Shown piece after piece: positions 1-64,000 of a stretch of DNA of 64,000 bases (its first letter is position 1; each line of letters starts with the position of its first letter). Source of the stretch: Falsarthrobacter nasiphocae. Its GTDB lineage: Bacteria > Actinomycetota > Actinomycetes > Actinomycetales > Micrococcaceae. Position numbers and translations under genes: made by a program. The stretch is taken from positions 992,001 to 1,056,000 of the forward strand of contig NZ_JAVDUI010000001.1 of NCBI RefSeq assembly GCF_031456275.1. Direction: 5' to 3'. Under the pieces are notes generated by a model that saw only the letters and a program-made list of their open reading frames with translations, searched no databases and was not told the DNA's origin.

Positions 1-794
1 TCGGGCACCGGCTGGACACCCACGCGGAGCCCCTGGACGGGCCGTTCGCCGAGGGCGTTCGCGCCGCGGCCCGAGACGCCAACCTGACCATCGCCGTGGG
101 CCTCTTCACCCCCGCCGAGGATGAGCCCGGTGCCGCGAGCGCGGAGACCGGCGCGGGCCCGGCAGACCCCGCCCCCGCCCCCACAGACCCCGGTGCCGCC
201 GCAGACCCCGGCACCGCCCCCGCGCGCCGCCGCGTCCGCAACACGCTCTTCGTCACGGACGGCCGCGGTCACGAGACCGCCTACGTCAAGATCCACGTCT
301 ACGACGCGTTCGGCTTCACCGAGTCCGAGACGGTCCAGCCCGGCACCCGCCCCGCCGTCCACGAGCTCGGCGACGTCCGCCTCGGCCTCGCCACCTGCTA
401 CGACATCCGCTTCCCCCACCTCTTCGCCCACTACGGCCGCGCGGGGTGCTCCATCAGCCTCGTGCCCGCGTCCTGGCAGCCGGGGCCGGGCAAGGCCGAG
501 CAGTGGCGGCTGCTCGCCCAGGCCCGCGCCCTGGACTCCGGGCAGTTCGTCCTCGCGTGCGACCAGGCCGTCACCCGCGACCCCGACGCGCCGGCGGGGC
601 CCACGGGCGTCGGCGGCTCCGTCGTCGTCGACCCCTGGGGGAAGGTGCTGGCCGAGGCGGGCGAGGACGCCGAGCTCCTCATTGCGGACCTTGACCTCGG
701 GGAGGTTGAGCGCGCCCGGCGCGCGCTGCCGGTGCTCGCGCACGCGCGGCCCCTTCCCGGAGATGACGACGACGACGCCTGCGGCAGCCGATGA
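1..794 (+). CDS. Nitrilase-family carbon-nitrogen hydrolase (5' end outside window)
   Basis: The frame is open from base 3, so the start lies before the window. The product belongs to the carbon-nitrogen hydrolase superfamily, cytoplasmic enzymes that hydrolyse amides or nitriles with a Glu-Lys-Cys triad. The Lys is visible in YVKIHVYDAF and the Cys in LATCYDIRFP; the Glu must lie upstream of the window. The C-terminal part (LLAQARALDSGQFVLACDQA, then GGSVVVDPWG) is also typical of the family. An Ala/Pro/Asp-rich insert, encoded at about 117-235, interrupts the fold before the Lys strand. The stop overlaps the next start (ATGA), which suggests translational coupling. The substrate is not determinable; an omega-amidase or deaminated-glutathione amidase role is possible. 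Confidence 0.85.
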   Translation, partial: GHRLDTHAEPLDGPFAEGVRAAARDANLTIAVGLFTPAEDEPGAASAETGAGPADPAPAPTDPGAAADPGTAPARRRVRNTLFVTDGRGHETAYVKIHVYDAFGFTESETVQPGTRPAVHELGDVRLGLATCYDIRFPHLFAHYGRAGCSISLVPASWQPGPGKAEQWRLLAQARALDSGQFVLACDQAVTRDPDAPAGPTGVGGSVVVDPWGKVLAEAGEDAELLIADLDLGEVERARRALPVLAHARPLPGDDDDDACGSR

Positions 795-1420
795 CCCCGC
801 GCGAGCATCACAAGCCGGTCGTTCTGCCGCCCGCGCACTTCTCGGCGCAGATCGGCGGGGCAGACCCAGCCCAGCTCGAGGAGGCCGCGCACGCCACGGC
901 CCGAATCGTCCTGGCCCGAGGCCGCGCCAACACTGACCCGGAGCTGACCGCCCGCCTCGTCTCCATCACGGACACCGAGGGGATCGAGGCCATCGCGGGG
1001 CTGTGGGCCGGCGCCGGCCCGGACACCCTGCCCGGCGCCCTGTGGCGGCTGTACGCGCTGCGGGATGCGATCCGTCGGCAGCCCACCCGCATGGCACTCC
1101 TCTTCAGGGAGGGGGCGGACTCGCACCGGCTGTCCACCGTGCTGGCGGGCGTGGCCCAGCCGCCCGGGGCCGAGGAGGTCAAGGCCATGGCGGATGAGAT
1201 CCTCGAGGGCGTGTTCACGGGCGAGTTCGACATCGCGCTGCGCCGAGCCGCAGCCTTCGCCCGCACCGTGGCGCTGGGGCAGGCCCTGGACGCGGACCGG
1301 GCCGATCGGGCGAGCGAGCGCGCGGGGGCAGCCCTGACCACGGGCTCGGCGCGCCTCATCCGCACGGCCGAGGAGCTCGAGGAGGCCGCCGACCTCTGGC
1401 GCGCCGGCGAGCTCCACTAG
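791..1420 (+). CDS. Conserved actinobacterial protein of unknown function
   Basis: A 209-residue soluble protein with no signal peptide or membrane segment. It is mostly helical and rich in Ala, Arg and Glu. Its start overlaps the nitrilase stop by four bases (ATGA), so the two are probably co-translated. Recognisable stretches are LPPAHFSAQI near the N-terminus, GALWRLYALRDAIRR in the middle and EELEEAADLWRAGELH at the end. I believe similar proteins occur next to DUF47/phosphate-transporter genes in Arthrobacter relatives, but I cannot assign an activity. High third-position GC and the overlap support a real gene. Confidence 0.7.
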   Translation: MTPREHHKPVVLPPAHFSAQIGGADPAQLEEAAHATARIVLARGRANTDPELTARLVSITDTEGIEAIAGLWAGAGPDTLPGALWRLYALRDAIRRQPTRMALLFREGADSHRLSTVLAGVAQPPGAEEVKAMADEILEGVFTGEFDIALRRAAAFARTVALGQALDADRADRASERAGAALTTGSARLIRTAEELEEAADLWRAGELH

Positions 1421-1451
1421 CCGGGCACTCGCGGACTCGTCGCTGGATCTC

Positions 1452-1492
1452 GTCAGTGTCAACGTCACTGACAGCGTGACCGACAACGTCAC
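1452..1492. repeat. Adjacent inverted repeats, possible operator or terminator
   Basis: GTCAGTG (1452-1458) and CACTGAC (1466-1472) form a perfect 7-bp inverted repeat with a 7-base spacer. A second pair, GTGAC (1476-1480) and GTCAC (1488-1492), follows at once. The position 30-70 bases after the stop at 1420 suits a terminator. The symmetry also suits a dimeric regulator's operator, but no regulator gene is adjacent. Confidence 0.45.
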
Positions 1493-1687
1493 AGGCACCG
1501 TGTCAGTCTGCGGGGAGGGGCCCAGGTTGCACCGCCCCCCGAGGTCAGGCGTAAGGTGTAGGGCGTGCCGGGCCGCGGCAGCCCCGGGCTCCAATATCAG
1601 CCGCTTCGAGCGGCCTTCCGCCGAGAGGCGCTCCCGGTCCGGCACGCCCCCTCCCAACTCCTGCCACCCAGCCCCACACCATTCCCT

Positions 1688-1753
1688 CCCGTTGCGGGGC
1701 GGTTTTCGCACGTTTTGGGCCCATTTTGTGGTTGAAAATCGCCACGGAACGGG
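1688..1753 (+). repeat. Dispersed 66-bp palindromic element, copy A
   Basis: It begins CCCGTTGCGGGGCGG and ends CGGAACGGG, so the ends form an imperfect inverted repeat. Read in reverse complement, the elements at 29202-29269 and 30696-30763 align with it without gaps. Agreement is strongest at both ends and in GCGGGGCGG and TTTCGCACG. Copy A agrees with copy C at about two thirds of positions by eye. No coding capacity is seen. Confidence 0.65.
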
Positions 1754-1853
1754 ATGGGGGCGCCGCTCAACGGGATGGGACATACCGCGGAACAGAGCGG
1801 GAGAACGCCGGAAGAGTGGACCGGTCTGAAACCACCAGTGGGCCGGCCTTCGA

Positions 1854-1859
1854 TATGCT
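1854..1859 (+). promoter_or_regulatory. -10-like hexamer for the DUF47/PiT pair
   Basis: TATGCT lies 33 bases before the TTG start at 1893, with a GAGGAG ribosome site between them. No convincing -35 hexamer is visible at the normal spacing. Confidence 0.4.
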
Positions 1860-1892
1860 TCACCTGTCAGCCATGTCAGCGAGGAGCAGCTC

Positions 1893-2516
1893 TTGATCAA
1901 GATCCGTTTCCGGGTACCGCGGGAATCGGCGGGGATCGAGCTCTTGGCGGACCTGTCCCGGGAGCTCGTCTCCGCAGTGCAGACGCTCTCCGAGATGCTC
2001 GGCTCGTCCAGAGATGAGGACGCGCGCCTCGTCGAGGCCATGCACGCGAGCGAGGGCCGCAGCAACGAGCTCTTCTTCCGCCTCCTTGCCACGATGCGCT
2101 CCTCGATCATCAACCGCCTCCCCCGGGAGGACCTCTACATCCTCGGCGGCTCGCTCAACGGAGCGGTCGAGGCCCTGGCCACCGCGGCCGACGTCGTCGT
2201 CGCCTTCTCCCTGACCCACCAGTCACCGCGCGCCGCCGAACTCCTTGAGATCATCCAGCGCATGTCGGACAACTGCATCAAGGTCTTCACCTCGTTCGAG
2301 AGCCTCGACGACCTCGAGGACGTCTGGGTGGACAGCCTCCGCCTCGCCAAGCGCGCCGAGCACACGCGCATCGCCTGGCTCAAGGAGATGATCGACTCCG
2401 GGTCCCCCCTGACCGTCAACAAGCAGAAGCTCATGGCCGAGCGCCTCATGGCCGTCGTGACGCACCTGCGCGCGCTGTCCATGCACGTGGGCGAGATCGT
2501 CATCCGAGAGTCCTGA
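1893..2516 (+). CDS. DUF47 (PhoU-like) family protein
   Basis: A 207-residue soluble, all-helical protein of the DUF47 family, distant relatives of PhoU that are normally encoded beside PiT phosphate transporters and thought to modulate them. It starts MIKIRFRVPRESAGIELLADLS and ends with a helix containing ALSMHVGEIV. The start is an unusual TTG, chosen because GAGGAG sits six bases upstream and the family N-terminus matches. The transporter gene begins one base after its stop, so the pair is an operon. Confidence 0.85.
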   Translation: MIKIRFRVPRESAGIELLADLSRELVSAVQTLSEMLGSSRDEDARLVEAMHASEGRSNELFFRLLATMRSSIINRLPREDLYILGGSLNGAVEALATAADVVVAFSLTHQSPRAAELLEIIQRMSDNCIKVFTSFESLDDLEDVWVDSLRLAKRAEHTRIAWLKEMIDSGSPLTVNKQKLMAERLMAVVTHLRALSMHVGEIVIRES

Positions 2517-2517
2517 C

Positions 2518-3525
2518 GTGGACGCGGCCCTCCTCCTGGCGGCGCTCGTGGCCTCCGCCGGGTTCGTCCTGATCAACGGGATGCTGGACGCGCCCCACGC
2601 GTTCGCGCCGCCCGTCCGCACTCGGGCCCTGACGCCCCGGGCCGCGGTGACTCTGAGCGCCGCCCTGACGGCCGCTGGCGTGCTCATGGCCACGGGGCTC
2701 ATGCCTGCCGTGCTCGTCTCGTTCGAGGTGCCGCCTGGCCGCTCGGGCCTCGTCCTCATCCTCGCGGCCGCACTCGGGGCCGCAGCCTGGGGCGCGGTGG
2801 CGCACTGGCGGCGCATGCCGTCGTCGTCCACCCACGCGCTTCTCTCGAGCGTGCTCGGCGCGTCACTCGCGGCGGGGGTGATCGGCCACCCCACCCTGTG
2901 GGCAAAGCCGGGGCTGCTGCTCGTGTCCATCATCGTGCCGCTTCTCGTGGGCCCGTGGCTGGGGTTTGCGCTCGCGTGGCTCGTGGCCAACGCCGTGACG
3001 TTCGTGCGCCGTGGGGCCGCGGCCGGGACGGTGAACCGGAATTCGCGCCTGAACCAGTCCGTCATGTCGGGTCTCTTCGCGATGGCCCACGGGCTGCAGG
3101 ACGGCCAGCGCGCTTATCTCCTCTTCACCGGCGCGTTCATTGCCTCGGGCGCCGCGATCACCCCCGCGGGCCATTGGGCCCTGACCTTGACGGCGGCGGC
3201 CCTTCTCGGCGGCGGCGCCAGCCTTGGCTCGTGGCGGGTGGCGCGCACGCTGACGCACCGCATGACCCGGCTGGACCCGGCCTCCGGCTCCGTCGGCTCG
3301 GCCACTGCGGCGGCGCTCCTCGCCGCGGGCATGATGGTCAACCTGCCCCTGTCCTCCGCACAGGTCTCCACGGCCTCCCTGCTCGGCGCCGCCGAGGCCA
3401 CCCCGTTCCACCACACGTCGTGGCGGACCGTGCTGACCATTCTCCTGTTCTGGCTCATCACCCCCGTGGGGGCCGCGTTCCTGGGCGGGTTCTTCTACCT
3501 CACGGCCAGCGCCCTGGTCTTCTGA
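2518..3525 (+). CDS. PiT-family inorganic phosphate transporter homologue
   Basis: A 335-residue polytopic membrane protein of the PiT family (proton- or sodium-coupled phosphate symport). The two family repeats are visible: the first around NGMLDAPHAFAPPV followed by TRALTPRAAV, the second around MAHGLQDGQRAY. Compared with the usual forms (NGFHDxANA and HGTNDAQK) both signatures are altered, with the conserved Asn lost in the second. The GTG start lies one base after the DUF47 stop, which favours coupling. A strong convergent hairpin follows. Phosphate transport is the likely role, but the altered motifs leave affinity and substrate open. Confidence 0.8.
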   Translation: MDAALLLAALVASAGFVLINGMLDAPHAFAPPVRTRALTPRAAVTLSAALTAAGVLMATGLMPAVLVSFEVPPGRSGLVLILAAALGAAAWGAVAHWRRMPSSSTHALLSSVLGASLAAGVIGHPTLWAKPGLLLVSIIVPLLVGPWLGFALAWLVANAVTFVRRGAAAGTVNRNSRLNQSVMSGLFAMAHGLQDGQRAYLLFTGAFIASGAAITPAGHWALTLTAAALLGGGASLGSWRVARTLTHRMTRLDPASGSVGSATAAALLAAGMMVNLPLSSAQVSTASLLGAAEATPFHHTSWRTVLTILLFWLITPVGAAFLGGFFYLTASALVF

Positions 3526-3531
3526 CAGAGA

Positions 3532-3574
3532 ACGACGACGGCGGCCCGCCCGCGCGAGCCACCGCCGTCGTCGT
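3532..3574. terminator. Convergent terminator hairpin, PiT / alcohol dehydrogenase
   Basis: ACGACGACGGCGG (3532-3544) pairs perfectly with CCGCCGTCGTCGT (3562-3574), a 13-bp stem between two convergent genes. No clear U-run follows on either strand, which is common in GC-rich actinobacteria. Confidence 0.7.
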
Positions 3575-3595
3575 CATCCGAGGCGCACCCGGCGC

Positions 3596-4648
3596 CTACG
3601 CCGCGGAGATGACCACCTTGACCGCCTGGTGCTCGGCGGCGTTGGCGAAGAGGTCGTAGGCCTCGAGCATCTGGTCCATGGTGAACCGGTGCGTGGCCAT
3701 GGCCGCCGCGTTGAGCCGGCCGGAGCGGACCATGTTGAGCAGGTTGCCGACCGTGCTGCAGTCAACGAGACCCATGTTGAGCCGGACGTTGGAGATCCAG
3801 AGGTCGTTGAGCGGCAGCTCCACGGGCTTGCCGTGGACCCCGACGTTGGCGACCGTGCCGTAGGGGCGGACGATCTTGAGGGCGGTCTCGAACGTGGCAG
3901 GGATGCCCACGGCCTCGACCGCGACGTCCACGCCGAGGCCGTCGTTCGAGAGGGCCCTGACCTGCTCGATCGCGTCCGCGTCCCCCGCGTTGACCGTGTC
4001 CGTGGCGCCGAGCTCGCGGGCTTTGGCCAGGCGGTTCTCGTCCATGTCCACGGAGATGATGCGCCCGGCGCCGCAGAGGCTCGCCGTCATGATCGCGGAG
4101 AGGCCCACCGGGCCGGCGCCGACGACCGCGACCGTGTCCCCCGGCTTCGTGTTGCCGTTGAGGATGCCGATCTCGAAGCCCGTCGGGAGCGCGTCCGTGA
4201 GGAAGAGAACCTGCTCGTCGGTGACGCCCTCGGGGACCTTGTGGACGCTCGTCTCGGCGAAGGGAACACGGACGTATTCGGCCTGGGTGCCGTCGATCAG
4301 GTGCCCGAAGATCCAGCCGATGCCGCCGACCGTCTGGCAGTGCGAGGCCTGGTTCTTCTTGCAGTAGGAGCACTTTCCGCAGTTGGTGACGGCGGGGATG
4401 ATGATGCGGTCCCCCACCTTGAGGTCCGTGACCGCGGAGCCGACCTCGGTGATGGTGCCGACCGCCTCATGGCCGAGGATGCGGCCGTCCTCCACCGCGG
4501 GGACGTCGCCCTTGAGGATGTGGAGATCGGTGCCGCAGACCGTGGTCGTGTCGACCTTCGCGATGACGTCCGTGGGGTCCTGAATGACGGGATCCGGAAC
4601 TTCCTCCCACGCCTTCTGACCGGGGCCGTGGTAGACGAGTGCCTTCAT
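3596..4648 (-). CDS. Zinc-dependent alcohol dehydrogenase (MDR family)
   Basis: A 350-residue cytoplasmic medium-chain dehydrogenase oxidising an alcohol with NAD(P). Catalytic zinc ligands are C38 (TVCGTDLH) and the H60-E61 pair (LGHEAVG). The structural zinc lobe has C90, C93, C96 and C104 (NCGKCSYCKKNQASHC). The Rossmann fingerprint is VVGAGPVGLSA. The ATG at 4648 has AGGGAGG upstream. The leader is AT-rich (4668-4700), unlike the surrounding DNA, and may hold a regulated promoter. The gene stands alone, convergent to PiT and divergent from fruK. The natural alcohol is not evident. Confidence 0.9.
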   Translation of the reverse strand: MKALVYHGPGQKAWEEVPDPVIQDPTDVIAKVDTTTVCGTDLHILKGDVPAVEDGRILGHEAVGTITEVGSAVTDLKVGDRIIIPAVTNCGKCSYCKKNQASHCQTVGGIGWIFGHLIDGTQAEYVRVPFAETSVHKVPEGVTDEQVLFLTDALPTGFEIGILNGNTKPGDTVAVVGAGPVGLSAIMTASLCGAGRIISVDMDENRLAKARELGATDTVNAGDADAIEQVRALSNDGLGVDVAVEAVGIPATFETALKIVRPYGTVANVGVHGKPVELPLNDLWISNVRLNMGLVDCSTVGNLLNMVRSGRLNAAAMATHRFTMDQMLEAYDLFANAAEHQAVKVVISAA

Positions 4649-4817
4649 GACTGCCTCCCTGTGAGACGTATAACGGATGTTGTTCTTTAAGCATATTTAG
4701 TCCCTTCCCTCGGCGCTGAATGTGACGCTGCTCCCGCTGTGCCGCATCGGCGCGTACGATGTCCACCATCCCCACGTCGCCCGGAACCAGGCGGCGAAGC
4801 ACAGCGAAAGCGGCCCC

Positions 4818-5819
4818 GTGATCCTCACAGTGACCCCCAATCCGAGCCTGGACCGGACTGTTGAACTGCCCGCCCCGCTCGAGGCCGGCCGCGTCCAGCG
4901 GGCCGTCTCCGCGGTGCAGCACCCGGGCGGCAAGGGCATCAACGTCTCGATGGGCGTTCACGCCGCCGGCCAGTCGAGCCTCGCGATCTTCCCTGCCCCG
5001 GACGGGGACCCGCTGCTCACGGCGCTGGAGGCCGCGGGGCTCCCCGTGGCCCCGGTCCCGGCGGCGTCCGCGGTCCGCACCAACACCGCACTCGTGGACC
5101 CCTCCGGCGTCACGACCAAGGTCAACGAGCCCGGCCCCGACTTCGGCCCGCAGGACCTCGCGGCCCTGACGGCGCTCGTCGTCAAGCACTCCGGCCGCGC
5201 GTCCTGGCTGGTCCTCGCGGGGTCCCTCCCGCCCGGTGCCCCCGCAGACACCTACCCCCGCATCATCCGGGCAGTGCGGGCGGCACTCGGGGACGCGGCC
5301 CCCCGCATCGCCCTCGACACGTCCGACGAGCCCCTGCGCGCGGCCCTCGATCCCGGCCGGGCCGCCGAGGAGCTTCCGGACCTCATCAAGCCCAACGGGG
5401 AAGAGCTCGCCCTCCTCGCGGGCGTGCCCTCGGACGGGGTCGAGGACGCGCCCCCCGCAGCCGCTGAGCTCGCCGCGGACCTCGTGCGCCGGGGCATCCC
5501 GGAGGTCCTCGCAACCCTCGGCGGCAACGGGGCTCTCCTCGTCACGGGACACGGCGCCATCCACGCGGTCCACGCCCCCGTCACCGTCCGCTCCACCGTC
5601 GGCGCCGGGGATTCGAGCCTCGCCGGCTACCTCCTCGCCTCCCTTGAGGGGGCGAGCCCGGAGGCGCGCCTGCGACGGGCCGTGGCCTACGGCTCCGCGG
5701 CGGCCAGCCTCCCCGGAACCACCATCCCCTCCCCCGGCGACGTCGCTGAGCACGCCGTCATGACCCACGAACTCACCACCCGACCCGTCGCCCCCGCCCC
5801 GGCGGACCGGCACGCCTGA
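4818..5819 (+). CDS. fruK: 1-Phosphofructokinase
   Basis: PfkB/ribokinase-family kinase, 333 residues, converting fructose 1-phosphate to fructose 1,6-bisphosphate with ATP, the step after PTS uptake of fructose. It has the characteristic N-terminus MILTVTPNPSLDRTVEL, the GGKGINVS motif, KPNGEEL in the middle and the catalytic anion-hole motif VGAGDSSLAGYL near the C-terminus. The frame extends upstream to 4722, but the GTG at 4818 gives the family's normal start. The fructose PTS gene begins 15 bases later. No FruR/DeoR repressor gene is present in the window. Confidence 0.92.
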   Translation: MILTVTPNPSLDRTVELPAPLEAGRVQRAVSAVQHPGGKGINVSMGVHAAGQSSLAIFPAPDGDPLLTALEAAGLPVAPVPAASAVRTNTALVDPSGVTTKVNEPGPDFGPQDLAALTALVVKHSGRASWLVLAGSLPPGAPADTYPRIIRAVRAALGDAAPRIALDTSDEPLRAALDPGRAAEELPDLIKPNGEELALLAGVPSDGVEDAPPAAAELAADLVRRGIPEVLATLGGNGALLVTGHGAIHAVHAPVTVRSTVGAGDSSLAGYLLASLEGASPEARLRRAVAYGSAAASLPGTTIPSPGDVAEHAVMTHELTTRPVAPAPADRHA

Positions 5820-5834
5820 ACGAAGGACGACCCA

Positions 5835-7934
5835 GTGAGCACCCTCATCACCCCAGACCTCGTCTCCCTTGACGAGGACCTCGGCCCCGACCGCCCCGAC
5901 GTCATCCGCGCCCTCGCTGACCGGATCGCCGCCTCGGGCCGCGCCAGCGACGCGGAGGGCCTGTACGCCGACGCACTCGCCCGCGAGGCCAAGACGGCCA
6001 CCGGCGTGCCCGGCGGCATCGCCATCCCGCACTGCCGTTCCGAGCACGTCCTCGAGCCCACGCTCGGCTTCGCCCGCCTTCCGCGCGGCATCGACTGGGG
6101 CGCCAAGGACGGCCCCGCGGACCTCGTCTTCTTCATCGCCGCCCCCGCCGGCGCCGACAACACCCACCTCGCGATCCTCTCCACGCTCGCCCGCAGCCTC
6201 GTCCGCAAGGACTTCCGGGAGTCCCTGCGCTCGGCGTCCAGCCGCGAGGAGCTCGTCGCGCTCGTCGAGGCTGTGGTCAGCGGGGAACGCCCCGGGTCTT
6301 CCCCCGCGCAAGCCGGCGTCGTCGGCTCCTCTTCACGGACGACGACGCAGGCCGCCGCGCCCAGCGCCGCCCCGGACACGGACGCGCGCGCCGATGCCGC
6401 CCCCGCGCACAAGCCCAAGCTTGTGGCCGTGACCGCCTGCCCCACGGGCATCGCCCACACGTTCATGGCGGCCGACTCCCTCTCCCAGGCCGCCGAAGAC
6501 GCGGGCGTGGAGCTGCACGTGGAGCCGCAGGGCTCAGGCAGCGTCACCCCGCTGGACCCCGCGATCATCCGGGACGCGGACGCCGTCATCTTCGCCGTGG
6601 ACGTCGACGTCCGCGATCGGGCCCGCTTCGCCGGCAAGCCCGTCATCCAGAGCCCCGTCAAGCGAGGCATCGACGAGCCGGCCGAGCTCATCCGGGAGGC
6701 CGTCGCCGCGTCCACCGACCCGAATGCGCGGCGCGTTCCCGCGGCAGGAGGAGCGGACGAGTCCGCGGCCTCCGACCGCACCGAGGGGCTCGGCGGGCGC
6801 ATGAAGCGCGTCCTCCTGACCGGCGTGAGCTACATGATCCCGTTCGTGGCAGGTGGCGGCCTTCTCATTGCGCTGGGCTTCCTCCTCGGCAGCTACGAGA
6901 TCACCTCGTTCGCGGACAAGATGGTCCTCGAGAACTCGCTGTGGAACCTGCCCACGGAGATCCCGGAGCACGCCCCGCTCGGCGCCCTGGGGGCGTACCT
7001 GGGCGCGGTCGCGTTCAAGATCGGCGCCCTGTCGATGGGCTTCCTCGTCCCCGCGCTGGCCGGCTACATCGCCTACGGCATGGCGGACCGGCCGGGCATT
7101 GCGCCGGGCTTCGTCGCCGGCGCGGTCGCCGGGTTCATGGGTGCCGGCTTCCTCGGCGGCATCGTGGGCGGTCTCCTCGCGGGCGCTGTGGCCTCGTGGC
7201 TCGGCTCGCGCCGCTTCCCGCGGGCGGTGGCCTCACTGATGCCCGTTGTGGTCATCCCCCTCGTGGCGTCCATCGTGGCGTCGGGCCTGATGCTGCTCGT
7301 CCTGGGCGGCCCCATCGCCGCACTGACGAAGGGCCTCAACGACTGGCTCTCCAGCATGAGCGGCACGTCTGCCGTGCTTCTCGGCGTGATTCTTGGCCTC
7401 ATGATGTGCTTCGACCTCGGCGGCCCGGTCAACAAGGTCGCGTACTCGTTCGCTGTGGCTGCCCTCGGCACCGCGGCACCGGGCCAGACGGCGCCGCTGC
7501 TCATCATGGCTGCGGTCATGGCGTCCGGCATGGTGCCTCCGCTCGCCCTGGCGCTGGCCACGGCGGTGCGCCCGGCCCTCTTCACGCCGGTTGAGCGGGA
7601 GAACGGCAAGTCCGCGTGGCTCCTCGGCGCGGTCTTCGTTTCCGAGGGCGCCATTCCGTTCGCGGCGGCCGATCCCCTGCGCGTCATTCCGGCCACCATG
7701 CTGGGCGGCGCGGTCACGGGCGCCCTGTCTATGGGGCTCGGTGCCATGTCGCGCGCGCCGCACGGCGGCGCTGTGGTGTTCTTCGCCATGGACGGGACGG
7801 CCCTGCAGTTCCTTCTGTCGGTCCTCGCGGGAACCGTGGTCTCTGCTGTCGCGGTGATCGTCCTCAAGTCCCTGGGCCGCAAGAGGGCGACGACGGACGC
7901 GCCCGCCGAGGCGCTCGAGCCCGCCGGCGTCTGA
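5835..7934 (+). CDS. fruA: PTS fructose permease EIIABC
   Basis: A 699-residue fusion of EIIA, EIIB and EIIC that imports fructose and phosphorylates it to fructose 1-phosphate. EIIA (about 1-150) carries the phospho-His in GIAIPHCRSEH (near residue 66). EIIB (about 190-290) carries the phospho-Cys in VTACPTGIAHT (near 201). EIIC (about 320-685) is the membrane channel, with FDLGGPVNK and APHGG motifs. The GTG start has AAGGAC upstream. It forms an operon with fruK. General PTS genes (HPr, EI) are not in the window. Confidence 0.95.
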   Translation: MSTLITPDLVSLDEDLGPDRPDVIRALADRIAASGRASDAEGLYADALAREAKTATGVPGGIAIPHCRSEHVLEPTLGFARLPRGIDWGAKDGPADLVFFIAAPAGADNTHLAILSTLARSLVRKDFRESLRSASSREELVALVEAVVSGERPGSSPAQAGVVGSSSRTTTQAAAPSAAPDTDARADAAPAHKPKLVAVTACPTGIAHTFMAADSLSQAAEDAGVELHVEPQGSGSVTPLDPAIIRDADAVIFAVDVDVRDRARFAGKPVIQSPVKRGIDEPAELIREAVAASTDPNARRVPAAGGADESAASDRTEGLGGRMKRVLLTGVSYMIPFVAGGGLLIALGFLLGSYEITSFADKMVLENSLWNLPTEIPEHAPLGALGAYLGAVAFKIGALSMGFLVPALAGYIAYGMADRPGIAPGFVAGAVAGFMGAGFLGGIVGGLLAGAVASWLGSRRFPRAVASLMPVVVIPLVASIVASGLMLLVLGGPIAALTKGLNDWLSSMSGTSAVLLGVILGLMMCFDLGGPVNKVAYSFAVAALGTAAPGQTAPLLIMAAVMASGMVPPLALALATAVRPALFTPVERENGKSAWLLGAVFVSEGAIPFAAADPLRVIPATMLGGAVTGALSMGLGAMSRAPHGGAVVFFAMDGTALQFLLSVLAGTVVSAVAVIVLKSLGRKRATTDAPAEALEPAGV

Positions 7935-7968
7935 GCCCCGCCCGGCACCGTTCCGGCCGGGCAGAATG

Positions 7969-8010
7969 CACGAAGGCCCGCCCTGGGCGCTCTCAGGGCG
8001 GGCCTTCGTG
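7969..8010. terminator. Bidirectional terminator between fruA and pstB
   Basis: A perfect 17-bp stem, CACGAAGGCCCGCCCTG (7969-7985) with CAGGGCGGGCCTTCGTG (7994-8010), lies between convergent operons. Confidence 0.85.
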
Positions 8011-8049
8011 TGTCATGCGGACGTCGTTCGCGACGCCGTCAGGGAGGCG

Positions 8050-8829
8050 TTATCCGAAGCGGCCGGAGACGTATGCCTCGGTCTGCTCGTTGGACGGGTT
8101 GTTGAAGATCTTCGAGGTGTCGTCGTACTCGATGAGCTTGCCCGGCTTGCCGGTGCCCTGGATGTTGAAGAACGCGGTCTTCTCAGCCACACGGGCGGCC
8201 TGCTGCATGTTGTGCGTCACGATGACCACGGTGTACTCGGTCTTGAGCTCGTGGATGAGGTCCTCGATGGCGAGCGTGGAGATCGGGTCGAGCGCGGAGG
8301 CCGGCTCGTCCATGAGGATGACGTCCGGCTTGACCGCGATCGTGCGGGCGATGCAGAGGCGCTGCTGCTGGCCGCCCGAGAGGCCGGAGCCCGGCTTGTC
8401 GAGGCGGTCCTTGACCTCGTTCCACAGGTTGGCGCCGCGGAGGGACTCCTCGACGAGCGAGTCCGCGTCCGAACGCGAGATCCGCTTGCTGTTGAGCTTC
8501 ACGCCCGCGAGGACGTTCTCGCGGATGGACATGGTGGGGAACGGGTTGGGGCGCTGGAACACCATGCCCACCTGGCTGCGGACGTTGACCGGGTCGACGC
8601 CGGGGCCGTAGAGGTCCTCCCCGTCGAGGAGGACCTTGCCCTCGGCGTAGGCACCCGGGATGACCTCGTGCATGCGGTTCAGGGTGCGGAGGAACGTGGA
8701 CTTGCCGCAGCCGGACGGGCCGATGAAGGCCGTCACGGAGCGGGCGGCGATGTTCATCGTCACGCCCTCAACGGCAAGGAACTTGCCGTAGTAGACGTTG
8801 AGGTCGGTGACGTCGATGCTCTTGGACAT
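8050..8829 (-). CDS. pstB: Phosphate ABC transporter ATPase PstB
   Basis: A 259-residue cytoplasmic ATPase of the high-affinity phosphate importer. It shows Walker [10 protein letters not shown] (about residues 32-40), the Pst-specific [11 protein letters not shown] stretch, signature [13 protein letters not shown], Walker [14 protein letters not shown] and H-loop VTHNMQQ. The ATG at 8829 begins [15 protein letters not shown] and has AAAGGA upstream. The frame continues upstream but that part is not PstB-like. It is the last gene of pstSCAB; no phoU follows. Confidence 0.96.
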
Positions 8830-8879
8830 TCGTGAATCCTTTGTGACTCGAGGACGGCTGGCTCGCGGGGCGGCGAGCG

Positions 8880-10004
8880 TCAGCGTCCGCCCTTGGGGGC
8901 GAAGAACGTGGCAATGGCGCGGGAGAGGAGGTTGAGCAGCATGACGAGCAGGATGAGCAGCAACGCCGCTCCCCATGCGCGCTGCGTGCTCGGCTCCGCG
9001 TAGGAGGGGTTCAGCGGGTTCTGGATGAACTGGTAGATGTACACCGGGAGGGACGCCATCCAGTCGTTGAACACATTGGCGTTGATGCGGCTCGTCATGC
9101 CCGCGGTCACGAGGATCGGGGCCGTCTCACCGATGACTCGCGCGATGGCGAGGGTGACGCCGGACGCGATGCCAGAGATCGCCGTGGGGATGACCACCTT
9201 CATGATGGTGCGCCACTTGCGCACGCCGAGCGCGTAGCTGGCCTCGCGCAGCTCGTTGGGCACCACGCGGAGCATCTCCTCCGTGGAGCGGACGACCACG
9301 GGGATCATGAGCACCGAGAGCGCCACGGCGGCCACGATGCCCATGCGGGTGCCGGGGCCGACGATCGCCGCGAAGAGCGCCGCGGCGAAGAGACCCGCGA
9401 CGATGGACGGGATGCCCGTCATGACGTCCACAAAGAACGTGATGCCGCGCGAGAGCTTGTTGCCCTGGCCGTACTCAACGAGGTAGATGGCCGTGAGGAG
9501 GCCGATCGGCACCGAGATGAGCGTGGTCCACAGGGTGATGAGGACCGTGCCGACGAGCGCGTGGTAGGCGCCGCCGAGGACCGGGGCGCCGTTCTCCACG
9601 GCCTTCTTGTCAGCGACGCCCGAGACGCCGTTCATCGAGGAGGAGAGGAACCCGGGCTCAAGGAGGCCCGGCAGGCCGTTCTGGAGCACGGTCCACAGAA
9701 CCGAGACGAGGGGCAGGAGCGCCACGATGAACGCGCCCCACATGATGCTGCGGAAGAAGCGGTCAGTCGCCTTGCGGTGCCCCTCCACGCCTCGAGCCAC
9801 GAAGTACAGCGCGCCGATGAAGAGGACTCCGGCGACGACGCCCGTGAAGAACAGGCCCGCGCCGAGGAGCGCCTTGGCCGCAAAGGCCACGGCGATGGCC
9901 CCGGCGGCGACCGCCCAAGGAATCCACGAGGCCAGGCGGCCCCGGGTCAGGCTGCCACGGCGGGACTGAAGCGCCGCCGTACGCTGGTCAATGCTGTGAG
10001 ACAT
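8880..10004 (-). CDS. pstA: Phosphate ABC transporter permease PstA
   Basis: A 374-residue membrane permease of the Pst importer. The N-terminal third has two to three extra hydrophobic segments, longer than in E. coli PstA, followed by the normal permease core with the EAA-type cytoplasmic loop ([20 protein letters not shown]) that docks on PstB. The ATG at 10004 lies one base after the pstC stop, so translation is probably coupled. It acts in the membrane as heterodimer partner of PstC. Confidence 0.94.
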
Positions 10005-10005
10005 G

Positions 10006-10944
10006 TCAGTTAGCCCCCGAGAATTCCTTGTGGCGGGTCACGATCCAGCGGGCAACGAGGTTGACCGCGAGCGTGATGACGAAGAGGACGAGGCCTGCCG
10101 CGATGAGCTCGTTCATGCGGAGACCGAACGCCTCCGGGAAGTTGAGCGCAATCTCGGCCGGGATCGTCTGGTTTCCTGCCTTGACGAGGCTGGCCGTCAG
10201 CGCGCCCGAGGAGAGGACGAGCGTCACGGCCATCGTCTCGCCAAGCGCACGGCCGAGGCCGAGCATGACGCCGGAGATGATGCCGGGGCGGGCGAACGGG
10301 AGGACCGACATGCGGATCATCTCCCAGCGCGTGGCGCCGAGCGCGAGCGCGGCCTCCTCGTGGAGGCGCGGAACCTGAAGGAACAGCTCGCGGGAGATCG
10401 AGGTGATGATCGGCAGAACCATGACGGCGAGGACGATGCTCGCTGTGAGGAGGGTCCGGCCCGTCTGAGAGGCAGGGCCCGCGAAGATCGGGATCCACCC
10501 CATGTTCTCAGCGAGCCACTCGTAGGGGCCCTTGAGGTTCGGTGCGAGGAACGCGATGCCCCACGCGCCGTAGACGACGGAGGGGATGGCGGCCAGCAGG
10601 TCGATGACGTACCCGAGGGCGTTGGCCACGCGACGGTGGGAGTAGTGGGTGATGAAGAGAGCCACGCCGATGCCGATGGGCGTCGCGAGGAGCAGCGCGA
10701 TGAGCGACGCCACGACGGTGCCAACGACGAACGGCCACACGTAGGCCAGGAATCCGGCCCCGCCCGTGGACGCACTCGCGGGGGCTATGAGGGCGGGCCA
10801 GGCCTGGACGACGAGGAAGATCGCGACACAGGCCAGAACGATGAGGATGAGGATGCCGGCGCCGAGAGACAGGCCGCTGAAGACCTTGTCCCCGGCCCGC
10901 CCGGAGGCGGGCTGTCGGCGCGTCGATGCTGTCGTAGAAGACAC
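10006..10944 (-). CDS. pstC: Phosphate ABC transporter permease PstC
   Basis: A 312-residue permease with about six membrane segments and an EAA loop (LHEEAALALGATRWEMIRMS). It pairs with PstA to form the channel. I place the start at the GTG at 10944 (protein VSSTTASTRRQPASG), because the upstream extension is low-complexity and runs into the intergenic terminator. No Shine-Dalgarno sequence is visible before this GTG, so the exact start is uncertain. A strong hairpin separates it from pstS. Confidence 0.9.
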   Translation of the reverse strand: MSSTTASTRRQPASGRAGDKVFSGLSLGAGILILIVLACVAIFLVVQAWPALIAPASASTGGAGFLAYVWPFVVGTVVASLIALLLATPIGIGVALFITHYSHRRVANALGYVIDLLAAIPSVVYGAWGIAFLAPNLKGPYEWLAENMGWIPIFAGPASQTGRTLLTASIVLAVMVLPIITSISRELFLQVPRLHEEAALALGATRWEMIRMSVLPFARPGIISGVMLGLGRALGETMAVTLVLSSGALTASLVKAGNQTIPAEIALNFPEAFGLRMNELIAAGLVLFVITLAVNLVARWIVTRHKEFSGAN

Positions 10945-10996
10945 AGGAGTAACTTTCGGTCGAAGTGGGCGACACCCGAGGGCCGCTGCGACAGAC

Positions 10997-11046
10997 GGGG
11001 AACGCCGCGGTGCCCTGCGATGATCGCGTGCACCGCGGCGTTCCCC
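10997..11046 (-). terminator. Hairpin between pstS and pstC (attenuator)
   Basis: GGGGAACGCCGCGGTG (10997-11012) pairs perfectly with CACCGCGGCGTTCCCC (11031-11046), a 16-bp stem starting 17 bases after the pstS stop. Such a structure would end or stabilise most pstS transcripts. That would give more binding protein than permease, as is usual in binding-protein operons. Confidence 0.8.
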
Positions 11047-11062
11047 TGCTGCGAGGGGGCTG

Positions 11063-12166
11063 CTAGCCCGCCTTGATCGTGTCGATAGCGGCGGTGGCCT
11101 TCTTGGAGAGCTCGGAGGAGATCGGAGCGGAGCCGGCTGCGTCCGCGGCGGCCTTCTGGCCCTCCTCGGAGACAACGTACTTGGCCCAGGCCTTGACGGT
11201 GTCAGCCGTCTTGGCGTCCTTGTACGTGGAGCAGAACACCTGGTACGAGGCGAGGATCGCCGGGTAGGCACCCGAGGCGGTTGTCGTGCGGTCGAGCTTG
11301 AGCGCGAGGTCAGTCTTGGAGCCCTCGTGCTTCGGCTTCGAGGCGTCCAGGGCCTTCGTGGCGGCCTCGGCGCTCGGCTTGACGAACTCCTCGCCGACCT
11401 TGAACGCGACGACGCCGAGGTCGCCCACAGCGGACTCGTCAGCGTAGGTGACCGCGCCCTCGGTGGACTTCACCGTGGAGATGACGCCGTCCGTGCCCTT
11501 GGCAGCCTCGCCCTTGAGGGAGGAGGGCCACGCCTGGGCCTTCTCGTCCTTCCAGACATCCGGGGCCGTCTTGTTGAGGTAGTCCGTGAAGTTCTCGGTG
11601 GTGCCCGAGTCATCGGAGCGGTGGACCGGCGTGATGGCGAGGTCCGGGAGCTTGGCATCCGAGTTGAGCTTGGCGATCGCCGGGTCGTTCCACTTGGTGA
11701 TGTCGCCGCGGAGGATCTTGGCCGCGGTGGCCGAGTCCAGCTTGAGCTCCTTGACACCCGGGACGTTGAACGCCATGGCGATCGGGGAGATGTACGTGGG
11801 GACCTCGATGATGCCCGAGGCGCAAGTGGCCTTGACGGAGGCGAGCTCCTCGTCCTTGAAGGAGGAGTCGGTGCCCGCGAACTGGGCGCCGCCGGCGATG
11901 AACGCCTTGCGGCCCGCACCGGAGCCGTCGGGCGAGTAGTCGACCTTGGCGCTGGAGTTGGCGGACTGGAACTGGGTCATCCACTCCTGCATGGCGGCCT
12001 TCTGCGAGGATGCGCCGATGCCCTTGATCTGGCCGGAGACGTTGGAACCGGAGGGGGCGGTGTTGCCGTTGGACGTGCCCGAGGGGTTGTCCGAACCACA
12101 CGCGGTCAGCGCGACGGCGGCGACGGAGAGAACAGCCGCAGCACGGCCAAAACGAATTGCCTTCAC
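11063..12166 (-). CDS. pstS: Phosphate-binding lipoprotein PstS
   Basis: A 367-residue extracellular phosphate-binding lipoprotein. It has a signal peptide with lipobox LTAC (lipidated Cys near residue 23), a Ser/Gly/Asn-rich linker, then the PstS fold with GIGASSQ, the GSGAGRKAF loop and the phosphate-contacting RSDDSGTT. The start is GTG at 12166, with AAAGGA seven to eight bases upstream. It is first in pstSCAB and has a PHO box about 75-115 bases upstream of its start, so it is probably induced by PhoP under phosphate limitation. Confidence 0.96.
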   Translation of the reverse strand: MKAIRFGRAAAVLSVAAVALTACGSDNPSGTSNGNTAPSGSNVSGQIKGIGASSQKAAMQEWMTQFQSANSSAKVDYSPDGSGAGRKAFIAGGAQFAGTDSSFKDEELASVKATCASGIIEVPTYISPIAMAFNVPGVKELKLDSATAAKILRGDITKWNDPAIAKLNSDAKLPDLAITPVHRSDDSGTTENFTDYLNKTAPDVWKDEKAQAWPSSLKGEAAKGTDGVISTVKSTEGAVTYADESAVGDLGVVAFKVGEEFVKPSAEAATKALDASKPKHEGSKTDLALKLDRTTTASGAYPAILASYQVFCSTYKDAKTADTVKAWAKYVVSEEGQKAAADAAGSAPISSELSKKATAAIDTIKAG

Positions 12167-12240
12167 GAAAACATCCTTTGTGAGTGACCTACACGGAGCG
12201 CCATGTGCCCCGAGCGTTACCTCTTGAAGCTATGGGAGTC

Positions 12241-12281
12241 AGGTGAATGGGCGAACCGCGGCGGGTGAACGTTGGGTGAAC
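12241..12281 (-). promoter_or_regulatory. PHO box (PhoP-binding direct repeats) upstream of pstS
   Basis: On the minus strand two perfect GTTCACCC units lie 11 bases apart (12274-12281 and 12263-12270). Degenerate units GTTCGCCC (12249-12256) and ATTCACC (12242-12248) follow. Tandem GTTCACC-like units at 11-base spacing are the known PhoP target in Streptomyces. The site is between divergent pstS and the FUSC-like gene, so it could affect both. Confidence 0.8.
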
Positions 12282-12344
12282 TCCTCGCGCCTCCTCGGGT
12301 TGAGGCCGTCGCACGGTACCCTCCCTCTCCACATCCGGGTCTCT

Positions 12345-12350
12345 TAGACT
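12345..12350 (+). promoter_or_regulatory. -10 hexamer of a leaderless promoter (FUSC-like gene)
   Basis: TAGACT ends six bases before the GTG at 12357. Transcription would then begin at or next to the start codon, and no Shine-Dalgarno sequence is present. Confidence 0.55.
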
Positions 12351-12356
12351 GGTTCC

Positions 12357-13535
12357 GTGCACCCCTCCACTGCGGACGCCACCGCTCCCCGATCAGAGGG
12401 CTTCCTCGCGAGCGTCCACCGCGCCCCGGAGGCCGCCCGTCGATGGGCCGCGCAAGGCGTCCGCCGCATGCAGAGGGGATTCATGCCCGCGGTGCAGATG
12501 ACCATCTGCGCCGTCTCCGCATACTTCTTCGCGCACATGGTCCTGGGCCACTCCGGGCCGCTCTTCGCGGCGACGAGCTCGCTCATCGCGCTCGGGTTCG
12601 GCGTCGACTCCCACATCTCGCGGGTGATCGAGGTGAGCGCGGGCTGCACGCTCGGCATCCTCATCGGCGAGCTCCTCCACACGGTGGCCGGCACGGGCCT
12701 CTGGGTGGCGGCGCTTGTCCTCATGATCTCCATTCTTCTGGCCCGATTCCTGGACCCCTCCTCGATCCTGACCACGCAGATGGGTCTCCAGTCCCTCCTG
12801 GTCATCTTGCTTCCGGCGCCCGACGGCGGCCCGTTCACGCGGAGTCTCGACGCCGTCGTCGGAGGCACGTTTGCCCTCATCATCGTGGCGCTCTGGCCGC
12901 AGGACCCGCGGAAGCAGTCCCATTCGGAGGTCCGGGACGCGCTCAACGAGTTCGCGGGCGTGCTCCGGGAGTGCGCGGGCGCGCTTGCATACGCAGACTC
13001 CAGGATGGCCTGGCACGCGCTCATTCGCGCCAGGGGCATGCAGCCCACCCTCGACAAGCTGAACAAGGCCGTGGCCCAGGCACGCGAGATCTCCCGGATC
13101 TCACCCCTGTACCTCCGGCACCGTACGGAGATCCAGGAGCTGAGGGAGTCGCTGAACTACCTGGACCTCGCGATCCGCAACGCGCGGATCTTCGCACGGC
13201 GCCTGTCGTCGGCCATCACCCACGCGTCCATGCCCCCGGAGACGGAGGGGGAGCTGAGTCACATCATCGAGCTCACGGCCGAGTCGGTGGAGGCCCTCGC
13301 CCTCGGGCTCGGGGAGGCGTCGGCTGGGGTGCGGAACCGTCAGATGCGGCGTGCTCGCCTCGGATTGAACGACGTCGCAAGCCGCCTCTCGCCGGAGCAG
13401 CTCGGCATCCGGTCCCTCGAGGGCGAGACACTTGTGCTCATTCTGCGCCCGATGATCGTGGACCTCCTTGAGGCGAGCGGGCTGAGCCACGACGAGGCCC
13501 GGGAGCACCTGCCGGACCTGCCGCCCGCGCCGTAG
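12357..13535 (+). CDS. FUSC-family (aromatic acid exporter-like) membrane protein
   Basis: A 392-residue protein. The N-terminal half (about 40-180) has five to six hydrophobic segments, including AVSAYFFAHMVLG and GCTLGILIGELLHTV. The C-terminal half is a long soluble helical domain (about 190-390). This matches the FUSC/ArAE type, thought to export aromatic acids or other small molecules. An Arg-rich amphipathic stretch precedes the first membrane segment. The gene appears leaderless and is divergent from pstS. The substrate is unknown. Confidence 0.75.
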   Translation: MHPSTADATAPRSEGFLASVHRAPEAARRWAAQGVRRMQRGFMPAVQMTICAVSAYFFAHMVLGHSGPLFAATSSLIALGFGVDSHISRVIEVSAGCTLGILIGELLHTVAGTGLWVAALVLMISILLARFLDPSSILTTQMGLQSLLVILLPAPDGGPFTRSLDAVVGGTFALIIVALWPQDPRKQSHSEVRDALNEFAGVLRECAGALAYADSRMAWHALIRARGMQPTLDKLNKAVAQAREISRISPLYLRHRTEIQELRESLNYLDLAIRNARIFARRLSSAITHASMPPETEGELSHIIELTAESVEALALGLGEASAGVRNRQMRRARLGLNDVASRLSPEQLGIRSLEGETLVLILRPMIVDLLEASGLSHDEAREHLPDLPPAP

Positions 13536-13686
13536 GGCCCTGCGCTGCGGGCCTCGCCGCCCGGCAGAGACAGCGCCTGGATTCTGCGGGGCTCGCGTCT
13601 GGGCTCCGTGGGCGCTGAGCGGGGGATCTCGGCTCCCCGCCACCGTGCACGCTGATCGTGTCCACCCCTCATGGAAGGCTTGAGTC

Positions 13687-15072
13687 ATGGCATCGAAGAC
13701 CTCGCGGGGCTCCAAGCCCTCCACTGCTTACACCTGCACCGAGTGCGGCTGGTCCACCGTCAAGTGGGTGGGCCGCTGTCCTGAGTGCCAGTCCTGGGGC
13801 ACGGTTGAAGAGACGGCCGCCACGGTCGGGCGCACCACGGCCGCGGCCAAGGTCCGCGCCCCTGCCCTGCCCATCGCGGAGGTGGACGCCCGGGCGGCGG
13901 ACTACGTCGCCACGGGCGTCGGGGAGCTGGACCGCGTCCTGGGAGGCGGCCTCGTCCCTGGCGCGGTCCTCCTCCTGGCCGGTGAGCCTGGGGTGGGCAA
14001 GTCCTCCCTGCTCCTGGATGTCGCCGCGCGGGCGGCCCGCGGCTCCGGAGACGCCCCTCGCAAAGTCCTGTACGTGACGGGTGAGGAGTCGGCTGCCCAG
14101 GTCAAGCTCCGGGCCGAGCGAATCTCTGCCCACGCGGACACCCTCCACCTCACGGCGGAGACAGACCTCTCCCAGGCCCTCGGGCACGTGGAAGCGGTGT
14201 CGCCCTCCCTGCTCGTGGTGGACTCGGTCCAGACCCTCGCGTCCACGGAGGTGGACGGCTCCGCGGGCGGCTTCTCGCAGGTGAGAGAGGTGGCGTCCTC
14301 CCTCATTCGCGCGGCCAAGGAGCGGGACATGACCACGCTCCTCGTGGGCCACGTGACCAAGGACGGCTCCATCGCGGGCCCGCGCCTGCTGGAGCACCTC
14401 GTGGACGTTGTCCTGCACTTCGAGGGAGAGCGCCACTCCCGCCTCCGCCTGCTCCGGGCGGTCAAGAACCGGTACGGCCCCACGGACGAGGTCGGGTGCT
14501 TCGATCTCTCGGACACCGGAATCGTCGAGATCACCGACCCGAGCGGCCTCTTCGTCTCCCGCACGCGGGAGCCCGTCCCGGGCACGTGCGTCTGCGTGAC
14601 GCTGGAGGGGCGGCGCCCACTTGTCGCGGAGGTCCAGGCGCTCGTGGCGGAGAGCCCCACCGCCCAGCCGCGCCGCGCCACGAGCGGCATGGACGGGGCC
14701 CGCGTGTCCATGATCCTCGCCGTGCTCCAGCAGCGGGCGGGGATGTCCCTCTCCAAGGAGGACGCCTACGTGGCCACGGTGGGTGGCGTGCGCCTCTCGG
14801 AGCCGGCCGCAGACCTCGCTGTGGCCCTCGCGGTGGCCTCCGCCAAGACCAACACGCCGTTGCGCGAGCGGATGATCGCGTTCGGCGAGGTCGGCCTCGC
14901 CGGGGAGGTGCGTCCCGTGCCGGGCATCAGCCGGCGCATCCAAGAGGCCGCGCGGATCGGCTTCACACACGCAATTGTCCCGGCCAGCCCGGACGGACCA
15001 GGCACACTGCCGCCGGGCATGGCCGTCAAGGAGGTCTCCACGCTGTCTGAGGCCATGCAGCTGTTGTTCTAG
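13687..15072 (+). CDS. radA: DNA repair ATPase RadA
   Basis: A 461-residue RadA/Sms protein, a RecA-like ATPase that promotes branch migration in recombinational repair. An N-terminal C4 zinc finger (CTECGW and CPECQSW) is followed by Walker A GEPGVGKSS (about 99-107), the RadA-specific KNRYG motif (about 260-264; KNRFG in most homologues) and a C-terminal Lon-protease-like domain. The ATG start has GGAAGG upstream. It precedes disA, an order common in actinobacteria; the two proteins interact functionally in Bacillus. Confidence 0.96.
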   Translation: MASKTSRGSKPSTAYTCTECGWSTVKWVGRCPECQSWGTVEETAATVGRTTAAAKVRAPALPIAEVDARAADYVATGVGELDRVLGGGLVPGAVLLLAGEPGVGKSSLLLDVAARAARGSGDAPRKVLYVTGEESAAQVKLRAERISAHADTLHLTAETDLSQALGHVEAVSPSLLVVDSVQTLASTEVDGSAGGFSQVREVASSLIRAAKERDMTTLLVGHVTKDGSIAGPRLLEHLVDVVLHFEGERHSRLRLLRAVKNRYGPTDEVGCFDLSDTGIVEITDPSGLFVSRTREPVPGTCVCVTLEGRRPLVAEVQALVAESPTAQPRRATSGMDGARVSMILAVLQQRAGMSLSKEDAYVATVGGVRLSEPAADLAVALAVASAKTNTPLRERMIAFGEVGLAGEVRPVPGISRRIQEAARIGFTHAIVPASPDGPGTLPPGMAVKEVSTLSEAMQLLF

Positions 15073-15110
15073 CCCCCGCCAAATTGTTCTGGCCGTCACC
15101 GCCCGGAGCC

Positions 15111-15116
15111 TAGAAT
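15111..15116 (+). promoter_or_regulatory. -10 hexamer upstream of disA
   Basis: TAGAAT lies 67 bases before the ATG at 15184. This argues against the longer disA frame that would begin inside the hexamer. No strong -35 is seen. Confidence 0.45.
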
Positions 15117-15183
15117 GACGGGGAGGCCTTTGCGCCTCGGACAAGCGGCCCCGGCTCGCACGAACCACCCCAAGAAAGTCCCC

Positions 15184-16395
15184 ATGCCATCTGCGAATGA
15201 GTCCACCCAGCGAGACTCCCTCCTCCGTGAGACCCTCAAGCGAGTCGCCCCCGGAACTCCGCTGAGGGAGGGGCTCGAACGCATCCTGCGCGGCCGGACT
15301 GGAGCACTCATCGTGCTGGGGGAAGGCCCGGAGATTGACAGCATCTCCCACGGCGGGTTCGTCATCGACACCGAATTCACCCCCGCCCGTCTCCGAGAGC
15401 TCGCCAAGATGGACGGCGGAATCGTCCTCAGCCGGGACGGCTCCCGCATCCGCAGCGCAGCCGTCCATCTCCTGCCCCAGTCCGCCACGACGGCCACGGA
15501 ATCGGGCACCCGGCACCGCACGGCGGAACAGACCTCCCTGGCCACGGGCATGCCCGTCATCACCGTCTCCGCGTCGATGAACATCATCTCCCTCTTCACA
15601 GACGGCACCCGGTACGCACTGGACCGCCCCGAACTCATCCTCGAACGCGCCAACCAGGCCCTCAACACCCTGGAGCGGTACCGCGAGCGCCTCGAGTCCG
15701 TCATGCACCACCTCACCCAGCAGGAGCTCGAGGCCACCGTCTCGGTGCGGGAGCTCGCCACCGCCGTGCAGCGCCAGGAGATGGTGCGCCGCATCATCCA
15801 CGAGATCTCCACGTACACGCTCGAGCTCGGCGCGGAAGGCCGCCTCGTGACGCTCCAGCTCGAGGAGCTCGCCTCCGGCACCGAGGGCAACACCGAGCTC
15901 CTCCTACGGGACTACGCAGGCCTGGACATTCATGACCGCGCCCACCCGGGGGCGGAGGGCTCAAGCTCCGCCCAGCCGACCACGGCCGGCGCAGCCCCGA
16001 AGGCCCCCCAGGAGCCCGCCTCGCCCAAGGCCGAGGCCGCGGCGGCCAAGGCCACAGCCAAGGTCATCGCGGATCAGCTCGCCGCACTCGCCGAGCTCAC
16101 AAGCGCCGAGCTCGTGGACCTCAGCAAGGTCGCGGCCATCCTGGGCGTCGAGTCCAGTGTGCAGTCGCTCGACAGGCTCGTTCAGCCCCGGGGGCACCGC
16201 ATCCTCGGGCAGATCCGCAACCTGCCGCGGAGCGTATCAGACCGGATCGTGGCCCGGTTCGACGGCCTCCAGGGCCTCCTCGCAGCCTCCACCGAGGAGC
16301 TCATGAGCGTGGACGGCGTCGGGGAGCAACGGGCCAGGATCGTCCGGGAGACCCTCTCCCGCATGGCAGAGCTCAACTTCTTCGAGCACTACTAG
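15184..16395 (+). CDS. disA: DNA integrity scanning diadenylate cyclase DisA
   Basis: A 403-residue enzyme making cyclic di-AMP from two ATP while scanning DNA for lesions. The DAC domain (about 10-150) has the nucleotide-binding GTRHRTAE motif. The usual DGA triplet reads DGG (KMDGGIVLS). A helical linker and C-terminal HhH DNA-binding domain follow (STEELMSVDGVGEQRARIV). An Ala/Lys/Pro-rich insert (about 255-295) lengthens the linker. I chose the ATG at 15184, since a -10 hexamer overlaps the alternative start at 15115. It is probably transcribed separately from radA. Confidence 0.94.
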   Translation: MPSANESTQRDSLLRETLKRVAPGTPLREGLERILRGRTGALIVLGEGPEIDSISHGGFVIDTEFTPARLRELAKMDGGIVLSRDGSRIRSAAVHLLPQSATTATESGTRHRTAEQTSLATGMPVITVSASMNIISLFTDGTRYALDRPELILERANQALNTLERYRERLESVMHHLTQQELEATVSVRELATAVQRQEMVRRIIHEISTYTLELGAEGRLVTLQLEELASGTEGNTELLLRDYAGLDIHDRAHPGAEGSSSAQPTTAGAAPKAPQEPASPKAEAAAAKATAKVIADQLAALAELTSAELVDLSKVAAILGVESSVQSLDRLVQPRGHRILGQIRNLPRSVSDRIVARFDGLQGLLAASTEELMSVDGVGEQRARIVRETLSRMAELNFFEHY

Positions 16396-16474
16396 GCCCC
16401 TCGCCTCAACTGAGCGCCACCCTCCAGCTCGCGGCCTGCGAGCCCCGGGGGTGCCCGCCACCGCCAGACCCGGG

Positions 16475-17098
16475 CTACTGGGCGTTGAGCTGGAACGTCT
16501 TCGGCGCCGAGGACACCTTCCCGAGCGTCCCCACCAGCTGATACGTGCCGGGGTCCGCGGGAGCGGCCGTCGCCGAGCACGAGCCCGAAGACTTGCCGCG
16601 ATTCCACGTGAAACGCGCCGTCTCCGACTTCCCGGGCTGGATGTTCTTGTACAGGTCCTTCGCGTCCTTGCGGCAGACAGTCGTGGAGAACACCTTCTGG
16701 GAGCCGTTGAGGACGCTCAAGTCCATGACCTTGGTGCCCACGTTGACCACGCACGCCTCGCTCGAGATATTGGTGATCTTCAGCTCGAACACGGGCATGT
16801 CCTTGGGGCCGTACGCCTCCTTGTCCGGCTTGGCCTCCAGCTGCACGAACTGGTCGTAGCAGAGGGGGTACTCGGCTCCACTCGCGCTCGGCGCCGCGCT
16901 GGCAGAACTCGGGGCGGACGGAGTCGCGGAGGCCGTGGGCCCGGCGGCCGGCGCAGACGAGGGCGCACTGTTCCCCGCCGCGCGAACGAGCGCCACAATG
17001 CCCGCAACAATCCCCCACACGATGGCCACGAGCAGGAGCAGCACAATGACGGCTGCGATGCGTCGGCGGCGGTACACGGCAGGCGACAAACGGGGCAT
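16475..17098 (-). CDS. Membrane-anchored extracellular protein of unknown function
   Basis: 207 residues: a short basic cytoplasmic tail (YRRRR), one membrane helix (about 14-38), an Ala/Ser/Pro-rich linker (about 42-75) and a C-terminal extracellular domain. The outer domain looks like an Ig-type beta sandwich and has four cysteines (YPLCYDQ, SEACVVN, TTVCRKD, SGSCSAT) that could form two disulfides. GGAGGAAAG precedes the ATG at 17098. It lies between disA and mutY on the other strand. I do not recognise a function. Confidence 0.75.
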   Translation of the reverse strand: MPRLSPAVYRRRRIAAVIVLLLLVAIVWGIVAGIVALVRAAGNSAPSSAPAAGPTASATPSAPSSASAAPSASGAEYPLCYDQFVQLEAKPDKEAYGPKDMPVFELKITNISSEACVVNVGTKVMDLSVLNGSQKVFSTTVCRKDAKDLYKNIQPGKSETARFTWNRGKSSGSCSATAAPADPGTYQLVGTLGKVSSAPKTFQLNAQ

Positions 17099-17180
17099 GG
17101 ATCTGCTTTCCTCCGGGCGGGCGGCTCTCCGCACGAGTCTATGCGGCCAACCTGGCCGCCTCTTCAGAGCCCCTCCCGCA

Positions 17181-17186
17181 TAGGCT
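17181..17186 (+). promoter_or_regulatory. -10 hexamer of a leaderless promoter (mutY)
   Basis: TAGGCT ends six bases before the GTG at 17193 and no ribosome site is present, the same geometry as at 62312. Confidence 0.55.
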
Positions 17187-17192
17187 TGAACG

Positions 17193-18095
17193 GTGACCCC
17201 GACAGCCGCCCGCCTCGACTCCTTCCACCGCCGCCTCCTCGACTGGTTCGACGACCACGAGCGAGACCTTCCCTGGCGCCACGACGGCACCACCGCGTGG
17301 GGCGTCTTCGTCAGCGAAGTGATGTCGCAGCAGACCCCCGTCGCCCGCGTGGCCCCCATCTGGGCGGAGTGGATGACGCGCTGGCCCCGTCCGGCCGACC
17401 TCGCGTCCGTCCCCGAGGCTGAGGCGGTCCGGGCCTGGGGCCGTCTCGGCTACCCGCGGCGGGCCCGGCGCCTCCACGCAGCGGCCGTGGCCATGGTCGA
17501 GGACCACGCCGGCGAGGTCCCCGACACCGAGGAGGAGCTCCTCACCCTCCCCGGCGTGGGCCAGTACACGGCCGCCGCCGTCGCGGCGTTCACGTTTGGC
17601 CGCCAGGCCGTCGTCGTCGACACGAACATCCGGCGCGTCCACGCCCGCTGGGAGACGGGGCACGCCCTGCCGGAGCCGAGCCTCACGCGCCGGGAGATGG
17701 CGCTGGCCGCCGAGCTCCTCCCGTCAGAGGAGAGCGGGCTCTCGCCGAGGTACAACGCGGCCGTCATGGAGCTGGGGGCGCTGGTGTGCACGGCGCGCTC
17801 GCCGCGGTGCGGGGACTGCCCTCTCCTCGACGACTGCGCGTGGATTGCGGCGGGGCGGCCCGAGCCGCATTACACCCCGAAGGGCCAGCCGTGGGCGGGG
17901 ACGAAACGGCAGATCCGCGGGGCGATCGTCGGGCATCTGCGGGAGCGGGAGGACGGGGACGCGCGGACGACGACGATCCAAGCCGTTGTGGGCTCGGTCC
18001 AGCCCTCCCCTGAGCCAAGCCGCGTGGAGGAATGCCTCGAGGACCTCATCAGGGAGGGCATGGTGACGCAGGACGGGGACCGGGTGACGCTGTAG
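17193..18095 (+). CDS. mutY: A/G-specific adenine glycosylase MutY
   Basis: A 300-residue base-excision repair glycosylase that removes adenine opposite 8-oxoguanine. It has the catalytic Glu in SEVMSQQT (about residue 41), the HhH motif LPGVGQYTAAAVAAF and the catalytic Asp in VVDTNIRRVH (about 143). The 4Fe-4S ligands are in CTARSPRCGDCPLLDDC. The C-terminal MutT-like domain is short, as in other actinobacteria. The GTG start follows a -10 hexamer directly, so the mRNA is probably leaderless. Confidence 0.93.
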   Translation: MTPTAARLDSFHRRLLDWFDDHERDLPWRHDGTTAWGVFVSEVMSQQTPVARVAPIWAEWMTRWPRPADLASVPEAEAVRAWGRLGYPRRARRLHAAAVAMVEDHAGEVPDTEEELLTLPGVGQYTAAAVAAFTFGRQAVVVDTNIRRVHARWETGHALPEPSLTRREMALAAELLPSEESGLSPRYNAAVMELGALVCTARSPRCGDCPLLDDCAWIAAGRPEPHYTPKGQPWAGTKRQIRGAIVGHLREREDGDARTTTIQAVVGSVQPSPEPSRVEECLEDLIREGMVTQDGDRVTL

Positions 18096-18121
18096 GCGTG
18101 GCGAGTGCCTGCGCGCCGAAC

Positions 18122-18137
18122 CCCCGTGACAACGGGG
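18122..18137 (+). terminator. Short hairpin after mutY
   Basis: CCCCGT (18122-18127) and ACGGGG (18132-18137) form a 6-bp stem with a GACA loop, 27 bases after the mutY stop. Confidence 0.45.
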
Positions 18138-18209
18138 CTGCGAAGGCCGAAACGCTCGCCGGGCCGGAGGTCAGGCAAGGCCGAGGGCCGGACCCCATGG
18201 GGACGTGAA

Positions 18210-18239
18210 AGCGGCGGCCCCCAAACGGGAACCGCCGCT
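18210..18239 (-). terminator. Terminator of the small repeat-protein gene
   Basis: AGCGGCGG and CCGCCGCT form a perfect 8-bp stem with extra CCC/GGG pairing inside the loop. On the minus strand it is followed by TTTC, about 78 bases after the stop at 18317. Confidence 0.6.
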
Positions 18240-18316
18240 GCACGAAAAGAAGTGGGTGAGCCGCTGCGTGACTGTGCGCGGCCTGCACCGGGACGCCGCT
18301 CTCACGGCACGGAGTA

Positions 18317-18535
18317 CTACTCGTTGTTGCCGAGCTTGTCCTTGAGGAAGTCCCCGGCCTTGTTGAGCTTGTCGCCGTGCTGCTCCTGCAGACCGTCGAC
18401 CTTCTCGTTGAGGCCACCGAGCTTGTCGCCATGCTGCTCCTGCAGACCGTCGACAGCTCCGTTGAGACCGCCCTCGCCGTTGGCGGCGTTTCCGAGCGCG
18501 TCCTTGGCACCATTCTTGATGTCTTCGAAACCCAT
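18317..18535 (-). CDS. Small repeat protein, Rv0909/MT0933-antitoxin-like
   Basis: A 72-residue hydrophilic protein, MGFEDIKNGAKDALGN followed by two 18-residue repeats with core GLQEQHGDKL, ending KAGDFLKDKLGNNE. The coding repeats are 34 of 35 bases identical (18366-18400 and 18420-18454). The GDKL/KAGDF pattern recalls the MT0933-like antitoxin family and, more loosely, CsbD-type stress proteins. No toxin gene is adjacent. AAGGAGA precedes the ATG. A 9-base inverted repeat (GTTGAAGAA at 18550, TTCTTCAAC at 18612) spans the upstream region and may be regulatory. Confidence 0.65.
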   Translation of the reverse strand: MGFEDIKNGAKDALGNAANGEGGLNGAVDGLQEQHGDKLGGLNEKVDGLQEQHGDKLNKAGDFLKDKLGNNE

Positions 18536-18648
18536 GTGCGTCTCCTTCTGTTGAAGAAAGACCTGAATCACCGTGATGATTCCGGCGGCGCCAGTCCGGT
18601 CAGCGCTCTTGTTCTTCAACCTAGACCCGTGGCGACGATTCCCGCAAG

Positions 18649-18671
18649 CACCCCGGTGAATCCCCGGGGTG
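18649..18671 (-). terminator. Terminator after the argA-like gene
   Basis: CACCCCGG (18649-18656) and CCGGGGTG (18664-18671) form a perfect 8-bp stem about 40 bases beyond the stop at 18711. Confidence 0.5.
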
Positions 18672-18710
18672 CGGCCAGCCCACTGCCAGGGACCGCATCG
18701 CAGCACCCGT

Positions 18711-19259
18711 TCAGGAGAGGCGGCGAATCATCCGAGTGTTGCCCAGGGTGTTGGGCTTGACCCGCGCCAGATCCAGGAACTCGGCCACGCCCTCGTCGTG
18801 AGACCGGAGGAGCTCCGCGTAAACGGCCGGATCGACGTCGTCCTGATTGCTCATGACCTCAAAGCCATGGCGAGCGAAAAAGTCCACCTCAAAGGTGAGG
18901 CAGAAAACCCGGGTGACCCCAAGGCTGCGCGCGTCGTCGAGAAGAGACTCAAGCAGGCGGCCCCCGAGGCCCTGGCCGCGAGCCCGCCCGTCAACCGCCA
19001 GCGTGCGGACCTCAGCGAGGTCCTCCCACATGACGTGGACGGCGCCGCAGGCAAGAAGCCCCTCGGCGTCCTCGGCGACCCGGAACTCCTGGATGGACTC
19101 GAAATAGGAGACGGCCTCCTTGGCCACAAGCACGCGCTCAGCCGCGAGCGGTGCGACGAGGGCGCGGATCCCCGCGACGTCCCCCGTCCTCGCGCGGCGG
19201 ATGACCACGTCCGGCTGTGCGTCGGGTCCGTGCGGTGGGGTGAGGGATTTCGCGGCCAT
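18711..19259 (-). CDS. argA: Amino-acid N-acetyltransferase (actinobacterial ArgA type)
   Basis: A 182-residue GNAT acetyltransferase resembling mycobacterial Rv2747, the short ArgA that acetylates glutamate/glutamine for arginine synthesis. Matching stretches are CGAVHVMWEDLAEVRTLAV, the acetyl-CoA loop RARGQGLGGRLL, LTFEVDFFARHGF and the C-terminal VAEFLDLARVKPNTLGNTRM. A CATACT hexamer ends seven bases before the ATG, so the mRNA may be leaderless. The gene stands alone, divergent from the methionine importer. Confidence 0.85.
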   Translation of the reverse strand: MAAKSLTPPHGPDAQPDVVIRRARTGDVAGIRALVAPLAAERVLVAKEAVSYFESIQEFRVAEDAEGLLACGAVHVMWEDLAEVRTLAVDGRARGQGLGGRLLESLLDDARSLGVTRVFCLTFEVDFFARHGFEVMSNQDDVDPAVYAELLRSHDEGVAEFLDLARVKPNTLGNTRMIRRLS

Positions 19260-19330
19260 GCCTCCCAGTATGGGTTGCGGGCGGCCGGATTTGTGAACGC
19301 GCCCGCCTCTGGGTCAATATAGGAAAAGCA

Positions 19331-19410
19331 GGATCAAGAGACCCGACGCAAAGCTCTGGCTAGTCGGGCGGCAACCCTCTCCCGTAGTGGGGTGCCCCAG
19401 ATGAAGATCC
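19331..19410 (+). promoter_or_regulatory. SAM riboswitch aptamer, SAM-IV type
   Basis: This is an S-adenosylmethionine aptamer of the SAM-I/IV clan. P1 is GGATC (19331-19335) with GATCC (19406-19410), and the conserved AAGAG follows P1. P2 is CCCGAC (19342-19347) with GTCGGG (19363-19368). P3 is GGCAACC (19370-19376) with GGGGTGCC (19389-19396). The 3' part, GGTGCCCC then GATGAAGATC, fits SAM-IV better than SAM-I. It lies upstream of metQNI and should lower expression when SAM is abundant. A -10-like TATAGG is at 19318. Confidence 0.8.
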
Positions 19411-19440
19411 GGCCGGCGCGGATTGCGCTCCGGCAAGTAC

Positions 19441-19502
19441 GGCGGTTCCTCGCAGAGAACAGCCTCGATCACACATGAAGGGCCCTTCCTCTGCGAGCCG
19501 CC
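19441..19502 (+). promoter_or_regulatory. Probable expression-platform hairpin of the riboswitch
   Basis: GGCGG and CTCGCAGAG (19441-19457) can pair with CTCTGCGAG and CCGCC (19489-19502), leaving a small bulge. The stem lies between the aptamer and metQ with about 80 bases before the start codon. That suggests transcriptional rather than ribosome-site control. No U-run follows. Confidence 0.5.
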
Positions 19503-19584
19503 ACAGTACTGATGCGGCTCACCGTTCACTTCCAGCCGTCTCTGTGGACACAGGCGGCGGCTGACCGTCACATCAAGGAACATC

Positions 19585-20478
19585 ATGAAACTCAAGAAGC
19601 TCATCGCTGCGGCGGCTATAGCCCCCATCGCCCTCAGCCTCGCGGCCTGCTCGCCCTCCGAATCCTCGGGCGACGCCAGCGGCTCGAAGGACTCGAAGAC
19701 CGTCACGATCGGCATCGTGGACATCAACCCCCAGCAGGACGTGCTCAAGGAGGTCGCGAAGGAGAAGGGCATCAACATTGTCTACAAGCCCTTCCAGACC
19801 TACACGCAGCCGAACCCGGCGCTGAAGCAGAAGCAGATTGACCTCAACTGGTTCCAGCACATCGCGTACCTCGCGGACTACAACGTCAATGCGAACGACA
19901 CACTGACGCCGATCGGCCCCACCGAGATCGTCCCGCTGGGCCTGTACTCCAAGAAGCACACGTCCGTGAAGGACCTCCCGCAGGGCGCCGAGGTGGCCAT
20001 CCCCAACGACTCCATCAACGAGGCGCGCGCGCTCAACCTCCTCAAGGCCCAGGGCCTCGTCACCCTCACCTCCGAGACCACGGCGCCGAGCACCCTGGAC
20101 GTGGACAAGGCGAAGTCCAAGGTCAAGGTCACCCCGGTTGACGCCACCCAGACCGTGCTCCAGCTGAGCTCGCTCGACGCCGCCGTCGTGAACAACACGT
20201 TCCTGGGCCGCGCGAACCTGGACCCGAACAAGGCCCTCGCGAAGGACGACCCCAAGGATCCCTCGGCCGTCCCGTACGTCAACGGCTTCGTCTCCCGCGC
20301 GGAAGACAAGGACAACGAGACCTACAAGCAGATTGCCGAGCTCTACCACGACTCCCGCGTCCAGGAGGCCGTGAAGAAGGAGTCGAAGGGCACCTCGGTC
20401 GAGGCGAAGAACTCGCAGGCCGAGATGATCGACGTCCTCAAGAAGTACGAGGACTCGCTCAAGAACGCGAAGAAGTAG
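19585..20478 (+). CDS. metQ: Methionine-binding lipoprotein MetQ (NlpA family)
   Basis: A 297-residue extracellular substrate-binding lipoprotein for D/L-methionine. The signal peptide MKLKKLIAAAAIAPIALS ends in lipobox LAAC, followed by a Ser/Gly/Asp linker and the NlpA fold. Typical stretches are DLNWFQHIAYL, VAIPNDSINEARALNLL and DAAVVNNTF. AAGGAA lies upstream of the ATG. The SAM riboswitch supports a methionine role. metN begins five bases after the stop. Confidence 0.95.
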   Translation: MKLKKLIAAAAIAPIALSLAACSPSESSGDASGSKDSKTVTIGIVDINPQQDVLKEVAKEKGINIVYKPFQTYTQPNPALKQKQIDLNWFQHIAYLADYNVNANDTLTPIGPTEIVPLGLYSKKHTSVKDLPQGAEVAIPNDSINEARALNLLKAQGLVTLTSETTAPSTLDVDKAKSKVKVTPVDATQTVLQLSSLDAAVVNNTFLGRANLDPNKALAKDDPKDPSAVPYVNGFVSRAEDKDNETYKQIAELYHDSRVQEAVKKESKGTSVEAKNSQAEMIDVLKKYEDSLKNAKK

Positions 20479-20483
20479 GCGCA

Positions 20484-21551
20484 GTGTCGTCAGTTCTCAA
20501 CTCCTCGGCGGCGGGCACCGAGCCCGCCGCCGAGGGCGCCATTGTCTTCACCAACGCGACGAAGCAGTTCAGGGTCGGCAAGAACCTTGTCACGGCGGTG
20601 GACAACGTGTCCCTGCGCATCGAGAAGGGCGAGATCTTCGGGATCATCGGCTACTCGGGTGCGGGAAAGTCCACAATCGTCCGCCTCATCAACGGTCTTG
20701 AGCCCGCCACGAGCGGCTCCATCCTCGTCAACGGCCAGGAGGTCGTGGGGCTGAGCGAGGGGCAGCTGGCGAAGATCCGCCCGAACATCGGCATGATCTT
20801 CCAGCAGTTCAACCTCCTCACGTCCCGGACCGTGGAGCGCAACGTCGAGTTCCCGCTGGAGCTCGCCGGGTGGCCCAAGGCCAAGCGCAAGGCCCGCGTG
20901 GCCGAGCTCCTCGAGTTCGTAGGCCTCTCCGACCGCGCCAAGAACTACCCCGAGCAGCTCTCGGGCGGCCAGAAGCAGCGCGTGGGCATCGCCCGCGCCC
21001 TCGCCAATGACCCGGCGATCCTCCTCGCGGACGAGTCCACCTCGGCCCTCGACCCGGAGACGACCGCGGAGGTGCTGCGCGTCCTCAAGCGCGTCAACGA
21101 GCGCCTCGGCATCACCATCGTGGTCATCACCCACGAGATGGACGTCGTGCGCACCATCGCGGACCGGATCGCCGTCATGGAGAAGGGCCGCGTCGTGGAA
21201 ACCGGCAGCACGTTCGAGATCTTCTCGAACCCGCAGACCACCACGACCCGCTCCTTCGTCTCCACCGTGGAGCACTCCGAGCCGAACGCCGAGGAGCTCG
21301 CGCACTTGCGCAGGCGCTTCGATGGGCGTCTGGTCACCGTGACCATCCGGGACGGCTCCCGCGTGGGCACCATCCTGTCCGACGCCGGCGCGGACGGGGT
21401 TCGTTTTGAGGTGGTCTACGGCGGTATTTCCGCACTGCAGGAGAGGTCCTATGGCTCCCTGACCGTGGCCCTCACGGGGAACGATGCGGCCATTGACCGC
21501 CTCATCGCCAACCTCGCCTCCGAGACCGATGTGAAGGAGCTTTCCGCATGA
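20484..21551 (+). CDS. metN: Methionine ABC transporter ATPase MetN
   Basis: A 355-residue ATPase with Walker A GYSGAGKST, Q-loop FQQFNLL, signature LSGGQKQRVGIARAL, Walker B ILLADESTSALDP and H-loop ITHEMDVV. The C-terminal NIL domain (about 275-350) binds methionine and trans-inhibits the importer in characterised homologues. The start is GTG at 20484. The stop overlaps the metI start (ATGA). Confidence 0.95.
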   Translation: MSSVLNSSAAGTEPAAEGAIVFTNATKQFRVGKNLVTAVDNVSLRIEKGEIFGIIGYSGAGKSTIVRLINGLEPATSGSILVNGQEVVGLSEGQLAKIRPNIGMIFQQFNLLTSRTVERNVEFPLELAGWPKAKRKARVAELLEFVGLSDRAKNYPEQLSGGQKQRVGIARALANDPAILLADESTSALDPETTAEVLRVLKRVNERLGITIVVITHEMDVVRTIADRIAVMEKGRVVETGSTFEIFSNPQTTTTRSFVSTVEHSEPNAEELAHLRRRFDGRLVTVTIRDGSRVGTILSDAGADGVRFEVVYGGISALQERSYGSLTVALTGNDAAIDRLIANLASETDVKELSA

Positions 21552-22276
21552 CGGCCTCCCTGACTACCACCGCGCTTTCCACCTGGGTGCCGCTGGCCGC
21601 GAATGACACGGACTGGAACAAGATGCGTCCGGCGCTGCTCGACGCGCTCCAGGACACCCTGTACATGGTGTCCCGGACGCTCCTCTTCGCCGGCATCCTG
21701 GGCCTGATCGTCGGCCTGCTGCTGTACTGCCTCCGCCCGAAGGGCATCCTGGGCGGGTCCCCCGTGGCCCGCGGGCTGCACCTGGTGCTCAACCTGATCA
21801 TCAACACGGTGAGGCCCATCCCGTTCATCATCCTGCTCGTGGCCGTCTGGCCGCTGACGGAGGCCGTGGTGGGCAAGACGATTGGCCCGAACGCCGCGGT
21901 CTTCGTCATGACCATCGGCGCGACGTTCGCGGTGGCTCGCATCGTTGAGCAGAACCTCATGAGCGTGGACCCCGGCGTGATCGAGGCAGCCCGCTCCATG
22001 GGCGCCAAGCCGTGGCAGATCATTCGCAAGGTGATCCTGCCCGAGGCGCTCGGCCCGCTCGTCCTCGGGTACACGTTCCTGCTCATCGGCATCGTGGACA
22101 TGTCCGCGATGGCCGGCGCCATCGGCTCCGGCGGCCTCGGCAACTTCGCCATCATGTACGGATACCAGCAGTTCAACACGGAGCTCACGTGGGTTGCGGT
22201 GGCGATCATCATCGTCCTCGTGCAGATCGTGCAGTTCTTCGGAAACTGGCTGGCCCGGAAGATCATGCGGCGGTAG
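21548..22276 (+). CDS. metI: Methionine ABC transporter permease MetI
   Basis: A 242-residue permease with five membrane segments and the EAA loop EAARSMGAKPWQIIRKVILPEA that couples to MetN. Its N-terminus is somewhat longer than in E. coli MetI. The start overlaps the metN stop by four bases. It is the last gene of metQNI, followed by a strong terminator. Confidence 0.94.
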   Translation: MTASLTTTALSTWVPLAANDTDWNKMRPALLDALQDTLYMVSRTLLFAGILGLIVGLLLYCLRPKGILGGSPVARGLHLVLNLIINTVRPIPFIILLVAVWPLTEAVVGKTIGPNAAVFVMTIGATFAVARIVEQNLMSVDPGVIEAARSMGAKPWQIIRKVILPEALGPLVLGYTFLLIGIVDMSAMAGAIGSGGLGNFAIMYGYQQFNTELTWVAVAIIIVLVQIVQFFGNWLARKIMRR

Positions 22277-22307
22277 CAGGGGGCTCTCCCCCGTCATCAC
22301 GCGGATC

Positions 22308-22341
22308 CTCGGCCCCTGGCGCTTCGGCGCTGGGGGCCGAG
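22308..22341 (+). terminator. Terminator after metI
   Basis: CTCGGCCCC then GGCGC pair with GCGC then GGGGCCGAG around a TTCG tetraloop, with TGCTTT just downstream. It is a stable extended stem and a convincing operon end. Confidence 0.85.
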
Positions 22342-22413
22342 TGCTTTCAGTCCAAGCACCCGCCCCCGCACTCTGACGAGCTGCCGGGGGCGGATTCTCC
22401 CTTTCCCGGCCGT

Positions 22414-22419
22414 TAGGAT
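22414..22419 (+). promoter_or_regulatory. -10 hexamer of a near-leaderless promoter (AhpD-like gene)
   Basis: TAGGAT ends seven bases before the ATG at 22427, with no ribosome site between. Confidence 0.55.
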
Positions 22420-22426
22420 TCTTGGC

Positions 22427-22924
22427 ATGAGCCAACCGTCTTCCCCTGGTGCGCTGTCCTATTACCTCGACAAGTCCAACCCGGCCGCGTGGAAGGCCAT
22501 CGGGGCCCTCTCGAAGGCAGCGGGGGACGACGCGCGGGCGGCGGGGCTCTCCCCGGAGCTCGTCGAGCTCGTGTGCCTCCGCGTCTCCCAGATCAACGGC
22601 TGCGCCTACTGCCTTCACGTCCACACGAAGAAGGCCATTGCGGCAGGGGTCAGCGATCAACGCCGCGCCCTCCTCGCCGCGTGGGAGGAGTCCGACCTCT
22701 ATTCGGACGTGGAGAAGGCGGCGCTGCGCCTCGCCGAGGCCGTCACCACGCTTCACCCCGCAGAAGACCGGGACTTCGCCCAGATCTTCGGCTACAGCTT
22801 CCTCACACCTCAGCAGTACGGGGCCGTCCAGTGGCTGGCCATCACGATGAACGCGACGAACCGCATTTCGATCCTGTCTCACCACCCGGTTCCGGCCGAG
22901 TCCTATGGCGGGTCCGAGTCATAG
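22427..22924 (+). CDS. AhpD-like carboxymuconolactone decarboxylase-family protein
   Basis: A 165-residue helical protein of the AhpD/CMD superfamily. The redox pair is C59 and C62 in GCAYCLHVHTKKA, with the flanking His usual for peroxidase-linked AhpD proteins. A role in peroxide reduction is plausible, but no AhpC partner is adjacent. The gene seems leaderless. Its last codons and stop fall in an 18-bp tandem repeat (22903-22951), so the C-terminal SYGGSES may vary between strains. Confidence 0.82.
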   Translation: MSQPSSPGALSYYLDKSNPAAWKAIGALSKAAGDDARAAGLSPELVELVCLRVSQINGCAYCLHVHTKKAIAAGVSDQRRALLAAWEESDLYSDVEKAALRLAEAVTTLHPAEDRDFAQIFGYSFLTPQQYGAVQWLAITMNATNRISILSHHPVPAESYGGSES

Positions 22925-22951
22925 GGCGGGTCCGAGTCATAGGGCGGGTCC
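22903..22951 (+). repeat. 18-bp tandem repeat spanning the AhpD stop codon
   Basis: The unit ATAGGGCGGGTCCGAGTC occurs as a variant copy (22903-22920), an exact copy (22921-22938) and a partial copy (22939-22951). The unit length is a multiple of three. The in-frame TAG appears only from the second unit on, because the first reads TAT instead. Confidence 0.85.
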
Positions 22952-23023
22952 CCGGCGTCCGGAACCCAGCCTGGCTGCATTGACACCTGATCGTCTCTCA
23001 TCCCCACCGAAACGGAGAACATC

Positions 23024-23389
23024 ATGTCCCCCACTGTTGAGAATCCGCTCGTCAGCGTCGGCCACCAGGAAGGCCTCCCGGCCTTTGAGATCCATGTGGA
23101 CGGCTCAGGACAGCCGGCGGGTTTCACCCAGTTTGTCGACGTCGAGCACGACAGCGTGACGCAGCGCATTTTCCCGCACACGTCCGTCAAGGACGAGTTC
23201 AGCGGACAGGGCCTCGCCTCAGTGCTCGTCAAGGGAGCGCTGGACCAGACCATCGCCGACGGCATCCGGATCGTCCCGGTCTGCCCCTACGTCGCCGCCT
23301 GGCTCAAGCGCCATGAGGACTACGCCGAGCACGCGGACCGCGTCAGCACTCGCCACCTGGAGGCGCTCAAGTCCGCCGTCCGGGGATAG
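23024..23389 (+). CDS. Small GNAT-family N-acetyltransferase (Acetyltransf_CG type)
   Basis: A 121-residue compact acetyltransferase-like protein of the YjdJ/Acetyltransf_CG type. It has a central acetyl-CoA segment, FSGQGLASVLVKGALDQTIADG, followed by the family hallmark VPVCPYVAAWLKRHEDYAEH. A good ribosome site (CGGAGAAC) precedes the ATG. The substrate is unknown; such proteins are usually single small cytoplasmic enzymes. It may be co-transcribed with the AhpD-like gene. Confidence 0.82.
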   Translation: MSPTVENPLVSVGHQEGLPAFEIHVDGSGQPAGFTQFVDVEHDSVTQRIFPHTSVKDEFSGQGLASVLVKGALDQTIADGIRIVPVCPYVAAWLKRHEDYAEHADRVSTRHLEALKSAVRG

Positions 23390-23502
23390 AGCGCCTCTCC
23401 CGCGCGGGTGGCTCGGTCTTCCGTGCGGGGGAGGGAGACGACGACGCCCCTGCGGGGAGGGTGAGGCCGCGGGCAGGACAGGCCCCGTGCCTGGCGCCGC
23501 TG

Positions 23503-24558
23503 TCAGCTGATCGGGTAGCCCGTCACGGGACCCTCGGTGTTCGGCTCCCAGCCGAGCGCCGGGGCAACGTGCTCGGCGAAGTTGCCGAGCAGGTTGAGGT
23601 TCAGCTCGGGGCCCATCTGAGCGGGGATGGTCAGCATGAGGGTATCCGCCGACATGACGGCCACGTCGCCCTTGAGCTGCTCAATGAGCTCGTCCGGCTC
23701 GCCGACATACGTCTTGCCGAACGTGCTCTTGAACCCGTCGATGACGCCCACCTGATCGCGGGTGTCTCGCCGCAGCTGCCCGTACATCAGCTGGTCTTCC
23801 TGGGACACGATGGGGAAGATGCTGCGGCTGACGCTCGTTCGCGGCGTACGCGTGTGGCCTGCTTCCTTCCACGCCTGGCGGTAGCGCTCGAGCTGCTCCG
23901 CCTGGAGGTCCGCAAACGCCGCGCCCGTGGCCTCGGTGAGCAAGGTGGAGCTCATGAGATTCACGCCTTCGCGGGCAGCCCATTCTGCACTCTCCCTCGA
24001 GGCAGCACCCCACCAGATGCGCTCGTCGAGCCCCGGTGAATGCGGCTCCAAGCGCAGGCGCACCCCTTGGCCGTACTGCTGCGGGTCCGCATCGGCGATC
24101 CTCTCTCCGCGCACAGCCCGCATGAGCTGCTCGAACTTCGGGCGGGCGATGTCGGCACCGCGAGGATCGGTGGATCCCGTGTAGCCAAACGCTTCCCAGC
24201 CGCGCAGGGCCGGCTCGGGTGAGCCACGGCTCACTCCAATCGCCAGACGCTGGTCGCTCAAGAGGTCCAGCGCAGCCAGCTCCTCGGCCAGATAGAGGGG
24301 GTTCTCGTAACGGAGGTCGATGACGCCGGTGCCGACCTCGATGTTCTTCGTGCGGGCAGCAATCGTGCTCAACAGCGGCACGGGGGCCGCCGCCTGGCGG
24401 GCGAAGTGATGGACGCGGAAATAGGCGCCGTTGACGCCCATCTCGTCGGCGCCCTCTGCAATCTCAACTGCATCCAGCAACGCTTGCTTGGCATCGGGAT
24501 CGCCAGGACCCGAGCCCGTTCCGTAGTGGCCAAAACTGAGGAATCCAAATGCCTTCAT
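23503..24558 (-). CDS. LLM-class flavin-dependent oxidoreductase
   Basis: A 351-residue bacterial-luciferase-like monooxygenase using reduced FMN or F420. The N-terminus MKAFGFLSFGHYG, the active-site strand GAYFRVHHFARQ, GTGVIDLRYENPLYLAEELAALDLLS and IGVSRGSPEPALRGWEAFGY are typical of the LLM family. The open frame extends far upstream, but the ATG at 24558 gives the canonical start. It begins 65 bases after the permease stop on the same strand and may be the last gene of that operon. The substrate is unknown. Confidence 0.88.
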   Translation of the reverse strand: MKAFGFLSFGHYGTGSGPGDPDAKQALLDAVEIAEGADEMGVNGAYFRVHHFARQAAAPVPLLSTIAARTKNIEVGTGVIDLRYENPLYLAEELAALDLLSDQRLAIGVSRGSPEPALRGWEAFGYTGSTDPRGADIARPKFEQLMRAVRGERIADADPQQYGQGVRLRLEPHSPGLDERIWWGAASRESAEWAAREGVNLMSSTLLTEATGAAFADLQAEQLERYRQAWKEAGHTRTPRTSVSRSIFPIVSQEDQLMYGQLRRDTRDQVGVIDGFKSTFGKTYVGEPDELIEQLKGDVAVMSADTLMLTIPAQMGPELNLNLLGNFAEHVAPALGWEPNTEGPVTGYPIS

Positions 24559-24623
24559 GTCGCCACTCAACTGACCGCGAGGCTGTTCTATTCCATGGCC
24601 ACCGAGGTACCCGTGGAGGGTCG

Positions 24624-25763
24624 CTACTCCCGGAGGAGGCGGGCGGGGTCCACCCGCGTCGAGGCCACCGCCGGCAGCATCCCGGACACCGCCCCCAGGC
24701 CCGCCCCTGCCAGCGGCAGCAGCGCGATCCACCAGGGCTGCAAGTGCGGCCACCCCTGCACCAGCGCCACGAGTTCCCCCGCAAGCAGCCCCACCCCGAG
24801 CCCGAGGACCGTCCCGAGCCCGCCCGTGATGGCGGACTCGGCCAGGAACAGCCGGCCCACGCGCCACCTCGAGGCCCCCAAGGCCCGGTCCAGGCCAATG
24901 AGCCGCCGCCTCTCCCACACCGCTGACTGCATGGTGGAGTACACGCTCACCGCGCTCGAGACGCAGAGAACCAGCACGGTGATGAGGACCATGTCGCGGC
25001 TCTCCCCGAGCAGCTTCGCCTTGAGCGACGACGCCGAGACGGGCCGGGTCACGCGGGCGGCCTCCGGCTCGTACGGCCACGCGGAGACGGCGAGGTCGTG
25101 ATCGGCGGGCCCGTCGTCGTCGGCAGCGATGAGGAGGGGGCGGTCCGTGGTGACGTCCGCCATGATCTCACTGCCCACGGGCCAGAGGACGGAGCCGCCG
25201 AGGAGGGCGGCCTCCCCGCGCCCCTCAACAACCCCCGTGACGGTGACCCAGCGCCCCTCGGCAAGCAGGCGGTTCCGCCCCGGCTCCGGCCACACGCCGA
25301 GCGTGCGCGCCGCACCCGCCCCCACGAGGACCTGGCGGCCGTCGGCCCGAAGTGACGCGGTTGAGGGCCACCCGCCGGCCACGAGACGCCCGCCGCGCGC
25401 CTGAACGCCCTCGGCGCTCGTGACAATGTGGCCGGTCTGCCCCTGACTGGTCTGGGTGCTGACGTCGCGGCGCTGCCCCTCGAACATCGGCATGTAGGTG
25501 CCGGCCGCGCGGAGCCCGGGCAACTGCCGCAGCCGCCCAACGGCGCGGGACTCGTCCTCCTCCCAGCCGCCCAGGTGCCCCGGGACGCTGACGATGAGGG
25601 AGCCGCTGCTCAGCCCGGCGAGGTGCTCGGCGGAGCGGTGGGCGGACCCGCGCGTCACGGCGAGCATGGTCACGAGCGTGGCGGTGCCGATGAGCACCGT
25701 CAGCACGCTGAACACGGTCCGTCCGGGCCGGCGCCACACGTTGATCCACGCCTCACGAAGCAT
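24624..25763 (-). CDS. ABC transporter permease, FtsX/MacB type
   Basis: A 379-residue membrane protein. One N-terminal helix (FSVLTVLIGTATLVTMLAV) precedes a large extracellular domain (about 45-250), then three C-terminal helices. This is the topology of MacB/FtsX permeases, which move periplasmic or envelope substrates outward by mechanotransmission. The cytoplasmic loop RRRLIGLDRALGASRWRV is the usual coupling segment. The ATG at 25763 overlaps the end of the ATPase gene by 11 bases. With the ATPase and membrane-fusion protein it forms a MacAB-like exporter. Confidence 0.85.
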   Translation of the reverse strand: MLREAWINVWRRPGRTVFSVLTVLIGTATLVTMLAVTRGSAHRSAEHLAGLSSGSLIVSVPGHLGGWEEDESRAVGRLRQLPGLRAAGTYMPMFEGQRRDVSTQTSQGQTGHIVTSAEGVQARGGRLVAGGWPSTASLRADGRQVLVGAGAARTLGVWPEPGRNRLLAEGRWVTVTGVVEGRGEAALLGGSVLWPVGSEIMADVTTDRPLLIAADDDGPADHDLAVSAWPYEPEAARVTRPVSASSLKAKLLGESRDMVLITVLVLCVSSAVSVYSTMQSAVWERRRLIGLDRALGASRWRVGRLFLAESAITGGLGTVLGLGVGLLAGELVALVQGWPHLQPWWIALLPLAGAGLGAVSGMLPAVASTRVDPARLLRE

Positions 25764-26421
25764 GGCCCACCTGCCCGTCCACAACCCGAAGGGCTCGGCT
25801 GCACTTGGCCGCAAGCCCCGGGTCGTGGGTCACAATGACGACGGCCAGGCCCGAGCCCGCCTGCGCGAGCAGCAGCTCCAGCACGGCGGAGGCCGTGGCG
25901 GTGTCGAGGTTGCCCGTGGGCTCGTCGCAGAGGAGGACTCGCGGCTGCGCGGCGAGGGCCCGCGCGATGGCCACTCGCTGCCGCTCGCCCCCAGAGAGGG
26001 TGGGCGGCCGGGCGTCCAGGCGGTGTGAGAGGCCCACAGAGTCCAGGGCTTGCTCGGCCCGCGCCCGCCGCAGCCGAGACGGCACCCCGCGGATGGCGAG
26101 GGCGTGCTCGACGTTCTCCCGCGCGGAGAGGTGGTCCACGAGGTGAAACGCCTGGAAGACGAACGCGAGGTGCTCGCGCCTCAGCCGGGTGAGCTCCCGC
26201 TCGGACGCGCCCGCGGTGTCCACCCCGGCGATGGTGCGCTGCCCCTCATCCGGCGCCTCGAGCAGGCCCAGCATGGCGAGCAGCGTGGACTTCCCCGATC
26301 CGCTGGGCCCCACGATGGCGAGGGCCTCCCCCGCGTTCACGTCGACGTCCGCGTCTCGGAGCGCCACGGTGCTGGGCGGGTACCGCTTCCACACGCCGCG
26401 CAGGGTGATCTCGGAGGTCAC
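25753..26421 (-). CDS. ABC transporter ATPase, MacB/LolD type
   Basis: A 222-residue ATPase with Walker A VGPSGSGKSTLL, Q-loop FQAFHLVDHL, signature LSGGERQRVAIARAL, Walker B VLLCDEPTGNLDT and H-loop VTHDPGLA. QAFHLVDHL and EPTGNLD are typical of the LolD/MacB/FtsE subfamily that drives FtsX-type permeases. The start is GTG at 26421, overlapping the fusion-protein stop (GTGA). The frame extends upstream without ATPase features. Confidence 0.9.
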   Translation of the reverse strand: MTSEITLRGVWKRYPPSTVALRDADVDVNAGEALAIVGPSGSGKSTLLAMLGLLEAPDEGQRTIAGVDTAGASERELTRLRREHLAFVFQAFHLVDHLSARENVEHALAIRGVPSRLRRARAEQALDSVGLSHRLDARPPTLSGGERQRVAIARALAAQPRVLLCDEPTGNLDTATASAVLELLLAQAGSGLAVVIVTHDPGLAAKCSRALRVVDGQVGHAS

Positions 26422-27767
26422 CGTTCGCTCTTCGGCTCGGTGGCCGGCGGGAGTGTCTCGCCCACGACGATCCGGGTCCCCGCCTTCAGGCCTCCCGTGC
26501 GGCGCGGCTCGACGGCGCATCGGCCTGCGGTGCACAGCCCGACGCGGACCTCCTCGTCCTGGCCGGCTTCGGTCCTCACCCACGCTCGCTCGCCCTCGCG
26601 GCGGACGGCCGTGGACGGCACGACGAGCGAGTCGGCCGGGGACTCCGCAATGGTGATTGTGGCCGTGAGCGTCCCGCCCGCGGGCGGCGGCGCGTCCGTC
26701 CCCTTGAGGGTCACGCGGAACGTCGCGGGGCCTGCGGGTCCGCTGGATCCGGCCGACGACGGCGCCTGCGGCAACGCGCCCCCGCCGTTCTGCTGGCCAC
26801 TCTCCGGCGGGGTGCTGGGCTGCCCGCTTCCGCCGCTCCCCCCTGGCCCACCGCCCCGGGACTGCGGGCCGGCCTGAGGCCCGGTGCCGTTCTGCGATGC
26901 CGGGCCGCTCTGGGACGGCGCACCGCCGCCCGGGGCGTCAGGGACAGTCCCGGCACGCCCATTGAGACGCCCCTCCCAGCGCTTGGACCCGCTCGTGATG
27001 ACAACCTTCTCCGTCCCCTTGACCCGCGCCGCCTCCGAGGCCTGCACGTTCACGACGAGCTCCCTCCCACCGGATGCCACCGTGCACAGCGCGCCCTGGA
27101 CGGCCTGCCGAGTCACGCCGCACTGGGTGAGGACGCGCATGGGCAGCGAGGCCGCCATGAAGGCCTCGCCCCGCACGAGGGCTGCGTCATCGTCGCCTTC
27201 TGCGGCCGGAATAACGGACCCGTCCGCGCGGACGGGAAGGTACCCGATGTCCCGCCACAGGCGCCCGAGGGAGCGGGCCGTCTCCGGGCCGAAGACGCCC
27301 CTCTCCACGCCCCAGGCGCGCCCCAGCAGCGCAAGCGAGTCCTGAACGCGCGCGACGTCCTGCCCCCGGTCCCCCTGCTTGAGCGTCCGGTACAGGGGCG
27401 CCTCCCCTGTGAGGACGACGACGGGCCTGCCGTTGACCTCGGCCACCACGGCGCCCAGGCTGGCCTCGCTTCCGGCCGCCGCGCCGGTTGCGGTGAACAC
27501 GGCGTTTCCCTCGACGGGCGACGGGACGGGCTCTGCGCCTGTGTCGATAGTCTTGGCGTCCGCGGCAACGGACTCGACCACCTGGGCGCGCTGAACCGTG
27601 TCCACGATGGCACGGGGGGCCGCGTCTTCACGGCGCTGCCCCGACTGATCTGCCGTGACGGCACCGACTCCGATGAGGACAAGCCCGATCCCGGCGGCCA
27701 GCGCGGCCAGGACGGTCACGATCCGCAGGAGCGTCACCGTGGCGGTACGTGTGCGGGAGGTGCTCAT
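26418..27767 (-). CDS. Peptidoglycan-binding membrane-fusion (adaptor) protein of the exporter
   Basis: 449 residues: an N-terminal membrane anchor (about 13-38), an extracellular alpha/beta region, and a peptidoglycan-binding-like segment (about 128-175, LKQGDRGQDVARVQDSLALLG then FGPETARSLGRLW). A barrel-like region, a long Gly/Pro/Gln/Ser linker (about 272-340) and a C-terminal barrel with LVVPSTAVRREGERAWV follow. HlyD-like barrels plus a PG-binding repeat are typical of Gram-positive MacA-type adaptors. It overlaps the ATPase by four bases and lies 62 bases after the lipoprotein gene. Confidence 0.85.
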   Translation of the reverse strand: MSTSRTRTATVTLLRIVTVLAALAAGIGLVLIGVGAVTADQSGQRREDAAPRAIVDTVQRAQVVESVAADAKTIDTGAEPVPSPVEGNAVFTATGAAAGSEASLGAVVAEVNGRPVVVLTGEAPLYRTLKQGDRGQDVARVQDSLALLGRAWGVERGVFGPETARSLGRLWRDIGYLPVRADGSVIPAAEGDDDAALVRGEAFMAASLPMRVLTQCGVTRQAVQGALCTVASGGRELVVNVQASEAARVKGTEKVVITSGSKRWEGRLNGRAGTVPDAPGGGAPSQSGPASQNGTGPQAGPQSRGGGPGGSGGSGQPSTPPESGQQNGGGALPQAPSSAGSSGPAGPATFRVTLKGTDAPPPAGGTLTATITIAESPADSLVVPSTAVRREGERAWVRTEAGQDEEVRVGLCTAGRCAVEPRRTGGLKAGTRIVVGETLPPATEPKSER

Positions 27768-27829
27768 GTGGGCGTCTCGTTCTCTCCTTGTTCTCGCCGG
27801 GGAGGCTCACATTCCTTGGGAGGCCCGGC

Positions 27830-28693
27830 TTACTCGCTCAGAATCTTCCGGGCGCGCTCAAGAGACTCCTGCGTGAGAGTGCTCAGCTCGACGATCTTCT
27901 CCTCGTTGCCCCGGGCCCACGAGCCCAGGCCGTCGAGAACGGCGTTGTCCACGTCCTCGCGGATGTTCTCGGCCTTCTGGCAGGCGACGTCCTGACGGAT
28001 CATGGCCTTCTCTTCCTCGTGGACGGGCGCGCCATCAGCCCGGTACTGGCCCCATTTCTCAGCGGCAAGCTTGGGCGCCTCGCCGAGCTTGACCGGGTAG
28101 CCCGCTGCCTTCATGCACTTCTCGTACCCGTAGGCGGCCGACTTCAAGGACTTCTCCGCCCTCTTCATTGCGTCTGTCGCGGTGCGGGGAGCCTCGTTAA
28201 AGAAGTTCTCGATACGCATGGAGGTTACGAGGTCTCCGTACACGGCCTTGCGTGCCTCGGCCACACAGCCTTCGCTATCGACACTCACCTCCAATCTTTC
28301 CAGCCTCACGGATACTTTCTTCGCGGGATCATCGGGGCCAATGACCCTCCGTCTTTGTTCAGCCGTCATGCCCTCGGTCGAGCTTGATTCCTCGCGTACG
28401 GTGCTCGGGTATCCAATCCTGACGGCGAGTTTCTCCTCGGGAAGGATGCCGCTGAACCCAGCAATGGAACCGAGCACGGGACCGCTAAAGGGAATCTTCT
28501 TGCTCCACCCCTCCTTCCGGGCGCACTCGTTGAGGGACTTCTCGAGTGCCGCACTGAGCTCCGGCGGAGGCAACAGGAGGGTCCGTGTCTGCGAACGAAG
28601 CGGCTCATCAAGGGGCTGCTTGAAGGCCGCGCAGGCCGTTGCGGACATTGTCACTGCGAGAATGGCCACCACGGCCTGCGCTTTCTTTCTCAT
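27830..28693 (-). CDS. Lipoprotein of an unassigned family (paralogue B)
   Basis: A 287-residue predicted lipoprotein: MRKKAQAVVAILAVTMS, then the lipobox ATAC. The mature part is helical and charged. It shares with the protein at 29635-30540 the landmarks ECAxKxGW, GCxAEAxKxVYG, NFxNE, KCMxxAG and a C-terminal WxRxNE ... LERAR. These include four conserved non-lipid cysteines, suggesting two disulfides. I chose the ATG at 28693, five bases after the stop of the secreted-protein gene. Its DNA is less GC-rich than its neighbours. It probably works with the downstream exporter, perhaps as immunity or receptor protein. No function is known to me. Confidence 0.75.
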   Translation of the reverse strand: MRKKAQAVVAILAVTMSATACAAFKQPLDEPLRSQTRTLLLPPPELSAALEKSLNECARKEGWSKKIPFSGPVLGSIAGFSGILPEEKLAVRIGYPSTVREESSSTEGMTAEQRRRVIGPDDPAKKVSVRLERLEVSVDSEGCVAEARKAVYGDLVTSMRIENFFNEAPRTATDAMKRAEKSLKSAAYGYEKCMKAAGYPVKLGEAPKLAAEKWGQYRADGAPVHEEEKAMIRQDVACQKAENIREDVDNAVLDGLGSWARGNEEKIVELSTLTQESLERARKILSE

Positions 28694-28698
28694 GTGAC

Positions 28699-29043
28699 TT
28701 AGCCCCACCACGTGGTGAAGTAGTCGATCTTGTCGCTCGCTTCCCACAGATTCGCGTAATCTGCGTAGCGATTTGCAGTCATCTCAATCGTCGAGACGCC
28801 CCACATGACGTTGTTCCGACCGTAGATCGTATTATCACGCTGGTTCTTGATCGAGGAGGTCCGGTTCTGCGGAACCCACATCACGGTGGGATTTCCCTCG
28901 ACATGAACCAGCAGCTCCCGGTAGTTCACGTGATCGAAGGCCTCGAAGTAGTCGGCCGATGCAGGAGTGGATGCCCCAACGGCCAGGCCGGTCGCCAGCA
29001 TGGCTGCACATGCTGCCTTGACTCCCTTGTTGATGAAGGCCAC
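28699..29043 (-). CDS. Small secreted protein, possibly beta/gamma-crystallin (I36 inhibitor) like
   Basis: A 114-residue precursor. Its signal peptide (about 1-29) ends STPASA, so the mature part of about 85 residues begins DYFEAFDHVNY. The mature part is aromatic-rich and ends DYFTTWWG. QNRTSSIKN and EASDKIDYF resemble the two (N/D)xxxSS motifs of beta/gamma-crystallin domains, as in I36 peptidase inhibitors; this is tentative. The GTG at 29043 is chosen because AGGAAGGAGG lies just upstream, although the frame is open further. It is the first gene after promoter copy 1 and leads the exporter operon, so it is a candidate exported effector. Confidence 0.7.
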   Translation of the reverse strand: MAFINKGVKAACAAMLATGLAVGASTPASADYFEAFDHVNYRELLVHVEGNPTVMWVPQNRTSSIKNQRDNTIYGRNNVMWGVSTIEMTANRYADYANLWEASDKIDYFTTWWG

Positions 29044-29132
29044 GATTGCCTCCTTCCTGAGGCCGAGCGACATGTCCCAACCTCGGACTCATGCCCCCTC
29101 TCGACGAGGTACGAGAGGTTCGTGATGAAGAA

Positions 29133-29162
29133 CTTATATCATTCGTTCTTGCAACCAGTCAA
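29133..29162 (-). promoter_or_regulatory. Sigma-A-type promoter of the secreted-protein/exporter operon
   Basis: On the minus strand, -35 TTGACT (29157-29162) and -10 TATAAG (29133-29138) are separated by 18 bases. Transcription should start near 29126, about 83 bases before the GTG at 29043. There is no other good promoter before the exporter genes. Confidence 0.75.
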
Positions 29163-29201
29163 CACCAACGCCCCGCATCCCCCTCGCCCACCTCCTCCCC
29201 A

Positions 29202-29269
29202 CCCCGTTGCGCGACGACTTTGAAGCGAGAATCACGCCCCAAGCGCGCGAAACCCGCCCCTCAACGGGG
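29202..29269 (-). repeat. Dispersed palindromic element, copy B
   Basis: A 68-base element with perfect terminal inverted repeats CCCCGTTG and CAACGGGG. It is very close to copy C (30696-30763) and more distant from copy A (1688-1753). Confidence 0.7.
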
Positions 29270-29288
29270 GACGGGAGGGCACGCAAAA

Positions 29289-29315
29289 GCGGGGCCCCTT
29301 CACAGAGGACCCCGC
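29289..29315 (-). terminator. Terminator of the upstream lipoprotein transcript (copy 1)
   Basis: A GCGGGGCCCC / GAGGACCCCGC hairpin is followed on the minus strand by TTTTGCG. It is the counterpart of the clpC terminator at 30793-30820. Confidence 0.75.
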
Positions 29316-29353
29316 CTGCTCAGCGCTGCCCCGCGGTGGCAATGCTCCCGGTC

Positions 29354-29622
29354 TTACCAACTCACGTGCCCAGCCACGAACTCCCGGGCATCCGCAAGGC
29401 CATGGAAGACCGCGGGAGCGCCGGGACGGCACTTCATCGTGCGGACTCGAACTCCTTGAAGGTGTTGTCATTGCTGACTCGCGGACGAGTGAAACTCTTC
29501 CGCACTCCCAGGACCGCGAGGAACTCAGTCAACAAATTTGAGCGCACGGCCGAGCCTGAATCCGAATGGACCACATCCGGGATGACCCCTCCGGCAGAGG
29601 TGATGGCCTGCGCGAAAATCAC
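29354..29622 (-). pseudogene. Relic of a DDE (IS3-type integrase core) transposase
   Basis: The minus-strand frame from 29622 encodes VVHSDSGSAVRS, then GVRKSFTRPRVSNDN and a Glu, matching the integrase-core signature HSDxG ... SxSRPxxSNDN ... E. It stops at 29434-29436. One base out of frame the homology continues as RPGAPAVF, then LADAREFVAGHVSW, before a stop at 29354. The piece therefore covers only the C-terminal part of a transposase and has a frameshift. Its 5' end is cut off by the neighbouring lipoprotein gene. It is non-functional and sits between the two duplicated cassettes. Confidence 0.75.
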
Positions 29623-29634
29623 CCGAGCCGCGCG

Positions 29635-30540
29635 TCACCGCGACCCCAAGACAGTCCGGGCCCGCTCAAGCGCCGCTTGCTTCTTCTCCCTCAGGCCCAG
29701 GATGCGCTTTTCGTTGTCCCGAACCCACGCCCCGGCCACCTCGAAGTAGGCTTCATCGAGCTTCTGAGCCAGCCCAACTTTCTCTTGGCAGCCACCGTCA
29801 GCACGCGCCAGCTCCAGCTCACGTCCGGCGGGACGCTCCCCAGGCTTCCGCTTCGGGGATACGTTCTTCTCGGCCCAATCCCTCGCCTGGCCGAACTTGA
29901 TGTCGAAGCCTGCCTCGGACATGCACTTTTGATATTCTGGCGCCGCCTTTCTCAGCACCTTTTCATACTTGCTGAGGTCCTTCTGTCCGGATGGCAGAAC
30001 TTCGTTTATGAAGTTCGTCAGGCGAAGGGCATCCTCCAGGGAGCCATACACTTTCTTCTGCGCTTCGGCATGACACCCCGTACTCGCCGTCGAGACGACC
30101 GCCCCGCCAGGGAGCGCAACCTTCGTCTTCGGCTCATCATCCTGAGATGGCCCGCTCGACGAGAACCCCATAATGGATTTCTCCTGGGATTCACTCATCT
30201 GAGGCCGCGGTGTATCGTCATCCGCAGCACTGGAGTAGCCCCACCTCTCAGCCTCTTTGGAGCTTCGCCAGACGTCGGGGACGCCCGTCACTGACGAGGG
30301 GCCGCCGCCATGCTGAAGGTGAACCCCATGAGTCCACCCATACTTGAGGGCGCATTCGCTCGTCAGAACATTGATAGCCGCCCCCACTTCGGGGTCTCTG
30401 TTCATGAGATCCACAACGGCATCCCTGCTCACCTGACTCGTCTCCACTGGCACCGGCTGTGAGCATCCAGTCAGCATCAATACGGCCAGGGCACATGCCA
30501 CCGGGCCACCCCTCCGGCCTCCGCGGCCCATGAAGGTCAT
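29635..30540 (-). CDS. Lipoprotein of an unassigned family (paralogue A)
   Basis: A 301-residue predicted lipoprotein. The signal ends in lipobox LTGC (MMTFM... region, then ALAVLMLTGC). The mature protein shares ECAxKxGW, GCxAEAxKxVYG, NFINEV, KCMSEAGF, GGCQ and WVRDNE...LERARTVL with the protein at 27830-28693. It has a Ser/Asp-rich insert (about 95-140). The ATG at 30540 is chosen for its AGGAGG eight bases upstream. It is a single-gene unit between promoter copy 2 and the terminator of copy 1. Function unknown. Confidence 0.75.
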   Translation of the reverse strand: MTFMGRGGRRGGPVACALAVLMLTGCSQPVPVETSQVSRDAVVDLMNRDPEVGAAINVLTSECALKYGWTHGVHLQHGGGPSSVTGVPDVWRSSKEAERWGYSSAADDDTPRPQMSESQEKSIMGFSSSGPSQDDEPKTKVALPGGAVVSTASTGCHAEAQKKVYGSLEDALRLTNFINEVLPSGQKDLSKYEKVLRKAAPEYQKCMSEAGFDIKFGQARDWAEKNVSPKRKPGERPAGRELELARADGGCQEKVGLAQKLDEAYFEVAGAWVRDNEKRILGLREKKQAALERARTVLGSR

Positions 30541-30627
30541 CAAAGCCCCCTCCTACGACCGAGCTGCGCCACCCGACCCTCGCACCAACACCCTCTCGAA
30601 CGTGCACGAGAGGTTCGTGATGAAGAA

Positions 30628-30657
30628 CTTATATCATTCGTCTTTGCAACCTGTCAA
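30628..30657 (-). promoter_or_regulatory. Sigma-A-type promoter of lipoprotein A
   Basis: On the minus strand, consensus -35 TTGACA (30652-30657) and -10 TATAAG (30628-30633) have an 18-base spacer. The expected start is near 30621, with a leader of about 80 bases. Confidence 0.8.
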
Positions 30658-30695
30658 CAACAACACCCCCTGCCCCCTCGCCCACCTCCTCACCA

Positions 30696-30763
30696 CCCCG
30701 TTGGGCGGCGACTTTGAAGCGAGAATCCCGCGCCAGGCGTGCGAAACCCGCCCCGCGACGGGG
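30696..30763 (-). repeat. Dispersed palindromic element, copy C
   Basis: A 68-base element beginning CCCCGTTGGGCGGCGAC and ending CGCGACGGGG on the plus strand. In reverse complement it aligns with copy A without gaps. Confidence 0.7.
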
Positions 30764-30792
30764 GCCAAGTAGGGACGGGAGGACACGCAAAA

Positions 30793-30820
30793 GCGGGGCC
30801 CCCATCACAGGGGACCCCGC
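30793..30820 (-). terminator. Terminator of clpC
   Basis: GCGGGG and CCCC pair with GGGG and CCCCGC with one mismatch. On the minus strand TTTTGCG follows. It lies about 75 bases after the clpC stop. Confidence 0.8.
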
Positions 30821-30893
30821 CTTGCTCAGCGCTGCGCCGACGACGCCCAGCAGACCGGAGCGCTACCGGCCGCGCAGCGCTGCGCCAGAACCG

Positions 30894-33536
30894 CTACAGC
30901 GTGCCCGGGCCGCGCTCGTTCTCCACGGCCCGCGCGGACAGCCCGCCCGGCGCCTGGAATGCGGACGAGCCCGAGGACCGCGGCACCCGCGTGGTGTCCT
31001 TCTCGAACTCGTCGATCGGCTCCACGACCTCCGGCGCCTCAACCGACTCGGCGTCGTTCTCCGCAGTCCGGGGCTCGGAGCTGAACGTGAACTCGGCGTC
31101 GTCGCCCTCTCCCTTGACGTCCACGGAGATGTGGTGACCCTCGAGGATCTCTCCGAAGAGGATCTTCTCGGAGAGCTGGTCCTCGATCTTGGTCTGGATG
31201 GTGCGGCGGAGGGGCCGGGCACCCATGGCCGGGTCGTAGCCGAGGTTCGCGAGGCGGATCTTCGCGGCGTTCGTCACCGAGATGGTCATGTCCTTCTCCG
31301 CGAGGCGGCGGGCCAGGCGGCGGATGAAGAGGTCGACGATCTGGACGATCTCCTCCTCCGTCAGCTGCGGGAAGACGACGACGTCGTCCACGCGGTTGAG
31401 GAACTCCGGCCGGAAGTGCTGCTTGAGCTCCTCGTTGACGCGGGCCTTCATGCGCTCGTAGTTGGTCGTCGAGTCCGTCGAGGACTGGAAGCCCGTCTGG
31501 ACCGGACGCGAGGCATCCCGCGTTCCAAGGTTGGTGGTCATGATGATCACCGTGTTCTTGAAGTCCACCACGCGGCCCTGCGAGTCCGTCAGGCGGCCGT
31601 CCTCCAGGATCTGGAGGAGGGAGTTGAAGAGGTCCTGGTGTCCCTTCTCAACCTCGTCGAAGAGGACCACGGAGAACGGGCGACGACGGACCTTCTCGGT
31701 CAGCTGGCCGCCCTCCTCGTAGCCCACGTATCCGGGAGGGGCACCGAAGAGCTTGGAGACGGTGTGCTTCTCCGCGTACTCAGACATGTCAAGCGTGATG
31801 AGCGCGTCCTGGTCCCCGAAGAGGAACTCCGCGAGGGCCTTGGCGAGCTCGGTCTTGCCGACGCCCGTGGGGCCCGCGAAGATGAACGAGCCGCCGGGGC
31901 GGTTGGGGTCCTTGAGGCCGGCACGCGTGCGCCGGATGGCGCGGGCGATCGACTTGATGGCCTCGTCCTGGCCGATGACGCGCTTGTGCAGCTCGTCCTC
32001 CATGCCGAGCAGACGCGAGGACTCCTCCTCGGACAGCTTGACCACGGGGATGCCGGTGGACTTGGAGAGGACCTCGGCGATGAGGTCGGCGTCGACGAGC
32101 GCGGACTGGTCCGAGCCGCCGTTCTTCCACTCCTCCTCGCGCTCGGCGCGCGCCTTCGTGAGCTTGGACTCCTCGTCACGCAGGCTGGCCGCGCCCTCGA
32201 AGTCCTGCTCGTCGATGGCCGCTTCCTTCTTCTTGCGGACGGCCTCAATCTCCTTGTCCATCTCCTTGAGCTCGGCGGGCGGCGTCATGCGCTGGATGCG
32301 CAGGCGGGCGCCGGCCTCGTCGATCAAGTCGATGGCCTTGTCCGGGAGGAACCGGTCCGAGATGTACCGGTGGGCGAGGGAGGCCGCGGCCTCGAGGGCC
32401 TCGTCCGTGATGGTCACCTTGTGGTGCGCCTCGTACTGGTCACGCACGCCCTGGAGGATCTGGAACGTGAGCTCGACGCTCGGCTCCGCGACCTGGATCG
32501 GCTGGAAGCGGCGCTCAAGCGCCGGGTCCTTCTCGATGTGCTTGCGGTACTCGTCCAGCGTGGTGGCTCCGATGGTCTGGAGCTCGCCGCGGGCCAGCAT
32601 CGGCTTGAGGATGCTGGCGGCGTCGATGGCGCCCTCCGCCGCGCCGGCACCGACGAGGGTGTGGATCTCGTCGATGAAGAGGATGATGTCACCGCGCGTG
32701 CGGATCTCCTTGAGGACGCCCTTGAGGCGCTCCTCGAAGTCACCGCGGTACCGCGAGCCGGCCACGAGGGAGCCCAGGTCAAGCGTGTAGAGGTGCTTGT
32801 CCTTGAGCGTCTCGGGGACGTCGTTGCGGACGATCGCCTGGGCGAGGCCCTCGACAACGGCCGTCTTTCCGACGCCCGGCTCGCCAATGAGGACGGGGTT
32901 GTTCTTGGTGCGGCGCGAGAGGACCTGCATGACGCGCTCCATCTCGTGCTCGCGGCCGACGACGGGGTCCAGCTTGTGGTCCCGCGCCGCCTGGGTGAGA
33001 TTGCGGCCGAACTTGTCCAGCACCGTGGAGCCTGCGGGCTGGCCCTCTGCGCGGCCGCCGCCTGCGCCTGCACCGACGCCCGCGGTCTCCTTGCCGCCCG
33101 GGTAGCCCTGGATCATCTGGACGACGGTCTGGCGGACCTGCCCGAGCTCGTGGCCGAGCTTGACGATGACCTGCGCGGCCACGCCCTCGCCCTCACGCAG
33201 GAGGCCGAGGAGGATGTGCTCGGTGCCGATGTAGTTGTGGCTGAGCTGGAGGGCCTCGCGGAGCGAGAGCTCCAGGACCTTCTTGGCACGCGGGGTGAAG
33301 GGGATGTGGCCGCCCGCGCCCTGCTGGCTGGGGCCGATCATGTCCTGGACCTGCTCCCGCACGGCCTCGAGGGTGATGTCCAGCGAGGCCAGGGCCTTGG
33401 CCGCAATGCTGTCCCCCTCCTGGATCAGGCCGAGCAGGATGTGCTCGGTTCCGATGCAGTTGTGGTTGAGGGTGCGGGCCTCTTCCTGGGCCAGCACGAC
33501 AACCCGGCGGGCTCTGTCCGTAAAGCGTTCAAACAC
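30894..33536 (-). CDS. clpC: ATP-dependent Clp protease ATPase ClpC
   Basis: An 880-residue AAA+ unfoldase that feeds substrates to ClpP. It has an N-terminal double Clp repeat (about 1-145), a Gly-rich linker, AAA1 with Walker A GEPGVGKT (about 217-224), a UVR/M-domain (about 420-460), AAA2 with Walker A GPTGVGKT (about 552-559), and a C-terminal acidic tail. The GTG at 33536 gives the normal start [20 protein letters not shown] and has AAGGAG eight bases upstream. Its promoter overlaps an inverted repeat, suggesting stress control. The gene is highly conserved. Confidence 0.97.
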
Positions 33537-33568
33537 GCGGCACACTCCTTGCTCTGACGTTGGCTTTG

Positions 33569-33611
33569 ACTCTACGCAACCGGCCCCGCGCTCTTGCGGG
33601 TTGTTCGCAAG
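33569..33611 (-). promoter_or_regulatory. clpC promoter with overlapping inverted repeat
   Basis: On the minus strand -10 TAGAGT (33569-33574) is preceded, 18 bases upstream, by CGCAAG at the -35 position. That hexamer is one arm of a perfect repeat, CTTGCG-N7-CGCAAG (33593-33611). The arm length and 7-base spacer recall HAIR elements bound by HspR (CTTGAGT-N7-ACTCAAG), though the sequence differs. Confidence 0.55.
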
Positions 33612-33648
33612 CGGTGGAATCACTCGGGTGGCCGGGAGGCGACGAGAA

Positions 33649-33691
33649 AGGCCGACACCGTCCGCTTAGGTGCTGCGGATGGTGCCGGCCT
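33649..33691 (-). terminator. Terminator after lsr2
   Basis: AGGCCG-CACC-TCCGC (33649-33665) pairs with GCGGA-GGTG-CGGCCT (33675-33691) with small internal mismatches. A second GC-rich hairpin (GCGGGGC/GCCCCGC near 33703-33720) lies closer to the stop. Confidence 0.65.
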
Positions 33692-33740
33692 GGCGACGGC
33701 GGGCGGGGCCTCAGCCCCGCACTGCGTCCTGTACGCCCGC

Positions 33741-34079
33741 TCAGCTGTTGTGGGCGGCGGCGTACTTGTCGAAAATCTCCTGGTGGATGCGTCCGCGGTC
33801 CGAGACGTTGAACCCCTGCTCCTTGGCCCAGGCGCGCACCTTGGCGGTGTGCCCCGAACGGGACGCAGCGGCACCCGAGCGGCCCGGCGAGCGGCGCCCG
33901 CGGGTGTTGGTCTTCATGGCCACCGAGATAAAGGGCTTGAGGGCCTCGCGGAGCTTCTCCGCGTTCTCGGTGTTGAGGTCAATCTGGTACTCGACGCCGT
34001 CAAGGGCGAATCGAACGGTCTCCTCGGCGGCTCCCCCGGAGAGATCGTCTTCGAGGATAATCTGAACCTTCTGTGCCAT
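33741..34079 (-). CDS. lsr2: Nucleoid-associated protein Lsr2
   Basis: A 112-residue Lsr2, the actinobacterial H-NS analogue that bridges DNA and silences AT-rich, often foreign, genes. The N-terminal dimerisation domain is MAQKVQIILEDDLSG...ALDGVEYQIDL. The C-terminal AT-hook-like domain ends VRAWAKEQGFNVSDRGRIHQEIFDKY, with RGR as the minor-groove contact. AAGGAGG precedes the ATG. It could silence the lower-GC lipoprotein/exporter region nearby, but that is inference. Confidence 0.97.
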   Translation of the reverse strand: MAQKVQIILEDDLSGGAAEETVRFALDGVEYQIDLNTENAEKLREALKPFISVAMKTNTRGRRSPGRSGAAASRSGHTAKVRAWAKEQGFNVSDRGRIHQEIFDKYAAAHNS

Positions 34080-34218
34080 AAGGCTACCTCCTTATGTATT
34101 GGTCACGCGTTCCGCCCGCCGGTGATTGGCAGGGCGTTTGTCTTGCACATAACACCCTACATGCAAAGCGCACTAAAACGCCACCAACCAACCCGAATGT
34201 TACGGCGATTCCCTGCAC

Positions 34219-34452
34219 TCACTCAGGAACGGATGGTGCGCGCCCTTCTTTATCCGGGCCTCCATCAGCGTCACCCATCTTTGTTGCCGAATGCACCTCA
34301 GGGTGAGCTGCGAGGTACTCTTCACGCGCCTCCCGGTACGCCTCCCGCTCCCCGCGATCTGCCTTCAAGACAGCGCGATACACGAACCAGAAGATGAAGA
34401 AAATGCCAATGGACGGCAACAGGACGTCAACGTAGGGGCCGATGGCGTCCAT
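34219..34452 (-). CDS. Small single-span membrane protein
   Basis: A 77-residue protein with one membrane helix (about 9-30, VDVLLPSIGIFFIFWFVYRAVL) and a highly charged cytoplasmic tail (KADRGEREAYREAREEY). The ATG lies two bases after the lysS stop, so it is probably expressed with lysS. I recall similar small proteins next to lysS in Arthrobacter relatives. Function unknown. The stretch 34080-34218 behind it is the lsr2 leader. Confidence 0.75.
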   Translation of the reverse strand: MDAIGPYVDVLLPSIGIFFIFWFVYRAVLKADRGEREAYREAREEYLAAHPEVHSATKMGDADGGPDKEGRAPSVPE

Positions 34453-34454
34453 GT

Positions 34455-35972
34455 CTAGGCCTCGGGCTTGAGGAGAGGGAACAGGATGGTCTCGCGGATG
34501 CCCGCGTCCGTGAACAGCATGACGAGGCGGTCAACGCCGAGCCCCAGCCCGCCCATCGGCGGAGCGCCGTACTCCAGGGCGCGAAGGAAGTCCTCGTCGA
34601 GCTGCATCGCCTCGTCGTCGCCCCCGGCAGCCATGCGCGACTGCTCGGTGAGGCGCTCGCGCTGCAGGACCGGGTCCACCAGCTCGCTGAACGCCGTGCC
34701 GCGCTCCATGCCGCCGATGATGAGGTCCCACGCCTCGATGAGGCGCGGGTTGTCCCGGTGCGGTCGGGCCAGCGGCTGAGCGGACGGCGGGTAGTCGCAC
34801 ACGAACGTCGGGTTGATGAGCGTGGGCTCCACAATCTCGCCAAAGAGTTCGACGACGGCCTTTTCAGCATTCCACGCCGGATCGAGAGAAACGCCGCGCT
34901 CATCCGCGATCTCGCGGAGAACTGACAGGTCCGTGTCAGGGGTGATCTCGCGGCCCACGGCCTCCGACAGACCCGGGTAAACGGAGACCCAGCGCCATTC
35001 GGCGTCGAGGTCAATCACGCCCGCGGCCGTCTCGATCTGATGCGGGGCGCCAATGGCGTCTGCGGCGTTGAGGACGATCTCCTTCATGCGCTCGGCCATG
35101 ACGAATTGGTCCGCCCAGGCCTCGTAGCACTCGAGAGTCGTGAATTCGGGGCTGTGCGTGGAATCGACCCCCTCGTTGCGGAAGACGCGGCCGATCTCGA
35201 AGACGCGCTCGATGCCGCCGACGACGGCGCGCTTCAGGTACAGCTCCGTGGCGATGCGCAGAGTCATCGGCTGGTCGAACGCGTTGAGGTGCGTCTGGAA
35301 GGGGCGCGCCTGGGCGCCGCCGTGGACGAGCTGAAGGATGGGCGTCTCCACCTCGATGTACCCGTGCCCGTGAAGAGTCTCACGGACGGACCGGGTGATG
35401 AGCGAGCGCTGGCGGACCATGTCCCGGGCCGCGTCACGGACCATGAGGTCCGCGTAGCGCTGGCGCACCCGCGTCTCCTCGTTGAGCTCCGCGTGGATCA
35501 TCGGCATGGGGCGCAGGGCCTTGGACGCCATCCGCCACTCGTCCACCATGACGGAGAGCTCCCCCCGGCGGGATGAGATGGCCTGCCCGGAAACGAACAC
35601 GTGGTCACCGAGGTCCACCGTCTGCTTCCACGCCGCGAGGGACTCCTCCCCCACCTCGGCGAGGGACACCATGGCCTGGATCCGCGTGCCGTTTCCCTGC
35701 TGGAGAGTCGCGAAACACAGCTTGCCCGTATTGCGGACGAACACGACGCGGCCGGCCAGCGCCACCCGCTTTCCCGATTCCTCTCCGGCCTCGAGATGCC
35801 CGAATTCCTCACGCGCCTGCTCGATCGTGTGCGTCAGGGGCAGGGACACCGGGTAGGGCTCCTGGCCCGCGTCAACAAGCTGCTGGCGCTTGGCCTGGCG
35901 AACAAGCATCTGCTCGGAGACCTCCGCGGAGGTCGGGGGCGTCTGGCTGGATGCGGAATCAGAAGAAGTCAC
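34455..35972 (-). CDS. lysS: Lysyl-tRNA synthetase, class II
   Basis: A 505-residue class II synthetase charging tRNA-Lys. The N-terminal OB domain binds the anticodon (VALAGRVVFVRNTGKLCFATLQ). The catalytic core has motif 2 (FEIGRVFRNEGVDSTHSPEF) and motif 3 (GGLGLGVDRLVMLF). The start is GTG at 35972 (VTSSDSASS). TAGAAT ends eight bases before it, so the leader is absent or two bases long. The longer upstream frame is not LysS-like. Confidence 0.95.
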   Translation of the reverse strand: MTSSDSASSQTPPTSAEVSEQMLVRQAKRQQLVDAGQEPYPVSLPLTHTIEQAREEFGHLEAGEESGKRVALAGRVVFVRNTGKLCFATLQQGNGTRIQAMVSLAEVGEESLAAWKQTVDLGDHVFVSGQAISSRRGELSVMVDEWRMASKALRPMPMIHAELNEETRVRQRYADLMVRDAARDMVRQRSLITRSVRETLHGHGYIEVETPILQLVHGGAQARPFQTHLNAFDQPMTLRIATELYLKRAVVGGIERVFEIGRVFRNEGVDSTHSPEFTTLECYEAWADQFVMAERMKEIVLNAADAIGAPHQIETAAGVIDLDAEWRWVSVYPGLSEAVGREITPDTDLSVLREIADERGVSLDPAWNAEKAVVELFGEIVEPTLINPTFVCDYPPSAQPLARPHRDNPRLIEAWDLIIGGMERGTAFSELVDPVLQRERLTEQSRMAAGGDDEAMQLDEDFLRALEYGAPPMGGLGLGVDRLVMLFTDAGIRETILFPLLKPEA

Positions 35973-35980
35973 AATCCCTG

Positions 35981-35986
35981 ATTCTA
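35981..35986 (-). promoter_or_regulatory. -10 hexamer of a near-leaderless lysS promoter
   Basis: On the minus strand TAGAAT is followed by eight bases and then GTG. No Shine-Dalgarno sequence is present. Confidence 0.55.
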
Positions 35987-36149
35987 CCGCCCATGTCCCT
36001 TCTCTCAGGGGGCATTGAGGTAACCGGAGGAAGATTGCCTGTGTCTGATGCCGGGGCCCAACGCCCCTCGCCCGCACCATGCGGGGGGTCGGCTCCCTTG
36101 ATGCGCCGGCCAGGTTTTTGCCCAACCGTCTCTTGGAGGTGAGCCCACC

Positions 36150-37130
36150 GTGAAGCACCAGCTTTCTCAGAGAGTTCTCGCCCTCCCGGGCAACGCAAGG
36201 CTTGAGCTCTTCTCAATGGGCGAGGGCCCTGGAATTGTCGTGGTCCACGGCGCCATGGTGACCATCCACCAGTACCTGGGCCTCATTCACCGCCTTCACG
36301 CATTCACCGGAATGCCGGTGCACTTCTATCACCGGCGCGGCCGAGGCTCATCCTCCGCTCAGCCGGAGAACTACTCTCTGCGCACGGAGATCGAGGACGC
36401 TGAGGCCGTGGTCCGTGCCACCGGCTCCCGCATTCTCCTGGGACACAGCTTCGGCGGGGCCGTGGCCCTCCACGCAGCCCGCGCCATGGGGCCTGACCTC
36501 CTGGACGGGGTCATCACCTACGACGCCGCCGCCAACGTCGGCGGCAGCTTCCCCACGGGATACCTCCCCGAGGCCAACGCGGCGCTCTCCTACGGAAGAC
36601 TCGCCCTCGCCACGGCCATCGCGGGCAAGAATCTCGGCACGGTGCCCTTCCTTCCGCGCCTGCCCCTCCCCGTCCTGGCCCGCATGATCCAGACAGCGGC
36701 CCGGACCTCGGCGGGCGCACAGCTCGAGTACCTCGCCGCGCCCACCCTCCGAGAGCTCGAGCAGCTCCGGCAGAGCGACCGCCCCGCGGACCAGTACGGC
36801 CTCAGCGTGCCGACCCTTCTCCTCGTCGGCGCGCGCTCCCCGCGCTTCTTCCGGCGCGCCTCCGAAGAGATCGCGGAGGCCACCAACGCAACAGTCCGCG
36901 TGCTCTTGGGCCTTCATCACGACGGCGGAACCCGCGGGCCTCTGCCCGTGATCCGAGAGGTGGCCGAGTTCTGCCGGGCCACCGGCGTGGAGACCGCCCC
37001 CTGCCGCCCTTCACGGCGCCGAAGCGCCGCGGCGGCCGCGCGCAGCGGCGTGGGGATTCGCAGCGGGATCCCGCGGCCGAAGGCTCGTCGTCGGCCAGAG
37101 CCCCCGGCCGAGGAGACGCCCGGCGCCTGA
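36150..37130 (+). CDS. Alpha/beta-hydrolase fold protein
   Basis: A 326-residue soluble hydrolase. The oxyanion-hole strand is IVVVHGAMV and the nucleophile elbow is LLGHSFGGAVALH (Ser about residue 100). The late strand VPTLLLVGARSPRFF precedes the probable catalytic His in GLHHDGG. The last 50 residues are a basic, low-complexity Arg/Ala/Pro tail. The GTG start has TTGGAGGTGAG upstream. Ester or lipid hydrolysis is likely; the substrate is unknown. Confidence 0.8.
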   Translation: MKHQLSQRVLALPGNARLELFSMGEGPGIVVVHGAMVTIHQYLGLIHRLHAFTGMPVHFYHRRGRGSSSAQPENYSLRTEIEDAEAVVRATGSRILLGHSFGGAVALHAARAMGPDLLDGVITYDAAANVGGSFPTGYLPEANAALSYGRLALATAIAGKNLGTVPFLPRLPLPVLARMIQTAARTSAGAQLEYLAAPTLRELEQLRQSDRPADQYGLSVPTLLLVGARSPRFFRRASEEIAEATNATVRVLLGLHHDGGTRGPLPVIREVAEFCRATGVETAPCRPSRRRSAAAAARSGVGIRSGIPRPKARRRPEPPAEETPGA

Positions 37131-37140
37131 AGCGCCGGGC
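37118..37140. terminator. Convergent terminator overlapping the hydrolase stop
   Basis: GCCCGGCGC (37118-37126) and GCGCCGGGC (37132-37140) form a perfect 9-bp stem that includes the TGA of the hydrolase. It lies just beyond the M13 peptidase stop on the other strand. Confidence 0.7.
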
Positions 37141-37148
37141 GGCCCCGT

Positions 37149-39134
37149 CTACCAGATAGAAACCCGCGCCTCCGGGGCGAGGTACATGCCGTCTCCCGGC
37201 TTCGTACCGAACGCCTCGTGGAACGCGTCCAGGTTCTTCGCCGGCTCGTTGGCGCGGAACTCCGCGGGCGAGTGCGGGTCGCTCGAGACCTGGAGCTCGA
37301 GGAACTCCTTGCGGGCCTTCGTCTTCCAGATCGTGGCCCACGAGTAGAAGAACCGCTGCAGAGCAGGCATGCCGTCCACGTCCGGCGCCGTCTCCAGCGT
37401 CAGGCCCCGGTTCTGGAGGTAGAGGGCGTACGCCTTGAGGCCGATCCCCAGGCCGCCGAGGTCGCCGATGTTCTCGCCGAGGGTCAGCTCGCCGTTGACC
37501 TTGGCCTCAGGCGCATCCGCGGGGCGGAGACCGTCATACTGCGAGACGAGCGCGCGCGTGCGCTCCCGGAACGCGGCCTCGTCCTCCTCCGTCCACCAGT
37601 TCTCGAGGCGGCCGTCGCCGTCGTAGCGCGAGCCCTGGTCGTCGAAGCCGTGGCCGATCTCGTGTCCGATCACCGCGCCGATGCCCGCGAAGTTCACCGC
37701 CGCGTCCGCCTCCGGGTCGAAGAACGGCGGGCGCAGGATGGCCGCGGGGAAGACGATCTCGTTGGCCGGCGGCATGTAGTAGGCGTTGACGGTCTGGGGC
37801 GTCATGAGCCACTCGCGGCCCGTGACGCCGTCGTCGATCTTCTGCAGCTCCCGCCGCGTCTCGTCCAGGTTGGCGTTCATGGCCGTGCGGACGAGGTCAC
37901 CCTCCACGATCTCGATGCCCGAGTAGTCCTTCCACTCCTCAGGAAAGCCGATCTTCGTGACGAACTTGTCGAGCTTCGTCAGCGCCTTGGCGCGGGTGGC
38001 GTCCGACATCCACTCCAGGCCCTCGATGGACTCCCGGTACGCACGGACGAGGTAGTCGACGAGCTCGAGCATCTGCTCCTTGGCGGCCGGCGGGAAGTGC
38101 TCGGCGACGAAGAGCGCGCCGATGTCCTCCCCGACGACGCCCTCGACAAAGCCGACGCCGCGCTTCCAGCGGTCCCGCTGCTCCGTGGTGCCGGACAGCG
38201 TCTTGGACGTGAAGTCCCAGTTGCTGCGGACAATCGCCTTGGACAGGTACGGGGCCGCGAAGTGGGCGGCGAAGTTTTTGAGCCACGCCTTCCACGTCTC
38301 GAGGGGCTCGGACTCGAGGAGCTCGCTCACGCCGTCGAGGGCCTCCGGCTGCCAGACCTGGATGGTCTCGCGCTGGTCCTCGCGGCTGCCCATCGCGGCG
38401 AGCCACGCGTGCAGGCGCGGCCATCGGGCCTTGAAGTCCGCGTCCGTCGTGGGATTGTTGCGGGCGACGGCGTCCCGCGAGCGCACCTTGTCCCAGTGCG
38501 CGGCGGCGATCTTCGTCTCAAGCTGGAACACGTCCTCCGGCGAGGCCTCGATGCCCGTGAGGCCGAAGAACTCCTCGAGGTGGCGGACGTACTTCTCGCG
38601 GATCTCGGTGAACTCGTCCTCGCGGTAGTAGGCCTCGTCCGGGAGGAAGATGCCGTGCTGGACGACGAAGAGGCGGTTGTCCTTGGGGCTGTTCGGGTCG
38701 ATGCTCACGAAGGGCGCCGCGAACGTGGCGATGCCGGCGGCGGCCAGGCGGCCCGCGACCTCGACGAGCTCGTCGATGCTCGCGGCGGAGTCGATCTCCG
38801 CGAAGACGGGCTGAAGGGGTGAGGCGCCCCGGGCCTCGATGGCCTCCTCGTCCATGAACATGGAGTAGAGGGCCCCGATGCGCCGAGCCTTGACGGCCTC
38901 GGGCGAGGCGTCGTCGTCATCCTGCGCGCTCTCGGCAGCCCGCTCGATGATGCGCCGCACGTCCTCCTCCGCCTGGTCCCGGAGGGCGCGGAAGGAGCCG
39001 TCGGCGCCGCGATCGGCCGGGATCTCGTGGGTGTCGAGCCAGCGGCCGTTGACGTGGCGGTAGAGGTCGTCCTGGATGCGGATGGACTCGTCGCGGTCCT
39101 CGAAGACGGCGGGAGCGGGTGTGGTCTCAGTCAT
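37149..39134 (-). CDS. M13-family zinc metallopeptidase
   Basis: A 661-residue neprilysin/PepO-type peptidase. The zinc site is HEIGH (about 495) in AVIGHEIGHGFDDQGSRYDG, with the third ligand in ENIGDLGGLGIGLKAY (about 555). The N-terminus starts in the M13 helical lid (DLYRHVNGRWLDTHEIPADRG), with no signal peptide, so it should be cytoplasmic. The substrate-binding NAYYMPPANEIVFPAAIL is conserved. A TACCCT hexamer ends seven bases before the ATG, so it may be leaderless. It probably degrades oligopeptides. Confidence 0.93.
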   Translation of the reverse strand: MTETTPAPAVFEDRDESIRIQDDLYRHVNGRWLDTHEIPADRGADGSFRALRDQAEEDVRRIIERAAESAQDDDDASPEAVKARRIGALYSMFMDEEAIEARGASPLQPVFAEIDSAASIDELVEVAGRLAAAGIATFAAPFVSIDPNSPKDNRLFVVQHGIFLPDEAYYREDEFTEIREKYVRHLEEFFGLTGIEASPEDVFQLETKIAAAHWDKVRSRDAVARNNPTTDADFKARWPRLHAWLAAMGSREDQRETIQVWQPEALDGVSELLESEPLETWKAWLKNFAAHFAAPYLSKAIVRSNWDFTSKTLSGTTEQRDRWKRGVGFVEGVVGEDIGALFVAEHFPPAAKEQMLELVDYLVRAYRESIEGLEWMSDATRAKALTKLDKFVTKIGFPEEWKDYSGIEIVEGDLVRTAMNANLDETRRELQKIDDGVTGREWLMTPQTVNAYYMPPANEIVFPAAILRPPFFDPEADAAVNFAGIGAVIGHEIGHGFDDQGSRYDGDGRLENWWTEEDEAAFRERTRALVSQYDGLRPADAPEAKVNGELTLGENIGDLGGLGIGLKAYALYLQNRGLTLETAPDVDGMPALQRFFYSWATIWKTKARKEFLELQVSSDPHSPAEFRANEPAKNLDAFHEAFGTKPGDGMYLAPEARVSIW

Positions 39135-39141
39135 ACCTTCC

Positions 39142-39195
39142 AGGGTAACGAGTCCCGCAGAGGAGTTTGGAAAATGCTTGGGGCTGCCTTAATGT
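39142..39195. promoter_or_regulatory. Divergent leaderless promoters, M13 peptidase / GNAT
   Basis: On the minus strand TACCCT (39142-39147) ends seven bases before the peptidase ATG. On the plus strand -35 TTGGAA (39167-39172) and -10 TAATGT (39190-39195) have a 17-base spacer, and the -10 ends six bases before the GNAT ATG. Confidence 0.6.
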
Positions 39196-39201
39196 TTCAT
39201 C

Positions 39202-39828
39202 ATGGAGCTGATTGATTTTTCCCAACCACCCACGCTGACCGACGACGGGCTGACGCTGCGGAAGCACCGCCTCGAGGACGTCGACGCCGTCTACGAGCGC
39301 TGCCGCGACGCCGCCAGCATCGCCTGGACCACGATCCCCCGCGAGTACACGCGAGACATGGCCGAGGAGTACGTCAAGGGGCTGCTCGCAGGCGACGGCC
39401 CCACGTGGTCCTGGGCCCTTGAGGCGGACGGCACCTACGCGGGCACGCTCGACCTCCGATTCTCCGGCGTGGACAACGCCGAGGAGCTCGAGCTGGCCCG
39501 CGCCGACGCCGAGCGGTTCGGCGGGGTCCGGCCCCTGCCCACGGGCGAGGTCGGATTCGTGACCCACCCCGCATTCCGGGGCCGGGGGCTCATGGGACGG
39601 GCCGTCCGGCTCGGCCTCGGAGAGGCGTTCCGGCGCGGGCTCATCGAGCGCGCCGTCTGGAAGGCGAAGGCCGGCAACGTCGGCTCGCTCAAGGCCGCGC
39701 GCGCCGCCGGCTTCCCTCCGCACATCGAGGCCCCGGCCATCCTCAGCGAGCGCGGCATCAACAACGACGGCTGGGTCTCCGTGCTGACGCGCGAACAGTG
39801 GGAGACGGCGCAGAGCGAGGCCGGCTGA
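39202..39828 (+). CDS. GNAT-family acetyltransferase (RimJ/RimL type)
   Basis: A 208-residue acetyltransferase with LRKHRLEDVDAVYERCRD near the start, the catalytic-core strand GEVGFVTHPAFRGRGLMGRAVRL (acetyl-CoA loop) and KAKAGNVGSLKAARAAGF. These are hallmarks of RimJ/RimL-like proteins that acetylate N-terminal amines or small molecules. The gene appears leaderless. The substrate is unknown. Confidence 0.85.
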   Translation: MELIDFSQPPTLTDDGLTLRKHRLEDVDAVYERCRDAASIAWTTIPREYTRDMAEEYVKGLLAGDGPTWSWALEADGTYAGTLDLRFSGVDNAEELELARADAERFGGVRPLPTGEVGFVTHPAFRGRGLMGRAVRLGLGEAFRRGLIERAVWKAKAGNVGSLKAARAAGFPPHIEAPAILSERGINNDGWVSVLTREQWETAQSEAG

Positions 39829-39915
39829 GAGGCCCACGGGGGCGGCCGCGGCCGCGGAGGAAGAGGCCGGCGGCCGCCTCGTCGTCGACCCTTCCCTACT
39901 ACCAGGTAAGAGGCT

Positions 39916-39921
39916 TATGCT
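39916..39921 (+). promoter_or_regulatory. -10 hexamer of a leaderless promoter (glutathione peroxidase)
   Basis: TATGCT ends six bases before the ATG at 39928. Confidence 0.55.
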
Positions 39922-39927
39922 CGACGC

Positions 39928-40410
39928 ATGACAACCCTCTTCGATTTCACCGCGACCACCCTTGAAGGCGCCGAGAAAGACCTCGCCGACTACCGAGGCA
40001 ACGTCTGCCTCGTGGTCAACACCGCGAGCAAGTGCGGGTTGACACCCCAGTACGCAGGCCTTCAGAAACTCCACGAAGACTACGAGGACCAGGGCCTGAC
40101 CATCCTCGGCTTCCCGTGCAACCAGTTCGGCAGCCAGGAGCCCGGGGAGGAGGCCGAGGTCGGCGAGTTCTGCCAGCGCAACTACGGCGTCAGCTTCCCC
40201 ATGTTCGCCAAGGTGGACGTGAACGGCAAGGACACGCACCCGGTGTTCGCGTGGCTCAAGGGCGAGAAGTCCGGACTCCTGGGCGGCGCCATCAAGTGGA
40301 ACTTCACCAAGTTCCTCGTCGGCCGGGACGGACAGGTCATCGAGCGCTTCGGCCCGACGACCGAGCCCGAGAGCCTGCGCCAGGCCATCGAGAAGGCCCT
40401 CGCAGCCTAG
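39928..40410 (+). CDS. Glutathione peroxidase-family thiol peroxidase
   Basis: A 160-residue GPx-like enzyme reducing hydroperoxides. The peroxidatic Cys is C36 (NTASKCGLTPQY), cysteine rather than selenocysteine. The Gln/Asn partners are in LGFPCNQFGSQEPG and the Trp/Asn in KWNFTKFLV. The second Cys in FPCNQF is typical of thioredoxin-dependent bacterial and plant forms, so thioredoxin or mycoredoxin is a likelier reductant than glutathione. The gene appears leaderless and stands alone. Confidence 0.93.
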   Translation: MTTLFDFTATTLEGAEKDLADYRGNVCLVVNTASKCGLTPQYAGLQKLHEDYEDQGLTILGFPCNQFGSQEPGEEAEVGEFCQRNYGVSFPMFAKVDVNGKDTHPVFAWLKGEKSGLLGGAIKWNFTKFLVGRDGQVIERFGPTTEPESLRQAIEKALAA

Positions 40411-40420
40411 AGCCCGGTCA

Positions 40421-40460
40421 AACCGCGACATCTTTGGGTGAAGCGCGGCACCTGTGGGGG
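40421..40460 (+). repeat. Two degenerate 20-bp direct repeats
   Basis: AACCGCGACATCTTTGGGTG (40421-40440) and AAGCGCGGCACCTGTGGGGG (40441-40460) agree at 14 of 20 positions and are exactly adjacent. They lie just after the peroxidase stop. I recall similar motifs near IS481-type insertion sequences, but no transposase is present. Confidence 0.5.
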
Positions 40461-40529
40461 GCGCCGGGCCGCAGGGAACCGGCTCAATCCTGACGTGCTT
40501 CGGTTGAACATGCCGCGGATCGGCGGGGC

Positions 40530-41594
40530 CTACAGGTGCAGGTTGTCGAGGAGCCGGACAGCCCCAACCCTCGCCGCGACCACGACGACGCCCCACGGCG
40601 CCGCGCCCTCGGCACGGGAGCCCGTCGGTGCCATCCCGCCCGCAGCGTCTGCGGTGCGCCTGGTGCCACAGGCGGACCCGTCGTCGGTGTCTGCGGTGCG
40701 CGTGATGCCACCGGCGGACCCGCCAGCCAGGGGCTCGAAGGTCTGCGGGTCCACGAGCTCGAGGTAGTCCAGCTCGACCCCCGGGGCCGCCTCGAGCTCG
40801 GCCCGCGCCGCCTCCAGGCCCAGGGGCCGCCCAGCCTCCGCGTCCCGCCGCAGCCCGGCCAGCACGCGGCTGAGCACCAAGGCCTGCTCCCGCTCCTCCG
40901 CTGACAGGAACCGGTTCCGCGAGGAGAGCGCGAGCCCGTCGGCGTCACGGACGATCGGCACCCCGCGCACCTCGACGTCGATCGTCAGGTCCGCGGCCAT
41001 GCGGCGGATGAGCGCCAGCTGCTGTGCGTCCTTCTCCCCGAAGAACGCGAGGAAATCGGCCTCGCCGCGAGGGGCCGCCGCGTTGAAGAGCTTGGCCACC
41101 ACGGTGAGCATGCCGTCGAAGTGCCCGGGCCGGCTCGCACCCTCAAGCACCGTGCCCATTCGCCCTGCCGAGACGCGCACCATGGGCTCGCCCGACGGGT
41201 ACATCTCGGCGGCGCTCGGCGCGAAGGCGAGGTCCGCCCCCTCGGCCTCGAGGATCCTCAGGTCCGCTTCGAGGGTGCTGGGGTACCGGGCGAGGTCCGC
41301 AGGGTCCCCGAACTGGAGGGGATTGACGAAGATCGAGACGACGACGACGTCCGCCGCCGCCCGCGCCCGCCGAACGAGCTCGGCGTGCCCCGCGTGGAGC
41401 GCCCCCATCGTGGGGACGAGGGCCACGACTGGCCGCCCCGCTCCCCCGGACCGAGCACGCGCGGGGGCCGGCCCAGCCTGAGCCCCTCCCTCCCCGGGCT
41501 GCGACCCCGCGGAGGCTGATGCGTCCTGGGCTAGCCGGACGAGCCGGGCCTCCTCGGCGCGCAGCGCCTCGACGGTGGTGACGACTCGAGTCAC
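40530..41594 (-). CDS. panC: Pantothenate synthetase PanC
   Basis: A 354-residue enzyme condensing pantoate and beta-alanine with ATP. Motifs include [11 protein letters not shown] (HIGH-type), [28 protein letters not shown] and [12 protein letters not shown]. It is longer than the usual 280-300 residues, because of an Ala/Gly/Pro-rich insert (about 26-53) and a C-terminal insert (about 290-335) containing a duplicated segment. GTG start, overlapping the DUF2520 stop (GTGA). panB and panD are not in the window. Confidence 0.93.
40647..40722 (-). repeat. In-frame tandem duplication inside panC
   Basis: Two 34-base units (40647-40680 and 40689-40722) beginning GTCTGCGGTGCGC and ending GGCGGACCCG differ at three positions and are offset by 42 bases, so the reading frame is kept. 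They encode repeated TRTAD/TRRTAD-type segments in the PanC C-terminal insert. Confidence 0.8.
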
Positions 41595-42502
41595 GACTGG
41601 TCCTCCTTGACTGGGCCCAGAGTGAGCCTGCGAATGATGCGGCTGGCCGTCTCGGCCCTCAGGCGCCCGGCCTGAAGCGCACGCCGGGCCGTCGCCACGG
41701 CGAGCTCCCGGTAGGCGCCGAGGAGATCCTCGGCCCCCGGGTCCGAGTCCACAAGGGCCTCCAGCGCCCGCACATGCACCTCGAGCGTGTCCTCGTCCCC
41801 TCTGGCCACGGGCCCCGTCAGCGCGTCCTCCCCCGCCGCGAGCGCGTTCTCCAAAGAGGCCAGCATGAGCGGGCGGAGCATCCGCGAGGGGTCCTCGACC
41901 CCAGCCCGGGCCAGGAGCGCCGCGGACTGCCCCGCAATCGTGGTCAGGTGGTTCGACGCGTGCGCCAGCGCCGCGTGGTACAGCGGGCGGTCCTCCTCAT
42001 CGATGAGCACAGGCTCCCCGCCCATCTCGACGGCGAGGGCCTGGGCGATCGGCAGGAACACCGGGTCAGCCGTGACCCCGAACGCGGCGTCCTGGAGCCG
42101 GGCGAGGTCCAGGCTCATGCCCGTGAACGTCATGACGGGATGGACGGCCACGCCCACCGCCCCGAGCCCACGGGCGGGCTCGAACACCGAGATGCCCTGC
42201 CTGCCGGACGTGTGCACGAGGATCTGCCCCGCCCTGATGTGGCCTCCCTCGGCAAGGCCGGCGACGAGTGGCGCAAGCGCGTCGTCGGGCACGGCGAAGA
42301 GGACAAGTTCAGCGGCGCGCACCGCCTCATCCACGGGAAGGACGGGCACCTGGGGCAGGAGGGTCTCGGCCCGCTCCCGGCTCGCCTCGGACACGGCGGT
42401 GACGGCGACGACGTCGTGCTCCGCCGCTCGCAGCGCCGCCCCGAGAACGGCGCCCACTTTGCCGGCCCCGATCACGGAGACCTTGAGGCGACCCGGCTTC
42501 AC
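41591..42502 (-). CDS. Rossmann-like and DUF2520 domain protein
   Basis: A 303-residue NAD(P)-dependent reductase-like protein. The N-terminal Rossmann fold ([17 protein letters not shown]) is followed by [10 protein letters not shown]-like and [11 protein letters not shown] stretches, then the helical DUF2520 domain with [22 protein letters not shown]. The same pair, DUF2520 next to panC, occurs in mycobacteria. A ketopantoate reductase-type role in pantothenate synthesis is a reasonable guess. GTG start; GTGA overlaps at both ends tie it to its neighbours. Confidence 0.85.
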
Positions 42503-44283
42503 TCGGGGCGCCCGGGGGTGGGATCGGCGGCTGTGCCCGGCGTGGGCTCGGACTCGGCAGGGCCCGGCGTGGGCTCGGACGAGGGCGCTGGCTCAGGCGC
42601 GGTGCTGCGGCCGCGCGGGCCCGGGAGGAGGGAGGCCTGCGCGCCGCGGACCGAGGCTCGGCTCATGTCGGCGAAGAGGCGCTCCGCGTCCTCAAGCGCG
42701 AGCAGCCCGGCCGCGCCCGTGACGCTGCCCGTGAAGGAGCTGCCCGCGATCTTCGGCTCCACGTCCGCGGTGCCCGTCATGCGGCTGAGCGGGCCCTGGG
42801 AGAACGCGACGCCCTGGAGGCGCGCGGCCGGCAGGAGGACGAGGCGTCGGCTGAGGGCGCCGCTCCTGCTGAGGTACATGGTGCCGTCGTATCCGGCGCC
42901 GAGGCGCGGGAAGTCCAGCGGCGCACGCCAGCGCTGGCCCGGCTTGGGGCGGAGAAGCCCGTCCGCCTCATGCGGAATGAACGCGTCAAGGCGCTCCGCC
43001 GCCTGGGGCATGGCGGCCGCGAGCACGCGCTCGACGTCTGCCCAGGTGCCCACGGGCATGATGTCCTGAAGCTTGGAGTCGTCCACCGTGGCGCTGCCAG
43101 CCACGGTGATCTTGACGCGGTACCAGCCGAACGCCCGCCACAGCAGCGGCGAGGTCACGGTGACGGCATGGATCCGCTCCGTCCTCAGGGCCCGCATGGA
43201 CGTCGAGGCGATCCCCCGCGTCATCGCGAGCTGCGAGCCGGTCTTGACAAGACGGTAGTTGAGCTTGGCCTGGATGGAGCTGAACGCGCTCCAGACCACG
43301 CCGACGACGGCCGCGAGCCCGCCAGTCATGACGCCGGAGGCCACCTCCCGGGCGATCTCCCACGGGAGCGCGGCGGCAATGGCACCGAGGCCATAGAGCA
43401 GGCCGATGAAGATCACCCCGGGACTGAGGATCCGCGAGCCGATGACCTTGACCGGGTCCGCTCGGAAGACCTCCTCGCGGATGTCCTCAGGACGGACGAC
43501 GGCGTTCTCGCCGGGCGCGAGCGCCGCCTCGTTGACGGCCACGTCCGTGACATCTGAGCCGGAGCTGGCCGCCGCGGCCGCGGCCGCGCTGGGGGCGCCG
43601 TCGGCAGGGGCCCCCTCCCCCGCGGCGGACTCGCCGGCCCCGCGGCTCTGCGCCTCACGGCCCTCGCCGTCGGCTGCGAGACGCAGGATGCGAGACCGCA
43701 GCGCCTCAGCCTCACGCTTCGTGACGAACTCGAGGGAGAAGTCCTCGCCCTCCCCGTTCGCTGTGACGAAGGAGAGCTTGGCAAGCCCGAAGAGCCGGGG
43801 AAGGAACGGCTGCTCGACGTCCACCGACTGGATGCGGTCCACGCGCAGCTGCTTGCGGACCTTGAAGAGCCAGCCCTGGCGCAGATAGACGTGGTCCTCG
43901 CTCACCCAGTACCGGGAGAAGACCCACGAGAGGACCATGAACCCGAGAATGAGCACGGGGATGCCGATGCCCACGGCGATGCCCCGTGGGGACAGCTCGC
44001 CCCAGCCGCCCTCGGGGAACGGGTGGAAGCCCTTGCCCTCGATGGCAGCCTCCAGCACATCCCGGCCGTGGGAGAAGAGGAAGAAGCCAATGAGCAGCCA
44101 GAAGCGGAAGAGCGGCGTGGACCAGTGGACGTGGCGCCAGGCCGAGGGGTCGGGGACGGAGCCCGTTGCCTTCGGCGCGGGGGCGTCCGGCGCGGGCGCG
44201 TGCTGCTCGGGGACGTCGCGTGCGGGGGCGTCCGGCGCAGCGTTCTCGTGCTCGCGCGGCTCCTGCTCGTGGGCCATGCTCAC
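42499..44283 (-). CDS. Large PH-domain (YdbT/DUF304-like) membrane protein
   Basis: A 594-residue membrane protein with bacterial PH (bPH2) domains. After a Pro/Ala-rich N-terminus come two membrane helices (LFRFWLLIGFFLFSHG; IAVGIGIPVLILGFMVLSWV), then the PH segment YWVSEDHVYLRQGWLFKVRKQLRVDRIQ. A linker, another helix pair (about 300-350) and a second PH segment (RTERIHAVTVTSPLLWRAFGW) follow, with a third PH-like repeat near 455-520. The tail has repeated EPTPG units. GTG start at 44283 overlaps the upstream stop. It pairs with the smaller PH gene, as YdbS/YdbT do. Envelope role, unknown in detail. Confidence 0.85.
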   Translation of the reverse strand: MSMAHEQEPREHENAAPDAPARDVPEQHAPAPDAPAPKATGSVPDPSAWRHVHWSTPLFRFWLLIGFFLFSHGRDVLEAAIEGKGFHPFPEGGWGELSPRGIAVGIGIPVLILGFMVLSWVFSRYWVSEDHVYLRQGWLFKVRKQLRVDRIQSVDVEQPFLPRLFGLAKLSFVTANGEGEDFSLEFVTKREAEALRSRILRLAADGEGREAQSRGAGESAAGEGAPADGAPSAAAAAAASSGSDVTDVAVNEAALAPGENAVVRPEDIREEVFRADPVKVIGSRILSPGVIFIGLLYGLGAIAAALPWEIAREVASGVMTGGLAAVVGVVWSAFSSIQAKLNYRLVKTGSQLAMTRGIASTSMRALRTERIHAVTVTSPLLWRAFGWYRVKITVAGSATVDDSKLQDIMPVGTWADVERVLAAAMPQAAERLDAFIPHEADGLLRPKPGQRWRAPLDFPRLGAGYDGTMYLSRSGALSRRLVLLPAARLQGVAFSQGPLSRMTGTADVEPKIAGSSFTGSVTGAAGLLALEDAERLFADMSRASVRGAQASLLPGPRGRSTAPEPAPSSEPTPGPAESEPTPGTAADPTPGRPE

Positions 44284-44834
44284 AGCCCTGCCAGGCGCGA
44301 GCTCCCGAGGGCGACAAGACGCTCCTTGAGCGCCTCAGCCTCGTCGAGCGGCAGGCCCTCGACCTTGGCCTCGCCGTCCGAGGCCGCCGTGTGCAGCGTG
44401 ACGCTGGCGAGCCCGAAGCGGGAGAGGACGGGCCCCTGCTCCACGGTGCAGTACTGGATGCGGCCGTACGGCACGGAGACAACACTGCGGAAGAGGGCGC
44501 CGCGGGCCACAATGAAGTCCTCGTCCCGCTCGGCGAAGCCGTGATTGCGCACGAAACGGCCCGCAAGCGCCACGCCGACCGCCGCGAAGACGAGGAAGGG
44601 GACCGTGACCAGCAGCCAGACCCACAGGGGCGCGGGGCTCTTGGTCCCAGAGATGACGCCGACGATGGCCGCGCCCGCGAGGGCCAGCCCCACCCAGCCG
44701 AGGGCGCCGAGGCTCTTGGCCGTCTTGAGTCGCGGGTCCGGGCGGAGCAGTCCCTCAGAGAACGGCGGGGTGTGCGGGCGGTTCACGGAGGGTTCCCGTT
44801 CGGGTGCGGGGGTCGAGTCAGCGGTGTGGCTCAA
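44280..44834 (-). CDS. Small PH-domain (YdbS/DUF304-like) membrane protein
   Basis: 184 residues: a polar N-terminus, two membrane helices (LGWVGLALAGAAIVGVIS; LLVTVPFLVFAAVGVALAG) and one bPH2 domain (RDEDFIVARGALFRSVVSVPYGRIQYCTVEQGPVLSRFGLASV). The start is TTG at 44834, supported by AAGGAGAG four bases upstream; it overlaps the end of the DUF3180 gene by 17 bases. The longer frame back to 44909 is less likely. Confidence 0.85.
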   Translation of the reverse strand: MSHTADSTPAPEREPSVNRPHTPPFSEGLLRPDPRLKTAKSLGALGWVGLALAGAAIVGVISGTKSPAPLWVWLLVTVPFLVFAAVGVALAGRFVRNHGFAERDEDFIVARGALFRSVVSVPYGRIQYCTVEQGPVLSRFGLASVTLHTAASDGEAKVEGLPLDEAEALKERLVALGSSRLAGL

Positions 44835-45282
44835 GGCCCTCTCCTTCGTCGGGTGGGATGCGGCAGAAGTACTCAACCAGGATTCCACACCCCACCAGGG
44901 CGAGGCCACACCCTGTCATGACAAGAGAGGCGACGACCGTCTGCGACATCCCCGCCCCGGCCGCGAGCCCGGACGCGGCGAGAACCCCCGCATGCCAGCC
45001 GGCGACGACGGCCCCCGCGTGGGCGCAGGCCTGACCGAGCACGAGCACCCGCGCGGCTACAAGCGGCTCCACGGCGCGCGGGGCCTTCCCCGTCCGGGTC
45101 CGGTAGACACCCCACCCGAACCCCACGGCGACGAGGCAGAGCACGCCCATCGTCAGCGCGGCGGACCAGGGGAAGCGAATGGCCGGCCAGCCCTCCCGAG
45201 CCACCATGACGTTGACGAACCAGCCGACGACACCCGCGACGACGGCGAAGGCCACGAGGGGCAGGGGGCGAATGGCTTTCAT
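44818..45282 (-). CDS. DUF3180 membrane protein
   Basis: A 154-residue protein with four predicted membrane helices: LPLVAFAVVAGVVGWFVNVM, AALTMGVLCLVAVGFGWGV, a third around AGVLAASGLAAGAGMS, and TGCGLALVGCGILVEYF. This is the DUF3180 pattern, found in actinobacteria directly after the folate genes. The ATG overlaps the folBK stop (ATGA). Function unknown. Confidence 0.85.
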   Translation of the reverse strand: MKAIRPLPLVAFAVVAGVVGWFVNVMVAREGWPAIRFPWSAALTMGVLCLVAVGFGWGVYRTRTGKAPRAVEPLVAARVLVLGQACAHAGAVVAGWHAGVLAASGLAAGAGMSQTVVASLVMTGCGLALVGCGILVEYFCRIPPDEGEGLEPHR

Positions 45283-46211
45283 CGGCCCGGCCCCTCCGCG
45301 GGGGCATTCGGCGCGGCGGCCTCCCACTTGAGTGGCCCAAGGCGTTCAACGCCGTCCCGGTCAGGCGCGCTGGCCGCCAGCTCGGCGACGCCCTGGCCCG
45401 CGAGCCTCGCCTCGGGCTCTGCCCAGGACCACGGCGCGAGGACGAAGGCCCGCTCGGCGGCTCGAGGGTGCGGGAGGGTCAGGACGGGGTCCGCACTGAC
45501 GAGCTCCCCGCCCGCGGCCGCCCCGACGGCGGTGCCCGTCCGCCGCAAGGCCACGACGTCGATATCCAGGGTCCGGGCACCCCACCGCACGCCCCGCTCC
45601 CGGTGATGCTCCGCCTCGATGCGGTGCGCGAACGCGAGGAGCGCGCGGGGGGCGAGGCTCGTCTCCCCCGTGACGACGATGTTGAGATAGTCCGGCTGCC
45701 CCTCAGGGCCGCCGACGGGCTTGGTCCGGGCGACGTCACTCACCGAGTCCACCCGCACCCGGGGGTGGGCCGCGAGGGCCCCGACGGCCTCCGCGAGCGT
45801 GGCCCCGGAGTCCCCGAGGTTGCTCCCGAGGGCGAGGACCATGCGGAGGCGCTCCCGGCGGACGGTCACGCTGACCCCGCCGAACGGGACCTCGATGGGG
45901 GCCTGGGGCTTGTGGACCGTGACCGTGACGGCGGTGGCGCGCTCGCCTGCCAGGCCAAGGCATCGGGCCGCGATGTCCTCGGCCAGCGCCTCGATGAGGT
46001 CCCGGGGCTCGCCCACGATGAGCGCATGGGCCGCCTCCGCGAGCTCGGCGTAGTTGACGGTCTCCTCGAGCGCGTCGCTGGCCCCCGCGGCGGAGTGGTC
46101 TGTCTCCAGGGTGAGGTCCACGCGGAACGTCTGCCCCTCGCGCTTCTCGATCTCGAAGACGCCGTGGTGGCCCGTGGCCTCGATTCCCGTGAGGGTGATG
46201 AGGTCGCTCAT
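45279..46211 (-). CDS. folB-folK: Bifunctional FolB-FolK (dihydroneopterin aldolase / HPPK)
   Basis: A 310-residue fusion catalysing two consecutive steps of folate synthesis. FolB (about 1-118) splits dihydroneopterin (ITLTGIEATGHHGVFEIEKREGQ, NYAELAEAAHALI). FolK (about 122-290) pyrophosphorylates hydroxymethyl-dihydropterin (VLALGSNLGDSGATL, RWGARTLDIDVVAL, LPHPRAAERAFVLAP). Both halves are intact and joined without a stop. ATGA overlaps with folP upstream and DUF3180 downstream place it in the fol operon. Confidence 0.95.
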   Translation of the reverse strand: MSDLITLTGIEATGHHGVFEIEKREGQTFRVDLTLETDHSAAGASDALEETVNYAELAEAAHALIVGEPRDLIEALAEDIAARCLGLAGERATAVTVTVHKPQAPIEVPFGGVSVTVRRERLRMVLALGSNLGDSGATLAEAVGALAAHPRVRVDSVSDVARTKPVGGPEGQPDYLNIVVTGETSLAPRALLAFAHRIEAEHHRERGVRWGARTLDIDVVALRRTGTAVGAAAGGELVSADPVLTLPHPRAAERAFVLAPWSWAEPEARLAGQGVAELAASAPDRDGVERLGPLKWEAAAPNAPAEGPGR

Positions 46212-47107
46212 CGGCCCGCGCCCGCCCGCGCAGGCTCGTCCCGCAGAGCCTCCGCCACCGCGACCGCGTCCGCGTTCCCGGCCACGTCGTGCACCCGCAC
46301 GGCCCAGACGCGCCGCTGCGCGAGCGCCGCGGTGAGGGCCACGGTGGCGGCGTCCCGCCCGTCCACGGGGCGGTCCTCCCCGTGCGCGGCCAGGAGGGAG
46401 CCGAGGAAGCGCTTGCGGCTCGCCCCGATGAGCACGGGGAGACCGAGCGCCTCAAAGCGCGGGATCGCGCGCAGCAGGGCCCAGTTGTCCGCGGGGCGCT
46501 TGCTGAAGCCGAGGCCCGGGTCCAGGATGATCTTCTCCCGCGCCACGCCGGCCGCCTCGAGGCGGGCCAGGGGCCCCTCGAGCTCGGCGAGGACCTCGGA
46601 CGGGGCGTCGTCGTACGCCGCCTTGGGGTCCTGCGAGCGGACGGGGCCGCGCGAGTGCATGAGCACGTAGTGGACGCCCGTCTCCGCGACGACGCGCGCC
46701 ATCTCGTCCGTCATCTCCACCCCGGAGACGTCGTTGATGATGAGCGCTCCGGCCTTGACGGCCGCGCGGGCCGTCGAGGCGTTCTTCGTGTCCACGGAGA
46801 CGACGACACCGGCCGCCGCGAGACGCTCGACCACCGGGATCACGCGGGCTGCCTCCGCCGCGGGGTCGACGGGCACAGCGTCTGGGCGCGTCGACTCGCC
46901 GCCGACGTCCACGATGTCCGCCCCGGCCCGGCTCATCTCGAGTCCGTGGCGCACTGCCTCCTGTGGCGTGGCGTGGCGGCCGCCGTCCGAGAACGAGTCC
47001 TCCGTGACGTTGAGGACCCCCATGACGAGCGTCCGGTCCGGCAGGGCCTCGACGCGCCGCGGGCGGCGGCGGGCCCCCTCCTCGGGAAGTGCTGCGAGTG
47101 AATCCAT
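46208..47107 (-). CDS. folP: Dihydropteroate synthase
   Basis: A 299-residue TIM-barrel enzyme joining hydroxymethyl-dihydropterin pyrophosphate and p-aminobenzoate, the target of sulfonamides. Motifs are VMGVLNVTEDSFSDGG, VDVGGESTRPDA, IINDVSG, ILDPGLGFSK and LIGASRKRFLG. The ATG lies 29 bases after the folE stop, and its stop overlaps folBK. Confidence 0.96.
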   Translation of the reverse strand: MDSLAALPEEGARRRPRRVEALPDRTLVMGVLNVTEDSFSDGGRHATPQEAVRHGLEMSRAGADIVDVGGESTRPDAVPVDPAAEAARVIPVVERLAAAGVVVSVDTKNASTARAAVKAGALIINDVSGVEMTDEMARVVAETGVHYVLMHSRGPVRSQDPKAAYDDAPSEVLAELEGPLARLEAAGVAREKIILDPGLGFSKRPADNWALLRAIPRFEALGLPVLIGASRKRFLGSLLAAHGEDRPVDGRDAATVALTAALAQRRVWAVRVHDVAGNADAVAVAEALRDEPARAGAGR

Positions 47108-47136
47108 CGTCTCCGTCTACCTTCTGGGTGATCGGG

Positions 47137-47700
47137 TCAGGCGTTGATGAGTGAGAGGACCTCGGCGCGCGTCGCGGGCGTTCGCATCTGGCCGCGCACG
47201 GCGGAGGTCACCGTCTGGGCCCCGGGCTTCTGAATGCCGCGCATGGACATGCACATGTGCTCGCATTCGACGACGACCATGACGCCGCGGGCGTCGAGGT
47301 TGTCCATGATGGAGTCCGCGATCTGCGCGGTCAGGCGCTCTTGCACCTGCGGCCGGCGCGCGAAGAGCTCGACGACGCGCGCGAGCTTGCTCAGCCCCGT
47401 GACCTTGCCGCCCGCGCCGGGGAGGTAGGCCACGGCGGCCTTGCCGTGGAACGGAACGAGGTGGTGCTCGCACGTCGAGTAGAACGGGATGTCCTTGACG
47501 AGCACGAGCTCCTCGTGATCGAGGTCGAACGTCGTCGAGAGCACGTCCGCGGGGTCACGCGAGAGCCCGGAGAAGATCTCCTCGTAGGCGCGGGCCACGC
47601 GGGCCGGCGTCTCCGCGAGGCCGTCCCGGTCCGGGTCCTCGCCGATGGCAGCGAGGATCTCCCGGACGGCGGCCTCGATGCGGGGCTTGTCAACGCTCAT
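47137..47700 (-). CDS. folE: GTP cyclohydrolase I
   Basis: A 187-residue enzyme converting GTP to dihydroneopterin triphosphate, the first step of folate synthesis. Zinc ligands are in [13 protein letters not shown] and [39 protein letters not shown] is the substrate/oligomer segment. The ATG at 47700 lies within the end of ftsH (11-base overlap), so it is coupled to it. Confidence 0.97.
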
Positions 47701-49789
47701 AGGGCGTCCCTGTCTCGCCTCCGCCGGGCAGGGGCTGCTCCCCAGGGTTCTGCGTCGGGTTGGGCAGGTCGCCGTCGGACTGGTCGAACCCGCTGGGCAG
47801 GTGCGCCTGGGCGATCTGGTCCTGCGGAGCGACGAGATCCGGGTCCGGCTCGCCCGCCGCGGCGGCCTCGGCGCGCTCCTTCGGCGTGACGACGGGCGGA
47901 ATGGAGCTCACGGGGCGGGACTCGTTCGTGAGCCACACCTCGCGCTCGGGGTGCTTGCGGAGCTTCGCGAAGATCTCCGCCAGCTCCTTCTGGCCGAGCG
48001 TCTCCCGCTCCAGGAGGGTGAGGGCGAGCTCGTCGAGGACGTCGCGGTTCTCCATGAGGATCGAGTAGGCCTCGGCATGCGCGTTGTCGATGAGCCCGCG
48101 CACCTCCTCGTCGATGATCGCGGCGACCTCGTCCGAGTAGTCCCGCTGGCCGCCGCCCTGCTGGTGAAGGAACGGGTCGCTCGCCTCGCCGCCGAGCTGC
48201 ACCATGCCGAGGCGCGCGCTCATGCCGTACTGCGTGACCATGCTGCGGGCCGTCTGGGTGGCCTTCTGGATGTCGTTGCTCGCGCCCGTCGTCGGGTCGT
48301 GGAAGACGATCTCCTCGGCCACGCGCCCGCCCATCGCGTAGGCGAGCTGGTCGAGCAGCTCGTTGCGCGTCATCGAGTTCTTGTTGTCGTCCGGGACGAC
48401 CATCGTGTACCCGAGGGCCCGGCCTCGAGGGAGGATCGTGATCTTTGTGACGGGGGCCGTGTTGTTGAGGGACGCCGCGACGAGCGCGTGCCCGCCCTCG
48501 TGGTACGCGGTGATCTTCCGCTCGAGCTCCCGCATGACCGTGGACTTCTTCTGCGGCCCCGCCATGACGCGGTCGATCGACTCGTCGAGGACGTCGTCCG
48601 TGATGGCGGGCCGGTGCTCGCGGGCGGCCATGAGGGCGGCCTCGTTGAGCACATTGGCGAGGTCGGCACCTGTGAAGCCTGGCGTCTTCTTCGCGACGGC
48701 GCGCAAGTCCACGTCCTTGGCCAGCGGCTTGTCCTTGGCGTGGACCTTGAGGATCTGCTCGCGGCCCTCGAGGCTCGGGGCGTCCACACGGATCTGGCGG
48801 TCGAAGCGGCCCGGGCGCAGGAGGGCCGGGTCCAGCACGTCCGGCCGGTTCGTCGCCGCGATGAGGATGACGTTGGACTCGCCGGAGAACCCGTCCATCT
48901 CGACGAGGAGCTGGTTGAGGGTCTGCTCGCGCTCGTCGTTTCCGCCGCCGATGCCCACGCCGCGGGAGCGGCCCACGGCGTCGATCTCGTCGATGAAGAT
49001 GATGGCGGCAGGGTCCTTCTTGGCCGTCTCGAAGAGGTCGCGGACGCGGGATGCGCCGACGCCCACGAACATCTCAACGAAGTCCGAGCCGGAGATGGAG
49101 TAGAACGCCACGCCGGCCTCGCCCGCCACGGCGCGCGCGAGGAGCGTCTTGCCGGTGCCGGGAGGGCCGTAGAGGAGCACGCCGCGCGGGATGCGGGCGC
49201 CGAAGTGCTTGTAGCGGTCCGGGTTCTGGAGGAAGTCCTTGATCTCGGCGACCTCCTCGACGGCCTCGTCTGCGCCGGCGACGTCGTCGAACTTCACCTG
49301 CGGCATCTCCGCCGTGAACTTCTTGGCGCGGGACTTTCCGAAGGAGAACGGCGAGTTCTGTCCGCGCTGCGGGCGGATGAGGAAGAACCAGAAGAACAGG
49401 CCGATGAGCAGCATGGGCAGGAGGTAGCCCAGCAGGGTGGAGAAGAAGCTGTTCCGCGGGGGCTTGTCCGTGAAGGAGGAGAGCCCGGCGTTGTTGACGG
49501 CCTTGACGATGTCCGGGCCGCGGAAGTCGCTGTAGTAGAACGAGATCTTCTTGCCCTTGTCCCGCCCGTCTTGGTTGTACTCCTCCTTCAGAGTCAGGTC
49601 CACGCGGTGGTCCTGATCCACGATGGCGGCCTGCGTGGCCTTGTGCTCGTTGAGGAGCTTGAGGCCCTCGTTCGTGTCCACGCTCTGCGTGCCAGAGGCG
49701 GTCATGAACGGGAAGGCGACCATGAGGACCAGGAGCGCCCCGATAATCCACGGGAACGGAGTATTAAGGATCTGACGGAACTTCTTCAT
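47690..49789 (-). CDS. ftsH: ATP-dependent zinc metalloprotease FtsH
   Basis: A 699-residue membrane AAA+ protease for quality control. Two membrane helices (about 12-28 and 108-126) flank a small extracytoplasmic domain. The AAA domain has Walker A GPPGTGKT (about 207-214), Walker B IIFIDEID, and the SRH with [19 protein letters not shown]. The protease domain has zinc site HEGGHALVA (about 431). The C-terminal 60 residues are Pro/Gly-rich. No purine-rich ribosome site is visible; a hairpin sits just before the ATG. Confidence 0.97.
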
Positions 49790-49795
49790 GCGTTG

Positions 49796-49814
49796 CAGGG
49801 CCGTGGCGGCCCTG
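49796..49814 (-). promoter_or_regulatory. Hairpin immediately 5' of the ftsH start
   Basis: CAGGGCC and GGCCCTG form a perfect 7-bp stem with a 5-base loop, ending six bases before the ftsH ATG. It occupies the place where a Shine-Dalgarno sequence would be, so it may control translation initiation. Confidence 0.45.
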
Positions 49815-49965
49815 ATCCTCCTGCTTCAACGGACGACCATGGTGGTGATTCTCACCAGTCAAGCACCCCCGTCTGCCAGTTCTCTGGGATCGGCGGGGGC
49901 TCGCCTCAGGGCGTAACGGCGGCCCGGGCCGGTGCGCGGCCTCGGCCGCCCGGCGGGCCTGGACC

Positions 49966-50517
49966 CTAGGAGTAGACGTGCGGCGCGAGTGTGCCGATGA
50001 AGTCCAGGTTGCGGTACTTCTCGTCGTAGTCGAGGCCGTAGCCGACGACGAACTCGGTGGGGATCTCGTAGCCGACGTACTTGACGTCGATCTGGACCTT
50101 GGCGGCGTCCGGCTTGCGCAGGAGCGTGCAGATCTCCACGGATGCGGGGCCTCGGGACTCGAGGTTGGTCTTGAGCCAGGAGAGCGTGAGGCCGGAGTCG
50201 ATGATGTCCTCGACGATGAGGACGTGCTTGCCCATGAGGTCCGTGTCGAGGTCCTTGAGAATGCGGACCACGCCGGAGGACTTGGTGCCGGAGCCGTAGG
50301 AGGACACGGCCATCCAGTCCATGCTGACGTGCTTGTTCATCGCCCGCACGAGGTCAGCCATGATCATGACCGCGCCCTTGAGCACGCCCACGACGAGGAC
50401 GTCGCGGCCCTCGTAGTCCTTCTCGATCTCGGCCGCGAGCTCCGCCACGCGCGCCTGGATCTCCTCCTTGGTGTAGAGGATGTTCGTCAGATCGGACTCG
50501 ACGTGGCTGGCTTCCAC
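49966..50517 (-). CDS. hpt: Hypoxanthine phosphoribosyltransferase
   Basis: A 183-residue purine-salvage enzyme converting hypoxanthine or guanine plus PRPP to IMP or GMP. The PRPP motif is VLIVEDIIDSGLTLSWL (about 98-114). GAVMIMADLVRAMNKHV and KYVGYEIPTEFVVGYGLDY are typical of bacterial Hpt. The GTG at 50517 has AGGAG upstream. It lies in the conserved tilS-hpt-ftsH order. Confidence 0.96.
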   Translation of the reverse strand: MEASHVESDLTNILYTKEEIQARVAELAAEIEKDYEGRDVLVVGVLKGAVMIMADLVRAMNKHVSMDWMAVSSYGSGTKSSGVVRILKDLDTDLMGKHVLIVEDIIDSGLTLSWLKTNLESRGPASVEICTLLRKPDAAKVQIDVKYVGYEIPTEFVVGYGLDYDEKYRNLDFIGTLAPHVYS

Positions 50518-50565
50518 TTCAGGCTCCTGATGTCGTGAGGGCGCGGGCTCGCTCCCGCGTGTGCG

Positions 50566-51729
50566 TCAACTCTCCTGGTCCGCGGCGTCGAGGCCGTCCT
50601 CGGCTCGCTCGAGAACCAGGGTCGGTTCCATCTTGCCACCCGGGCCGGGCATTCGTCGCCTCCAGCACCGCAGGCCGGGAGCCTGCACGGGTCCCGCGGA
50701 ATCTGTCCCGTCCTCCTCGCGCGGGCGCATGAGGCGGTTGATCTCCTCGATCCTCTCGCGGGTGGGCGGCGGCGCCCCCGCCTCTTGGGCCGCGAGCGCG
50801 GTGACCCTCCCTTGGAGCGCCGGGTGGAGCTGCCTCCAGGGGCCGACGACGATGGCCGCCTCTCCCGGCCGCCGCCCCGGGCGTCTCACTCGCGCGTAGG
50901 CGTCCCGGGCGGCGGTGTCGAGGAAGTCCGCATCGTCAGCCATGAGCGCGGCGGTGCGGGCCAGGTTGGCGCGGACGCCTTCGGAGACGGCCTCGAGGGC
51001 TGGGAGCGCCTCGAGGCGGATCTGGGTCCGGGGCCGGATGGGCTCGCCGTTGGTGGGGTCCTGCCACGGGGTGAGCTCTGCGTGTCGGCAGATCAGCTCG
51101 GTGTCCGCGCGCCAGAGCCCCCGGCGCGGGTCGAGGAACGGGCGCAGCACAGCCGCCTCGCCCATCCCGCCGGGCCCGACTGCCCCGATGCCGGGCCGAC
51201 CCCACTGCGTCCGGCGCGGGATGCCCGCGAGCGAGCGGGCCCCGGACCCTCGGATGAGGCCCAGGAGGACCTGCTCCGCCTGGTCGCTCAGGGTGTGGGC
51301 GGTGAGGATGACGCCGCGCGGGGAGGCCGCGTCCGCGAGCGCGACGTACCGGGCGGCGCGCGCCGCCGCCTCGAGCCCGTGCGCGGCCGTGGCGGACGCG
51401 GTCACGTCGACGCGGCGGACCTCGGCCTCGAGCCCGAGCCCCTCGCATGCCGCGGCCGCGCGGGCCGCCACGGGGGCCGAGTCGCCCTGGAGGCCGTGGT
51501 CCACGACGACGGCCCGCGCCTCCACCTCCCCCCTGCGCGCGAGGGCCGCGACGACGGCCGCGAGCGCGAGCGAGTCCGCTCCCCCGCTCACGGCCACGAC
51601 CGCCTCCAGCGGGGGCGTGCCCGGGCGGCGCTCGGCACCGTCGTCGTCCGCTGCCGGCGAGGGCAGGGAGGCGAGGGCGGCCCGAACGGCCGCCAAGGCG
51701 CGGGCGAAGACGGCCGCGCCCGGTCTCAC
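50566..51729 (-). CDS. tilS: tRNA(Ile)-lysidine synthase TilS
   Basis: A 387-residue enzyme that converts the wobble cytidine of tRNA-Ile2 to lysidine. The PP-loop ATP motif is VAVSGGADSLALA (about 48-60), and DHGLQGDS and TAHTLSDQAEQVLL follow as in TilS. RPFLDPRRG and EPIRPRTQIRLEALP belong to the substrate-binding part. The GTG at 51729 overlaps the metalloprotease stop (GTGA). The C-terminal domain is short and Pro/Arg-rich, as in actinobacteria. Confidence 0.94.
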   Translation of the reverse strand: MRPGAAVFARALAAVRAALASLPSPAADDDGAERRPGTPPLEAVVAVSGGADSLALAAVVAALARRGEVEARAVVVDHGLQGDSAPVAARAAAACEGLGLEAEVRRVDVTASATAAHGLEAAARAARYVALADAASPRGVILTAHTLSDQAEQVLLGLIRGSGARSLAGIPRRTQWGRPGIGAVGPGGMGEAAVLRPFLDPRRGLWRADTELICRHAELTPWQDPTNGEPIRPRTQIRLEALPALEAVSEGVRANLARTAALMADDADFLDTAARDAYARVRRPGRRPGEAAIVVGPWRQLHPALQGRVTALAAQEAGAPPPTRERIEEINRLMRPREEDGTDSAGPVQAPGLRCWRRRMPGPGGKMEPTLVLERAEDGLDAADQES

Positions 51730-52790
51730 GGGGCCGTCACCCCGAGGACCCGGGCCGCCCACAGGGAGGGCTCGTGGATCTCGGCCTCGCTGGGCAGGTG
51801 CTCGGCGCGCTCGAAGACGCGATTGAGGGCCCCCATGCCGTGATCCCGGTGGATCGCCTCGCAGAAGCGCTGCCCGTCCCGGTACTGCGCCGCCTTCTTC
51901 TCCATGCCGATCCACCGCAGCAGCACGCGCTCCACCCCGGAGCGGTTCGCGGCCCGCTCCGTGAATCGGCGGCGGATCGTCTTGACTGTCGGGACCGTCG
52001 AGGCGTCGACGGCGTCCATGACGAGGTTCGCGTGCCCCTCGAGGAAGCTCATGACGCCCGTCAGCTCGGACATGATGGCGCGCGCCTGAGGGGGAAGGAA
52101 CAGCTCGGAGACGGGGACGCCCTCGCGGCGGCCTCTGCGGGCTCGCTCAAGCGCCCGCTGGAGGTTGGCGAGGTCCCGGCTCAGGCTCTCAGCCTCTCCC
52201 ACAACCGACTCCATGAGCTCGGCCACGCGCGCCTCCATGTGCGCCTTGAGCCAGGGCGCGGCGGCGAACTGGACGCGATGCGTCTGCTCATGGAGGAGCA
52301 CCCAGAGGCTGAAGTCGTCCGGGTCCACGGTGAGCTCGCTCCGCACGGCCTCGATGTTGGGGGCGACCAGGAGCAGGGCCCCGTCCGGGTGGCCCGGAGT
52401 GAAGGGATCGAACTGGCCGAGGACGCGCGTGGCGAGGATGGACAGGATGGCGCCGGACTGCACGCCCGAGGACACACCCCCCACCGCGAGCGTCACCGGC
52501 GAGGCGCCTTCGAGGCCCCGGCGCAGGGCGGCGCCACTCAGGTGCTCGAACGACGCAAGCGCCGCGGCCGTCCACGCCTCCCGGTCCACGACGCGAACCT
52601 CACTCGTCAGGGCCCGGGCGGCGGGAAGTCCCGTGATCCTCGCGACCTCGGCAGCGGCCACGGGGGCGAGCACGCGGAGCCTGGACACCACCTCGCGCGC
52701 CTCCTCGACGCGGACGCGGGGGCCGCTGGGGGTCAGCGCCCGGGACACGGCGGCGGACACGCGGGCGGGGAGCACGGCAGAACGAGTCAT
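51726..52790 (-). CDS. Zinc-dependent metalloprotease (DUF2342 family)
   Basis: A 354-residue protein of the actinobacterial family sometimes labelled coenzyme F420 biosynthesis-associated. The zinc-binding motif is LLHEQTHRVQF (HExxH), with EGHANLVMDAVD downstream as a likely third-ligand segment. There is no signal peptide, so it is probably cytoplasmic. The ATG at 52790 heads the long overlapped series tilS-hpt-ftsH-fol. Substrate unknown. Confidence 0.88.
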   Translation of the reverse strand: MTRSAVLPARVSAAVSRALTPSGPRVRVEEAREVVSRLRVLAPVAAAEVARITGLPAARALTSEVRVVDREAWTAAALASFEHLSGAALRRGLEGASPVTLAVGGVSSGVQSGAILSILATRVLGQFDPFTPGHPDGALLLVAPNIEAVRSELTVDPDDFSLWVLLHEQTHRVQFAAAPWLKAHMEARVAELMESVVGEAESLSRDLANLQRALERARRGRREGVPVSELFLPPQARAIMSELTGVMSFLEGHANLVMDAVDASTVPTVKTIRRRFTERAANRSGVERVLLRWIGMEKKAAQYRDGQRFCEAIHRDHGMGALNRVFERAEHLPSEAEIHEPSLWAARVLGVTAP

Positions 52791-52964
52791 GTGGACAGTA
52801 TGCCCAGAGCCTCTGGGGCCTCGCTGGGCGGGTCAGCGGAGCGGGGCGCGCTGGAGCGGGGATAGCGGCGGCTGAGGGGACGACGGCGGGGCTGCGCGGG
52901 GCCGGACGCCGTCGGCCAGTGGACCCGGGGCACCCATGGGGCCCGGAAGCGCGCGGAACGCACA

Positions 52965-53001
52965 GCAGCCGGGGACCTGCGGAGGGCAGGACCCCGGCTG
53001 C
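52965..53001 (-). terminator. Terminator after the Sec-secreted protein gene
   Basis: GCAGCCGGGG (52965-52974) and CCCCGGCTGC (52992-53001) form a perfect 10-bp stem about 35 bases beyond the stop at 53036. Confidence 0.75.
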
Positions 53002-53035
53002 GGGTCACGCGCGGCTGCGCCCGAAGGCGCCCAGG

Positions 53036-53539
53036 CTAGAAGCCCGTGCCGCCGTTGTCGTAGGTGGCGGTGTCGTTCGAGGGCTTGGTGTCGACGACCT
53101 GCGCGGGAAGACTCTCAAGCGTCAGGGTCACCTGGTCCCGCTCGCTGAAGCGGAAGCCGTGCGAGTCGTTCCAGAGCCCGGCGACACCGGAGCCCGCGCC
53201 GAGGTCGCGCGTCAGGGTGACGCGGAATTCGTGCTCGGAGAGGCGCGTCGTCGTGGCCCGGCCCAGGTTGAGGGAGGAGATCGTGCGCAGGCCGCGCTGC
53301 TCCTCGCCCGTGAGGGACGTGAAGCGGATCCGGTAGGTTGTGCCCGCCGGGATCGTCGTGGCGCCCGTGTTGGCGATCTCCCAGCGGCCCGTCGTCGCCG
53401 CGCCGGGGACCGGGGTGGTGGAGAAGATGTTGACGCTGGAGTCGACCTCGACCGGCTCGGGGGTCACAGCGGCGGCGCTGGGGCCGACGGCGGCGGCGAG
53501 GGCAACGGCCGCGGCGGCAAGAGCGAGGGGTTTCTTCAT
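53036..53539 (-). CDS. Secreted protein of unknown function
   Basis: A 167-residue precursor with a Sec signal peptide (MKKPLALAAAAVALAAAVGP, cleavage near SAAA-VTP). The mature part of about 145 residues looks like one beta-sandwich domain, rich in Thr/Ser, with no cysteine and no sortase motif: WEIANTGATTIPAGTTYRIRF, then FRVTLTRDLG and QVTLTLESLP. The ATG at 53539 begins a clear signal peptide, though its ribosome site is weak. It sits between two terminators, next to a Tat-exported protein gene of the same orientation. Confidence 0.75.
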   Translation of the reverse strand: MKKPLALAAAAVALAAAVGPSAAAVTPEPVEVDSSVNIFSTTPVPGAATTGRWEIANTGATTIPAGTTYRIRFTSLTGEEQRGLRTISSLNLGRATTTRLSEHEFRVTLTRDLGAGSGVAGLWNDSHGFRFSERDQVTLTLESLPAQVVDTKPSNDTATYDNGGTGF

Positions 53540-53580
53540 GGGGATCTCGTTTCTGTCTGGTGTCGTGAGGGATATGCGCG

Positions 53581-53621
53581 CCGGAGGGCGGCGCCGGCCA
53601 CGGGCCAGCACCGCCCTCCGG
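53581..53621 (-). terminator. Terminator after the Tat-signal protein gene
   Basis: CCGGAGGGCGG (53581-53591) and CCGCCCTCCGG (53611-53621) form a perfect 11-bp stem 23 bases beyond the stop at 53645. Confidence 0.75.
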
Positions 53622-53644
53622 TGTCAACGCGAGAGCGGGTGGAC

Positions 53645-54322
53645 TCAGGCGAAGAGGGGAGCCACGCTGTAGGACCAGGTGGCCGTCTGAACGGCAGTGC
53701 CGCCATCGGTCTTCGGGGTCGTGTAGCTGACGTTGAGGTAGAAGCAGCACTCGTTCGAGGCGGTCGCCACGGCCGTCAGGCCGTCCAGGTACGTGAGGCA
53801 CACGGGGAGCGACAGGTTCTGGAGGTAGTTCGCCGGGCCCTGGCCGGTCAAGCGGTACGGGATGGCCGTCTGGAGGGAGACGGACTGCTGGAGGCCGGCC
53901 CCGATGACCTGGGCGGCCGCGGTGCCGAGCTGGACGACCTCGGCCGTGCTCTTCACGCCCGAGGCGGACTGGAGGTAGGCCGTGCCTGCGAGGCGCATGC
54001 GGTAGCCCGTGATCTCCCCGGAGTACGGCGTGCCGTCCGGGCGCAGGGGCTGGTTGAACTGGAACTGGCCCAGCTGCACGTTGTAGTACGTGCCCTTGTC
54101 CGACAAGCCCGCGCTGTCCGGGTCATACGTCGGGAGCGTGCCCACGGCAAAGGAGTAGGTCTTGCTGCCCGTGATGCTGCCCGTGGGGGTGGCGGTGCAC
54201 AGGACGGGAATCGGCGTGGTCGGCGAGGCGGATGCAGCGGGGGCCGCCGAGGCGATGGCGACAGCCGGGGCGGCCCAGGCCGCTCCCTTGGCCATGCGGC
54301 GGCGAGAGATGTTCTGCGACAT
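53645..54322 (-). CDS. Tat-exported protein of unknown function
   Basis: A 225-residue precursor with a twin-arginine signal: SRRRMAKG, a hydrophobic AAWAAPAVAIASAAP and cleavage near ASA-SPT. The mature domain is beta-rich, with TYYNVQLGQFQFNQPLRPDG, a Cys pair in NECCFYLNVSY and a terminal ATWSYSVAPLF. There is no sortase motif. AAAGGA precedes the ATG at 54322. The signal closely resembles that of the protein at 56882-57832. Function unknown. Confidence 0.78.
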   Translation of the reverse strand: MSQNISRRRMAKGAAWAAPAVAIASAAPAASASPTTPIPVLCTATPTGSITGSKTYSFAVGTLPTYDPDSAGLSDKGTYYNVQLGQFQFNQPLRPDGTPYSGEITGYRMRLAGTAYLQSASGVKSTAEVVQLGTAAAQVIGAGLQQSVSLQTAIPYRLTGQGPANYLQNLSLPVCLTYLDGLTAVATASNECCFYLNVSYTTPKTDGGTAVQTATWSYSVAPLFA

Positions 54323-54401
54323 GCGTGTTTTTCCTTTAGTGAAGTGGCAAAAAAGTAAGAGCGCTCGTTCAGAATTCCTCAAGAACACTGGAGCGGATCT
54401 T

Positions 54402-54431
54402 ACTGTAGCTAACTTCATGGTTGGCTAACAA
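54402..54431 (-). promoter_or_regulatory. Candidate promoter of the Tat-protein gene
   Basis: On the minus strand -35 TTGTTA (54426-54431) and -10 TACAGT (54402-54407) have an 18-base spacer, in an unusually AT-rich stretch (54340-54470). The leader would be about 75 bases. Confidence 0.5.
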
Positions 54432-54507
54432 CAGATATGTCCGATCTATGGACACATTCTGACCGAATGCCATCCGGAAGCGGAGGGGACACTCCCCCGC
54501 GAGACCA

Positions 54508-55929
54508 CTAGGAGACGAGGCGGGCAGCCGCGATATCCAGGGCCTGACGAGCCTCCGTCAAACCCCCCTCAATGCCGTCATAGGCAAATATAAACACGAC
54601 CCTTCGATGATCTGGAGTCACTGCAAATCCAGCAAGAACAGACGTGCCATTAAGCGTCCCCGTCTTCGCCCGCACGAGCCCCTGCCCAGGAATCGCCTTC
54701 GTCGCGACAAACCGCTCCGCGAGCGTCCCCGTGAGACCCGCCACGGGAAGCCCCCGCATTTCCTCACGCGCGGCCGGGTCCGGGCTCGTCGCCAGGGCCC
54801 GGAGAAGACCCGCCATGGACCGGGCCGTCACGACGTTGTCCGCAGAGAGCCCGCTCGCGTCCACCGGGACAATCTCCCCCGGGTGCGGGGTGAGCGCGGC
54901 CAGACGCTCCCGCATCAAGCGGGCCACCCCGGCCGACGTCGCCGGCAGGCCCTTCTCCCGGGCGGCCGCCCGCGCCAGGGCCTCCATGACGTAGTTGTCA
55001 GAGCGCGCCATCGCGAACTCCACCTGGTCCCCCACCGGAGCAGAGGTCACCGCGGCCAGCTCTGCCCCGGCCTTCCCCGCCGCACCCCGCACGGCCGTCA
55101 CCGAGACCGAGCGCCCGGACGCCGCCGCGACCTCCCGAGACAGGGCCTCCGCGAGCGCGCGCCCCACGGTCATGGCGGGGTCCGCCACGCGCAGCCCGGC
55201 GTCGGCCCCCTCCTCCGCGAAGGCGCCGTTCACGGCGAAGGGGGACAAGCGGGTCATCTGCCCCGTGGCGAGATCCCCGTCCGGCCAGGCCGGGTTGAGA
55301 GGCTCAGGGAAGAGCGAATCGTCCACAGCGAGCGTGAGGGAGGCCGGCATGTCGGCGCCGCCGGAGACCAGGGCCTTCGCGGCCGCCGCAGCGAGGGTCG
55401 CGATGCCCGCGCGCCCATTGACCTCCCCAGGCCTGCCGGCGCCCACGCCAAGGAGGGCGTCCCCTTCGCCGCTCAGCACAAGCGTGGTCGCGGTCGCGCC
55501 CCGCGAGACCCGCGTCTTCAGGGTCCGCTCGGCGCCCAGCCCGTCCAGAATGGCCGCGGCGGAGACGAGCTTCACCGACGAGGCCGGGGGGAAGGGCTTC
55601 GCGGCCCCCGCCTCCGCGAGCTGCTCACCCGTCTCCAGGTCGACGACGCTCCCGCGCATGGCTTGACCCGCCACGGAGGGCGCCTCCGCCAGGGCCGCCT
55701 TCGCCGATTCCCGCGCCCGAGACAGCCCGGCATCCCCCGCCCCGGGCTGCGAGGAGGACGGAGCTGCGGAGCCGGCGGCGCTCGGGGGCGGCGGGCTCGT
55801 CGTCGTCCCCTGAAGAGAGGAGGAGGCCGCGTCCGGCACCGGAGGGGGCGCGAGAAGCGCGGAGCTGACCCCGAGGGACGCGCCGATCACGGCAGAGAGA
55901 GCGGCGACGAAGGGCGTACGGGTCCTCAT
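54508..55929 (-). CDS. dacB: D-alanyl-D-alanine carboxypeptidase/endopeptidase DacB (PBP4 type)
   Basis: A 473-residue secreted class C penicillin-binding protein (S13 peptidase) trimming or cutting peptidoglycan cross-links. An N-terminal signal/anchor ([20 protein letters not shown]) is followed by a Ser/Pro-rich linker. The active-site Ser is in PPASSVKLV (about 115), SDN near 310 and [10 protein letters not shown] near 426. The ATG at 55929 has AGGAG upstream. It is divergent from ppa, as in related genomes. Confidence 0.92.
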
Positions 55930-56047
55930 CCGGGACTCCTGGGAACGGCTGGACAATATATCGTTGATCCTAGTCGGCGGCGAGCGCCCAGGCCCATCCC
56001 CTTACTCGCCGCGCACCCTTGGGCCACACCGAGCAACAGGAGCCTCC

Positions 56048-56572
56048 ATGAGCCACGACGTCACCATCGAGATCCCGGCGGGATCCCGGGTCAAGTACGA
56101 GATCGACCACGAGACGCACCGCCTGCGCCTCGACCGCGTCCTCTTCACGTCGATGCAGTACCCGGCCAACTACGGCTACTTCGAGGACACCCTCGGCGAA
56201 GACGGGGACCCGCTGGACGCCCTCGTCTACATCCCCGGCGTTGAACTGCACCCGGGCGTCCTCGTGGAGTCCCGCCCCATCGGCGTCCTCAACATGACGG
56301 ACGACGGCGGCGGAGACGCAAAGCTCATCTGCGTCCCGGCCGACAAGCGCTTCGACCACATTCAGGAACTCGAGGATCTCGACGAGTGGTTCAAGAAGGA
56401 GACTGAGCACTTCTTCGAGCGCTACAAGGACCTTGAGCCCGGCAAGTGGGTCAAGATCGAGGGCTGGCAGGGCCGCGCCGAGGCTGAGGCCGAGCTCCAG
56501 CGCTCCATCGAGCGCTTCGCCAAGCACGGCGAGGAGTCCGAGGAGGACGAGCCCCAGGGCCGCGACGTCTGA
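56048..56572 (+). CDS. ppa: Inorganic pyrophosphatase
   Basis: A 174-residue family I pyrophosphatase hydrolysing PPi to drive biosynthesis. The N-terminus is [20 protein letters not shown], the metal-binding signature is [10 protein letters not shown], and [20 protein letters not shown] lies downstream. CAGGAG precedes the ATG at 56048; the longer frame to 55964 is not family-like. The acidic C-terminus ([13 protein letters not shown]) is normal for actinobacteria. Confidence 0.96.
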
Positions 56573-56591
56573 TCGTCGCGCACGCGCAGGC

Positions 56592-56622
56592 GGCGCGGCA
56601 CCCCATGACGGGGTGCCGCGCC
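56592..56622 (+). terminator. Terminator after ppa
   Basis: GGCGCGGCACCCC and GGGGTGCCGCGCC form a perfect 13-bp stem with a 5-base loop, followed by GTTTCTT. Confidence 0.9.
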
Positions 56623-56881
56623 GTTTCTTGTGCCCGGGTGACCGCGCCAGGCCTCGCGCACTGTCAATGCCGACGGCAGGGGCTCGGGCGCGGCGGGCGC
56701 GGGGGCCTCTGCTCCGTCTCGGGAAGGGGGCGGGCTGACGCAGTGAGCCCTTGCCGGAAACCAGGTCTCAATGTCGTCATGGAATGCTCTCATCTCACGA
56801 TTCACGCGAACTAAAAACGCTATTTTTTAAAGACGACAATCACTAGAGGTTGCCTAACTACTTGGTGTAGCGTCTCTGTTC
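56623..56881 (+). promoter_or_regulatory. AT-rich upstream region of the second Tat-protein gene
   Basis: Positions 56800-56881 are markedly AT-rich (TATTTTTTAAAG at 56821) in otherwise very GC-rich DNA. This is the kind of sequence Lsr2 binds. TTGCCT (56850-56855) and TAGCGT (56868-56873) are promoter-like but too close together to be a pair. The first half of the stretch shows nothing notable. Confidence 0.4.
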
Positions 56882-57832
56882 ATGATCTCCTCTGAATCGC
56901 ATAGCCCCGCCCCCACCCGCCGCTCGGTCGTCAAGACCGCGGCCTGGGCCGCCCCCGCGGTCCTCGCCACGACGGCCTCCCCCGCCTTCGCAGCCTCCCC
57001 TGTCGCGAACCAGACGTTCGTCGACTACGGCCTGTTCGTCTCGACGCAATTCAACGGCGGCTACGTCGGCTACGCCGGCGCCAACGACACGGGTGTCATC
57101 CACCCCACGACCCCCACCGGATACTTCGCCTCCAACCCCCGCCCGGAGAGCGACATCAACTGGAGCGACGCGACCAACTCGGCCACCAAGCCCTCCTACT
57201 TCGTCAATGGCGAGGGCTCCTTCACGCCCGCCACGAACGCCGGCGGCAGCACGGGCGCCTACGCCTCCACGAGCGGCTGGTGGATCTCGACGCCGACGAC
57301 CACCGCCAACGTCGGCTCCGGCTACATCCCCGGCTCCTCCACGACGCTCGCGGCCGGCGCCACGTTCGTCACGCAGGTCAGCGCGACCATCCCCGCCGGC
57401 CCCAACGCCCTCTGGCCCCTCCAGAACGCGACCATCGCGGGCCAGAAGTGGAACAAGGCCATCTCGGGCACGCTCAGCTCGGCGGGCGACTCCATCAGCA
57501 CGTACCTCGTCAACCTCAAGGTCAACGGCCGTTGGAACGCGGCCGCCCCGGTCATCACGACCAACCCGGACGGCTCTGCGACCCTGACCGGCACCATCAC
57601 GTTCACGACGACGTCCCCGCTCGTCATCACGCAGACGGGCACGAAGTACTACGGCCAGGTCGTCATCATGCCCGCCACGGTGCAGATCAGCCCCGCCTAC
57701 GGCTGGACGAACTTCTCGCTGACCTCCTCTGTCCAGAGCGCGACGCTCTCCTACACGGTCCCTGCGCCGTACATCGCGCCGACCACGACGCAGATCACCG
57801 GCCTGACCACGACGTCGGCCATCCACCCGTAG
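56882..57832 (+). CDS. Tat-exported Thr/Ser-rich surface or secreted protein
   Basis: A 316-residue precursor with a Tat signal (TRRSVVK, then TAAWAAPAVLATTASPAFAAS). The mature part is rich in Thr, Ser, Gly and Asn, mostly beta-strand, with no cysteine and no LPXTG. Segments such as YGLFVSTQFNGGYVGYAG and TKPSYFVNGEGSFTP suggest one or two beta-sandwich domains. The low-complexity end contains TTTQITGLTTTS. The ATG has no ribosome site and a -10-like TAGCGT eight bases before it. Function unknown; an adhesin-like or structural role is only a guess. Confidence 0.75.
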   Translation: MISSESHSPAPTRRSVVKTAAWAAPAVLATTASPAFAASPVANQTFVDYGLFVSTQFNGGYVGYAGANDTGVIHPTTPTGYFASNPRPESDINWSDATNSATKPSYFVNGEGSFTPATNAGGSTGAYASTSGWWISTPTTTANVGSGYIPGSSTTLAAGATFVTQVSATIPAGPNALWPLQNATIAGQKWNKAISGTLSSAGDSISTYLVNLKVNGRWNAAAPVITTNPDGSATLTGTITFTTTSPLVITQTGTKYYGQVVIMPATVQISPAYGWTNFSLTSSVQSATLSYTVPAPYIAPTTTQITGLTTTSAIHP

Positions 57833-57885
57833 TCGTCTCCGGCGGCCGCCCCTGCTTCTGCGAGGCGGCCCCTGACACGCGTGCC

Positions 57886-57923
57886 CACAGGGCGCCGAGC
57901 CTCTCGCAGCCCGGCGCCCTGTG
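57886..57923. terminator. Convergent terminator, Tat protein / HAD phosphatase
   Basis: CACAGGGCGCC (57886-57896) and GGCGCCCTGTG (57913-57923) form a perfect 11-bp stem between two convergent genes. Confidence 0.8.
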
Positions 57924-57938
57924 GCGTATCCGGCGCCC

Positions 57939-58799
57939 TCAGCTGAGGTACTGGCGGAGGATGCGGGCGGCCCCGTCGTCGTCCACCGACCCCGTGACCT
58001 CGTCCGCAGCCGCCTTGACCTCCTCCGGAGCCTGGCCCATGGCCACGCCCCGCGCGGCCCACTCGAGCATCTCGATGTCGTTGCGCCCGTCCCCCATGGC
58101 CACGGTGTCCGCAGGATCGACGCCGATCCGCCGCCGCAGATTCTCCAGCGCGCTCGCCTTCGTTGTCCCGGACGCGGCGATGTCCAGCCACGCGGTCCAC
58201 CCCACGGAGTACGTCACGCCATGGAGGCCAATCGACTCAACGGCCTCGCCGAACTCTTCCGCCGAGGAGTCCGTGCTGAACACGACCACGCGCACAGCCG
58301 TCTTCTCCGCGAGCTCCTCGAGCGGGAGGGACGAGGCGGGCACACCGAAGCTCGCATCCTGGAACTCGAGCGTCGACCAGTACTGGCCGTGCTCGTCCTC
58401 CACGGCGAAGTTCGCGGTGGGCAGCTGCTCGCGCAGGGCAAGAATGACGCGGGCGGGGCGGAACGTCACGCGCTCCAGCACCTCCAGCCCGCCGTCCAGC
58501 GCCGGGTCCAGCCGCGCCGTCACGCCCCCGTTCGAGGCGACGATGTAACCGGACTCGATCCCGAACTCCTGCGCGATCGGAAGGGCCGCGTAGAGCCCCC
58601 TCCCTGTCGCGACGACGACATGCGCGTCCCCGCGGGACGCCAGCGCGCGCCCGGCCTCACGGACCCCGAAGGACATGTCGCCGTGGTGGTTGACGAGGGT
58701 CCCGTCGACGTCGAGCGCAATGAGGCGAGGCCCCGCCGCGGGGGTCTCCGCCGGGCTGGTCTGGATGGGGTCGAGAGGAGCAGGCGCGGTGGGAGGCAT
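57939..58799 (-). CDS. HAD-superfamily (Cof-type) phosphatase
   Basis: A 286-residue cytoplasmic phosphatase. Motif I is LIALDVDGTLVNHHGD, motif II lies in VVVATGRG, and motif IV is MGDGRNDIEMLEWA. The large cap domain (about 100-215) marks the Cof/YidA class acting on sugar phosphates or flavin precursors. The ATG at 58799 gives MPPTAPAP; a CACGAT hexamer ends six bases before it, so it may be leaderless. HAD genes next to serS are common in this group. Confidence 0.88.
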   Translation of the reverse strand: MPPTAPAPLDPIQTSPAETPAAGPRLIALDVDGTLVNHHGDMSFGVREAGRALASRGDAHVVVATGRGLYAALPIAQEFGIESGYIVASNGGVTARLDPALDGGLEVLERVTFRPARVILALREQLPTANFAVEDEHGQYWSTLEFQDASFGVPASSLPLEELAEKTAVRVVVFSTDSSAEEFGEAVESIGLHGVTYSVGWTAWLDIAASGTTKASALENLRRRIGVDPADTVAMGDGRNDIEMLEWAARGVAMGQAPEEVKAAADEVTGSVDDDGAARILRQYLS

Positions 58800-58865
58800 G
58801 GTTCCATCGTGCCAGCACTCCGCCCCCAGGACACCCACGTTTCACGAGAACTCTCAGCAAACATT

Positions 58866-58889
58866 TATACTGACGAATGCTTGTATAAC
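58866..58889 (+). promoter_or_regulatory. Candidate -10 sites of the DUF6541-like gene
   Basis: TATACT (58866-58871) and TATAAC (58884-58889) lie in an AT-rich patch 18-41 bases before the ATG at 58907. Confidence 0.4.
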
Positions 58890-58906
58890 ATCGGTGAGAT
58901 TGGGCT

Positions 58907-61012
58907 ATGCGCTGGTCTGAGACACTTCCGTTCGCCGCGATTGCCGTCGCGTTCATCATGGTCCCCGGGTGGTGCGTCCTGCGGGCTCTCGGCGCCCGTG
59001 GCCTCGCCGCCCTTGCCGGGGCGGGCCCTGTGACGGTGACCATAGCGGGCACGTCGGCCGTGGCCGCCGGCGCGCTTCACGTCCCGTGGGACTGGCGGGC
59101 GGCGCTCGCCACCGCGGGCCTGACCGTCGCGGCAGCCGCGGCAGTCCGCCGTCTCGGGGGCCGGCTCGCCCCCGCGGCCCCGTCGTCGCCCACACCCCCC
59201 GCCCACGCCGCCGACCTCTCCCCCGCCTCGATGGCCGGCCCCGCACCCGCCCCGCATTCGAGCCGCCTGACGGCCGCTGTCTGCGGCGCGGCGCTGGCCT
59301 TCGCCGGGGCCGTCGTCTCGCTGCGCTACGCCCTCGCCTTCGGGAACGTCGAGCACGTGTCCCAGTCCTACGACAACGTCTACCACCTCAACGCCGTCCG
59401 GGCGATCGTCCGGGGCCAGAACGGCTCCTCCCTGACGCTCGGCAACCTGACCCCCGAGTCGCAGGGCTTCTACCCCGCGGCGTGGCACGACCTCGTGGCC
59501 CTGCTCTTCTCCGCATCCGGCCTGTCGATCCCGGCCACCGTCACCCTCGTCAATATCGTCACCGCGGCTGTGATCTGGCCCCTCGGGCTCCTCTTCCTCG
59601 TCACTCGCGTGACGGGGCCCCGCCTGCTGCCCATGGCGATCACGGGGGCCGTGGCCCCGGCCTTCCCCGCCTTCCCGTACCACATGGTGGACATGGGGGT
59701 GCTGTACCCGACGCACATGGCCATCGCCATCCTCCCCGCCGCGCTGGGCTTCGCCATCGAGGCCTTGCGCCTCTCCGCTGCGCCGTCCCCTCGCCTCGCG
59801 GCAGCCGCCCTCGCCCTCGTCCTCCCTGGCCTCTTCCTCGCGCACCCGAGCATGCTCCTCGCCCTCGTCGCGTTCGTCCTCCCGCTCGTCGCGGCGCGCC
59901 TCTACAGGCTCACTCTCGATCGGCGATCCTCCCCGGAGGCGGCCCGCGCGCATCGCCGGTTCGTCCTCGCCGCCCTGGCCTACCTCGCGAGCGGCGCCGC
60001 GGCGTGGGTCGTCCTCCGCCCGCCGGCCAGCGCGGCCACGTGGCGGCCCGTCACCTCCCCGTCCCGCGCGCTCGGGGAAGTGCTCGGTGGCACGCCCGTG
60101 GGCATGCCGGGCGGCATCCCGATGATGGTCCTCACGGTGGCCGGCCTCGTGGCGATCGTCCGCGCCCGCCGTCTGACCTGGGTCGCGTGCCTCATGGGCG
60201 TCAGCGGTGCGCTGTACATCGTGTGCATCGCTTTCGCGCCGACGCCTCTGCGCCTCTTCGTCACGGGCAACTGGTACAACGACTGGAACCGTCTCGCCGC
60301 CCTGCTCCCGATGGCCTCGGCCCCCGTCGTCGTTCTGGGAGCGGAGGCGCTCATGCGTTCCGCTCTCGCCTGGGCGGGCGCAGTGCGCCCCGTGCGCGCC
60401 CTGCACGGGTGGGCGGCGGGCACGCGGGCTTCGAGGTCGACGACGGCGGCCGCGGCACGGCGGGCCCTCGGGGGACGGACGGTCGCGGCCTCGGCGGTCC
60501 TGGCCGTCGCGGTGGCGGGACTCGGCCTGAAGCTCCAGACCGGGTCAATGCGCGTCAAGCAGGAGCAGGTAGCGTCCCGCTACTCGTTCGTCGAGGGCGC
60601 CCTGCTGCTGTCCCCTGACGAACGCGCTCTTCTCGAGCGGCTGCCGCGGCACGTCCGCGAGGACCAGGCCATTGTGGCGAACCCTCGCAACGGCGAGTCG
60701 CTCGCCCTCGCGCTGGCTGATCGCCGTGTCCTCAAGCCTCACGTTCACGGGGCCGTCTCGGACGACGTTCAGTACCTCCTGGACCGATGGCGCGAGGCCG
60801 CGACGGACCCGCTCGTGTGCTCCGCGGTCCGGGCGACGGGCGCCTACTTCGCCCTGGACTTCGGCGGACCCTACGTCTCCGAGGTCAACCAGGTCCTGCC
60901 CGGGACGGAGGGCCTGGACCGGGCTGCGGGCGTGGAGCTCGTCGACGCACAGGGAAGGGCCCGCCTCTTCCGCGTCACTGTCTGCGGAGAGACGGGCCCC
61001 CAGGGGCGCTGA
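58907..61012 (+). CDS. Large polytopic membrane protein (DUF6541-like)
   Basis: A 701-residue integral membrane protein with about 12-14 hydrophobic segments and a soluble C-terminal domain (about 545-700). It resembles the actinobacterial DUF6541 group, related in architecture to GT-C glycosyltransferases. Between segments lie YDNVYHLNAVRAIVRG and SQGFYPAAWHDLVALL, an acidic and aromatic extracytoplasmic loop typical of that group. NWYNDWNRLAALLP is another hallmark. A role in cell-envelope glycan assembly is inferred, not shown. Confidence 0.75.
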   Translation: MRWSETLPFAAIAVAFIMVPGWCVLRALGARGLAALAGAGPVTVTIAGTSAVAAGALHVPWDWRAALATAGLTVAAAAAVRRLGGRLAPAAPSSPTPPAHAADLSPASMAGPAPAPHSSRLTAAVCGAALAFAGAVVSLRYALAFGNVEHVSQSYDNVYHLNAVRAIVRGQNGSSLTLGNLTPESQGFYPAAWHDLVALLFSASGLSIPATVTLVNIVTAAVIWPLGLLFLVTRVTGPRLLPMAITGAVAPAFPAFPYHMVDMGVLYPTHMAIAILPAALGFAIEALRLSAAPSPRLAAAALALVLPGLFLAHPSMLLALVAFVLPLVAARLYRLTLDRRSSPEAARAHRRFVLAALAYLASGAAAWVVLRPPASAATWRPVTSPSRALGEVLGGTPVGMPGGIPMMVLTVAGLVAIVRARRLTWVACLMGVSGALYIVCIAFAPTPLRLFVTGNWYNDWNRLAALLPMASAPVVVLGAEALMRSALAWAGAVRPVRALHGWAAGTRASRSTTAAAARRALGGRTVAASAVLAVAVAGLGLKLQTGSMRVKQEQVASRYSFVEGALLLSPDERALLERLPRHVREDQAIVANPRNGESLALALADRRVLKPHVHGAVSDDVQYLLDRWREAATDPLVCSAVRATGAYFALDFGGPYVSEVNQVLPGTEGLDRAAGVELVDAQGRARLFRVTVCGETGPQGR

Positions 61013-61023
61013 GGGAGCCTCAG
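61009..61023. terminator. Small hairpin across two convergent stop codons
   Basis: CTGAGG and CCTCAG pair around GAG and include the stops of both the DUF6541-like gene and serS. Confidence 0.35.
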
Positions 61024-62279
61024 AGAACCGGCAGGACCTCGAGACCGCCGAGGTACGGGCGGAGGGCCTCGGGGACGCGGACCGAGCCGTCAGCCTGCTG
61101 GTGCGTCTCGAGGAGGGCGACGATCCAGCGGGTCGTCGCCAGCGTGCCATTGAGCGTGGCCACGGCGCGCGTGCCCTTCTCGGCGCGCTCACGGATGTTG
61201 AGGCGGCGCGCCTGGAACGTCGTGCAGTTCGAGGTCGAGGTGAGCTCGCGGTACGTGCCCTGGGTGGGGACCCACGCCTCGCAGTCGAACTTCCGGGCCG
61301 CGCTCATGCCGAGATCCCCGGCGGCGGTGTCGATGACCCGGTAGGACAGCTCGCACTTGGCCAGCATCTCCTCTTCCCAGGCGAGAAGCTTGGCGTGCTC
61401 GGCCTCGGCGTCCTCGACGGGGCAGTAGATGAACATCTCCAGTTTGTTGAACTGGTGGACGCGGATGATGCCGCGGGTGTCCTTGCCGTGCGAGCCGGCC
61501 TCGCGGCGGTAGCACGTGCTCCAGCCGGCGTAGCGCTTCGGGCCCGCGGTGAGGTCGAGAATCTCGTCCGCGTGGTAGCCCGCGAGCGCCACCTCGGACG
61601 TGCCCACGAGGTAGAGATCGTCCTCGGCGAGCTTGTAGATCTCGTCGTCGTGCGCGACATCGAAGCCGGTGCCCTGCATGGTCTCGGGGCGGACGAGGGT
61701 CGGGGTGATCATGGGCTCGAAGCCCGCGGCGAGGGCCTGGTCCAGCGCCATGTTCATGAGGGCCAGCTCCAGGCGGGCGCCGACGCCCTTGAGGAAGTAG
61801 AAGCGCGCGCCGGAGACCTTGGCGCCCCGCTCCATGTCGATGGCGCCGATCTTCTCGCCGATCTCGAGGTGGTCCCGCGGCTCGAAGTCGAAGGCCGGGG
61901 GCTCGCCGACCGTCTTGACCGTCACGAAGTCGTCCTCGCCGCCGGCGGGGATGCCCTCGATGATGAGGTTCGGGATGGAGCGGGCCAGCTCGGTGAGGCG
62001 GGACTGCGCGGCGCCAGCCTCGGCGTCGGCCTCCTTGACGTTCGCGGCGAGGTCCTTGACCTCGGCGAGAAGCGCCTGCTTCTCCTCGCCCTTGGCGGCG
62101 GCGACGCGCTTGCCGAACTCTTTCTGCTCGGCGCGCAGGGCCTCGAAGCGGGCGATGGCGGAGCGACGGGCGGAGTCAGCCGCCATGACCTCGTCGACGA
62201 CGGAGTCCTGAGCCCCCCTGGCCCGGAGGGACTCGCGGTAGGCGGACGGGTTTTCGCAAAGGTCCTTGACGTCAATCAC
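61020..62279 (-). CDS. serS: Seryl-tRNA synthetase
   Basis: A 419-residue class II synthetase charging tRNA-Ser. The N-terminal coiled-coil arm (about 25-105) is followed by the catalytic core with [13 protein letters not shown], motif 2 around [21 protein letters not shown] and motif 3 around [17 protein letters not shown]. The GTG at 62279 gives [17 protein letters not shown] ends six bases before it, so the mRNA should be leaderless. Confidence 0.97.
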
Positions 62280-62285
62280 GTGCCC

Positions 62286-62317
62286 ATCATATCCGGGGCG
62301 CTCTGCGGCGATAGGCT
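62286..62317. promoter_or_regulatory. Divergent leaderless promoters, serS / diacylglycerol kinase
   Basis: On the minus strand TATGAT (62286-62291) ends six bases before the serS GTG. On the plus strand TAGGCT (62312-62317) ends six bases before the GTG at 62324. The whole divergent control region is only 44 bases. Confidence 0.65.
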
Positions 62318-62323
62318 GTGACC

Positions 62324-63541
62324 GTGAACCCCGACATCCCCGCCTTCGCAGACGCCACTGGTTGGATTCTCTCGCTCGTCGCCCTCGTGGCGATCGTCGC
62401 GGTCCTCGTCGTCGCGTACCGCGTCGGCGTCAGCCGTGGCCGCAGGCAGGCCGAGTCCGAGCACACGGACCGCGCACTCGCCCGCCAGGGGGAGCGCCGA
62501 CACGCCGCGCAGGCCAAGGAGGCCTCGGTCTGGCCCCATGCGGCGCCCGGCAGTGAGCGGGTGGCCCTCATCATCAACCCCGTCAAGAACGATGCGGACA
62601 GGGCCCTCAAGGGCGTTCGCGTCGCGTGCGCGGTGCGCGGCTGGCCCGCCCCCCTCGTTCTCGAGACAAGCACCGAGGACCCCGGCGAGGGGCAGGCCCG
62701 TGCGGCCCTGAAGCAGGGGGCCACGCTCGTCGTCTCCGCCGGCGGCGACGGCACGGTCCGTGAGATCTCAAGCGTTCTGGCGGACGAGGACGAGAACCCG
62801 GAGCACGTGCCGCTCGGCATCATCCCCCTCGGCACCGGCAACCTGCTGGCGCGCAACCTGGGGATCGACGCCTCCAAGCTGGACTCCAAGGCGCTCGACG
62901 CGGCCATCGAGGCCGCCCTCGACGGGCGCACCCGGGTCATCGACACGGCGCGCATCACGATCGAGGCCCCCGACGGCCGGGTGACCGAGGAGGTCTTCCT
63001 TGTCATGGGCGGCATCGGCCTCGACGCGGAGGTCATCGCGGCCACGAACGACGACCTCAAGAAGCGGTTCGGCTGGCTCGCCTACACGGACGCCGGCATC
63101 CGCCTGCTGCCCGGCGAGCGCAAAGACGTCGAGATCAGCATCGACGGCGGCCCGTTCCACAGGACCAAGGTCCGCAGCGTCCTCTTCGCGAACCTTGGGA
63201 AGCTCCCCACGGGCCTGGATTTCATCCCGGGCGCGGAGGTCGACGACGGCCTGCTGTCCATCGTGACGATGTCCCCGCGCGGCGTCCTCGGCTGGGCATG
63301 GATCGCCGCCAAGACGATCAGCCGCTCGAGCGCGGACATCCCCGTTATGAAGTATGAGCACGCCAAGCGCATCGCCATCCGCGCGGCTGAGCCCATGGGC
63401 ACGCAGCTGGACGGCGATCTCTCCGGGGAGGCCGTCCGGCTCGAGGCCCGCATCCGGCCGCGCTCCCTGACCGTGCACGTGCCCCCGAAGACGCCGGGCC
63501 TCCTGGAGCGTCTCACGCTCGGGGACTCGGGCGAGGGCTGA
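62324..63541 (+). CDS. Diacylglycerol kinase / lipid kinase family protein
   Basis: A 405-residue protein of the DagK/YegS lipid kinase family, phosphorylating diacylglycerol or a related lipid. An N-terminal membrane helix ([19 protein letters not shown]) and a basic linker precede the catalytic domain. Its motifs are [12 protein letters not shown], the nucleotide loop [11 protein letters not shown] (about 138-148) and [14 protein letters not shown]. The C-terminal lid contains [14 protein letters not shown] choose the GTG at 62324 over that at 62318, because of the -10 position. Confidence 0.92.
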
Positions 63542-63559
63542 GCCACGGCGCGCACAGCC

Positions 63560-63630
63560 CCGTTTGCCCCCTCGAATGGCGTTTGCCCATGACATTGCGG
63601 GTGGCAGATGCCAAACGCGGGGGCAAACGG
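63560..63630. repeat. 71-bp composite palindrome
   Basis: The outer arms CCGTTTGCCCCC (63560-63571) and GGGGGCAAACGG (63619-63630) match perfectly over 12 bp. Inside, GCGTTTG and CAAACGC form a second pair and TGCC/GGCA a third. It lies between convergent genes and could act as a terminator, but it is longer and more elaborate than the other terminators here. Confidence 0.75.
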
Positions 63631-63642
63631 CCGGGCGGGGCC

Positions 63643-64000
63643 TCAGCGCTCGTCGAAGAGCCCTTCGAACCAGGCGTCCGCCGAGCGGTATGCCTCGTCC
63701 GAGGTGTGGGTGGCAGGCTCCGTCCGGACCCCGTCCGCGCGCGGGTACGAGCCGAGGAACGTCACGTCCGCGATCCTCTTGAGCCCGCGCAGGGCTGCGG
63801 CGATCCGGGCGTCGGAGACGTGGCCGTCGACATCGATGGAGAAGAAGTACGAGCCGATCCCCCGCCCCGTGGGCCGCGACTCGATCCGGCTCAGGTTGGC
63901 CCCGCGGCTCGCGAACTGGTTGAGGATGTCCATGAGGGCGCCCGGGCGATTCTCGGGCAGGCTGACGACGAGGGTCGTCTTGTCTGCGCCGGTCCGGCGC
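63643..64000 (-). CDS. pheA: Prephenate dehydratase, C-terminal part (continues beyond window)
   Basis: The last 118 residues of prephenate dehydratase (phenylalanine synthesis), running off the right edge. The visible part is the regulatory ACT domain: VVSLPENRPGALMDIL, FASRGANLSRIESRPT, YFFSIDVDGHVSD and VTFLGSYPRAD. ESRP is the phenylalanine-binding motif of feedback-inhibited enzymes. The catalytic domain lies outside the window. The order pheA-lipid kinase-serS is conserved in related actinobacteria. Confidence 0.92.
   Translation of the reverse strand, partial: RRTGADKTTLVVSLPENRPGALMDILNQFASRGANLSRIESRPTGRGIGSYFFSIDVDGHVSDARIAAALRGLKRIADVTFLGSYPRADGVRTEPATHTSDEAYRSADAWFEGLFDER

Follow-up and report, generated by a model that had tools for sequence, protein, structure and literature searches.

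How two neighbouring gene units came to stand behind nearly the same control DNA is the question raised by a locus on the minus strand of the window, which is the whole 64,000-nucleotide stretch of Falsarthrobacter nasiphocae DNA that was analysed. An earlier note on this DNA had described two nearly identical segments of about 235 bp, each with a terminator, a palindrome and a promoter, and had proposed that this control DNA was duplicated together with a lipoprotein gene and then kept alike by selection or gene conversion while the coding sequences diverged much further. The locus was compared with the rest of its genome, which is one contig of 2,195,465 bases, and with a sample of 59 genomes of relatives that includes two congeners, G001 (82% complete, 400 contigs) and G002. 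In minus-strand order the features are as follows.

30894..33623, minus strand: clpC (Pfam AAA_2, 7.9e-70; Clp_N, 2.4e-30), whose 3' end supplies the block 2 terminator
30592..30839, minus strand: block 2, holding the next four features
30789..30820, minus strand: predicted clpC terminator T2, a stem-loop with TTTT (-28.0 kcal/mol)
30691..30764, minus strand: palindrome P2 (77.8 bits to covariance model R1; nearest copy P1, 88%)
30628..30657, minus strand: putative promoter 2, with TTGACA, an 18-base spacer, and TATAAG preceded by TGA
30592..30613, minus strand: leader hairpin 2, CCTCTCG-N8-CGAGAGG, directly after promoter 2
29635..30540, minus strand: lipA, predicted lipoprotein with a lipobox-like LTGC, labelled from its sequence, with no Pfam or NCBIfam match
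29434..29622, minus strand: remnant of an IS3-type transposase, between lipA and block 1
29096..29330, minus strand: block 1, holding the next four features
29285..29315, minus strand: predicted terminator T1, a copy of the clpC terminator (-22.2 kcal/mol)
29197..29270, minus strand: palindrome P1 (79.4 bits to model R1)
29133..29162, minus strand: putative promoter 1, with TTGACT, an 18-base spacer, and TATAAG preceded by TGA
29097..29118, minus strand: leader hairpin 1, CCTCTCG-N8-CGAGAGG, directly after promoter 1
28699..29043, minus strand: secP, small protein with a signal-peptide-like start, 45% to a G001 protein over 119 aa
27830..28693, minus strand: lipB, predicted lipoprotein
26418..27767, minus strand: MacA-like protein, labelled from gene order, with no Pfam match
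25753..26421, minus strand: ABC transporter ATPase (PF00005, 7e-34)
24624..25814, minus strand: FtsX/MacB-type permease (PF02687, 3.8e-14; PF12704, 2.3e-10; both above cut-off)

The two blocks, of about 235 bp each, are real and closely alike, as the earlier note had said. With copy 1 as the query, copy 2 is recovered at E=1.9e-74, query bases 17-254 of 261 aligning at 85% identity, and a repeat search splits the pair into pieces, among them ones of 84, 87, 89 and 97%. Likeness extends from the terminator (38/40, 95%) through the terminator-palindrome gap (18/19, 95%), the palindrome (65/74, 88%, in an alignment with 10 gap columns), the palindrome-promoter gap (29/33, 88%) and the promoter (27/30, 90%) to the segment from the -10 element to the hairpin end (32/37, 86%). 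At both ends the homology stops abruptly: the terminator is flanked on its upstream side by a stretch with 8/16 matches, and the lower leader matches at 33/52. An assembly artefact, the outcome that the earlier note had named as fatal, was considered and rejected: the genome is one contig, the copies are set apart by indels and by differences at about 15% of sites, and since a copy made by such an artefact would be near-identical, this origin is hardly credible. Besides the terminator, palindrome and promoter, both blocks hold a leader hairpin; this hairpin, the IS3 remnant between lipA and copy 1, and the genome-wide repetition of the palindrome are features beyond those described before.

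The string TTGAC-N15..17-TGATATAAG has two matches in the 2,195,465-base genome, and these are exactly promoters 1 and 2, so that the description of two gene units behind nearly the same promoter holds. None of 200 shuffles was as stable as the T1 hairpin, nor any of 200 as stable as that of T2. An automatic consensus scan of 28600-31000 returned no promoters and three other terminator-like sites, missing both promoters and both terminators because its rules require a final T in the second hexamer and 5 T in 8 bases after the stem. Judged from their sequences, both blocks would be expected to have promoter and terminator activity, and the near-identical promoters make a common sigma factor and regulator plausible. 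The loops of the leader hairpins differ between copies 1 and 2, and G001 has at about the matching place a stem of other letters, CCCCTCC-N10-GGAGGGG; the three hairpins are only mildly stabler than shuffles (z of -1.1, -1.9 and -0.6). That a stem is conserved though its letters change favours an RNA hairpin over a fixed DNA operator, and the hairpin probably protects the mRNA 5' end.

The two lipoprotein genes are older than the likeness of the blocks. LipA and LipB are 31% identical (94/298 aligned columns). In a tree of 10 lipoprotein homologs, LipA groups with the LipA of G001, to which it has 70% amino acid identity, and with Lip4 of G002 (support 95/96), and LipB joins three further lipoproteins of G002 (96/97), in a tree that leaves four inner branches open and in which the long rows G010 and G034 are unsure. 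The tree indicates that the LipA/LipB split is an older one, common to the congeners and predating the block copy. The unequal divergence of genes and block therefore needs no special selection, and the proposal that the control DNA was duplicated together with the lipoprotein gene is not supported.

G001 has the order clpC, secP, lipA, broken lipB, macA, with a single promoter and gaps too short for a second cassette, and its clpC-secP gap has a different terminator and lacks a palindrome match. None of the 59 genomes of relatives was found to have two cassettes. Amino acid identity of clpC is 88% to G001 over 884 aa and 91% to G002 over 882 aa, the pieces of the broken G001 lipB are 57, 78 and 64% identical to LipB, and its macA is 75% over 285 aa. 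In G002 (L032:10235-13868), four tandem lipoprotein genes lie between clpC and macA, an additional partial lipoprotein match lies beyond ftsX, and a search for SecP gave no match. A contig of Arthrobacter sp. UM1 (Micrococcaceae) matches the G002 stretch letter for letter over 16,184 bases, and a contig of the metagenome-assembled genome Arthrobacter sp. bin6, which has the macA end, abc and ftsX at 68, 80 and 86% amino acid identity to the window, may belong with G001. The start of lipB carries an inverted repeat (28629-28681) over the signal peptide codons, with 24-base arms that are 83% complementary and a 5-base loop. The predicted structure of LipA has a pLDDT of 83.1 (AlphaFold, six sequences); compared with PDB folds, none of its 66 matches reaches E 0.001 (best 3.2), and its sequence profile returned only seven ferritin matches, at E 0.053 or worse.

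A trace of the earlier arrangement may be retained at the start of lipA. The lipA start, ATGACCTTCAT, resembles the secP start, GTGGCCTTCAT, and that of G001 secP, ATGGCCTTCAT. When the c2 start region (63-73 bases; c1 and c2 denote blocks 1 and 2) is aligned globally, 0/2000 shuffles do as well against c1 and 4/2000 against G001, and in local alignment the figure is 1/2000 against each. Without the ribosome-binding site and start, the c2 lower leader is not significantly similar to either (6% of shuffles for c1 and 32% for G001, global), so part of it may be unrelated DNA rather than old leader. Because the lipA start resembles secP starts, it is likely, from what is a short trace, that the upstream unit once began with secP and has since lost it. 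The secP start itself is likely GTG, to judge from the G001 alignment; a longer frame begins at 29073. The IS3 remnant matches PF00665 (E=1.8e-6, 28.6 bits, cut-off 32.6) and NF033516 (E=1.2e-6, 28 bits, cut-off 160) and has 79% protein identity to four copies within 372-aa frames elsewhere in the genome.

The palindrome within the block belongs to a family that occupies at least 32 places of the genome (61 matches of model R1, which was built on 11 copies, both strands counted), a lower bound given that only 125 of 2408 first-look candidates were scored. This number of places rules the palindrome out as a private operator. A further copy of the 74-bp palindrome lies in the window at 1686-1759, and 29 more places lie elsewhere in the genome. 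Matches at E<=0.1 occur in 4 of 39 genomes, namely this one, G002 (27 matches, 18 places), G007 (one match) and G008 (two matches, one place); a search of G001, which is 82% complete, gave no match. The 30 places outside the blocks comprise 15 convergent gaps, 11 codirectional, one divergent, one inside a gene and two with a neighbour missing, counts that are approximate because the crude gene caller used for them overlooks AT-richer genes (lipA, for example, is uncalled). The convergent share of 15/27 compares with 8/38 for window gaps of at least 70 bases (Fisher p=0.008); a binomial p of 9e-5 treats the 38-gap background as exact. The family is certainly palindromic, with 85.5% of pair cells paired as against 37-51% when the arms are slid. 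Shuffles give 84.2% paired cells (23/500 as high), and the other measures are further pair types (4/500 as high), the covariation score (13/500) and changes on both sides (cells 16/500, pairs 130/500); RNA-level covariation beyond the column make-up is modest.

Dispersed, intergenic and enriched in convergent gaps, the palindrome is a REP-like element that prefers gene 3' ends. Repetitive extragenic palindromes (REPs; PMC3733652, PMC12306157) of the GTAG/CGTC superfamilies are short, 20-40 bp, and have GTAG or CGTC as a tag at one end. The present family differs in being about 66-74 bp long (74-bp model, outer stem columns 3-68), and such a tag or its complement stands within 12 bases of an end in only 2/29 copies, which places it outside those superfamilies. 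In an Rfam search of 28600-31000 the sole match was a microRNA family, at 28.6 bits against a gathering score of 76, and the titles and abstract beginnings of the literature searched do not mention the family, which does not prove that it is undescribed. Of the 406 palindrome pairs compared, P1 with P2 is the most alike (88%; the next best for each is 73% and 76%), and copies elsewhere average 69% alike. The palindrome was therefore copied along with the block and not inserted twice, and it is probably a passenger brought along with the clpC 3' end.

A three-way alignment of c1, c2 and G001, the sole outgroup for this comparison, gives the history of the tract. From promoter to hairpin, c1 and c2 agree at 59/67 positions (88%), c1 and G001 at 37/67 (55%), and c2 and G001 at 41/67 (61%), c2 being slightly closer to G001 than c1; in the lower leader through the second codon (29095-29038) the corresponding values are 32/56 (57%), 42/58 (72%) and 31/56 (55%). 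The drop in c1-c2 identity between the two tracts has a Fisher p=1.5e-4, and the opposite change for c1-G001 reaches only p=0.06. The tract thus differs in history from its flanks: the promoter-hairpin segment groups c1 with c2, and the lower leader groups c1 with G001. Unequal rates would yield a mosaic signal of the same sign, and one outgroup is a thin base. Because the promoter-hairpin segment is only 55-61% identical between species, its 88% identity within the genome is not mainly long-term constraint. Of the two causes proposed earlier, gene conversion gains from the mosaic, which makes it a live explanation, and selection loses ground to the divergence from G001; recent copying or gene conversion is the better reading of the block's identity.

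Taken together, these comparisons argue that the block was copied within the lineage, or homogenised by gene conversion between two older units, a reading to which we give a probability of roughly 0.6; conversion between two older units, considered alone, has about even odds. Control DNA beside diverged paralogs is known to undergo gene conversion or segmental duplication, and the known cases share with this one a high-identity block, abrupt edges and a history unlike that of the flanks. Here, however, it is a whole terminator-to-leader unit that is repeated, beginning inside the neighbour's terminator. A plain recent tandem duplication of the terminator-to-lipA segment from a G001-like ancestor, with no gene conversion, is quite possible, though we would hold it at less than even odds. 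From the G001 order one duplication and two deletions suffice, and the copy of the clpC terminator after lipA is accounted for. Such a history would need later loss of secP upstream and of lipA downstream, as well as a fast-changing upstream lower leader, and a leader that switched genes may indeed change fast; yet the lower leader is the slower tract between c1 and G001 (72% vs 55%), whereas in the comparison of c1 with c2 it is the faster (57% vs 88%).

Acquisition of the lipA unit with its own cassette by horizontal transfer from a relative, beside a resident unit, is unlikely. It would fit the low GC3 of lipA, secP and lipB (0.71, 0.74 and 0.78, as against 0.93 for clpC and 0.87-0.93 for the exporter genes and clpC), the IS3 remnant at the junction, and the patchy spread of the lipoprotein, homologs of which are found at E<=1e-5 in 13/396 sampled genomes of the order, this one included. 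The resident lipB and secP are also low in GC3, however, so that lipA does not stand out, and no donor with such a cassette appears among the 59 relatives. Strong purifying selection that preserves the likeness of the copies in terminator, palindrome and promoter would explain why promoter hexamers, spacer length, terminator stem and leader stem are all retained, but it is quite improbable in view of a promoter-hairpin segment merely 55-61% identical to G001, a G001 clpC-secP gap with another terminator and no palindrome match, and the 69% average among palindrome copies elsewhere.

Under the copying or conversion of the block, the clpC terminator, dispersed palindrome, extended -10 promoter and leader hairpin would have moved or been converted as one piece, leaving lipA and the operon secP-lipB-macA-abc-ftsX as two units behind a nearly identical promoter. 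Each block's terminator would end transcription of the upstream unit and its promoter would start the next, T2 insulating clpC from lipA and T1 insulating lipA from the secP operon. The near-identical promoters would place both units under the same basal control, and the leader hairpin would stabilise both messages. In such a scheme LipA would be made separately from, yet in step with, SecP, LipB and the exporter, and the two units may well be regulated in common. LipA and LipB are old paralogs, and the upstream unit would have lost secP, so that lipA would now begin at the secP-type start site.

Together the genes make up an islet of a MacB-type exporter, lipoproteins and a small secreted protein. 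PF02687, PF12704 and the partner PF00005 all score above cut-off, as expected of a MacB-type exporter, and the MacA-like homologs in L031 and L034 score 20.1 and 21.6 bits to PG_binding_1 (cut-off 23). Against NCBIfam, the ABC ATPase stays below every cut-off (best LolD, 196.5 vs 307.75). In PADLOC, 4/6 proteins have no match; the 18 families matched by the ABC ATPase, with mad3 the best at E=1e-31, and the single one matched by the permease are taken as reflecting shared ATPase and permease domains. SecP has no Pfam family at E<=10 and only an unrelated weak NCBIfam match (E=0.13), and its AlphaFold model from a single sequence is uninformative (pLDDT 32.6). For inhibitor family I36 (PF03995, cut-off 21.1) SecP gives no match, and below the cut-off lie a paralog at L031:7552-7887 (18.9 bits) and the G001 SecP (13.2 bits).

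A second islet in the same genome (1,181,551-1,186,206; L031:7552-12207) has two tandem SecP-like genes, a lipoprotein, MacA-like, ABC and FtsX genes, and its small genes are low in GC3. A third, more distant set (L124:2133-7440, within 1,098,000-1,112,000 of the genome) has two adjoining lipoprotein homologs and a MacA-like gene, and a single frame there is matched by the ABC as well as the FtsX model. The decamer GAACGAATGA of promoter 1 recurs upstream of the second islet, and the 12-base pattern GAACGAATGAYA, defined after the shared decamer had been noticed, occurs at only two genome places, 29137-29148 and L031 7518-7529, upstream of secP in both islets. The alignment of promoter 1 with that upstream stretch is not significant (8.7% of 5000 shuffles as good; shuffling the other side instead gives 7.4%), copy 2 has just 8 bases in common with it (54% of shuffles), and G001 aligns elsewhere (2.9%); the likeness is a lead only. 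A scan with models of the five proteins found lipoprotein, macA, abc and ftsX in 7/14 stretches (L031, L032, L034, L124, L126, L127 and L129, the first three of which contributed to building the models) and a lipoprotein without macA and ftsX in six; L033 has a lipoprotein and SecP up to its contig end, and macA was also found there by a separate search.

A lactococcin 972-type locus is arranged as a small exported protein, an ABC ATPase and a membrane protein, and the islet resembles it in having all three. It differs in its additional lipoproteins and MacA-like protein and in that SecP has no Pfam or NCBIfam bacteriocin match; its ABC ATPase scores 181.7 bits to the lactococcin 972-type exporter model TIGR03608, below the cut-off of 254.85. 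The bacteriocin itself is described in PMC8538875. The islet may be a competition or envelope system in which the lipoproteins serve for immunity or as receptors; to see it as a competition system with immunity conferred by the lipoproteins is a guess from gene order and low GC3. The titles and abstract beginnings of the literature searched yielded nothing on the islet, which is no proof of absence. Only tentatively, and as a doubtful alternative, might the locus be seen as an undescribed Micrococcaceae exported-protein system. It would combine one or two small secreted proteins and one to four lipoproteins with a MacA-like adaptor and a MacB-type exporter, and its lipoprotein set would be reshuffled beside clpC, with the block as a recombination handle that provides every lipoprotein unit with a matching promoter of its own.

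That a terminator-promoter block should be copied or converted next to old paralogs is fairly ordinary genome evolution, an event of a known kind. No curated model in the libraries searched captures the secreted protein, the lipoproteins or the palindrome, and the locus brings to notice a small family of lipoprotein/secreted-protein islets with a MacB-type exporter, together with a 74-bp dispersed palindrome family. It is also a warning that promoters of neighbouring paralogs may be near-identical and yet mislead: the genes here are old, and the control DNA that they share is young.
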